Shown one piece after another: positions 1-29,928 of a stretch of DNA of 29,928 bases. Below the pieces are notes generated by a model. It searched no databases, was not told the DNA's origin, and saw only the letters and a program-made list of their open reading frames with translations. The position numbers and the translations under genes are program-made. Source of the DNA: a virus; IMG/VR virus record IMGVR_UViG_3300044675_002272, positions 1-29,928 of that record. One strand, given 5' to 3'. Within the stretch, counting starts at the first letter, position 1, and the number at the start of each line of letters is the position of its first letter.

Positions 1-905
1 GGACCAAGCCGACCGGTCCTCGCACCGGGCTGACCCTTATCCGGCTGTGGGGCGGTGGAGGCGGCGGCGGAGGCGGCGCGTCTCTGGCAACTGCCGTTGT
101 CGCTAAAGGTGGATCGGGCGGCGGCGGGGGGCTGTGCGCCAGTCAGATTTTTCCGACCGATTCTCTGCCCGAAAAATTGACTGTCGTGATCGGATTGGGC
201 GGCGGCGGTGGTGGCGGCGGCACGGCTGGCGCAGCGGGCTTGAGCCCGCTTTTTGGATCCCCGTCGTATGTTCGGGCAACGACCTACACGCTACTTTTCG
301 CCCATGGCGGGGCTGCGGGGACGGGTGGTGCGATCAGCGCCGCGACTTCCAACGGCGGCACCGGGGCGGGCACTCATGGCGCCAACCTAGGAGCCATAAA
401 CAGCGCGGGGGCATCGGGACAGCCTATCAACGGCAGCAATTCGACTGCGTTTGGCCCTGCTTGGGAAGGCGGCGGTGGCGGTGGCGGGTCCAGCAACAGC
501 GCAACCGTGCCTCTCGTAACTGCGGGTAGCACTGCCCGGTGGGGTGGCGGCGGTGGCGGCTCTGGCGGGTGTCACAGCAGCACCCCCACCACCATCGATG
601 CATCGGCAGGCGGCGGCACAGGCAACAGCGTTGGCGCTACGGCGGGCGGGCTTGGCGGTGCAGCGGGCACGAGCGGTGCATCGCCTACGGCAGGCGCAAA
701 CGGCATTGACACTACCGGCATCGTAGGCGGCACAGGCGGAGGTGGTGGCGGAACGACTGTCACGGCATCTACTGCGGGCGCGGCTGGCGGCAACGGGGGC
801 AAAGGTGGCGGCGGTGGTGGTGGTGGCGGTGTCGGCATGAACCCCGGCGTCGGTGGCCGGGGTGGCAACGGAGGCAACGGCTATGGGATCATAATATCAT
901 GGTGA
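1..905 (+). CDS. Glycine-rich tail fibre/adhesin, C-terminal part (5' truncated by window)
   Basis: The frame starting at base 3 is open from the window edge to the TGA at 903-905, so the true start lies upstream. The translation is dominated by poly-Gly runs of 5-9 residues separated by Ala/Ser/Thr-rich segments, and it ends in YGIIISW. Gly-rich domains that close with a hydrophobic strand of this type are common in phage tail-fibre and adhesin tips, where they can pack as polyglycine-II helices. The gene overlaps the next start by 7 bases. It is much more GC-rich than the rest of the window, with GGC as the favoured Gly codon. The fibre role comes from composition and from the following fibre genes; the receptor is unknown. 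Confidence 0.75.
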   Translation, partial: TKPTGPRTGLTLIRLWGGGGGGGGGASLATAVVAKGGSGGGGGLCASQIFPTDSLPEKLTVVIGLGGGGGGGGTAGAAGLSPLFGSPSYVRATTYTLLFAHGGAAGTGGAISAATSNGGTGAGTHGANLGAINSAGASGQPINGSNSTAFGPAWEGGGGGGGSSNSATVPLVTAGSTARWGGGGGGSGGCHSSTPTTIDASAGGGTGNSVGATAGGLGGAAGTSGASPTAGANGIDTTGIVGGTGGGGGGTTVTASTAGAAGGNGGKGGGGGGGGGVGMNPGVGGRGGNGGNGYGIIISW

Positions 906-1096
906 CACGTTGGGCGTTACTGACAGCATCAGGTCAAGTCTTTAACGTGTGTGTTTGGGATGGGGTCGAGGCTTGGACTGCGCCGGTCCATCTCACTGTT
1001 ATTGTGTGTCCCGATTACGCTGGCCCTGGTTGGCAATACGTCGATTCGGAGTGGTCTCTGATTCCTCCTCCTGTTGAAGAAGGCGGGGGCGACTAA
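899..1096 (+). CDS. Small tail-fibre-associated protein
   Basis: This is a 65-residue protein. It starts with ATG inside the end of the Gly-rich gene and stops 1 base before the next ATG, so it is translationally coupled on both sides. The pattern (ALLTASGQVFNVCVWDG, then GPGWQYVDSEWSLIPPP) resembles small phage proteins found beside tail fibres, in which an N-terminal xNVVxWDG strand is followed by GWxYxxxxxxPP. The exact role of these proteins is not known; fibre assembly or tip decoration is possible. There is no signal peptide or membrane segment. Confidence 0.65.
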   Translation: MVTRWALLTASGQVFNVCVWDGVEAWTAPVHLTVIVCPDYAGPGWQYVDSEWSLIPPPVEEGGGD

Positions 1097-1097
1097 A

Positions 1098-2942
1098 ATG
1101 GCGCGGATCGGTGCGTTTGATCGACATCTAGAACCGTTAGCATGGTGGGAAGCAGAACTGATTCCTGCGGGCTGGTACGTCGATGAATTGCTCGTCGAGC
1201 CAGTAGCTGGTGTAACAGGTACGCTGACCGCGACGCTTGGTAGTGCAACCCTGTCGGCAACTGGCACCGGACCTAGCACTTCATCCGCAATTGTTATCCC
1301 AAGCTCGAACAACCCGAGTTACAAAGCAGGTTTCTATTCGCCTCGTCGTGGTGGGACACCGAAGTATCCAAGTTTATGGGACGGTTGCGTGGGTGCTTGG
1401 GCACCGTCTTTGGGTGCTACTGGTGGGAGACTGTTCGATCATTCTGTTTACGGCAATCACGGCACGCTGACAAGCATGGAGGTTGCCAGCGATTGGGTTG
1501 CGTCTAATGGTAAGACAGCGTTAGATTTCGCAACCGACGATTACATCGATATACCGATGGGAGATACCAACGTACTAGGGCTAATAACTCTATGCGTGTG
1601 GGTTAATCTAAGAAGCACATCTTTAGTGCATTTTTTCGGTAAACATGCTGGAGGAGGAGCGTCACAAAACCCGTTTGATTTCCGTACTGCATCTGGTGGT
1701 TCGCTGCAATTCGTAATGGCAAATGCAAATGTTGTTGGGTACAACGGGCCTAACATCGGTACTGGTTCGTGGGTTCACGTTGCGGTTACTTCTACAGGTT
1801 CTTTGAGCGAACCGCCTGTTTTCTGGCTCAATGGTAAGTCTACCGTAGGTACGTATTTGTTTGGTATTCAAACTGGGGTCGTAACAGGTTCTAACTCTAA
1901 TTTGCGCCTCGGTAGGCGTGATGATGGAGCAGTACAGCTCGATGGATTAGCCGATGATTATAGAGTTTATAATCGAATTTTATCGCGCAATGAAATTGTG
2001 GCGTTGGCGTCTCGTCGCGGTATAGCATTCGAGCGTGCAAGTAGGAAGTTAGCTATATCTTCTGCTCCTGCTCCTACTGGTTCGGTATCGAGCACGTTAG
2101 CCAACGCCACCCTTTCATCGTCGGGCACATTGGCAGCCGGGTTGTCTGGTTCGCTGTCGGCAGTGCTAGCCGATGTTAGTTTGTCTTCAACAGGTACGCT
2201 TGCCGCTGGTGCGTCAGGTACGGTAACACGCACGTTAGATGCGGCCACTTTAGTATCTAGTGGCACGGTCGGAAGTGGAGTAACGGCAACAGTATCGGTT
2301 ACACTAGCAGCGGCAACGCTGTCGGCTTCTGGTACGCTTGCGGCTGGCTTAACTGGTAGCACGAATAGCACAGTCGCAAACGCAACGCTATCGTCTTCCG
2401 GCACTGTCGCTGCGGGTGCATCAGGTACGGTAACGCGTACACTCGACAACGCAACTTTGTCCTCGACAGGTGGTGCGGCTGGTTCCGTAACTGGTTCGGT
2501 ATCGTCAACACTAGCGGCTGTTACGTGCTCAGCAACTGGAACGCTTGCGGCTGGGCTAAGTGGTAGCGTCACAAGGACACTCGATGACGTTGTTTCGTCG
2601 GCAACTGGCACATTAGCTGCCGGTGCATCAGGTAGCGTAACACGAACACTCGCAAATGCCACGCTATCGTCCACTGGTTCTTTCAGTGCTGGCTTAACAG
2701 CGTCAGTCAACCGAGCACTCGACTCGTGCGTTGTATCGTCAACTGGTACAGTTGCAAACGGTGCTACTGGTTTGTTATCAGTTCAGCTTGCATCTGCAAC
2801 TTTGCAGAGTGGCAATGTTGCTCTAGGTGGCTTCCGGCTGAATGTTGCTGGTGAGTGGAAAGATGCAATGGCATTTGTGAAAGTAACTGGCACTTGGAAG
2901 AGTGCAACACCGTTCGTTAAGGTTGGAGGTGTTTGGGAATGA
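1098..2942 (+). CDS. Tail fibre protein: LamG-like domain plus 23-residue tandem repeats
   Basis: The protein has 614 residues from the ATG at 1098, chosen because it sits 1 base after the preceding stop; an in-frame start 24 bases upstream would overlap that gene. Residues ~90-305 look like a LamG/concanavalin-type carbohydrate-binding sandwich: WDGCVGAWAPSLG, DHSVYGNHGTL, ALDFATDDYIDIP, and a late RVYNRILSRNEIVAL, which is typical of the end of such domains. From about base 2079 to 2830 come about eleven tandem 23-residue repeats of the type GSVTRTLxxATLSSTGTLAAGAS. The C-terminus has two short WKxAxxFVKV motifs. It is probably a receptor-binding fibre with a lectin head and a repetitive beta shaft. 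Its stop overlaps the next start (ATGA). Confidence 0.8.
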   Translation: MARIGAFDRHLEPLAWWEAELIPAGWYVDELLVEPVAGVTGTLTATLGSATLSATGTGPSTSSAIVIPSSNNPSYKAGFYSPRRGGTPKYPSLWDGCVGAWAPSLGATGGRLFDHSVYGNHGTLTSMEVASDWVASNGKTALDFATDDYIDIPMGDTNVLGLITLCVWVNLRSTSLVHFFGKHAGGGASQNPFDFRTASGGSLQFVMANANVVGYNGPNIGTGSWVHVAVTSTGSLSEPPVFWLNGKSTVGTYLFGIQTGVVTGSNSNLRLGRRDDGAVQLDGLADDYRVYNRILSRNEIVALASRRGIAFERASRKLAISSAPAPTGSVSSTLANATLSSSGTLAAGLSGSLSAVLADVSLSSTGTLAAGASGTVTRTLDAATLVSSGTVGSGVTATVSVTLAAATLSASGTLAAGLTGSTNSTVANATLSSSGTVAAGASGTVTRTLDNATLSSTGGAAGSVTGSVSSTLAAVTCSATGTLAAGLSGSVTRTLDDVVSSATGTLAAGASGSVTRTLANATLSSTGSFSAGLTASVNRALDSCVVSSTGTVANGATGLLSVQLASATLQSGNVALGGFRLNVAGEWKDAMAFVKVTGTWKSATPFVKVGGVWE

Positions 2943-4543
2943 GATTTATAAAGTACGACAGCTTGGCTGAGTATACGAGTCGGACAATTGCAACATTCTT
3001 AGGCAACACTAACGTAAACCAAATTTGTTACGAACTACCTACCACAGACTCGCTAATATGGTATGAAAACCGCGATGGGTGGCACGCGAACTACGGAGGG
3101 GCATTTGAAAACACAATCCAGACTAGTAACAACGAAACTGCGTGGGGAATAAACCTGAATGAATCGTATGCAAATGGTATCGTAATCAGCAACTCGTCTA
3201 CAGCAAAAGGGCCGGACGAAGATTACGGATCGAATACAAGGATTCCAGACAACGGAAAAATATGGTGGTATCTAATCCGAGAACTTTGGAAATCTGGAGT
3301 GATACAGTTTTTCCCTGAGCACGCAGACTACGATTCGCTGGACTGGTTTAAACTGAACCAACCTTACGTTTTAACAACACAGGGTTCGTCAGGTAGCGAA
3401 GCAAACGAAGTAGATCGATGCAGGAAAATAGTATCAGCACTCAAACCGGAAGTTCGACGATGGCTAATTGACAAAAAGCGTGTTGGTGATGTTGTTTCGT
3501 ACTTGCTTCGGTCTAATCAATACTCTGGTTATTTAGATCCTTTATCCCATAGAGTCGTTGTCGATACCAGCGATGCAACACAAGAAGACATTAATCTAGC
3601 AGCGTCTATCACACTCGACACGATTCCACCATCGCTAAAAATCAATGTTATTAGCGACAGCTTGCAAGGAAACGACACGCAAGAAATATGGGATTCGCAC
3701 ACAGTACGAACTGATGAGGTAGTTGGTTTTATCCGAAGGACGAATGCACAGATTCGTACTATTGTTGTCGAGCTGGAAGCAAATAAGCTATGCCAACTTC
3801 ATTGGATTAAATCGCAAGGCGTTTCGGCTATTACTTACGATAACCCTGAGAAAACAAGAGCGACGATCACTATCCCGTTGCAAGGTAACTTTGATGTTGC
3901 CAAGCCTGATGGGTCCATAATCGAATCCAACCGAGTAGAGTTGATCGCAGTGGCTCACGACGGAACCCATTATTCTAGTCCGGTTTTTGTTACTGAGTAT
4001 TTTCCACCCGAAACAAGAGTAGAGAGAAAACGAATGAACGAAATCATAATACATGCTGATAACTCGTTTCGATTGCGTGTAAACGAAAACCAGATAGCAA
4101 TGGGAGACGACTGGAAAAATCGTTATGCGACTCCTTTCTCCCAGTGGAAAGAATCAAACACGATCGAAGTGGAAGTGATCAACGCTGGTGGTCCTGGTGG
4201 GATGCTGGGTGCTGTATATGTTGGCGATGTGTTGCATGTGACAGATGCAAGCTGGCAGGCTAGCTTAGATCGAGTCAATTGGGTTGCTCCCTCTGTGATG
4301 AGTCACGCGGGTAGTCCTTGGGATCGGGAGCGTCTGGTGTTACCTGCTGCGTGGGGAAATGCTGCCTGGCTATGGCATCCGCAAGCTACCGAGAATTCAA
4401 CTGTTTACTTCCGAAAAACAATAGGTGCTGTTTTACCAGAACCAGTACCTACACCAGAGCCGCAACCAGTTGTTGGTGACTTTGAACGACGCATCGCAGC
4501 ACTTGAATCGACAATTTCAAAACTAAAAGACGCATTTAGGTAA
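2939..4543 (+). CDS. Putative tail fibre/appendage protein with C-terminal coiled coil
   Basis: The protein has 534 residues. ATG 2939 gives an ATGA overlap with the preceding gene; a TTG at 2933 is the alternative. I do not recognise the N-terminal ~350 residues. A C-terminal region around residues 385-510 contains WLWHPQATENSTVYFRKTI, which resembles the WIW...YFRKTF strand pattern of beta-sandwich modules in some glycan-active enzymes. A Pro-rich linker (PEPVPTPEPQP) and a short heptad-like coiled coil (FERRIAALESTISKLKDAF) follow and could trimerise it. Its place between fibre genes supports a receptor-binding or appendage role. No catalytic motif was seen. Confidence 0.65.
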   Translation: MRFIKYDSLAEYTSRTIATFLGNTNVNQICYELPTTDSLIWYENRDGWHANYGGAFENTIQTSNNETAWGINLNESYANGIVISNSSTAKGPDEDYGSNTRIPDNGKIWWYLIRELWKSGVIQFFPEHADYDSLDWFKLNQPYVLTTQGSSGSEANEVDRCRKIVSALKPEVRRWLIDKKRVGDVVSYLLRSNQYSGYLDPLSHRVVVDTSDATQEDINLAASITLDTIPPSLKINVISDSLQGNDTQEIWDSHTVRTDEVVGFIRRTNAQIRTIVVELEANKLCQLHWIKSQGVSAITYDNPEKTRATITIPLQGNFDVAKPDGSIIESNRVELIAVAHDGTHYSSPVFVTEYFPPETRVERKRMNEIIIHADNSFRLRVNENQIAMGDDWKNRYATPFSQWKESNTIEVEVINAGGPGGMLGAVYVGDVLHVTDASWQASLDRVNWVAPSVMSHAGSPWDRERLVLPAAWGNAAWLWHPQATENSTVYFRKTIGAVLPEPVPTPEPQPVVGDFERRIAALESTISKLKDAFR

Positions 4544-4547
4544 AAAC

Positions 4548-4859
4548 ATGCCAGTGAAAGACACGATTCAATCAAGACGAGGTAGCTCCGCACAATGGAG
4601 TGCGGCTAATCCGATACTTGCGGACGGTGAGATCGGCTACGACAGTACTACGAAGCAGATGAAGGTCGGGGATGGGGTGACGGCTTGGAATGCGTTGGGG
4701 TATTCTACGCCGGTGGTATCTAGCGTTGCGTATACGTCTCAGACGCTTACCGATGGGCAAAAACAGCAAGCAAGAATCAATATAGGTTGGATAGACATTT
4801 CACTTGATGGTGGTAATGCTTCAAGTATTTACGACGCAATAGACGGAGGCACAGCATGA
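4548..4859 (+). CDS. Short fibre protein with Mtd-like N-terminal domain
   Basis: The protein has 103 residues. Residues 5-55 (IQSRRGSSAQW, NPILADGEIGYD, MKVGDGVTAWNAL) match the N-terminal domain seen in major tropism determinant proteins and many other phage fibres, which attaches the receptor-binding protein to the tail. The remaining ~45 residues form a short tail of unknown role. The first half is clearly related to the start of the next gene, so the two are probably duplicates of one adaptor domain. The stop overlaps the next ATG by 4 bases. Confidence 0.75.
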   Translation: MPVKDTIQSRRGSSAQWSAANPILADGEIGYDSTTKQMKVGDGVTAWNALGYSTPVVSSVAYTSQTLTDGQKQQARINIGWIDISLDGGNASSIYDAIDGGTA

Positions 4860-6247
4860 CACAACGGATGCAGCAACGCAGAGACTCGGCAGCAAACTGG
4901 ACTTCGGTTAATCCGGTTCTTGCTTCCGGCGAGATTGGTATTGAAACAAACTCGACGCCGAGGCGGTTTAAGATTGGTAATGGTGTGACGGCTTGGAGTT
5001 CTCTACCGTACAGCGACAACACTTCCGAAGAAAACACAAATCCTATCGTGATTCTTTTTCACGGGGACAGCAACATGCACGGAATGCCGCTAGACACCTC
5101 AGCCCAAGCGTGGGAAATCTTATCAAGATCAGATTTGAAGATTTTAAACAACTCTAGTTTAGTTTTTCAGGATTTGGATATTGGTTCAAATAATGATGCT
5201 TCCTCTGTCGGACGACATGGGGCAGAATTGCAACTTGCAAACTGCTGTAGATTAGGTGATTTGACTGGCACGGTTTACTGTGCAAAGGTTGCTGTGTCTG
5301 GTTCTAGAATTGCTGAATGGTCTGTTGGAAATGCAACAGGATATTGGACTAATTTCCTAGCACGTATTGCCGCAATAGAATCACAACTAGGAACTACTAA
5401 CATACGATGGATTGTATGGAACTCTTCGGGCATCAACGAAGCCCGCGATAACATGACTGCGGCAAATTACAAATCGGCGTTAATAGCTCACTTTGCAAAA
5501 TTGCGCAATCGACTTGGAGCAACAACCCCTATTTTGCATTTAAACATCCCAACAGGGTTCGCAGAATACAACGCGGCCTACGCGACCAAGATCACAGAGA
5601 TAGCATCGGAATATGCTGACACCTACGCTATTTCGATCATTAACATTGCTGTAGAATCGGACAACATCCATTATACCTATCAAGGACTCAAGAACCTGAC
5701 AGAAAGACTTGTTGATAAAACTCAAGAAGTTCTAGGATATCGATCACAGGAGAAAAAAGCGGTAACATTTTCACAGCTAATAAGTGCTACAGTGGATGGA
5801 CAGGGGATACGTTCGTCTGGCGCATCTATTTCTGGAGGAATATCTAATAGAGCTTTTTCAAATGATATCGCGTGGTCTGTAATTGCGAACTTTGAGGGAG
5901 GGACTGGCAGTCCTGTGTTAGTTGCAATAGATAACATCGAAACAGACAATCTTACTTGGAACGATCATAACTATTTGGCAAGTTTTGTTTGGGTAAGCGG
6001 AACAGCCTACTACGGCACATCATCCGCATACATCACAGCCGCAACTGGCTTTACTTTCCCTTCCAAGGTTAAGTTCGAAAAGTCTGCAAATGACATAAGA
6101 ATAAGCAGCACAACTGACGGTGGTTTAACATGGACAGTGAGACACACAATATCTTCAGCACTGACAAACGTCACTGCTCTTTGGATTAAGGTTGTTTTTC
6201 AAGGTTCATCGGTAGGAAATAGGATTAAAGTGAATTTATACCAATGA
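4856..6247 (+). CDS. Tail spike: Mtd-like adaptor plus SGNH/sialate-acetylesterase-like domain
   Basis: The protein has 463 residues. Residues 5-53 repeat the Mtd-type adaptor domain (NPVLASGEIGIE, FKIGNGVTAWSSLPYS). Residues ~63-290 look like an SGNH hydrolase: a nucleophile block FHGDSNMHG with Ser72, an HGAEL segment near 121, VWNSSGINEA near 187, and the C-terminal DNIH (Asp269, His272), which fits the family DxxH. Such domains deacetylate surface polysaccharides, so this protein may trim host capsule or O-antigen during adsorption. The last ~165 residues are beta-rich and unrecognised, perhaps a carbohydrate-binding module (TFPSKVKFEKS, RISSTTDGGLTW). It is the last gene before a non-coding gap. 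Confidence 0.8.
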   Translation: MTQRMQQRRDSAANWTSVNPVLASGEIGIETNSTPRRFKIGNGVTAWSSLPYSDNTSEENTNPIVILFHGDSNMHGMPLDTSAQAWEILSRSDLKILNNSSLVFQDLDIGSNNDASSVGRHGAELQLANCCRLGDLTGTVYCAKVAVSGSRIAEWSVGNATGYWTNFLARIAAIESQLGTTNIRWIVWNSSGINEARDNMTAANYKSALIAHFAKLRNRLGATTPILHLNIPTGFAEYNAAYATKITEIASEYADTYAISIINIAVESDNIHYTYQGLKNLTERLVDKTQEVLGYRSQEKKAVTFSQLISATVDGQGIRSSGASISGGISNRAFSNDIAWSVIANFEGGTGSPVLVAIDNIETDNLTWNDHNYLASFVWVSGTAYYGTSSAYITAATGFTFPSKVKFEKSANDIRISSTTDGGLTWTVRHTISSALTNVTALWIKVVFQGSSVGNRIKVNLYQ

Positions 6248-6421
6248 CAGTATCCCCCCATACCAAAAGGTACTTCCATGCATCAATAAATACCATTCGC
6301 GACCGAAGGCGGCGAACACTCAGGACACAGTACGGGGGGTGGTGAAAATGTACAGCGATTTTAACACAGCGACCGCCTTGCCGACTTCCGTATATGTCCG
6401 CAAAACGGGGAGTTTTAATTT
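6248..6421 (+). other. Non-coding gap before the packaging genes; possible cos/packaging site
   Basis: I see no gene in these 174 bases. A C6 run at 6254-6259 and a G6 run at 6334-6339 could pair over a distance. A smaller imperfect stem (TTCGC...GCGAA) lies near 6297-6317. The position directly upstream of an HNH nuclease, TerS and TerL is where cos sites lie in many HK97-like phages. No experimentally defined cos sequence is recognised, so this is positional inference. Confidence 0.3.
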
Positions 6422-6796
6422 TTGAGGTTTTGTAAGTGTGGAAAAGTTTTGAAAAACGGCGAGAGTTGCAAGAACTGCAAGCCAGAAACAAGGAAGACGA
6501 AGGAAAGAGGTTATGGATCGGATCACAGAGCAGCGAGCGAACGACATCGAACAAACTACCCACTTTGCGAAAGGTGCATGATGGTAGTTGGAGTCGAGTC
6601 GGCAAACATAAGCGAGCACATGCACCACATAATTGCAGTAAAAGACGACGAATCCAGGCGGATGAACTTCGACAATTGGCTAGCTGTCTGTGTGCCGTGC
6701 CATGATCTTTTAGAAGGTGATGCGATGGCGGGAATAGAGGTTAAGCAGTGGAGCAATCAACACTACGTTGAAGCATTAAATGAAGGACTATCGTAA
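6422..6796 (+). CDS. HNH endonuclease, packaging-associated type
   Basis: The protein has 124 residues and starts at TTG 6422, preceded by GGGGAG with about 9 bases of spacing; no in-frame ATG or GTG lies before the first Cys motif. The N-terminus is a zinc ribbon (FCKCG, then SCKNC). The HNH core runs from CERCM at ~57 through HMHHI, with the Asn in NFDNWLAVC, to CVPCHD, giving two zinc-binding CxxC pairs and the catalytic HH. HNH proteins in this position are needed in HK97-like phages to help terminase cut cos DNA. The stop codon overlaps the TerS start by one base. A free-standing homing nuclease is the alternative, but position and size favour packaging. Confidence 0.85.
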   Translation: MRFCKCGKVLKNGESCKNCKPETRKTKERGYGSDHRAASERHRTNYPLCERCMMVVGVESANISEHMHHIIAVKDDESRRMNFDNWLAVCVPCHDLLEGDAMAGIEVKQWSNQHYVEALNEGLS

Positions 6797-7284
6797 TGGC
6801 AAGACCTAGAAAAGATCCCGCAGTATTAGAAGCCTCTGGAGCGTACGTAAAAGATCCGCAACGCAGACCTAAGGATATGCCGAAGTATGTCCAGGGGGCT
6901 CCGGAAATGCCTGAGATTGTGTCTGAAAACAAAGACGCCGCTTGGTATTGGAATTGGTGCTGCACGATCCTTGGTGACGCAGGAGTTCTAACGACGGCTT
7001 GTGCTCCTTTGCTTACTATGCACGCTCTAGACTGGGCACAGTTGATGTGGCTTTACTCAGAATGTAAGGAAGGCAATGTAGCAACGGTTGGGGCGACAGG
7101 AGGACCGATTACGAAGCCGGAAGCAACTCAACTACACATGCACGCAAACCGATTTCTAAAAGAGTTGACAGAGTTCGGGCTTACTCCTGCAAGCAAATCG
7201 AAGATTGTTGCCGTCGGTGGCAAGAAAGAACTAGACCCGTTTGCCGAAATGCTACTTCGAAGGATGGGTCCAAAACCTAACTGA
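6796..7284 (+). CDS. terS: Terminase small subunit, P27-like
   Basis: The protein has 162 residues and starts with ATG at 6796, overlapping the HNH stop by one base. The MARPRKDP start, a helical middle with the WNWCCTILGDAGVLTTAC segment, and the end FLKELTEFGLTPASKSKI are typical of P27-family small terminases, which recognise the packaging site and bring the DNA to the large subunit. The length fits the family. It lies 2 bases upstream of the TerL start, the usual order. Confidence 0.9.
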   Translation: MARPRKDPAVLEASGAYVKDPQRRPKDMPKYVQGAPEMPEIVSENKDAAWYWNWCCTILGDAGVLTTACAPLLTMHALDWAQLMWLYSECKEGNVATVGATGGPITKPEATQLHMHANRFLKELTEFGLTPASKSKIVAVGGKKELDPFAEMLLRRMGPKPN

Positions 7285-7286
7285 TT

Positions 7287-8996
7287 ATGATTTGCACGAC
7301 TCCAACTAAGCAAAGAATACACAAGTACATTGAGGATGTCCTCGATGGTACGGTCGTGGCTGGTAAGTTGGCAATCGCGGCATGTGAACGTCACCTAAAG
7401 GACTTGGAGCGAATCGGCAACGAGGATTTTCCGTACTACTTCGATGAAGTCGAAGCGGAGGATATTTGCAACTTCTTTCCGATGGCATTGCGTCATTCGA
7501 AAGGAAGTAAGTTTGCTGGCCATCCTTTTCACTTAGAACCGTGGCAGTTGTTTATTGTTTGGAGTATCTACGGATGGAAGCGAACAGCGGACGACACTCG
7601 AAGATTTCGTTATGCTCATCTGAGTTTCGGTAGGAAGAACGGGAAAAGTACGCTTGCTGCTGGCTTTGCGTTGATTGGTTTGGTAATGGATCGCGAGCCG
7701 GGTAGCGAAATCTACGTCGCAGCAACTAAGAAAGACCAAGCGAAGTGCGTGTTTGATGAAGCTGTTCGAATGAGGACTTCCAACAATTCCTTAAAAAGCA
7801 TGGTAAAAAGCCATATAAACAGGCTTTTTGTGCCAGAAACTAACTCCTTTTGCTGCACGACAGCAAGCGACAAGCCTTTGGACGGGCCAAACCCTCACTA
7901 TGTAATCTTTGACGAGTTGCACGCATGGCGCAAGCAGCACCGGAAATACTATGACACGATGGTGACGGGTTCAGCTTCGAGAACGCAACCTCTGCAGATT
8001 GAGATCACGACATTCGGAGACGATCAAAGCGAAATTTGGCTAGAGACGTTGCAACTATGCAAGTCGATCTCACTTGGTAGCGTAGTCGATGAATCTAAGT
8101 TTGTGTTCATCGCTGCAATCGATGACGAAGACGATCCGTTTGATGAAAATTGCTGGATAAAAGCAAATCCGAATCTAGGAATCTCGGTTTCTTTAGACTA
8201 CTTGCAACAGCAAGCGACAGACGCAAAAAACAAGCCGAGTTTTAAGAAGACTTTCCTTTCTAAGCACATGCAGAGAATTACCAGTTCTTCTCAACGTGCT
8301 ATCGAAAAAGATACGTGGGACGCCGCCAAGGACGTTTTGTCCGATTGGAAACTAGCGGACGCAATAGGATTAGGAATCGACGTTGGAGCAAGAGACGATT
8401 TTGCTGCGTTCGGCACGTGTGCACGCTTCTTGGTTGGAGAAGAAACGATCATCGACGAAAAGGATGGCGAAAAAGTCGTTCCTGTTTATCGATATGAGAT
8501 AAAGGCAAAGGCTTACATAGCGTCTGACACGTTGCGAGACCTAACAGCGGAACCTTTTGCTAGCTGGATTTATGGAGACAAGATGCATTCGCACCAGCAA
8601 CCGTTAATAAAAATGCGTACTGATATCCTGAGAGATATGGAAGATTTTGGGATAACTACAGCCGCATACGATCCGAGTAACGCAAAGTTACTGGCGGAAG
8701 AGATTATATCGGAAGGATTTCAAGCTGTTTCGATGGCTCAAAAGGCTTATATGTTTAACGAGCCAATACGCGAGTTCTTGCACTTGCTAAAGATTGGACT
8801 GATTAAGCATGATGGTCATCCTGTTTTGTCGTGGATGGCGTGCAATGCAATCATCGTGGCCGATGCAGATGGAAAATGGAGATTCGACAAAGGAAACTCC
8901 AATGATAAAATTGACATGATAGTCGCTATTGTTATGGCGTTTCGCGTCTGTCAACTGGCACCTACACGCAGTACGGGGAGCATGTTTTTGATATGA
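7287..8996 (+). CDS. terL: Terminase large subunit (ATPase plus nuclease)
   Basis: The protein has 569 residues. The N-terminal ATPase has a Walker A-like GRKNGKST at 115-122 and Walker B VIFDELHAW with Asp209/Glu210. The C-terminal RNase H-like nuclease begins around residue 359 (GLGIDVGARDDFAAF, Asp365 as first acidic residue), followed by AAYDPSNA and a last Asp in NDKIDMIVAIVMAF. This is the Terminase_1 (HK97/P27-partner) arrangement. The enzyme pumps DNA into the prohead and cuts the concatemer. Length is normal and all main motifs are intact. It overlaps the portal start by 4 bases (ATGA). Confidence 0.95.
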   Translation: MICTTPTKQRIHKYIEDVLDGTVVAGKLAIAACERHLKDLERIGNEDFPYYFDEVEAEDICNFFPMALRHSKGSKFAGHPFHLEPWQLFIVWSIYGWKRTADDTRRFRYAHLSFGRKNGKSTLAAGFALIGLVMDREPGSEIYVAATKKDQAKCVFDEAVRMRTSNNSLKSMVKSHINRLFVPETNSFCCTTASDKPLDGPNPHYVIFDELHAWRKQHRKYYDTMVTGSASRTQPLQIEITTFGDDQSEIWLETLQLCKSISLGSVVDESKFVFIAAIDDEDDPFDENCWIKANPNLGISVSLDYLQQQATDAKNKPSFKKTFLSKHMQRITSSSQRAIEKDTWDAAKDVLSDWKLADAIGLGIDVGARDDFAAFGTCARFLVGEETIIDEKDGEKVVPVYRYEIKAKAYIASDTLRDLTAEPFASWIYGDKMHSHQQPLIKMRTDILRDMEDFGITTAAYDPSNAKLLAEEIISEGFQAVSMAQKAYMFNEPIREFLHLLKIGLIKHDGHPVLSWMACNAIIVADADGKWRFDKGNSNDKIDMIVAIVMAFRVCQLAPTRSTGSMFLI

Positions 8997-10513
8997 TGCA
9001 GCCACTACGCTGGTTTTGGGATATGTTCAAGAGTAGCGACGAGTCAGCAATGACTGTCAATAAAGCGTTGACTAGCGCAGCGTTTTTCTACGGAGTTCGC
9101 AAGATCAGTAACAACTTTTCTATGCTGCCATGTTCCCTTTACAGAAAACAAAACAGGTCAACGACAGTACAAGTCAACCATCCTTCGCATAAACTTCTGA
9201 AGGATAGGCCAAACGCTTATCAGTCACCATTAATCTACAAGCAGCAACACTTAAACCATGCACTGCTTTGGGGAAATGCCAGAGCTTACATACACCGCGT
9301 AAATGGAGTTCCTGTCGAGCTAATCCCATTGATGCCAGACAGAACACTTACAGTCATGAGTGAAGGGCTAAAACTTCACTTTACAAAACCACATAGAGAC
9401 GAGCGTTTTGATTTGCTGAACGACATGCGAGAAAATCCAGAGGATACTGTTGTTTTAGAAGACTCCAACGTGTTTCATACGATGGGATTTACTTTAGACG
9501 GTTTTACGGGTGTTTCAATTGTCCAGCTAGCCGCAAGCACTTTAGGGATCGACACCGCAAGCGATAACCATTCACTAAAGCAACTTAAAAAAGGCTACGC
9601 AGGCGGATTGATGCTAGAAGCTCCTCCAGGTGCATTCCGAGAAGAGGCTAAAGCAAAAGAGTTTCTAGAGCAGTTTAGGAACGCACACGACGGGGACTCA
9701 AACGCAGGCAAAACAGGTTTACTTCGTGAAGGAATAAAAGCGAATGTTCTAGCAATGAGTAACGCGGACGCTCAACTTTTAGAAAATAGAAAATTTACTC
9801 GTCAGCAGGTCGCTTTATGGCTAGGCCTAGAAACGATACTCGGAGACGATAACAGCGTTTCTTACAACTCGCTGGAACAAAAGGTTTTGTCTTACTTGAT
9901 GAACTGCCTTGGCGCGTGGCTTACGCAGTATGAGGAGCAAGCAAACATGAAGCTACTGACGGAATCAGAACGTTCTAGAGGCTTTTACCACAAGTTCAAC
10001 GACGGTGCTTTGCTTCGTTCCGACAAGTCTGCAACTGCAGAGTTCGTATCAAAGCTAATAACAGCAACCGTTATCAGTCGAAATGAGGCTAGAAGCTACT
10101 TCGATATGAATCCGGTGGATGGTGGGGACGAGTACGAAAACCCTAACACTTCTTCACGTGAATCTAGCCAGTCTGACGACAGAGCTGAGGCAGCTATAGA
10201 ATCACAGCTTCGTCACATGATTCGCGTCGAGTCAAAGCGTGTTTTGCAGCACGCAGACGACAAGAATTTTCTCACGTGGATGGAGAATTGGTATTGTGAC
10301 TGGGAAAAAACGCTTGGTGACAAAATGGAGCAGCTTGGGCTCGATCGCGACTCATCCCAAACGCATTGCGAAGAATCTAAGAGACTTCTTTTGGAAGCAA
10401 CGAATTCAAAGCCAGAAGACTTCCGAAAAACTCTAGAAAACTGTGTAGAATCTTGGGAAAACCGTGTTTTTTCTGTAAAAAACAACAAGGAACATGAACA
10501 ATGCTTAGCGTAA
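8993..10513 (+). CDS. Portal protein, HK97 family
   Basis: The protein has 506 residues. The N-terminal segment (TSAAFFYGVRKISNNFSMLPCSLYRK), the HPSHKLLKDRPNAYQSP block, the LLWGNARAYIHR strand and the late RQQVALWLGLETILGD...SYNSLEQ region are characteristic of HK97-type portals. Twelve copies form the ring at the capsid vertex through which DNA enters and leaves. The C-terminal ~130 residues are charged and less conserved, as is usual. The gene overlaps the protease start by 13 bases, with the AAGGA at 10487-10491 serving the protease. Confidence 0.93.
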   Translation: MMQPLRWFWDMFKSSDESAMTVNKALTSAAFFYGVRKISNNFSMLPCSLYRKQNRSTTVQVNHPSHKLLKDRPNAYQSPLIYKQQHLNHALLWGNARAYIHRVNGVPVELIPLMPDRTLTVMSEGLKLHFTKPHRDERFDLLNDMRENPEDTVVLEDSNVFHTMGFTLDGFTGVSIVQLAASTLGIDTASDNHSLKQLKKGYAGGLMLEAPPGAFREEAKAKEFLEQFRNAHDGDSNAGKTGLLREGIKANVLAMSNADAQLLENRKFTRQQVALWLGLETILGDDNSVSYNSLEQKVLSYLMNCLGAWLTQYEEQANMKLLTESERSRGFYHKFNDGALLRSDKSATAEFVSKLITATVISRNEARSYFDMNPVDGGDEYENPNTSSRESSQSDDRAEAAIESQLRHMIRVESKRVLQHADDKNFLTWMENWYCDWEKTLGDKMEQLGLDRDSSQTHCEESKRLLLEATNSKPEDFRKTLENCVESWENRVFSVKNNKEHEQCLA

Positions 10514-11130
10514 ATCAATCGACTGGAGAACTTTTTCTTTATGGTGCTGTTGGTGCATCCTGGTTTGAAGATTCCTTTACTTCGATGGAAGTTATTGAGG
10601 CTCTTGCATCGATTGGAAAAAAACGTGCAATCGTTCGCATAAATTCTCCTGGTGGAGTCGCTGACGAAGGTATCGCAATCTACAACGCACTAAAACGACA
10701 CAAGCCAGGTGTGGACACGCACGTTGATGCACTGGCCGCAAGTGCTGCAAGCGTTATAGCGTTAGCTGGAGAGACTCGGACGACATCGGCAGGTGGTCGT
10801 TGGATGATTCACAGAGCGTTGACGATCGATCTTGGGAATGCAACGCAGCTACGAAAGACTGCCGACACTCTAGAAACTTACGATCGTTCGCTTGTGGAGA
10901 TTTATTCCGAATACATGCCAACCGAAACGAACGTGATGGCGTTGCTTGATGCGGAAACTTGGTACACAGGACCGGAAGCGGTTGCGGCAGGTCTATCGAC
11001 TGCGACAGGTGGTGTAACGCAGGCTAAGGCAACGTTGGCTAGCTGGTTCAAGAATCCACCAGCATCTTTGGTTCAAACTGCAGTGCGCAAGGAGAGAGGG
11101 CCATACGTTCGAGCCAAATGCTTGACTTAG
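10501..11130 (+). CDS. Prohead protease, ClpP-like serine peptidase
   Basis: The protein has 209 residues. The ATG at 10501 is preceded by AAGGA at 10487-10491; an ATG at 10494 is followed almost at once by a stop, so it is not used. ClpP-fold signatures are RINSPGG at 47-52, the nucleophile segment ALAASAAS with Ser81 by alignment to ClpP, the MIHRA block with His104, and the LDAETWYTGPEAVAAGL segment that carries the acidic triad position (Asp150 or Glu152). Phage ClpP-like enzymes mature the capsid by removing the capsid protein's N-terminal scaffold region. Position between portal and capsid is standard. Confidence 0.93.
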   Translation: MLSVNQSTGELFLYGAVGASWFEDSFTSMEVIEALASIGKKRAIVRINSPGGVADEGIAIYNALKRHKPGVDTHVDALAASAASVIALAGETRTTSAGGRWMIHRALTIDLGNATQLRKTADTLETYDRSLVEIYSEYMPTETNVMALLDAETWYTGPEAVAAGLSTATGGVTQAKATLASWFKNPPASLVQTAVRKERGPYVRAKCLT

Positions 11131-11322
11131 TAAAACACTTAGCTTAGTATTTGTTGAATTGGGAGAAATCCCGCAAAAATTTAATCGACTCAGTTATCTG
11201 ATTGCAACTCGTTAGCGGCAGTGGATGGCAGGCGTCGAACGTTACTTTATGTTTCGTTCCACGCTGGCATCACCAGCCGCTATTTTCGTTTGGTATGCCA
11301 GCAATTTGCAAAGGCAAACCAG
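11131..11322 (+). promoter_or_regulatory. Structured leader of the capsid gene with two competing hairpins
   Basis: These 192 non-coding bases separate protease and capsid genes. Hairpin A pairs 11232-11241 (GCGTCGAACG) with 11255-11264 (CGTTCCACGC), 9 bp and one mismatch. Hairpin B pairs GCTGGCAT at 11263-11270 plus ACCA at 11272-11275 with TGGT plus ATGCCAGC at 11291-11302, 12 bp with one bulged C. A smaller alternative, GCTGG/CCAGC (11263-11277), uses the same bases. A and B share 11263-11264 and so compete at the base. An AAGG at 11311-11314 lies 8 bases before the capsid ATG. No T-run follows, so these are not terminators; mRNA stabilisation or translational control is more likely. Confidence 0.5.
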
Positions 11323-12678
11323 ATGAATTTGAAAAAACTGATCGCTGCAAAGCGTGCCGAAATCTCGAACCTTGTTGCAGAAGTCGAAGCAATCGACAAC
11401 ATCACAACTAAGGAAAACCGAGTTGAGACAGCAGAAGAAAAGGCACGTCTAGAAGCAATCACAGCCAAGGGCGGATTGCTTGACCAGCTTGGCGAAGAAG
11501 TTTCCACAATGGAACAGCGTCTAGCAGTTCTAGACCGTGCGACAGCTCGTATGTCTCCAAGACTCGATGAGCATATAGAAAACTCTCACCACGGTTTCAG
11601 CGAACCAGAACGAATTATTCGAGTGCCAGCAAGAGCACGCGGAGGAAACCGTCTGACAGCGTTCAAAGGTGTCAACGCAGAAGCTGACGCTTACGCTTCC
11701 GGTCGATTCTTGATGGCAACCATCGGCGGCGATCAGGCTTCACGTCAATGGTGCCGTGAGCATGGTGTAGTCACTAACGCAATGGGCGAGAATAACGACT
11801 TGCTCGGCGGTGTTTTGGTTATTCCGCAGTTCGAATCAGCAATCATCAACCTAAAGGAAACGTTTGGCGTTTTCGGTCAGTACGTTCGAAACGTTCCAAT
11901 GACTTCGGATCAGTGGATTGGTCCTCGTCGGTTAAGTGGTCTTACCGCTTACGCTGTTACCGAAGCTCAGCAAATCACCGATTCCGATGCCACGATGAAT
12001 CAGGTCAGCTTGACCGCTAAGAAGTGGGGCACGTTGACACGAATCAGCAGCGAACTAAGCGAAGATGCAATCATCGCTGTAGCTGACTTCCTCGCGAATG
12101 AAATTGCTTACGCACACGCGGTGAAAGAAGACCAAGCTGGTTTCCTAGGAGATGGCACGACAACCCACAACGGAATTGTTGGTGTTGCTAATGCGTTGCT
12201 TGCTGGTTCAGTTGCGACCGCAGCAGCTTCGCAAAACACAGCAGCCAGCTTAACAATTGCAGTCTTCCAAGATGCCGTTTCTAAGATTCCGCAATTCCCA
12301 GGTATCCAGCCACGTTGGTTTGTTCATAGTGCCGTTTACTGGAACGTCATGGCACGCTTACAGCTTGCAGCAGGTGGAAACAATGTTTCCGATCTCGGCA
12401 ACGGTCCTGTAATGCAGTTCATGGGTTACCCAGTGACTTTTGCACAATGCTTGCCAGCAACAGTAGGAGCCTCAACGAAGTTCGCTTACTTTGGTGACCT
12501 GTCTATGGCAGCAACCAAGGGCAATCGACGTGGGGTGACAATCGCAGCGGACTCTTCTCGATACTTCGAATTTGATCAAACTGCCATTAGATCGACTTTA
12601 CGATACGACATAGCTGTACATGAACGTGGAACGGCTTCCGTAGCTGGTCCAATGGTGTCGCTCGTTTCTGCTTCCTAA
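11323..12678 (+). CDS. Major capsid protein, HK97 fold, with N-terminal scaffold-like region
   Basis: The protein has 451 residues from ATG 11323, chosen for its AAGG ribosome site and because the first 34 codons of the longer frame (from 11221) lie in a hairpin-rich leader and are unlike capsid sequence. Residues 1-75 are a charged coiled coil (KKLIAAKRAEISNLVAEVEAI), like the HK97 delta domain removed by the upstream protease. The body has typical HK97-capsid segments: GGVLVIPQFESAIINL, a SLTAKKWGTLTRISSELSED strand, EDQAGFLGDGTTTHNGIVGV, and the C-terminal VAVHERGTA-like end (DIAVHERGTASV). It forms the icosahedral head. Confidence 0.95.
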   Translation: MNLKKLIAAKRAEISNLVAEVEAIDNITTKENRVETAEEKARLEAITAKGGLLDQLGEEVSTMEQRLAVLDRATARMSPRLDEHIENSHHGFSEPERIIRVPARARGGNRLTAFKGVNAEADAYASGRFLMATIGGDQASRQWCREHGVVTNAMGENNDLLGGVLVIPQFESAIINLKETFGVFGQYVRNVPMTSDQWIGPRRLSGLTAYAVTEAQQITDSDATMNQVSLTAKKWGTLTRISSELSEDAIIAVADFLANEIAYAHAVKEDQAGFLGDGTTTHNGIVGVANALLAGSVATAAASQNTAASLTIAVFQDAVSKIPQFPGIQPRWFVHSAVYWNVMARLQLAAGGNNVSDLGNGPVMQFMGYPVTFAQCLPATVGASTKFAYFGDLSMAATKGNRRGVTIAADSSRYFEFDQTAIRSTLRYDIAVHERGTASVAGPMVSLVSAS

Positions 12679-12726
12679 TTGGTAGCGGTTCAATTCTTTT
12701 GAAAAACAAAAAATAGGAAACAAAAC

Positions 12727-13185
12727 ATGAATTTGATGCAACAGGCTAAATACGTCAGGGCGATCAGCCCTGCGGCAATTATAAACAACGCAAGTGCTGC
12801 GCAAGTCGTGATTGACGCAAGAGACTTCGATTACTGCACGATTGTCGTGCAGCTCGGAGCAACTGACATTGCTTTGACAGCACTGAAGGTCGAGTCTTCA
12901 ACGACAAGCGGTGGTGTTTACGCAGATATCACTGGAGCGACTTTTGCCGGTGGAACTTCACCAGACGGAACTACGCTTGCTTTGCCATCTGCGACTGATG
13001 ACAGCCAGACATGCGTTTTTCAAATCGACATGCGAGGGAAGAATCCGTTTCTTCGAGTGGTTGCGACGTTCGGTAGCGGTTCGACAGGTGGATTCATTGC
13101 TGCGGTTGCAATCTTGACGAAAGCACACCTCTCTCCAGCAACATCCGCAACGATGGCGGATGGCGACGTTTGCCGAGTCCTCTAA
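12727..13185 (+). CDS. Probable head decoration-type protein
   Basis: The protein has 152 residues. The ATG at 12727 follows AGGAAA after a 48-base spacer downstream of the capsid gene. The sequence is beta-rich and Thr/Ala/Gly-rich (YCTIVVQLGATDIALTALKVESS, FAGGTSPDGTTLALP, FLRVVATFGSGSTGGFIAAVAIL) without catalytic motifs. Its place immediately after the capsid gene and its small beta-sandwich-like composition fit a capsid-stabilising or decoration protein; similarity to a known decoration family was not established. Stop and next ATG overlap by one base (TAATG). Confidence 0.55.
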   Translation: MNLMQQAKYVRAISPAAIINNASAAQVVIDARDFDYCTIVVQLGATDIALTALKVESSTTSGGVYADITGATFAGGTSPDGTTLALPSATDDSQTCVFQIDMRGKNPFLRVVATFGSGSTGGFIAAVAILTKAHLSPATSATMADGDVCRVL

Positions 13186-13349
13186 TGGATTTGGTTTTAC
13201 TGCAAATGTGGAATGGCCTGCCAGTCGGTTTTCGGCTGGTAGGCGTCCAGGCAGGGCAAGCGGAAATCATGATTCAACGCGGAATCGCGTCAGAATCAAC
13301 TGATGATCGAGAACAGAAACAGCGTCAGAAACCGCGAAAGCAAAAGTGA
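13185..13349 (+). CDS. 54-residue head-region protein
   Basis: This short gene fits exactly between its neighbours: its ATG overlaps the previous stop (TAATG) and its TGA overlaps the next GTG start (GTGA). The product begins MDLVLLQMWNGLPVG, contains QAEIMIQRGIASES and ends in a Lys/Arg/Gln-rich tail. Tiny proteins with an N-terminal strand and an IxxGIA helix are common between capsid and connector genes of HK97-like phages; their role is unknown. A strong 11-bp hairpin lies inside the coding region (13217-13243). Confidence 0.65.
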   Translation: MDLVLLQMWNGLPVGFRLVGVQAGQAEIMIQRGIASESTDDREQKQRQKPRKQK

Positions 13350-13903
13350 ACAACTACCGTCCTACCTTGCTGACTGGTCCAACGATAGAGCCAGTACTTT
13401 TAGATCAAGTGAAAGAATGCGTGGAAATCGCACTTGGCGATCCGTCGCACGATTCTCATTTACTTGATCTAATCTCGCAAGCTAGGCAAGAAGTTGAGAG
13501 CGATTGTGACATTGCTATTTGTCCCCAAACGTGGGAGCTAAAAACCGATGCGATGGTAGACGGCTTGCAGCTTCACAAGTCACCAGTTCAGTCAATAACA
13601 TCGATCCAGTATTACGACACCAACGGATTGCTGACAACTCTTCCAACTACGATTTACGGTTTGGATGCTGCAAACAGGAAAATACAACTCAAATACAATG
13701 AGCTTTGGCCTGTCGCCCAGGCACGTTGGGACGCTTGGCGGATAGTTTACGTTTGCGGATACAGCAACGTTCCTGCAATTGTGCAAAAAGCTGTTTTGCT
13801 CTTGGTGGAAAATTACTTTCTGGCTCGCGACCCTCAAAAAGAGTCTGAATTTCGTTCCTACGGTCGTTTGATTAGTAAACTGCAACGGAGTACATATCCG
13901 TGA
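13346..13903 (+). CDS. Head-tail connector, gp6-like
   Basis: The protein has 185 residues and starts with GTG (GTGA overlap). The segments PVLLDQVKECVEIALGD, DSHLLDLISQARQEVES, QTWELKTD, LHKSPVQSITSIQYYDTNG and the C-terminal PAIVQKAVLLLVENYFLARD match the HK97 gp6 / phiE125 gp8 group of connector proteins. They bind under the portal as a ring and form the next layer of the neck. Length is normal for the family. Another GTGA overlap links it to the following adaptor gene. Confidence 0.88.
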   Translation: MNNYRPTLLTGPTIEPVLLDQVKECVEIALGDPSHDSHLLDLISQARQEVESDCDIAICPQTWELKTDAMVDGLQLHKSPVQSITSIQYYDTNGLLTTLPTTIYGLDAANRKIQLKYNELWPVAQARWDAWRIVYVCGYSNVPAIVQKAVLLLVENYFLARDPQKESEFRSYGRLISKLQRSTYP

Positions 13904-14223
13904 GCAACGCAGCGAACAAACGGCACAGAATAGACTTCGAAACACCCGTAGAGACGCAGGACGCAACAGGAGAATCTCGAATCGAATGGACTAACTTTCG
14001 GTGTGGTGAGCCTGCGGAGTTTACGTCGTTGAGTGGTATTGAAACGATTCGCGGAAGACAGCTTGAAGCACAGACGAAAGCGATATTCAAAGTCAACAGC
14101 CGGGAAGGCTACACTACCAAGATGCGAATCCTATTCGAAGGACGTATTTACGGAATTACCCACATCAACCCAATTGGTGTTATGCGGCGAGAACTAGAAA
14201 TACTGGTGACCACAACAGCATGA
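13900..14223 (+). CDS. Head-tail adaptor (head closure) protein
   Basis: The protein has 107 residues with a GTG start. The pattern RIDFETPVETQDATGESRIEW, then EFTSLSGIETIRGRQLEAQ, TKMRILFEGRIYGITHINPIG, and a final ELEILVTT strand matches the SPP1 gp16 / Phage_H_T_join family. These small beta-barrel proteins join below the connector ring and hold the DNA until the tail attaches. Gene order (connector, adaptor, gp10-like, terminator) supports the call. It overlaps the next ATG by 4 bases. Confidence 0.88.
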   Translation: MSNAANKRHRIDFETPVETQDATGESRIEWTNFRCGEPAEFTSLSGIETIRGRQLEAQTKAIFKVNSREGYTTKMRILFEGRIYGITHINPIGVMRRELEILVTTTA

Positions 14224-14708
14224 CACTAGAAATACAAATCAATTTTGACGAAGCACAGATTCAGAAGCTTTTGCAAATTCCTCTATTGATGAGGATTGGA
14301 CCAGCGGAAAGAGTCTTAAAGGCAATGGCAAAGCCAGTGATAGAACGAGCCAAGTCTATCGCACCAAGCTCCAGACGAAGCGGAACACGAAAGAAGTGGA
14401 GTAAGAAATACAAAGACAACGCTGCTTACCAAGAGGACTCAGGCAAGTACATCGGCATGAAGTTCATCAAAACCGAACGCGGTGGATTGATGATCGTCGG
14501 AGGTAAGTATCCACGAGCCAACAAACAGAACTACGAAGCAGGCGACAAGCGAAAAATAGTCTACTGGGGGAAAAAGACGAGCAAGGTTAAACGAATTAAC
14601 CCCAGCGAAAGATTCATGCAAAAAGCTTTCGACGAGACTAGAACACAACAAATCACAGCAGGCAACGAACAGCTTGCGAAAGAAATAAAGGAACTTGGCA
14701 ATGGCTAA
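14220..14708 (+). CDS. HK97 gp10-like tail completion/neck protein
   Basis: The protein has 162 residues. It shows the usual layout of the HK97 gp10 group: an N-terminal helical start, AMAKPVIERAKSIAPSS, a basic central part (RRSGTRKKWSKKY), a beta core with GGLMIVGGKYPRANKQNY and a PSERFMQKAFDETR helix near the end. The extended Lys/Arg content is higher than typical but fits a neck component. It lies in the conserved order between the adaptor and tail terminator. The annotated stop overlaps the next ATG, which has its own AAGGA site at 14688-14692. Confidence 0.82.
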   Translation: MTLEIQINFDEAQIQKLLQIPLLMRIGPAERVLKAMAKPVIERAKSIAPSSRRSGTRKKWSKKYKDNAAYQEDSGKYIGMKFIKTERGGLMIVGGKYPRANKQNYEAGDKRKIVYWGKKTSKVKRINPSERFMQKAFDETRTQQITAGNEQLAKEIKELGNG

Positions 14709-15027
14709 GAATTTACGAATCGGCAACGTCACAATCGCGACCAGTGGAACAGTATCGACAACGCTTTCGTTGGAAAACAATCGCATACCTGTAGCAATCG
14801 TTACGCCAGCGGCACTAACTGGAACGGCAATCACGTTCAACGTTTCTGATAACGGATCTACGTTTACTCCATTGTACTACGAGTCGACGCTTTACTCGCT
14901 TACAACCTCGACAAGCAGACATCACGCACTCAATAGAGTCGCATTCGAAGGCGTCAAGTTTTTGCAGGTCGTTAGCGGGTCAGCAGAAGCAGCAAGCAGA
15001 ACAATCAAGGTAATTAGCGGCGAATAA
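14701..15027 (+). CDS. Small beta-rich structural protein in the neck/tail cluster
   Basis: The protein has 108 residues from ATG 14701, preceded by AAGGA at 14688-14692 with 8-base spacing; an upstream TTG at 14695 is less likely. The sequence is Ser/Thr-rich and beta-rich (IGNVTIATSGTVSTTLSLENN, GTAITFNVSDNGSTFTPLYY, FLQVVSGSAEAASRTIKVISG). It looks like a small surface or decoration protein, in general style like the product of 12727-13185, but I could not assign a family. It sits between the gp10-like gene and the tail terminator. Confidence 0.6.
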   Translation: MAKNLRIGNVTIATSGTVSTTLSLENNRIPVAIVTPAALTGTAITFNVSDNGSTFTPLYYESTLYSLTTSTSRHHALNRVAFEGVKFLQVVSGSAEAASRTIKVISGE

Positions 15028-15461
15028 TGGCAAGCGACGTTGGCAAGGCACTACGAACGAGATTGCTTCAAGATGCAACCCTGACAGGGCTTATTGGGAC
15101 ACGCTTTTATCCTGACGTTATCCCACAAGGTGCTGCATTGCCTGCCGTGGCTTACTACAAGATTTCGACGTTACGCGAGCACACTTTGCTGGACTGCATG
15201 AGGCTTGCACATTCGCGAATCCAAGTTGATTGCTATGCGGAAAAAGCAAACGGTGGCAGAGATAAAGCGAACGATATAGCACATGCTATCCGCAACTCTG
15301 GCATCTGTGCTTTTCGAGGGACTGTTGACGGAATTGCAATCCAAGCTGTCGAGATCGACAGCGGAGACTACTACGATAACGATCCTCCAACGGATGGCAA
15401 TCAGCAGCATCGTTACATTACTTCTTTCGATTTCATGGTTCACTATTTGGAGGCCGCATAA
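15027..15461 (+). CDS. Tail terminator/completion protein, DUF3168 type
   Basis: The protein has 144 residues. It has the pattern ALRTRLLQDATLTGLIGTRFYPDVIPQGAALPAVAYYKIS, then RIQVDCYAEKANGGRDKANDIAHAIR and a final TSFDFMVHY strand, which matches the DUF3168 family of tail terminator proteins (HK97 gp10/lambda gpU role). It caps the finished tail tube and joins it to the head. It lies directly before the tail tube gene, and starts and stops are linked by TAATG overlaps. Confidence 0.88.
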   Translation: MASDVGKALRTRLLQDATLTGLIGTRFYPDVIPQGAALPAVAYYKISTLREHTLLDCMRLAHSRIQVDCYAEKANGGRDKANDIAHAIRNSGICAFRGTVDGIAIQAVEIDSGDYYDNDPPTDGNQQHRYITSFDFMVHYLEAA

Positions 15462-15850
15462 TGCCAGCTTTAACATCACCAGCAGTAGGAAACGGAACCA
15501 CGGTTTCCGGTTTGGGCCAAACGACTTTCGTCAAGAAAGTCACCGGAGCCAAAGAGAAGATTGGGACGTTTGACACGACCGATCTTTCCACTACTGCGTA
15601 CAAGACTCTTGAAAAGCAAGACCTGGCCGATAACCCAGTGGTGACAGTCGAATGTTATCACATTGGGCAGGCTATTTCTTTAGGATCTGTTGGTACGTTC
15701 ACTATCACCTATCCTGCGGCTGGTTCGTTTTCTGGAACTGCGATCGTAACAGCGGTCAACTATCCAGACGCGGAAAGCGGCACTGCAATGATGTGCAGCT
15801 ACGAAATTACTTTTGACGGCGTGACAGGACCAGCGTTTACTGCTGCATAA
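15461..15850 (+). CDS. Major tail tube protein
   Basis: The protein has 129 residues. Its Thr/Gly/Ala-rich beta sequence with KTLEKQDLADNPVVTVECYHIG, GSVGTFTITYPAAG and a C-terminal CSYEITFDGVTGPAFTAA resembles short tail tube subunits: a central GTITYP-like strand and a final strand that ends with 'DGVTGPxF'. Position after the tail terminator and before the chaperone and tape measure is that of the major tail protein. It would stack as hexamer rings to form the tail tube. It is shorter than many tail tube proteins, with no extra Ig-like domain. Confidence 0.8.
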   Translation: MPALTSPAVGNGTTVSGLGQTTFVKKVTGAKEKIGTFDTTDLSTTAYKTLEKQDLADNPVVTVECYHIGQAISLGSVGTFTITYPAAGSFSGTAIVTAVNYPDAESGTAMMCSYEITFDGVTGPAFTAA

Positions 15851-15854
15851 TCGA

Positions 15855-16175
15855 ATGAAAGTTGAACTACAGCAGCATAGCGGTATTCGATACGACGGCG
15901 AGACTGTCGTATTCGATCAATGGCAAGTCTTTGCGACAGGTGCTAACGGTAACCGGGTTCTTGTCGGTTACTTATCGCACGACGAAGAGATTCCATTGAT
16001 GCTGGTAACCAATCAACCAGTCAATATAGTTCGCGAGCTTGTAACCAAGTGCGAAGCGATCACCAAGCGAACTGTTTTGCCTCCAATGGAAATTGTAGAG
16101 CCTCCAGAGATCGACAATTCCGCAGGTGAAGACGACTACACAGACGACGAAGAGGACGACCAGGATAATGATTAG
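15855..16175 (+). CDS. Unknown tail-cluster protein with acidic C-terminus
   Basis: The protein has 106 residues and I do not recognise it. The first ~75 residues look like a small mixed alpha/beta domain (YDGETVVFDQWQVFATG, LVGYLSHDEEIPLMLV). The C-terminus is strongly acidic (EDDYTDDEEDDQDND), which could keep tail components soluble or contact a basic partner. It lies between the tail tube and chaperone genes and overlaps the chaperone start by 8 bases, so it belongs to the same translation unit. Confidence 0.6.
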   Translation: MKVELQQHSGIRYDGETVVFDQWQVFATGANGNRVLVGYLSHDEEIPLMLVTNQPVNIVRELVTKCEAITKRTVLPPMEIVEPPEIDNSAGEDDYTDDEEDDQDND

Positions 16176-16524
16176 CCGCGATAAGTTTTTAGCACTCAAA
16201 GCGAAGCGATACTTGGACGTAAAGGTACTTGGAGAAGAGTACCGAATCCAAAGCATGAGCGAAGCGGAAAAGGCAGACTACGAAATCAAGTTGCAAGACA
16301 AAAAAGCAGGCATGAGTTTCAAGAAAGCTCGTGCTTTGTTCCTTTGTCGTGTGCTTGTCGATTCGACAGGTGACAGACTGCTACTTGATTCCGATTGCGA
16401 TGCAGTCATGTCAATGGATGGAAAGATTACATCAGCATTGTACGGCGTTGCTCAGGATCATTGCGGATACGACGAAGGAGACATTGAGGAGCTTGTAAAA
16501 AACTCCGAACCGGCAGCAGGCTAA
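16168..16524 (+). CDS. Tail assembly chaperone, short (G-type) product
   Basis: The 0-frame product has 118 residues from ATG 16168, inside the end of the preceding gene; a start further upstream would overlap that gene more and only adds a Thr/Lys/Arg-rich stretch. The protein (ISRDKFLALKAKRYLDVKVLGEEYRIQSMSEAEKADYEI, then RALFLCRVLVDSTGDRLL and SALYGVAQDHCG) is like the G product of siphovirus tail assembly chaperones, which coat the tape measure during tail assembly. It ends at TAA 16522-16524, inside the loop of the frameshift hairpin. Confidence 0.85.
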   Translation: MISRDKFLALKAKRYLDVKVLGEEYRIQSMSEAEKADYEIKLQDKKAGMSFKKARALFLCRVLVDSTGDRLLLDSDCDAVMSMDGKITSALYGVAQDHCGYDEGDIEELVKNSEPAAG

Positions 16525-16898
16525 GGCTTGCTGCCAGACTTTGCTTTGCTTGGGGTATTGCAGACGTTCAGGCATGGCTGGAGACAGTGCCAAGTCATGT
16601 TTTGGACTTCTGGATGGCTTTCGATGCAGTTGAGCCAATTGGAGAAGCGTGGAAGCAATCAGCGCAAACACAATGCTTACTGGAAAGACAAATCGAACTA
16701 GAGGCAATGAAGGTTGGAGCGAAGTTTGAGCCGAGCACGTTTGAACGACACATGCCAGCTAGATACTTTCCAGAACCGCAACGTCAAAAGACGAAGCGGA
16801 CGAAGAAGACGACGAAAACAGAGTTTGAATCACTCGGAGCCACTTTGGGGCTAGGAGCAGTAGTCAGAGCAAATGGCAACAACAATAAATCTGGCTAA
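16168..16898 (+). CDS. Tail assembly chaperone, -1 frameshift fusion (GT-type) product
   Basis: The extended product is join(16168..16503,16503..16898), 243 residues. Ribosomes slip back one base at A AAA AAC (16497-16503). The -1 frame is open from there to TAA 16896-16898 and adds 131 residues. The added T part begins LRLAARLCFAWGIADVQAWLETV and continues with VLDFWMAFDAVEPIGEAW, a clear match to the T-domain pattern (RLA...G.....L...S..E...W.AF...EP.G). The T part has no convincing ribosome site of its own. In lambda the G:GT ratio sets correct tail assembly around the tape measure; the same role is expected here. The end overlaps the tape measure start by 26 bases. Confidence 0.85.
16497..16535 (+). 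promoter_or_regulatory. Programmed -1 ribosomal frameshift site
   Basis: The slippery heptamer A AAA AAC lies at 16497-16503, in the correct phase with the 0-frame codons AAA AAC. After an 8-base spacer, 16512-16521 (GGCAGCAGGC) pairs with 16526-16535 (GCTTGCTGCC): 10 bp including one G.U, with a TAAG tetraloop at 16522-16525. The 0-frame stop TAA occupies the loop. Slippery site, spacer and hairpin together match the standard -1 frameshift signal. Confidence 0.88.
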
Positions 16899-18609
16899 CA
16901 TCGCACTCGGTTTCGATGCGTCGAAGATTACTCGCGGAGTCGATCTTTCTGCCGGTGAACTTAGAAAACTTGGTCGGATAGTACAAGACTCAGTTACGCC
17001 TATCGATCGATACAACCGAGACATTGCGATATTGGAGCGTGCACATAACGCAGGTGCATTGTCCGCGAAAAGGCATGCGGAAGCCTTAGAACATCTAAAC
17101 CAAAAGTACAAGCAAACACCACAGCAAAAAACCAATCCGATGGTTGCTGATTTAAAGAGCACTCTTGCACAATACGCAGGACTTGCGGTTGCGTTCCGTG
17201 GCATCCAGACGAGCATGTCGTTAGCCGCTACGGCAGAAAGCAACAAGATATCGCTAGAAGTACTGACAGGCTCAGCCGAAAAAGCAAGATTTCTTTTCGA
17301 AGGATTCATCGCTTTAGATCGATCTTCTCCGCTAAGTCGGCAAGACTTTTCCAAAGCAGCACAAACTTTAGTAGGGTACGGACTGGCCGCAGAACAAACC
17401 ATGCCAGCACTGCGAGCACTGAGCGAAGTTTCTATTGGTAATGCCGATCGATTTCAATCGCTTGCGTTGGCGTTCGGGCAGGTGCAAGCTAACGGAAGGC
17501 TGATGGGGCAAGAAGTCTTGCAGATGGTGAACGCAGGCTTTAATCCGCTGCAGGAAATCAGCCGAACGACTGGTACCAGTATGCTTGAATTGAAAAAGCA
17601 AATGGAGAACGGCGCGATATCGTCAGAGATGGTTTCCGATGCTTTTAAGTCTGCCACCTCCGAAGGTGGTCGATTCTTTGAAATGAATGAGCGGCTGAAG
17701 AATAGTGCAGCCGGGCAATATGCCAAGATGAAGTCAGATGTGGAGTTGCTAGCAACTGAGATTGGAACAAACCTCCTGCCAGCGGCTAAATCATTGATGG
17801 AGATCATGAACGCTGGAGCGAATAGCAAAGGGCAAGGTGGTTTACTTGCAGGTATTGCGACTAACTTTTCCGCTGGAATCGAAGGCATGGTAGCAATTGC
17901 TTCAGATGCGATTACTAACCTTGACGAAAATTCTGTTGGAACAAAGTTCGACGACTTTTTGGCTAGGTTAGGAAAGCAGGAAGGCGACAGGCAAATGGAA
18001 GCTCTGAAGCACGTTCTAACACCAGCCGAGCAGTTGATTCGTGAAAAGAACATGGCAGCCAAAGCTGACACGGAACGGAAGGAACTACAGCGAATAGCGA
18101 ACGAAGAAAAAGCCAAACAAAGTGCTTTGGATCTGTACACGAAAGAGCAGCAAGAGCTTCAACGAAAGCTAGATATCTTGCAACTCGGTACTGCTGAAGT
18201 CGAGTACCAAGAGAACTTGAAAAAAGGACTTAGTGAAAAACAAGCTAGCGAGCTGCGAGACTTGCAAGAAAAGCTTGAACTTGAAAAGAGCATCACCGAG
18301 GATACGGAAAAACGCAAGAAGATGGATTCGCAAACGAAGGATCGTATTCAAAAAGCAGAAAAAGACTTTGACAAACTGAAGTCCGACTTAAAGAACGACA
18401 ATCCAAACAACATCGCCGCAGCGGTTGCTCCAGCGTTACGAGCTGGCAGCGTTGAGGCGTATCGGTTCCTAATGAACCAACGCAACGAAGCCGCAGAGAT
18501 TGCACAAGAGCAAGCAGAGATCGCACGCGAGCAGCTAGTTGTTCAACAACAGCAACTAGAAGCCTTTCAAAGCTCGCAGATGATAGGAATAGCAGGGAGG
18601 ACAGCTTAA
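16873..18609 (+). CDS. Tape measure protein
   Basis: The protein has 578 residues. Residues ~119-302 form the tape measure N-terminal domain (NKISLEVLTGSAEKARFLFEG, MPALRALSEVSIGN, ALAFGQVQANGRLMGQEVLQ, NAGFNPLQEIS, EMVSDAFKSATSEGGRFF, ELATEIG-like LLATEIGTNLLPA). Residues ~385-510 are a long charged coiled coil, and the end is Gln/Glu-rich. Tape measures set tail length and later form the channel for DNA. Using the known ~0.15 nm per residue, the tail should be about 85-90 nm, which is short to medium (inference). No clear transmembrane segment or lytic domain is present. It overlaps the next start by one base. Confidence 0.92.
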   Translation: MATTINLANIALGFDASKITRGVDLSAGELRKLGRIVQDSVTPIDRYNRDIAILERAHNAGALSAKRHAEALEHLNQKYKQTPQQKTNPMVADLKSTLAQYAGLAVAFRGIQTSMSLAATAESNKISLEVLTGSAEKARFLFEGFIALDRSSPLSRQDFSKAAQTLVGYGLAAEQTMPALRALSEVSIGNADRFQSLALAFGQVQANGRLMGQEVLQMVNAGFNPLQEISRTTGTSMLELKKQMENGAISSEMVSDAFKSATSEGGRFFEMNERLKNSAAGQYAKMKSDVELLATEIGTNLLPAAKSLMEIMNAGANSKGQGGLLAGIATNFSAGIEGMVAIASDAITNLDENSVGTKFDDFLARLGKQEGDRQMEALKHVLTPAEQLIREKNMAAKADTERKELQRIANEEKAKQSALDLYTKEQQELQRKLDILQLGTAEVEYQENLKKGLSEKQASELRDLQEKLELEKSITEDTEKRKKMDSQTKDRIQKAEKDFDKLKSDLKNDNPNNIAAAVAPALRAGSVEAYRFLMNQRNEAAEIAQEQAEIAREQLVVQQQQLEAFQSSQMIGIAGRTA

Positions 18610-19502
18610 TGCCAAGCGAAATTGTAAACAGCCAGGAAAGACGCGAAGGCTCTGGAGCGATCGCGATCAGCAGCAATAAACTTGTATTCCGAAGCACTTG
18701 GAATTTTCTTGTACTTGCAAGTTCAACCAGTGTCGGACGCGAAGAAATCCTGCTTGGTACTCCAGGCCTTCCAGTCGTTGGTTTAGTTTACGGATTTACC
18801 CAACAACGCTGCACGTCCAAGGATGCAAAACGCAAGAAAGAGAATCCGCTTTACTGGGACGTTACGTGTCAATTCGAATCAGGAACAGAAGAGCAAAAAC
18901 CGCCATCGGGTGGAGATCCAGACTTTCCAGATCCAGATCCAACGACTTGGATTCCTGTATTCGTTGTCGATTCGTTTGAGACCAAGCAGGTTGTCATCCA
19001 AGAAGACTTTAGCGACCCACCCAAAAAGATAGTCAACTTTGCAAAGCAACCGTTCCAAGAGCCGATACTAACCACCAAAACGCTATGTTCTTTTTCGTTC
19101 ACCCAGTTCGAAGATCCTGCACAAGACATCAACGACATTATGGACAGGAACGACAAGCTAAACGATGGAGAGTTTGCAGGCCGAGACGCGAGAACTCTGA
19201 AGCTAAACGTAACAAGTGCAGGATTAGGTTATTACGGTGGCTACGCAGCTTGGCGAGTTGCTTATCGTTGTTCCTACGATCCAGACACATGGGACATGGA
19301 GCTTCTAGAGGTTGGAAGTCAGTTTGTCGATACGGCAGACGGAAATAAACTAAAGCCGTACTTAGACGATATTCGAAGCCATCGCATGGTTGGAAAACTT
19401 GACACGAACGGAAATAAACTTGCTAGCAACGCAAACCCGCTCACCTCAAAGTTTGTGCCTTACCCGCAAATAGATTTCAGCTTTATCAGGTTGCCTTCAT
19501 AA
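18609..19502 (+). CDS. Unknown tail-tip-region protein
   Basis: The protein has 297 residues and is not recognised. It has a beta-rich N-terminal part (GAIAISSNKLVFRSTWNFLVLA, LYWDVTCQFES), a Pro/Asp-rich linker near residues 98-118 (GGDPDFPDPDP), and a C-terminal half with GGYAAWRVAYRCSYDPDTWDMELLEVGSQ-like strands, so each half may be a separate beta domain. Its position directly after the tape measure is where distal tail or baseplate-hub proteins are encoded; a structural tail-tip role is inferred. It is linked to both neighbours by TAATG overlaps. Confidence 0.6.
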   Translation: MPSEIVNSQERREGSGAIAISSNKLVFRSTWNFLVLASSTSVGREEILLGTPGLPVVGLVYGFTQQRCTSKDAKRKKENPLYWDVTCQFESGTEEQKPPSGGDPDFPDPDPTTWIPVFVVDSFETKQVVIQEDFSDPPKKIVNFAKQPFQEPILTTKTLCSFSFTQFEDPAQDINDIMDRNDKLNDGEFAGRDARTLKLNVTSAGLGYYGGYAAWRVAYRCSYDPDTWDMELLEVGSQFVDTADGNKLKPYLDDIRSHRMVGKLDTNGNKLASNANPLTSKFVPYPQIDFSFIRLPS

Positions 19503-19858
19503 TGGCAAGCAAAGACGAAGAGCTAGTTCTGTTCACTCGTGCGGACAGTGACGAGATACTGAAGTTCGTTTTTAACGAGCCGTCCGGAGCGCCGCATCCT
19601 GCCATGCGTTCGTATGGTGATGCGGAAGTCGTCTTGGCTTACACGACAGCAGGAGCAACAGCCAGGTCGGGGACCACTCTAGGAACCGGTACGGCGACAT
19701 CAAGATGGTTAAGCGAATCTGGAGCTAATAGAGTTATAAACACAACTTCGGATTCTATTTCTTACTTTAACTTGTCTTCAACTGCAGTTGGTCCTAGCAA
19801 ATACATCCTTCTAGCTCGTCTTGGTGCGGATTATATCTGCATCTGGGAAGAGTGCTAA
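19502..19858 (+). CDS. Small unknown tail-tip-region protein
   Basis: The protein has 118 residues and no recognised family. It begins with an acidic segment (ASKDEELVLFTRADSDEILKF), has a Gly/Ala/Thr-rich middle (TTAGATARSGTTLGTGTATSRW), and ends ILLARLGADYICIWEEC. It lies between two unknown tail-region genes with TAATG overlaps at both ends, which suggests co-translation and a structural role. No motif points to an enzyme. Confidence 0.55.
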   Translation: MASKDEELVLFTRADSDEILKFVFNEPSGAPHPAMRSYGDAEVVLAYTTAGATARSGTTLGTGTATSRWLSESGANRVINTTSDSISYFNLSSTAVGPSKYILLARLGADYICIWEEC

Positions 19859-20955
19859 TGAAGATAAGAAACTCTCCTGGTTGTTGTGGTTGTGATAATG
19901 ATGAGTGCATCGAACCTCCGGAAATGCAAATAACAGGCTTGACGGAAGCTTCTGGATGGCATCCTGGAGCACCGGATTGGTATCTCGCAAACCCTTCGTT
20001 TTGTTGCTGGGAAAAAAGATTCACGTATGATTCGTGGCCTATACTTCCGACTAGGTTTACAAGTCCGGTAATACAGGAATTTAATCTTGAGTTTAAGGGA
20101 AGGCGAACGTCTTTCGCGACTATTGGAACCATCTCAGGAAGCTACTGTATAGACCAAGAGGAGATCGATGTCGCCTATATTGAAAGATGGAGAATCTATG
20201 AGGATGCATGGAGGAAATATGCCTACGTAGCTCCGGGGGCTAATCAAGTTATCGTTAAAGCCTTCTTGATTACAATTATGGAAATGGGCGTTCCTGTTCT
20301 GTATTGGGCTTTTGGAATTACTGAAGAATTTACCGCAACCTACGGATACGATCGCAAGTTTCGAAACTACGTTGACAACATTCAAGTTGCAATCGAATGC
20401 GTTAATTGGCTTGGTGGAGACGACCCAACCTATGCCAGCAGACCAACCAGCTCTTGGGTAGAGCAAACACCCGTAAGCTCTAGTTACGTGGATGCATCAG
20501 TAACTTTTGGGCTGGTTAAAGTAGATGACTTGGAAGCATTACCTCCAGGCGACTGGCTGGAGCAAGGTGTGTCAACGACAGACGAAAATACACCTAGCGT
20601 TGCTGGGTGTGTACCTGGAGTCCAAGATCCGTTTTTGATTTCTTACGGCCTAGATCCTCCACCGCTCTGCAGTCAAATAGAAGTGGATTCGGACAGTTGC
20701 GGGGAAGAAATAATAACAACGGGGGCAGTATTATTTGACCCTTTGTTCTTGTCTGGGAAAGTCACAAACAATTCATTGCGACTCAATTCGGGATGCTGCA
20801 TCGATCCATCGACTGTTTGTGAATACAACGAAAGCACTCAGTTTTGGGTCTGGAGACAACGGGCTGAAGTCATAACGTCCACATGCTTAAGAGAATATAA
20901 CCCGGTAGATTTGATAATCCATTCAACCTACACCGTCCGATTTCGATTGCCGTGA
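19858..20955 (+). CDS. Cysteine-rich tail-region protein
   Basis: The protein has 365 residues from ATG 19858, which overlaps the preceding stop (TAATG). It contains 15 cysteines, about 4%: a CCGCxxxxC cluster at residues 9-17, a CC at ~49, and scattered single Cys residues plus another CC (GCCID) near the C-terminus. Such density in a protein without zinc-finger spacing suggests disulfides rather than metal binding. It is otherwise Trp/Tyr-rich and unrecognised. The next gene, coupled by a GTGA overlap, begins with an Erv/ALR-like sulfhydryl oxidase domain, so it may oxidise this protein (inference). Position suggests a tail tip or fibre component. Confidence 0.6.
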   Translation: MKIRNSPGCCGCDNDECIEPPEMQITGLTEASGWHPGAPDWYLANPSFCCWEKRFTYDSWPILPTRFTSPVIQEFNLEFKGRRTSFATIGTISGSYCIDQEEIDVAYIERWRIYEDAWRKYAYVAPGANQVIVKAFLITIMEMGVPVLYWAFGITEEFTATYGYDRKFRNYVDNIQVAIECVNWLGGDDPTYASRPTSSWVEQTPVSSSYVDASVTFGLVKVDDLEALPPGDWLEQGVSTTDENTPSVAGCVPGVQDPFLISYGLDPPPLCSQIEVDSDSCGEEIITTGAVLFDPLFLSGKVTNNSLRLNSGCCIDPSTVCEYNESTQFWVWRQRAEVITSTCLREYNPVDLIIHSTYTVRFRLP

Positions 20956-22022
20956 TACTTCGAACTGCTGCATACCTTAGAACCGACGAGCCTGTTTCGC
21001 AAGCAGTTAGTCAGGTTCCAACCAATGCCCATTCACCAGCGATGATACTAAGGCAACAAGCCCATTGGAGGAAACTTCATACAGAAACTTTCGACACTGA
21101 GAAGTTTAACAAATGGATAGAGAGGATACCAGGCTGTTCGCCATGCAGAGCTAACTTCCGCAAAATCCTTGAATACAGTCCGCCACGCTTTGATGACTGG
21201 TTCAAATGGACATGGGAGGTGCATAACGAAGTCAATTCGAAGATAGGAAAGTCTATAGTCGCATGGGAGGAAGCGTGTAATCGGTGGAATTGGAACGGTA
21301 CTTTTCCAGGACCAGTCAACCGAAAACGACATCGCAAAATCGTAACCGCCATCGGACCGAACCGAATCGACCGTCAACGACATTGCATATCGAGTTGGAT
21401 CGATGCAGGATTTGAAGTGATTGCGATGCAGACAGCCAGAGAACTGCCGTTGTTTCAACCGTTGTTCTCTGACTTGAAAATCGAATGGGTAGAATCGAAC
21501 GACGTTGAAAGCTTCTACAATTTTCCAACGCAGAAGATCCGCAATCTAGCTAACGTCCCAGAAACAATGCTCCTGAACTCCGATTGCGAAATGAGTGGTG
21601 ACTATCAACTAGACGAAACGGATTCAATCTCCGAGTTCTTTATCCGTTGGAACTATACCAGCGGTGTCTACAGAGCTCGCGAGTTTGAATGGGGTCTGGA
21701 TGGAATGCACCTCACGGACGAAGCTAAGAAAGTTATCCCGCAGGACTTCCCGTTTTGCATCGGACAAGCCATGTGGGACTACGCTGTGCCGTGGCTATTG
21801 ATGCATCACGATATCCCATTCCGTATCAATCATGGACAATGGTTACTGCACGAAGATCACCAACAAAACTGGAAAGATGAGTATTGGTGGAAGGGCTCTC
21901 ACTGGATGCAGGACCGATACGGAGTAAACCCAATGTGGTTCCGAGAAACTTTCCGAAAAGACATCGAACCGAATTGGAAATATGACCGCAATACAGGACG
22001 CTGGAACCAACAAAAGGAATGA
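20952..22022 (+). CDS. Erv/ALR-like sulfhydryl oxidase domain fused to glycosyltransferase-like domain
   Basis: The protein has 356 residues with a GTG start (GTGA overlap). Residues ~55-110 resemble Erv/ALR flavin-linked sulfhydryl oxidases: redox CxxC at Cys62-Cys65, FRKIL, PPR, then W-x-W-x-x-HNEVNSKIGK at 86-100 with the hallmark HNxVN at 91-95, and a further Cys109 before Trp112. Residues ~130-330 resemble a glycosyltransferase-like fold: TAIGPNR, CISSWIDAGFEVIAMQ, the acidic NSDCEM at 209-214, IRWNYTSG, and FCIGQAMWDYAVPWLLMHH. The reading frame is continuous, so this is a real fusion. FAD binding and activity are not proven. The upstream Cys-rich protein is the obvious candidate substrate. 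Confidence 0.7.
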   Translation: MILRTAAYLRTDEPVSQAVSQVPTNAHSPAMILRQQAHWRKLHTETFDTEKFNKWIERIPGCSPCRANFRKILEYSPPRFDDWFKWTWEVHNEVNSKIGKSIVAWEEACNRWNWNGTFPGPVNRKRHRKIVTAIGPNRIDRQRHCISSWIDAGFEVIAMQTARELPLFQPLFSDLKIEWVESNDVESFYNFPTQKIRNLANVPETMLLNSDCEMSGDYQLDETDSISEFFIRWNYTSGVYRAREFEWGLDGMHLTDEAKKVIPQDFPFCIGQAMWDYAVPWLLMHHDIPFRINHGQWLLHEDHQQNWKDEYWWKGSHWMQDRYGVNPMWFRETFRKDIEPNWKYDRNTGRWNQQKE

Positions 22023-22078
22023 ACAATGACCCCACCGAAAACAGCAGCTAGAATTCCAAAAATCTTTTCCTAAAGCTG

Positions 22079-22107
22079 TTGACTACCGTACGACGATACG
22101 GTATAGT
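22079..22107 (+). promoter_or_regulatory. Sigma70-like promoter with operator palindrome in its spacer
   Basis: The -35 element TTGACT is at 22079-22084 and the -10 element TATAGT at 22102-22107, with a 17-base spacer. A perfect 7-bp inverted repeat, TACCGTA (22084-22090) and TACGGTA (22097-22103) with 6 bases between, fills the spacer and touches both boxes. A bound dimeric repressor would block RNA polymerase. The transcript would begin near 22114 and carry the small genes and both hammerhead ribozymes. Confidence 0.7.
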
Positions 22108-22148
22108 AACTACATCAGACGCCAGCAAAGCAAACAAGGAAACGAAAA

Positions 22149-22397
22149 ATGGTACTAATCAAAGAAATTGATAGCACAAAAGTAAACGGTGTCAAAACAA
22201 CATACGTCGAAATGGCTACAGAAAAGCGAGAAGCTATGGTTTCCTTTTGCCCGTCAAATGTTTTTCCAGTCGCTGTTTACACAACAAAAACTCTTTCCGC
22301 TGGACGAACCTTTAAGAGTTGGGAAGAAGCTATCTCAGCTTATAAAAATGCAAACATTGTAGAAATGATCGAGACAGCAAAACGAGTGGTAAACTAA
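22149..22397 (+). CDS. Unknown 82-residue early-region protein
   Basis: This is the first gene after the 22079 promoter; AAGGA at 22136-22140 lies 8 bases before the ATG. The product (VLIKEIDSTKVNGVKTTYVEMATEKREAMVSF, ending FKSWEEAISAYKNANIVEMIETAKRVV) looks like a small alpha/beta protein without a recognised family. Its stop codon TAA (22395-22397) directly abuts the first hammerhead ribozyme, so after self-cleavage the upstream mRNA would end in the ribozyme fold. Confidence 0.6.
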   Translation: MVLIKEIDSTKVNGVKTTYVEMATEKREAMVSFCPSNVFPVAVYTTKTLSAGRTFKSWEEAISAYKNANIVEMIETAKRVVN

Positions 22398-22449
22398 ACT
22401 CACTGACGAGCTGGCGAGACTCCAGCGAAACACCTTCGGGTGTCTGAGT
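22398..22449 (+). ncRNA. Hammerhead ribozyme 1 (type I)
   Basis: All core elements are in order. Stem I is ACTCA (22398-22402) with TGAGT (22445-22449). The core is CTGACGA (22403-22409). Stem II is GCTGG (22410-22414) with CCAGC (22422-22426), closed by a 7-base loop. GAAA is 22427-22430. Stem III is CACC/GGTG (22431-22442) with a TTCG tetraloop, plus the A15.1-U16.1 pair. C17 is 22444. Predicted cleavage is between 22444 and 22445, at GUC. Stem I is open, which makes it type I. Confidence 0.92.
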
Positions 22450-22500
22450 AAATTCAGCCGAAAGGCCCGCCTCGACGGTTTCGAGCTTTGGAGATTTGGA
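22450..22500 (+). promoter_or_regulatory. Conserved structured leader after hammerhead 1
   Basis: Downstream of the ribozyme come two small hairpins: GCC-GAAA-GGC (22457-22466, a GNRA tetraloop) and CTCGA-CGGTT-TCGAG (22471-22485). GGAG at 22490-22493 lies about 7 bases before the next ATG. The same leader follows the second ribozyme, with the tetraloop changed from GAAA to GCAA, which keeps the GNRA class. After cleavage this would be the 5'-OH leader of the next small mRNA. Confidence 0.7.
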
Positions 22501-22809
22501 ATGATGGCAACAATGACCGCTCAAGAATTCGTAAACTCAATTGAATTTCCTTGTTTCTTTTTTTCTGGCAACGGCGCACCAGCGGGACAAACATACGCAA
22601 TCTTGGAAAACACAGAATTACCTGTGAACCTTGAGGATGTAAAAGGTGAGATCGAAGCAGACGGAGGTTTCATCTGCACGAATCACGACGACGGCAAAGG
22701 CGGCTGGAATCACAGCGACCATCGCGGAAACACGATTACGAAGATCCAAATTTACAGCGACCAAAAGCTTTGGGAGCGAGAGTACGCAGAGTACATGAGC
22801 GAAGCTTAA
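22501..22809 (+). CDS. Unknown 102-residue protein flanked by hammerhead ribozymes
   Basis: The start is ATG 22501 (a second ATG follows directly), served by GGAG at 22490-22493. The product is acidic and unrecognised: AQEFVNSIEFPCFFFSGNGAPAGQ, then a Gly/His/Asp-rich ICTNHDDGKGGWNHSDHRGN, ending in a charged helix (WEREYAEYMSEA). The HDD...WNHSDHRG cluster could bind metal, but this is speculative. The two ribozymes would cut the transcript on both sides, releasing this ORF in a 411-nt RNA. Its stop codon shares one base with ribozyme 2. Confidence 0.6.
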   Translation: MMATMTAQEFVNSIEFPCFFFSGNGAPAGQTYAILENTELPVNLEDVKGEIEADGGFICTNHDDGKGGWNHSDHRGNTITKIQIYSDQKLWEREYAEYMSEA

Positions 22810-22860
22810 CTCACTGACGAGCTGGCGAGACTCCAGCGAAACGGCTTAGGCCGTCTGAGT
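22809..22860 (+). ncRNA. Hammerhead ribozyme 2 (type I)
   Basis: Same architecture as ribozyme 1. Stem I is ACTCA (22809-22813) with TGAGT (22856-22860). Core CTGACGA is 22814-22820. Stem II is GCTGG (22821-22825) with CCAGC (22833-22837). GAAA is 22838-22841. Stem III is CGGC/GCCG (22842-22853) with a TTAG loop, and U16.1-C17 are 22854-22855. Predicted cleavage follows 22855. Compared with copy 1, two stem III base pairs changed on both strands (A-U to G-C, C-G to G-C), a compensatory pattern that supports the fold. Confidence 0.92.
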
Positions 22861-22914
22861 AAATTCAGCCGCAAGGCCCGCCTCGACGGTTTCGAGCTTT
22901 GGGAGATTGAGAAA
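22861..22914 (+). promoter_or_regulatory. Conserved structured leader after hammerhead 2
   Basis: The leader repeats the one at 22450-22500: GCC-GCAA-GGC (22868-22877) and CTCGA-CGGTT-TCGAG (22882-22896), followed by GGGAG about 10 bases before ATG 22915. It would be the 5' end of the downstream mRNA after cleavage at 22855. Confidence 0.7.
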
Positions 22915-23325
22915 ATGTCGCAAGAAATTCGAAAACCAGCAAACTGGGAAAACAGCACATTCGAAGACTTGTTCACGATTGAAGCTGGACAAGCTTATAT
23001 TGCCGAGCAATTCGGTGGAAGCGTTGACTCTGTTAAGAATTTTAGATCAAACAGAGAACGTTCTGACGCTTGCAGTTACGAACTATTTAAAGATGGGTCT
23101 TTGTGGTTTCACAATAACGCTCAAGACGAAATTTGGGCCGATGTTTCCGACTTCGTTCGTGAGCTGCAATTCACTGGAGTGTACTGGGAAGATACTCGTG
23201 ATCGCGATGGTTTTCTAGTCGATGCAATGGATCGCAATTTGTTGGTTCACCTGTGGGGTGAAGATGACGCTCGCGAGTTTTTTGAATCTGCTGGTGGGAT
23301 TGTGTCAGAAGTGGACGTAAACTAA
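22915..23325 (+). CDS. Unknown 136-residue acidic protein
   Basis: ATG 22915 follows the second ribozyme leader and its GGGAG site. The product is acidic and unrecognised (FEDLFTIEAGQAYIAEQFGGSVDSVKNFRSN, LWFHNNAQDEIWADVSDFVRELQF, LVHLWGEDDAREFFESAGG). It is not similar to the product of 22501-22809, so the ribozyme-leader unit was duplicated without its ORF. The stop overlaps the HTH gene start (TAATG). No enzyme motif was seen. Confidence 0.6.
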   Translation: MSQEIRKPANWENSTFEDLFTIEAGQAYIAEQFGGSVDSVKNFRSNRERSDACSYELFKDGSLWFHNNAQDEIWADVSDFVRELQFTGVYWEDTRDRDGFLVDAMDRNLLVHLWGEDDAREFFESAGGIVSEVDVN

Positions 23326-23540
23326 TGACCGAACCAAACGATTGGATACGAGACTCGGTAGCCAACGCAGCCGAGTCCCAAGGGCTTACCGCTTACGCAA
23401 TAGCCAAGCTACTCAACGGCAGTCCAACCGAAGAGACAGTCAAGCGGTATATTGCCAAGCGTTGCCATCTTGGCACGCAGCATGTGTCGAAGATCTGCGA
23501 TGTGCTGGGGTTGGATTTGCGGGTGAGGAAGAGGAAGTAG
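23325..23540 (+). CDS. Small Cro/C1-type helix-turn-helix protein
   Basis: The protein has 71 residues. A five-helix repressor-like domain is suggested by DSVANAAESQGLTAYAIAKLLNGSPTEETVKRYI, with HTH at ~22-45, and HLGTQHVSKICDVLGLDLRV at the end, the usual 'xxxLxKIcdxLgLd' end of the fold. There is no protease or dimerisation domain, so it is more like a Cro-type regulator than a full CI repressor. It is co-transcribed with the preceding small genes. It may bind the palindrome in the 22079 promoter (inference). Confidence 0.75.
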   Translation: MTEPNDWIRDSVANAAESQGLTAYAIAKLLNGSPTEETVKRYIAKRCHLGTQHVSKICDVLGLDLRVRKRK

Positions 23541-24104
23541 CGATGCAATAAAAATTTACGTTTTCGAAATCATTAAAGCAAAAGATATTAGATGACATGT
23601 ATTTCCTTCGTAGTGTCGTCAACACAAAGAAAATCGGTCGATTTCGAAGAGGGAGTTGTGGAGTAATCCAGTGCAGGATGGACACGATCGAAGACAAGTT
23701 GTCTGTTCGTGTGACCATAGGAAAGAGAAGAGCTTTCCAAAAAATCTCTGGAAAGAAACATCAATACCGTCCGTTGTTTGATATTTCGAAAGTTTTGAAA
23801 AAATGGCGGTCAATCTCACTCACTTAGGTTTCCTCCTCCATCCATCCACCAAACTGCATGTCGAAACCTCTCCCGTCAGACGAGGATCGAGGTATCTTTT
23901 TGTAGTCGCTGACGATGCATGGTCCATCGCTGCGGTTGCGTCTCCACCTTGATTCTTCACTGCACTAGCAACAGTTCTGCGCAAGCGATGGAACGTGCAT
24001 AGTGAAAACGCAATGGTTGGTCCTACGCTAGTGGATCATTACTACCCATTGCGTTTTCACTTGATTTAGTTCTTGCTAGGTAGCATAATTGAGGAATGAT
24101 TGCA
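23541..24104 (+). other. 555-base region without a convincing gene, rich in inverted repeats
   Basis: I see no convincing gene. A 76-codon frame (23597-23827) lacks a ribosome site and resembles nothing known. The first half holds a 13-base palindrome (AGACAA-G-TTGTCT, 23692-23704) and a CTTTCC segment (23733-23738) that could pair either with GGAAAG at 23720-23725 or with GGAAAG at 23750-23755. The second half contains the four-hairpin element described separately. The far end has a possible promoter, TTGATT (24061-24066), 17 bases, CATAAT (24084-24089). Confidence 0.6.
23826..24061 (+). repeat. Four consecutive stem-loops: candidate structured RNA or DNA element
   Basis: Stem 1: AGGTTTC (23826-23832) with GAAACCT (23863-23869). 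Stem 2: CGTCAG (23874-23879) with CTGACG (23909-23914), extended by CGA/TCG after a bulged A. Stem 3: 23915-23934 with 23980-24000, about 20 pairs with one mismatch and one bulge, and an inner GTTGC/GCAAC. Stem 4: a perfect 16-bp arm pair, 24001-24016 with 24046-24061. Stems 2, 3 and 4 abut without any spacer. CACTAGC in loop 3 (23963-23969) is complementary to GCTAGTG in loop 4 (24027-24033), a possible kissing-loop. No T-run follows any stem. Confidence 0.65.
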
Positions 24105-24308
24105 ATGCTAGAGAAATGGATAACAGTTTCGCAAGCAGCCGAGATAATCGGTTGCTCAGGTCAACGTCTGCGTTTTTTGGCAAAGAACAACAAGATACGT
24201 TCCGAAAAGGTCGGATCTGTTTGGCTTGTTGATCGAAAACAAGCCGAGATGATGGCTGAAACACCAGCGAAAACAGGCCGACCAAGAAAAAATCAAAAAT
24301 CCTCTTGA
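24105..24308 (+). CDS. Excisionase/MerR-like HTH DNA-binding protein
   Basis: The protein has 67 residues from ATG 24105, where GAGGA at 24091-24095 has good 9-base spacing; the in-frame ATG 24096 is the alternative and would be nearly leaderless from the predicted promoter. The sequence EKWITVSQAAEIIGCSGQRLRFLAKNNKIRSEKVGSVWLVDRKQAEMM is a winged-helix HTH_17/excisionase-type DNA-binding domain, followed by a basic AT-hook-like tail (TGRPRKNQK). With no integrase here, it is more likely a transcription or architectural regulator than a proven excisionase. Its stop codon overlaps the next promoter's -35 box. Confidence 0.75.
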   Translation: MLEKWITVSQAAEIIGCSGQRLRFLAKNNKIRSEKVGSVWLVDRKQAEMMAETPAKTGRPRKNQKSS

Positions 24309-24333
24309 CAAATGGTTGCAAGGTCGCAATAAC
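24305..24333 (+). promoter_or_regulatory. Promoter candidate with inverted repeat in its spacer
   Basis: The -35 element TTGACA (24305-24310) is perfect; the -10 candidate AATAAC (24328-24333) is weak, with a 17-base spacer. TTGC (24316-24319) and GCAA (24326-24329) form an inverted repeat with 6 bases between, a layout like that of the 22079 promoter but with a different sequence. Confidence 0.45.
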
Positions 24334-24392
24334 TAGCACGTCGATTGAAAACTGTAGTAAGTGATCAATCGATGAACAAACTAGCGGCTTCT

Positions 24393-24432
24393 TGGATCTG
24401 CTGATCCACCTAGTCGTATTCAACGACTTTTT
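24393..24432 (+). terminator. Hairpin followed by an intrinsic terminator
   Basis: TGGATC-TGCT-GATCCA forms a 6-bp hairpin near 24393-24408. It is followed by AGTCGT (24412-24417), loop ATTCA, ACGACT (24423-24428) and four more T residues (24429-24432). The terminator lies only ~100 bases after the 24305 promoter and just before the HNH gene ATG at 24439, so it could end a small RNA or attenuate the operon. Confidence 0.5.
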
Positions 24433-24438
24433 GAGTGC

Positions 24439-25074
24439 ATGGCGAGCGACGCTAACGGATGCACGGATTGGAATCTACGCATGGCTTACGTGCAAAATGC
24501 TTTGTTTGAGACTGGAGGGTTTTCCAGTGCAAGATCTTTCCATGAATGCAAGACTCGACAGGAAGCAGCGTTGCGGTGGTTACGTTCGCAAAAGCTGCCA
24601 AAGGTCGTATACGAGAAGCAACACAAGGGCGCTAGATTAGCACCCGCTATTGAAGTCCTAAGGAATGGATGGGGGTTCGATATTCTTGGCGATGGTTCAA
24701 TTGGCAATCCATACTTTCTTGCTGATAGGCTTCAGTATCCTACGCGGGTTCATGTTACGCCGCAAATGGAGGCTGCCTACTATGCTTCAGAGCATTGGAC
24801 GCAAACAAGGACTGGGCGATTCGAGTGCGATAACTATTCGTGCCGCATCTGCACGATTGAAGAACCTGCGGCTTTTGTTCACCACATAAAGTACGACTTG
24901 TTCAACGAGTCGCTTGATGATTTGATTTCTGTCTGCGAACGTCACCACAAGATGATTCACGACAATTCAAGAATCGGCTTTCCAATTGGTTGTGATGTTT
25001 CGATAGCTGAGAAACTACTAGGCGTTCCGTCCTACTCTTTTGAAGACTGGCTTTTGCCGCTAAGTCATGATTAA
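24439..25074 (+). CDS. HNH endonuclease-like protein
   Basis: The protein has 211 residues. The C-terminal ~85 residues hold an HNH motif: CDNYSCRIC (zinc-binding CxxC pair), VHHIKYDLFNESLDDLISVC with the catalytic HH at the start, and CERHHKMIH at the end. The N-terminal ~125 residues are unrecognised, with a helical, basic part (TRQEAALRWLRSQKLPKVVYEKQHKG) that might bind DNA. It is unlike the packaging HNH at 6422 in sequence and arrangement. It overlaps the methyltransferase gene by 8 bases. It could be a free-standing homing nuclease or a nuclease partnered with that methyltransferase; the sequence does not decide. Confidence 0.75.
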   Translation: MASDANGCTDWNLRMAYVQNALFETGGFSSARSFHECKTRQEAALRWLRSQKLPKVVYEKQHKGARLAPAIEVLRNGWGFDILGDGSIGNPYFLADRLQYPTRVHVTPQMEAAYYASEHWTQTRTGRFECDNYSCRICTIEEPAAFVHHIKYDLFNESLDDLISVCERHHKMIHDNSRIGFPIGCDVSIAEKLLGVPSYSFEDWLLPLSHD

Positions 25075-26089
25075 GAACGAGATCAACACATCACTCGCTT
25101 CTATATCAGCAGCAAAGAACGCACTCGTCGCAGCTTCTAACCTAGAAGACGTTTTGACGATTCGCGACAAGGCTAAAGCGATCCAGGAACTTGTGAAGGC
25201 ACGCAACGCAAGCCTAGAGACTCAAAACGCAGCAGCAGAGATTCGATTGCGAGCTGAACGCAAGGCTGGCGAGATGCTGCATAAGATGAATCTCAAGCGA
25301 GGCAAGAAAGCAATTGATACCACGATGGTATCAATTAAAGACCTGGGAATAACAGGAAACCAATCCTCTCGTTGGCAACTAACCTCCAAAGTCAAAGAGC
25401 GAGACTTTGTGAAAATCGTCACCGAGTGCAACGCAATTAGAGAGGAGTTGACGCAAAAGAGGCTTTTAGATTTTGCGAAGAAGATGACAAAAGCCGAAAA
25501 GCTAGAGTCTGAAATTATAGAGCAGCCTGAATCGGAAGATGGTTCGGTTGTCGACGACCTAACGAACTTAGAGCAACGCAAGTTTGGAACGATATACGCG
25601 GACCCGCCCTGGCAATATGGCAATCAAGGTACTCGCGCTTCGACTGGTAATCACTACAACACAATGACTCTCGATGACATTTGCAGTATGCCGGTCGAGT
25701 CTCTTGCGGCTGACGACGCCCATTTGCACCTATGGACAACGAATGCATTTTTGTTTGATGCAAAGCGGGTAATGGACGCATGGGGATTTGAGTACCGTTC
25801 GGTATTTGTTTGGGTAAAGCCTCAAATGGGTATCGGAAACTACTGGAGAGTTTCGCACGAGTTTTTGCTGCTTGGCATTCGTGGAAATGCTAAACGATTT
25901 AACGAGCACAACCATATGAGCTGGGCTCAAATCGACAGGTCTAAGCATTCAGCAAAACCTGAGCAGATACGCAGAACTATTGAGAAAGTAAGCAACGGAC
26001 CTTACTTGGAGTTGTTTGGAAGGAATCAGGTTCATGGCTGGACGGTGTTTGGTAATCAAGTATCAGCACAAAGTGTATTGGCAATTTAA
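25067..26089 (+). CDS. MT-A70-type DNA adenine N6-methyltransferase
   Basis: The protein has 340 residues. Residues ~166-335 are an MT-A70 methyltransferase: catalytic DPPW in IYADPPWQYG, HYNTMTLDDICSMP, HLHLWTTNAFL, FEYRSVFVWVKPQ, GNYWRVSHEFLLLG and PYLELFGRNQVHGWTVFGNQ. The N-terminal ~150 residues (LEDVLTIRDKAKAIQELVKARN, AEIRLRAERKAGEMLHKMN, IKDLGITGNQSSRWQL) match a helical region commonly joined to this domain in phage and plasmid methyltransferases and likely used for DNA binding. It transfers methyl from SAM to the N6 of adenine; the recognition site is unknown. It may protect phage DNA from host restriction. Confidence 0.9.
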   Translation: MIKNEINTSLASISAAKNALVAASNLEDVLTIRDKAKAIQELVKARNASLETQNAAAEIRLRAERKAGEMLHKMNLKRGKKAIDTTMVSIKDLGITGNQSSRWQLTSKVKERDFVKIVTECNAIREELTQKRLLDFAKKMTKAEKLESEIIEQPESEDGSVVDDLTNLEQRKFGTIYADPPWQYGNQGTRASTGNHYNTMTLDDICSMPVESLAADDAHLHLWTTNAFLFDAKRVMDAWGFEYRSVFVWVKPQMGIGNYWRVSHEFLLLGIRGNAKRFNEHNHMSWAQIDRSKHSAKPEQIRRTIEKVSNGPYLELFGRNQVHGWTVFGNQVSAQSVLAI

Positions 26090-26104
26090 CGAGGAATTTT
26101 AATC

Positions 26105-26323
26105 ATGACATTTATAGTCGAATGCGAAGTCGAGTTTAGCGAGGCACAAATGAAGATGCGAGAGGCTATGGAGGCTAGGAAACAAAACACCACCACAAAC
26201 GTAACTGTGGAGGGCTTACGTCTCTCGGTCGAGATAGTATCGCTGATGAATCGATACGGCTACAAGCTTGGGGATAGTGATTTGTTGGAAGTGGCGAAGC
26301 TGTGCAGCAAGGTGGCGAAGTAG
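26105..26323 (+). CDS. Unknown 72-residue protein
   Basis: ATG 26105 follows GAGGAA with good spacing. The short, helix-rich product (VEFSEAQMKMREAMEARKQN, VTVEGLRLSVEIVSLMNRYGYKL, DLLEVAKLCSKVA) is not recognised. Its compact amphipathic helices suggest a small regulator or adaptor, but no motif supports this directly. It ends 7 bases before the tRNA-like structure. Confidence 0.55.
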   Translation: MTFIVECEVEFSEAQMKMREAMEARKQNTTTNVTVEGLRLSVEIVSLMNRYGYKLGDSDLLEVAKLCSKVAK

Positions 26324-26330
26324 GATTTTT

Positions 26331-26422
26331 GAATCGGCTTGAAGGCAAGGCTTAGCGGGAACAAGGTGTTATGCCCTCCTTAAAATAGCTAAGTGAAGTT
26401 GGTTCGATCCCAACCCGATTCA
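26331..26422 (+). ncRNA. tRNA-like structure (acceptor and T arms perfect, non-standard middle)
   Basis: The acceptor stem is GAATCGG (26331-26337) with CCGATTC (26415-26421), 7 bp, followed by A26422. The T arm is GTTGG (26398-26402), loop TTCGATC (26403-26409), CCAAC (26410-26414), fully consensus and directly joined to the acceptor. A small D-like hairpin CTT-GAAGGC-AAG (26338-26349) has the expected GG. CTTAGC (26351-26356) pairs with GCTAAG (26388-26393), but it closes a 31-base loop instead of a 7-base anticodon loop. No normal anticodon arm could be drawn, and CCA is not encoded. It is tRNA-like; a functional tRNA is unlikely as read. Confidence 0.6.
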
Positions 26423-26464
26423 TTGGTTTAAGTTTGATGGAATCTTTAGACATGGAGTGTTTTT

Positions 26465-26650
26465 ATGTTGGTACTCAGCAGGAAGAAAACGGAATCAGTT
26501 CGCATTGGAAGCGACATCGTTATCACGATTATTGAAATACGCGGGGACAAGGTACGTCTTGGGTTTAACGCACCGAAGGACGTTTCGATTCATAGGCAAG
26601 AAGTGTACGACATCATCATGCAACAAAGCGAGGAGAAAATCGCATCATGA
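26465..26650 (+). CDS. csrA: Phage-encoded carbon storage regulator CsrA
   Basis: The protein has 61 residues. It begins MLVLSRKKTESVRIG (Leu4 and Arg6 of the RNA-binding strand are present), continues with VTIIEIRGDKVRLGFNAPKDVSIHR and includes the Arg44-equivalent in VSIHRQEVY. This is the complete CsrA fold: a dimer that binds GGA motifs in RNA hairpins and often blocks ribosome sites. The ATG is preceded by GGAG at 26455-26458. The gene overlaps the acetyltransferase by 4 bases (ATGA). A phage copy could redirect host mRNA control or act on phage leaders, many of which contain GGA near the start codon; targets are not known. Confidence 0.93.
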   Translation: MLVLSRKKTESVRIGSDIVITIIEIRGDKVRLGFNAPKDVSIHRQEVYDIIMQQSEEKIAS

Positions 26651-27129
26651 CTGCAATTCAAATGGCTACTCAGACCTACATCCGATGGATGGTGCTAAGC
26701 GACTTATCCTCAGTAGTTGCAATCGAAAAAGACGTATACGACTACCCGTGGAGTCAGCAAGAATTCCTCATCGCAGCGCGTCAACGACACTGGATCGGCA
26801 TGGTCGCAGAACGAAACGAAGAAGTCGTAGGCTACATGGTTTACGAACTACACAGAGATCGAATTGAACTGCTGAACTTTGCAGTCCGTGCTAGGTCGCA
26901 ACGTCTTGGAGTTGGTTCTGCAATGGTAGAAAAGTTGAAGTCGAAACTAGCTTACGAAAGACGGAACAAGATATCGCTGGAGATACGAGAAAGGAACTTG
27001 GATGGACAGCTATTTTTTCGCCAAGCTGGTTTTTTATGTACGTCGATTTTGCATGGCTGGTATGCAGTTGAGGAAGAGTCCATTGCGTATCGAATGCAGT
27101 TCAGTACAGGAGAGTTGCGAAATGGCTAA
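26647..27129 (+). CDS. GNAT N-acetyltransferase, RimI-like
   Basis: The protein has 160 residues. It shows the GNAT order: an N-terminal LSSVVAIEKDVYDYPWSQQEF (very like RimI), GYMVYELHRDRIELLNFAV, the acetyl-CoA loop RARSQRLGVGSAMV, and NLDGQLFFRQAGFLCTSIL. RimI acetylates the N-terminal Ala of ribosomal protein S18 using acetyl-CoA; related enzymes modify other N-termini. Whether this copy acts on S18, a host defence protein or a phage protein is unknown. It is translationally coupled to csrA and to the following gene, which starts inside its end. Confidence 0.85.
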   Translation: MTAIQMATQTYIRWMVLSDLSSVVAIEKDVYDYPWSQQEFLIAARQRHWIGMVAERNEEVVGYMVYELHRDRIELLNFAVRARSQRLGVGSAMVEKLKSKLAYERRNKISLEIRERNLDGQLFFRQAGFLCTSILHGWYAVEEESIAYRMQFSTGELRNG

Positions 27130-27421
27130 CCTATACGTCGAAGTGAAGATCACTTGGTTTTTTCAGACTTCACCAGCCAACTATTTGTTTTACGCTGACC
27201 CGAACAGCGATGCTTTTACGGATGGCAGGTTCAGCGATTCGCGAACGCATTATGCGGTTGTTGAGATCGTCGGCAATGAAGCGTTGACACTGGCACAATT
27301 GAAGGCTGATCTGTCGGAAAAGTTTCGGCATCAACCAGCGGTGTGGGAGGTGAAGCCGATTCGCAAGTATGAGTACATTGCTGGGATTGAACGGTTGAAG
27401 GAGGAGTGCGTTCATGACTGA
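27122..27421 (+). CDS. Unknown 99-residue protein
   Basis: The start is ATG 27122, overlapping the acetyltransferase stop; longer in-frame starts would lie far inside that gene and encode sequence unlike the rest. The small alpha/beta product (ANLYVEVKITWFFQTSP, THYAVVEIVGNEALTLAQLKADLSEKF, IRKYEYIAGIERLKEEC) is not recognised. The strand-helix arrangement suggests one compact domain. It overlaps the next ATG by 8 bases. Confidence 0.55.
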   Translation: MANLYVEVKITWFFQTSPANYLFYADPNSDAFTDGRFSDSRTHYAVVEIVGNEALTLAQLKADLSEKFRHQPAVWEVKPIRKYEYIAGIERLKEECVHD

Positions 27422-27776
27422 GCAAAAGAAAAAAGGCTATGGCCCGAAAGGTGGCAATAAAGATCCGCGAATCCGTGAAGCTAGAAGTTTGCGAAGTCGA
27501 GGCAAGACGGACGCTGACCTACTAGCACTAGGGTATACGAAAAACGAGATCGCTAGATCGTTCATACCGAATTCGGTATCGACTCACGCACGGTGTCGAG
27601 CTTGCGGTTGGAAAGCAATACTAGACGAAGATCGGGTGTGTATGGCTTGTCAGATGTTGGCAAGACTGAAACGTGAAGAACGTGAACGAACGGAAGTTAA
27701 GAAACTAGTGGAGGTGGTTGTTGAAAGGTGCTACGAGCACTTTGATCACCCTGCGATTATTGGGAGTGGAAAATGA
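27414..27776 (+). CDS. Small zinc-ribbon protein
   Basis: The protein has 120 residues, with GGAGGAG at 27400-27406 before the ATG. The N-terminus is basic and Gly-rich (KKKGYGPKGGNKDPRIREA). A CRACG...CMACQ zinc ribbon lies at residues ~61-80, preceded by a helix-rich segment (TDADLLALGYTKNEIARSFI) that resembles a helix-turn-helix. A long charged helix follows. A nucleic-acid-binding or regulatory role is likely from these features; no specific family was recognised. It overlaps the next ATG (ATGA). Confidence 0.6.
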   Translation: MTEQKKKGYGPKGGNKDPRIREARSLRSRGKTDADLLALGYTKNEIARSFIPNSVSTHARCRACGWKAILDEDRVCMACQMLARLKREERERTEVKKLVEVVVERCYEHFDHPAIIGSGK

Positions 27777-28042
27777 ACAACCGCACGGAAAGCTCGCTCA
27801 TAACCATGCAAGGGCATCAACCTGCATTCGTTAGCGTTGACGAAGAAATCATACGCGAGGCAATAGTTGCGTGCGATACAGCGATTGAGAACACCCATGA
27901 GTGTTTGCAGTCGTTGAGATCACAAAATTCCTATCGACAAAAAAGAGAGAAATTCGTTACCGAGTCCTACGAAAAGGACTTGATTAGGCTTTCTTCCGTA
28001 AGGAAGAAATTAAGGAAATTACTTGGGTGGCCTGAAGTATGA
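27773..28042 (+). CDS. Small helical protein
   Basis: The protein has 89 residues, coupled to the preceding gene by ATGA. After a short polar start it is almost all helical and charged (DEEIIREAIVACDTAIENTHECLQSL, EKDLIRLSSVRKKLRKLLGW), suggesting a coiled-coil hairpin. No family was recognised. Confidence 0.5.
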   Translation: MNNRTESSLITMQGHQPAFVSVDEEIIREAIVACDTAIENTHECLQSLRSQNSYRQKREKFVTESYEKDLIRLSSVRKKLRKLLGWPEV

Positions 28043-28070
28043 ACTGTAAGACTCAACACTAGGAGAAAGC

Positions 28071-28301
28071 ATGAACAGACAAGCAAGACTAGAAGGTGCG
28101 AAAGAATGGACGGACTACGGCAACGTTACTTTTTTTGAAGCAATTAAAACGCACGCTATTGTGACATCGCAACGCAATAGCTTATGCCCGGCGAAATGGG
28201 TTGTTGAAGTACGTTGCGAATCCGAACCAGAAACAATCGATACGTTTGAAGTTCAAACGACGATTCACGCTGAAATTTTGAATCCACGAAAGGGTATGTA
28301 A
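28071..28301 (+). CDS. Unknown 76-residue protein
   Basis: ATG 28071 is preceded by AGGAG at 28060-28064. The small beta-rich product (DYGNVTFFEAIKTHAIVTSQ, KWVVEVRCESEPETIDTFEVQTTIHAEIL) has no recognised domain. Its stop overlaps the next ATG (TAATG), so it is in the recombination-gene operon. Confidence 0.5.
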   Translation: MNRQARLEGAKEWTDYGNVTFFEAIKTHAIVTSQRNSLCPAKWVVEVRCESEPETIDTFEVQTTIHAEILNPRKGM

Positions 28302-28666
28302 TGAGTTTGATAGTACCAGAGAATTTAGATTTATCCAAGCTGGAAGTTGCCAGCGTTGATTTAAGTCAACAGTATTGGACACCGGAAAAGGTCGGTGAGA
28401 AACGACGTATGTTTTTTTCCTGTGTCCAAGAACGTATCGTTCTGGATCAGAAGACTGGTGAGGATATCTTGCTTCCTTGTGCAGTGTTTGTTGAGCCGAT
28501 CGATGGTGAGGTGAGAACGGTCGTGAACGGTTCGAAGCGGTTGGTTGCTGTGTTTAAGAATGAGATCGCAGTCAATACTCCGGTGCAAATCACCTACAAG
28601 GGGAAGAAGAAGAATCGGACGAATGGGAATATGAGTGACGATTGGTCGGTGGTGACTCTGAAGTAA
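28301..28666 (+). CDS. Unknown OB-like protein upstream of the exonuclease
   Basis: The protein has 121 residues and is mainly beta (CVQERIVLDQKTGEDILLPCAVFVEP, GEVRTVVNGSKRLVAVFKN, TPVQITYKGKKKNRTNGNMSDDWSVVTL). A five-strand barrel with a basic loop near the end would fit an OB-fold nucleic-acid-binding protein. Small OB or annealing proteins often lie next to YqaJ/lambda-exo nucleases, which makes a single-strand DNA-binding role possible; this is inference from shape and position. Confidence 0.5.
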   Translation: MSLIVPENLDLSKLEVASVDLSQQYWTPEKVGEKRRMFFSCVQERIVLDQKTGEDILLPCAVFVEPIDGEVRTVVNGSKRLVAVFKNEIAVNTPVQITYKGKKKNRTNGNMSDDWSVVTLK

Positions 28667-28678
28667 GAAGGATGCAAA

Positions 28679-28933
28679 ATGACTAAGGATTACAAAATAC
28701 GATTATCTGAAGCTAAAGCACAGTTTACGCAAGATGGCAATACTCTAGGATCAACTGACGACACGGAGATACTGGACATATCTTTTGAGAATCAGCTTCC
28801 AGGTGATGAGACGTTTATGGTTTTGCGATCAACAACTGGATGGTCTATCAACGATGCTTCCGACTTAACAAACATTTTAGAACGGGTTCATAAAGCGATT
28901 GAAGCTATAAGGGAGTTTGATGGCAATGATTGA
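28679..28933 (+). CDS. Unknown 84-residue protein
   Basis: ATG 28679 follows AAGGA with 6-7 bases of spacing. The acidic product (DYKIRLSEAKAQFTQDGNTLG, DDTEILDISFENQLPGDETFMVLRSTTGW, ERVHKAIEAIREF) is not recognised. It overlaps the exonuclease gene by 14 bases, so it is translationally linked to it and may be an accessory factor. Confidence 0.5.
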   Translation: MTKDYKIRLSEAKAQFTQDGNTLGSTDDTEILDISFENQLPGDETFMVLRSTTGWSINDASDLTNILERVHKAIEAIREFDGND

Positions 28934-29579
28934 TTTAGACTCACTAATTGAAGACGTTGCGATCGTCGATCGTGACGAAGCAGCACGAGAAGCATGGCTA
29001 CAGAAACGTGCTGGACGGATTACCTGCAGTCGCTTCGGTGACTTGATCGGAGAAGGGAAAGCAAAAGACGCTTTGTTTACTCAGACGGGTTATAGCTATT
29101 TGCAATTGCTTGTCGCGGAACGGTTGGGTTCGTGGTATTCCTTTTCGAACAGCGCGACACAGTGGGGAACGAATAACGAACCGATTGCAATTGACGAGTA
29201 CCGAAAACTTACTGGGTACGAAGTCGATTCAACACCGTTCAATTTCTTCGAATACAACGATTTTATCGGTGGTACTCCAGACGGATTGGTAGGTACTGAA
29301 GGGACCGTTGAAGTCAAGTGTCCATTTAATCCCTCGGTGCATGTCGGAACGCTGTTGTCGAAGACTGTTCCGAAAGAGTACGAATGGCAAGTCTACGGCC
29401 ACATGCTGGTGACGGATCGCAAGTGGTGCGACTTTATCAGCTTCGATCCACGGATTGAAGGAAAGCAAAAAATAGCAATCGTTAGGATAGAACGAGACGA
29501 TGCGAAGATTGCGTTTTTGAAGTCACGGCTGGAGTTAGCGGTGAAGGTTATGGGTGAGATGATGGATAGGTTGATTTAA
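28920..29579 (+). CDS. YqaJ-type viral recombinase/exonuclease
   Basis: The protein has 219 residues from ATG 28920 (ATG 28926 is an alternative; both lie within range of GGGAG at 28911-28915). It has the PD-(D/E)xK nuclease pattern of the YqaJ/lambda exonuclease family: RAGRITCSRFGDLIGEGKA at the start, QWGTNNEPIAIDEY with the family Glu, FIGGTPDGLVGTEGTVEVKCPF with catalytic Asp and the ExK, and YEWQVYGHMLVTDRKWCDFIS. It degrades one strand of duplex ends to give single strands for annealing-type recombination and phage replication. A single-strand annealing partner was not recognised here. Confidence 0.9.
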   Translation: MAMIDLDSLIEDVAIVDRDEAAREAWLQKRAGRITCSRFGDLIGEGKAKDALFTQTGYSYLQLLVAERLGSWYSFSNSATQWGTNNEPIAIDEYRKLTGYEVDSTPFNFFEYNDFIGGTPDGLVGTEGTVEVKCPFNPSVHVGTLLSKTVPKEYEWQVYGHMLVTDRKWCDFISFDPRIEGKQKIAIVRIERDDAKIAFLKSRLELAVKVMGEMMDRLI

Positions 29580-29594
29580 GTGCGAGGAAAAGAC

Positions 29595-29927
29595 ATGGAA
29601 CAAATCGATATGTCAGAGCGATTGTTTAAGGCAAGCGAATACCGAGAAGCGGAGTTCGAGCATAAACGAAACAATCCGACAAAGGGCGACTACTGGTGGG
29701 AGGATCATTTTTGCCCTGTACTGGTCGTATTGGCAGTAGCAAAGGATTTTGTCACGGTATGTCGCAAAACAAAAGACGTGGGCGGCAACAAGTGGACGTG
29801 GGATTTAACGCAGCCAGAGATTATGAGTCGAGCGGATTTTGTGAAAAAACTGGAGCATGGGCGTGTCGGTGGCGATCACTCATGGGCCGCAAGAGAGTTT
29901 GAGCGTGGATGTGTTTCGTCCACCTAA
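29595..29927 (+). CDS. Unknown 110-residue protein
   Basis: The start is ATG 29595, with GAGGA at 29584-29588 as ribosome site; a GTG at 29580 is the alternative. The product (EQIDMSERLFKASEYREAEFEHKRNN, DYWWEDHFCPVLVVLAVAKDFVTVCRKTK, NKWTWDLTQPEIMSRADFVKKL) is a single mixed domain with no recognised family. It ends one base before the window edge and is complete. Confidence 0.55.
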   Translation: MEQIDMSERLFKASEYREAEFEHKRNNPTKGDYWWEDHFCPVLVVLAVAKDFVTVCRKTKDVGGNKWTWDLTQPEIMSRADFVKKLEHGRVGGDHSWAAREFERGCVSST

Positions 29928-29928
29928 C

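Follow-up and report, generated by a model that had tools for sequence, protein, structure and literature searches.

Two elements between the small genes of a phage operon are probably type I hammerhead ribozymes that punctuate the operon, with cleavage giving single-gene messages that have promoter-like 5′ ends; we assign this reading a probability of about 0.78. The window, meaning the whole 29,928-nt stretch of DNA that was analyzed, is a linear virus record. It carries terminase and portal genes and is therefore that of a tailed phage, the terminase of which is less than 60% identical to that of every phage record. The one genome scan performed gave a single match, to a Thaumarchaeota MAG. 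A sigma-70-like promoter (TTGACT-17-TATAGT, positions 22079–22107, plus strand, 10/12 in a consensus scan) would drive three genes on the same strand: gene A (22149–22397, 82 aa, from the ORF list), gene B (22501–22809, 102 aa), and gene C (22915–23325, 136 aa), the stop codon of which overlaps the next start (TAATG). All three are family-less, with no match in PHROGs, Pfam, NCBIfam, or PADLOC. Given its own promoter-like sequence and its location upstream of recombination and regulatory genes, an early operon is plausible. The promoter at 22079–22107 is conserved in contigs L003, L004, L008, L032, L033, and L034, and a block of 70–107 nt around it is approximately 91% conserved beside otherwise unlike genes.

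Hammerhead 1 spans positions 22398–22449 of the plus strand and hammerhead 2 spans 22809–22860. In copy 1, a 5-bp stem I (ACTCA, 22398–22402, paired with TGAGT, 22445–22449) brackets the core segment CTGACGA (CUGACGA in RNA, 22403–22409), stem-loop II (GCTGG(CGAGACT)CCAGC, 22410–22426), GAA (22427–22429), stem III (ACACC(TTCG)GGTGT, 22430–22443), and C17 at 22444. The assignment draws on the sequence, on a covariance-model match, and on the minimum free energy (MFE) structure of the isolated stretch, which is the hammerhead fold. Copy 2 matches copy 1 in stems I and II, whereas its stem III reads ACGGC(TTAG)GCCGT, with C17 at 22855. Between the two copies, one stem III pair changes from A-U to G-C and another from C-G to G-C, as an earlier note on this DNA had read them, and TTCG in the loop becomes TTAG. 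In both copies, stem I is open and the other two stems are closed. Both contain the full core, consisting of C3 U4 G5 A6 N7 G8 A9, G12 A13 A14, the A15.1-U16.1 pair, and H17, and all core bases are likewise intact in every close relative fetched. Cleavage is predicted to occur after C17 at 22444 and 22855, the two positions given in that note. The stop codon of the upstream gene is separated from C3 by 5 nt in copy 1 and by 4 nt in copy 2, where the gene B stop (TAA, 22807–22809) overlaps stem I. Unrelated phages also have the 5-bp stem I, its flanking UAA, and the 7-nt loop II. Fast cleavage at low Mg2+ needs a tertiary contact between stems I and II; such a contact may exist here, as hinted by the recurrent 7-nt loop II. 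A candidate pairing between CGAG of loop II and a downstream CUCG was dropped; it is broken in L008.

The two motifs were recovered by a covariance model, R1, trained on L010 and L022 only. R1 was built on rows of equal length, as MAFFT placed stems II and III out of register when hammerheads of mixed length were aligned. In the window, R1 detects copy 1 at 41.7 bits (E = 3.2e-10) and copy 2 at 35.8 bits (E = 2.1e-8), covering both motifs end to end, and nothing else is significant, the next match having an E value of 0.99. A full-structure descriptor gave no matches when the window was simulated 300 times with a Markov-1 model (both strands, ~18 Mb). In an alignment of 34 distinct rows fitted to the model, 14 of the 16 stem pairs vary on both sides and 93.9% of cells are paired; none of 500 shuffles reached 14/16. 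Direct reading, R1, and covariation thus agree on the earlier claim of two complete type I hammerheads, with catalysis as a prediction. In covariance-model searches, R1 is significant for both copies, but RF00163 (Hammerhead_1, cut-off 34 bits) gives no window match at E ≤ 10, and a search with Rfam at lax thresholds yields no significant hammerhead match in the window. The Rfam scores of the copies, 19.3 and 16.1 bits, fall under the cut-off. The best Rfam match to copy 1 is the RAGATH-1 hammerhead (RF03152), which has the same core order; at 19.3 bits against a cut-off of 56.3, copy 1 falls outside this family, and the RAGATH-1 upstream hairpin is matched by a short gapped stretch only. We attribute the Rfam miss to model sensitivity because the independent model R1 recovers both copies. 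BLAST of the cassette against isolated phages returned short marginal matches only, and the two that were inspected (L025 and L026) contain weak hammerhead candidates. A type I hammerhead with a loop II resembling those of the window was also seen at positions 5619–5679 of L027, a contig of the Thaumarchaeota MAG (40 bits with R1).

The repeated unit is larger than the hammerheads. Positions 22391–22491 and 22802–22902 form a 101-nt repeat of 92% identity, so that the extent first described holds for the ribozymes and leaves out the leader and Shine-Dalgarno sequence. Together, ribozyme, structured leader, and Shine-Dalgarno sequence make up a module of approximately 105 nt. The leader 3′ of the hammerhead is CAGCCGnAAGGCCCGCCTCGACGGTTTCGAGCTTTGG, followed by the Shine-Dalgarno sequence and an ATG 57–60 nt past the cut. 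In the gene B leader (22450–22493, plus strand), a GCC-GAAA-GGC hairpin (22457–22466) is followed by a CTCGA/TCGAG hairpin region and the Shine-Dalgarno sequence GGAG (22490–22493). The gene C leader (22861–22905, plus strand) has a GCC-GCAA-GGC hairpin and the Shine-Dalgarno sequence GGGAG (22901–22905). The same leader is found behind the promoter in L003, L032, L033, and L034. Hairpin 1 differs in length between promoter-type and hammerhead-type leaders and is longer in L032 and L033; relative to the expected promoter transcript, the cut 5′ end would have several extra nucleotides before the hairpin. The earlier account of the locus was right about the hammerhead motifs and overlooked both the conserved leader and this exchange of promoter for hammerhead.

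Related phages provide a natural comparison. Six further IMG/VR contigs carry the window cassette. L005, L006, and L007 have the tandem pair as in the window, whereas L003, L004, and L008 have single copies that precede or follow other genes, and in these three contigs other genes take the position of gene A. Gene C lies behind a hammerhead in the window and in L005, L006, and L007, whereas its place in L032 and L033 is immediately downstream of the promoter, where it has the same leader and no hammerhead. No hammerheads were found in the records of L032, L033 (40 kb), or L034. The identity of L033 to the window is 98.9% over 15153–22121, which ends just past the promoter, and the alignment resumes at 22878 within the gene C leader. 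From this break and resumption, the stretch comprising gene A, a hammerhead, gene B, and a second hammerhead sits exactly between promoter and leader. In L004, gene B is again behind a hammerhead, the unit of hammerhead and gene C is absent, and the stop codon marks the exact join. L003 shows both settings in neighboring genes: the leader of the first follows the promoter, and that of the next follows a hammerhead. These alignments show two states, which could have arisen by either gain or loss of units. The window arrangement is unusually clear because near-identical phages without the ribozymes show what the ribozymes replace. With the same gene and leader behind a promoter or a hammerhead, in phages nearly identical up to the promoter, the locus makes the role of phage hammerheads testable.

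These comparisons allow a mechanism to be proposed. Transcription from the promoter at 22079 would produce one transcript spanning all three genes. The hammerheads, each at the preceding gene's stop codon, would fold upon emerging and cut after 22444 or 22855. The upstream message would retain the ribozyme as a compact 3′ end consisting of stems II and III with a 2′,3′-cyclic phosphate, and the downstream message would begin with a 5′-hydroxyl near its own structured leader and Shine-Dalgarno sequence. Because the same leader follows the promoter in related phages, an internal gene would have, after cleavage, nearly the same 5′ UTR as when it is promoter-proximal; the operon could therefore gain or lose a gene with little change to that gene's own mRNA ends. 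In general bacterial mRNA decay, 5′-hydroxyl ends, 5′ hairpins, and 3′ hairpins protect messages, and by analogy the ends made by cleavage may protect the messages of genes A–C. We infer catalysis in the cell, processing, end protection, and a benefit for gene exchange. Of 18 hammerheads that fitted the consensus in a published test, 4 were inactive (PMC3088659). Predicted folding fits this scheme, in that the hammerhead is the MFE structure of the emerging RNA. When the leader is included, the hammerhead lies 0–1.4 kcal/mol from the MFE. It is part of the MFE structure for copy 1 (22396–22510), whereas for copy 2 a competing fold is at −35.0 kcal/mol versus −33.6 kcal/mol for the hammerhead, and the outcome varies with the end point chosen.

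The placement at stop codons had been called unusual in the earlier note; a survey indicates that, in the sample covered, it is the rule for phage type I hammerheads. Contigs were scanned with stem I left free, followed by a structure filter, and the counts below are among the matches listed. The survey, which is confined to motifs that a pattern can find (largely those with TTCG stem III loops) and takes in the window and a few loci outside IMG/VR, yielded at least 163 distinct type I hammerheads on at least 107 contig fragments, nearly all phage. The upstream ORF stop ends −12 to +4 nt from C3 in 131 of the 163 listed (80%), compared with 8.9% for random positions on the same strands. Averaging by kinship over 59 groups of related contigs gives 82% among these matches. 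In 20/163, the TGA within the core (CUGA) doubles as the stop codon, and in 16/163 the stop ends directly before C3. The next start with a Shine-Dalgarno-like motif lies a median of 33 nt past the cleavage site (118 cases among the matches listed). Multicopy runs are common, with two or more hammerheads on 39 of the listed fragments and three or more on 14, and hammerhead clusters flanking single phage genes were reported in 2011 (PMC3088659). Both window copies fall in a subclass that combines UAA immediately 5′ of a 5-bp stem I with a 7-nt loop II. L003, L004, and L008 retain this UAA although the gene already ends at an earlier in-frame stop, which hints that the UAA may serve the ribozyme as well. 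The resulting rule, a hammerhead at a stop codon with the next start approximately 25–60 nt past the cut, can be tested across phage genomes, and it could help detection, since the Rfam model missed the window copies. Two further fragments were observed to be dense in such motifs. On L117 (2298–8545), nine type I hammerheads are mostly followed by an AGGAGG-like Shine-Dalgarno sequence and an ATG approximately 20 nt past the cut. On L012 (8910–13428), nine hammerhead candidates fall within 4.5 kb and separate most of the genes; several adjoin stop codons, and each is followed by a Shine-Dalgarno sequence, often within a CCTGAGGAGG-type hairpin. Some are core variants with weak scores.

Hammerheads also coincide with sites where related phages differ. 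One hammerhead-gene unit separates L017 from L019 and L020; L015 and L023 have the upstream gene in common and different downstream genes. Of 81 hammerheads, 42 (52%) have an alignment breakpoint no more than 60 nt away, compared with 90 of 864 other gene ends; when gene ends within 1 kb serve as the control, the comparison is 42/81 with 44/214 (21%). That hammerheads mark junctions of gene gain, loss, or swap is suggestive at this strength because the contigs lack independence and misassembly can occur at short repeats; the excess may stem in part from variable regions or from such errors at repeats. A tentative extension, which we consider possible and somewhat short of an even chance, is that hammerheads serve exchangeable gene cassettes as adaptors: ribozyme, leader, and gene would be inserted together at a stop codon, and promoter-like 5′ ends would be regained by self-cleavage. 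If true, gene expression would be independent of operon position, which would account for hammerheads at stop codons and exchange junctions across many phages.

The same breakpoints could be explained mainly at the DNA level, with the cassettes acting as short, gene-borne stretches of repeated homology that promote recombination at gene boundaries, RNA cleavage being incidental or lost. The gathering of breakpoints at hammerheads, the near-identical cassettes ahead of different genes, and the L017/L019 unit bounded by shared hammerhead sequence are all consistent with this explanation. Recombination homology has no need, however, of the compensatory stem III change between copies; the stems covary around an intact core, and unrelated phages are alike in structure and placement rather than in sequence. 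We therefore regard it as unlikely. That the elements are degenerate or inactive relics is very improbable. Their Rfam scores are sub-threshold and cleavage is a prediction, but the fully intact core in both copies and all close relatives fetched, together with the stem covariation, argues against decay.

A regulated switch would use the same RNA differently. CUCC in the uncut stem-loop II would pair with the Shine-Dalgarno sequence, and folding or cleavage, perhaps gated by the ribosome at the stop codon, would control downstream translation. One predicted fold of the 105-nt RNA does pair CUCC with GGAG, the competing folds differ by approximately 1–2 kcal/mol, and the stop codon is within one ribosome footprint of the core. 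This fold hinges on the end points, however, and over 22396–22510 the hammerhead is the MFE structure. Moreover, leaders of most other phage hammerheads are shorter and plainer than those in the window, and no aptamer or ligand site was seen in this locus. A switch is accordingly improbable, and operon punctuation by self-cleaving hammerheads is the reading that we retain.

In outline, a hammerhead-punctuated phage operon is already known, and what is new here is a clear natural comparison. The window locus is an instance of a known arrangement because clustered phage hammerheads have been described: in Perreault et al. 2011 (PMC3088659), several hammerheads flank individual prophage genes and single-gene mRNA processing is proposed. 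Those phage and prophage clusters resemble the window in type I fold, core, and several copies flanking single small operon genes, and the same text reports that bacterial tandem arrays cleave in vitro, one of them also in E. coli. The HHphage hammerhead of haloviruses HF1 and HF2, as presented there, similarly lies just upstream of a phage gene, in that case an early one, and a mapped mRNA 5′ end coincides with its cleavage site. In contrast to the canonical cores between ORFs in the window, HHphage has a variant core and precedes the first ORF of its transcript. A 2017 review (PMC6155905) associates hammerheads with small non-conserved ORFs and calls their role in phages an open question. 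Relative to the available portions of these two sources, the present analysis documents the stop-codon position, the leader shared by promoter and ribozyme, and the loss or gain of units between near-identical phages. In the open-access literature, the scope of the search, with subscription papers and preprints outside it, no report was found of the stop-codon rule, the promoter/hammerhead leader swap, or the breakpoint association.

Several neighboring genes were noted in passing. A 356-aa ORF at 20952–22022, which closes the structural region, contains an Erv1/Alr sulfhydryl-oxidase-type domain (PF04777, E = 1.5e-10), an odd find in a phage; in L032 and L034, the promoter is immediately preceded by an ORF end that looks similar. 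Downstream of the operon are an HNH endonuclease (24439–25074), a DNA methyltransferase (25067–26089), a GNAT acetyltransferase (26647–27129), and a YqaJ-type exonuclease (28917–29579). Positions 26465–26650 encode a CsrA-like regulator (phrog_9500, E = 1.8e-20). CsrA binds GGA motifs, and it is conceivable from the GGA at the Shine-Dalgarno sequence that this regulator acts on the hammerhead-linked leaders.
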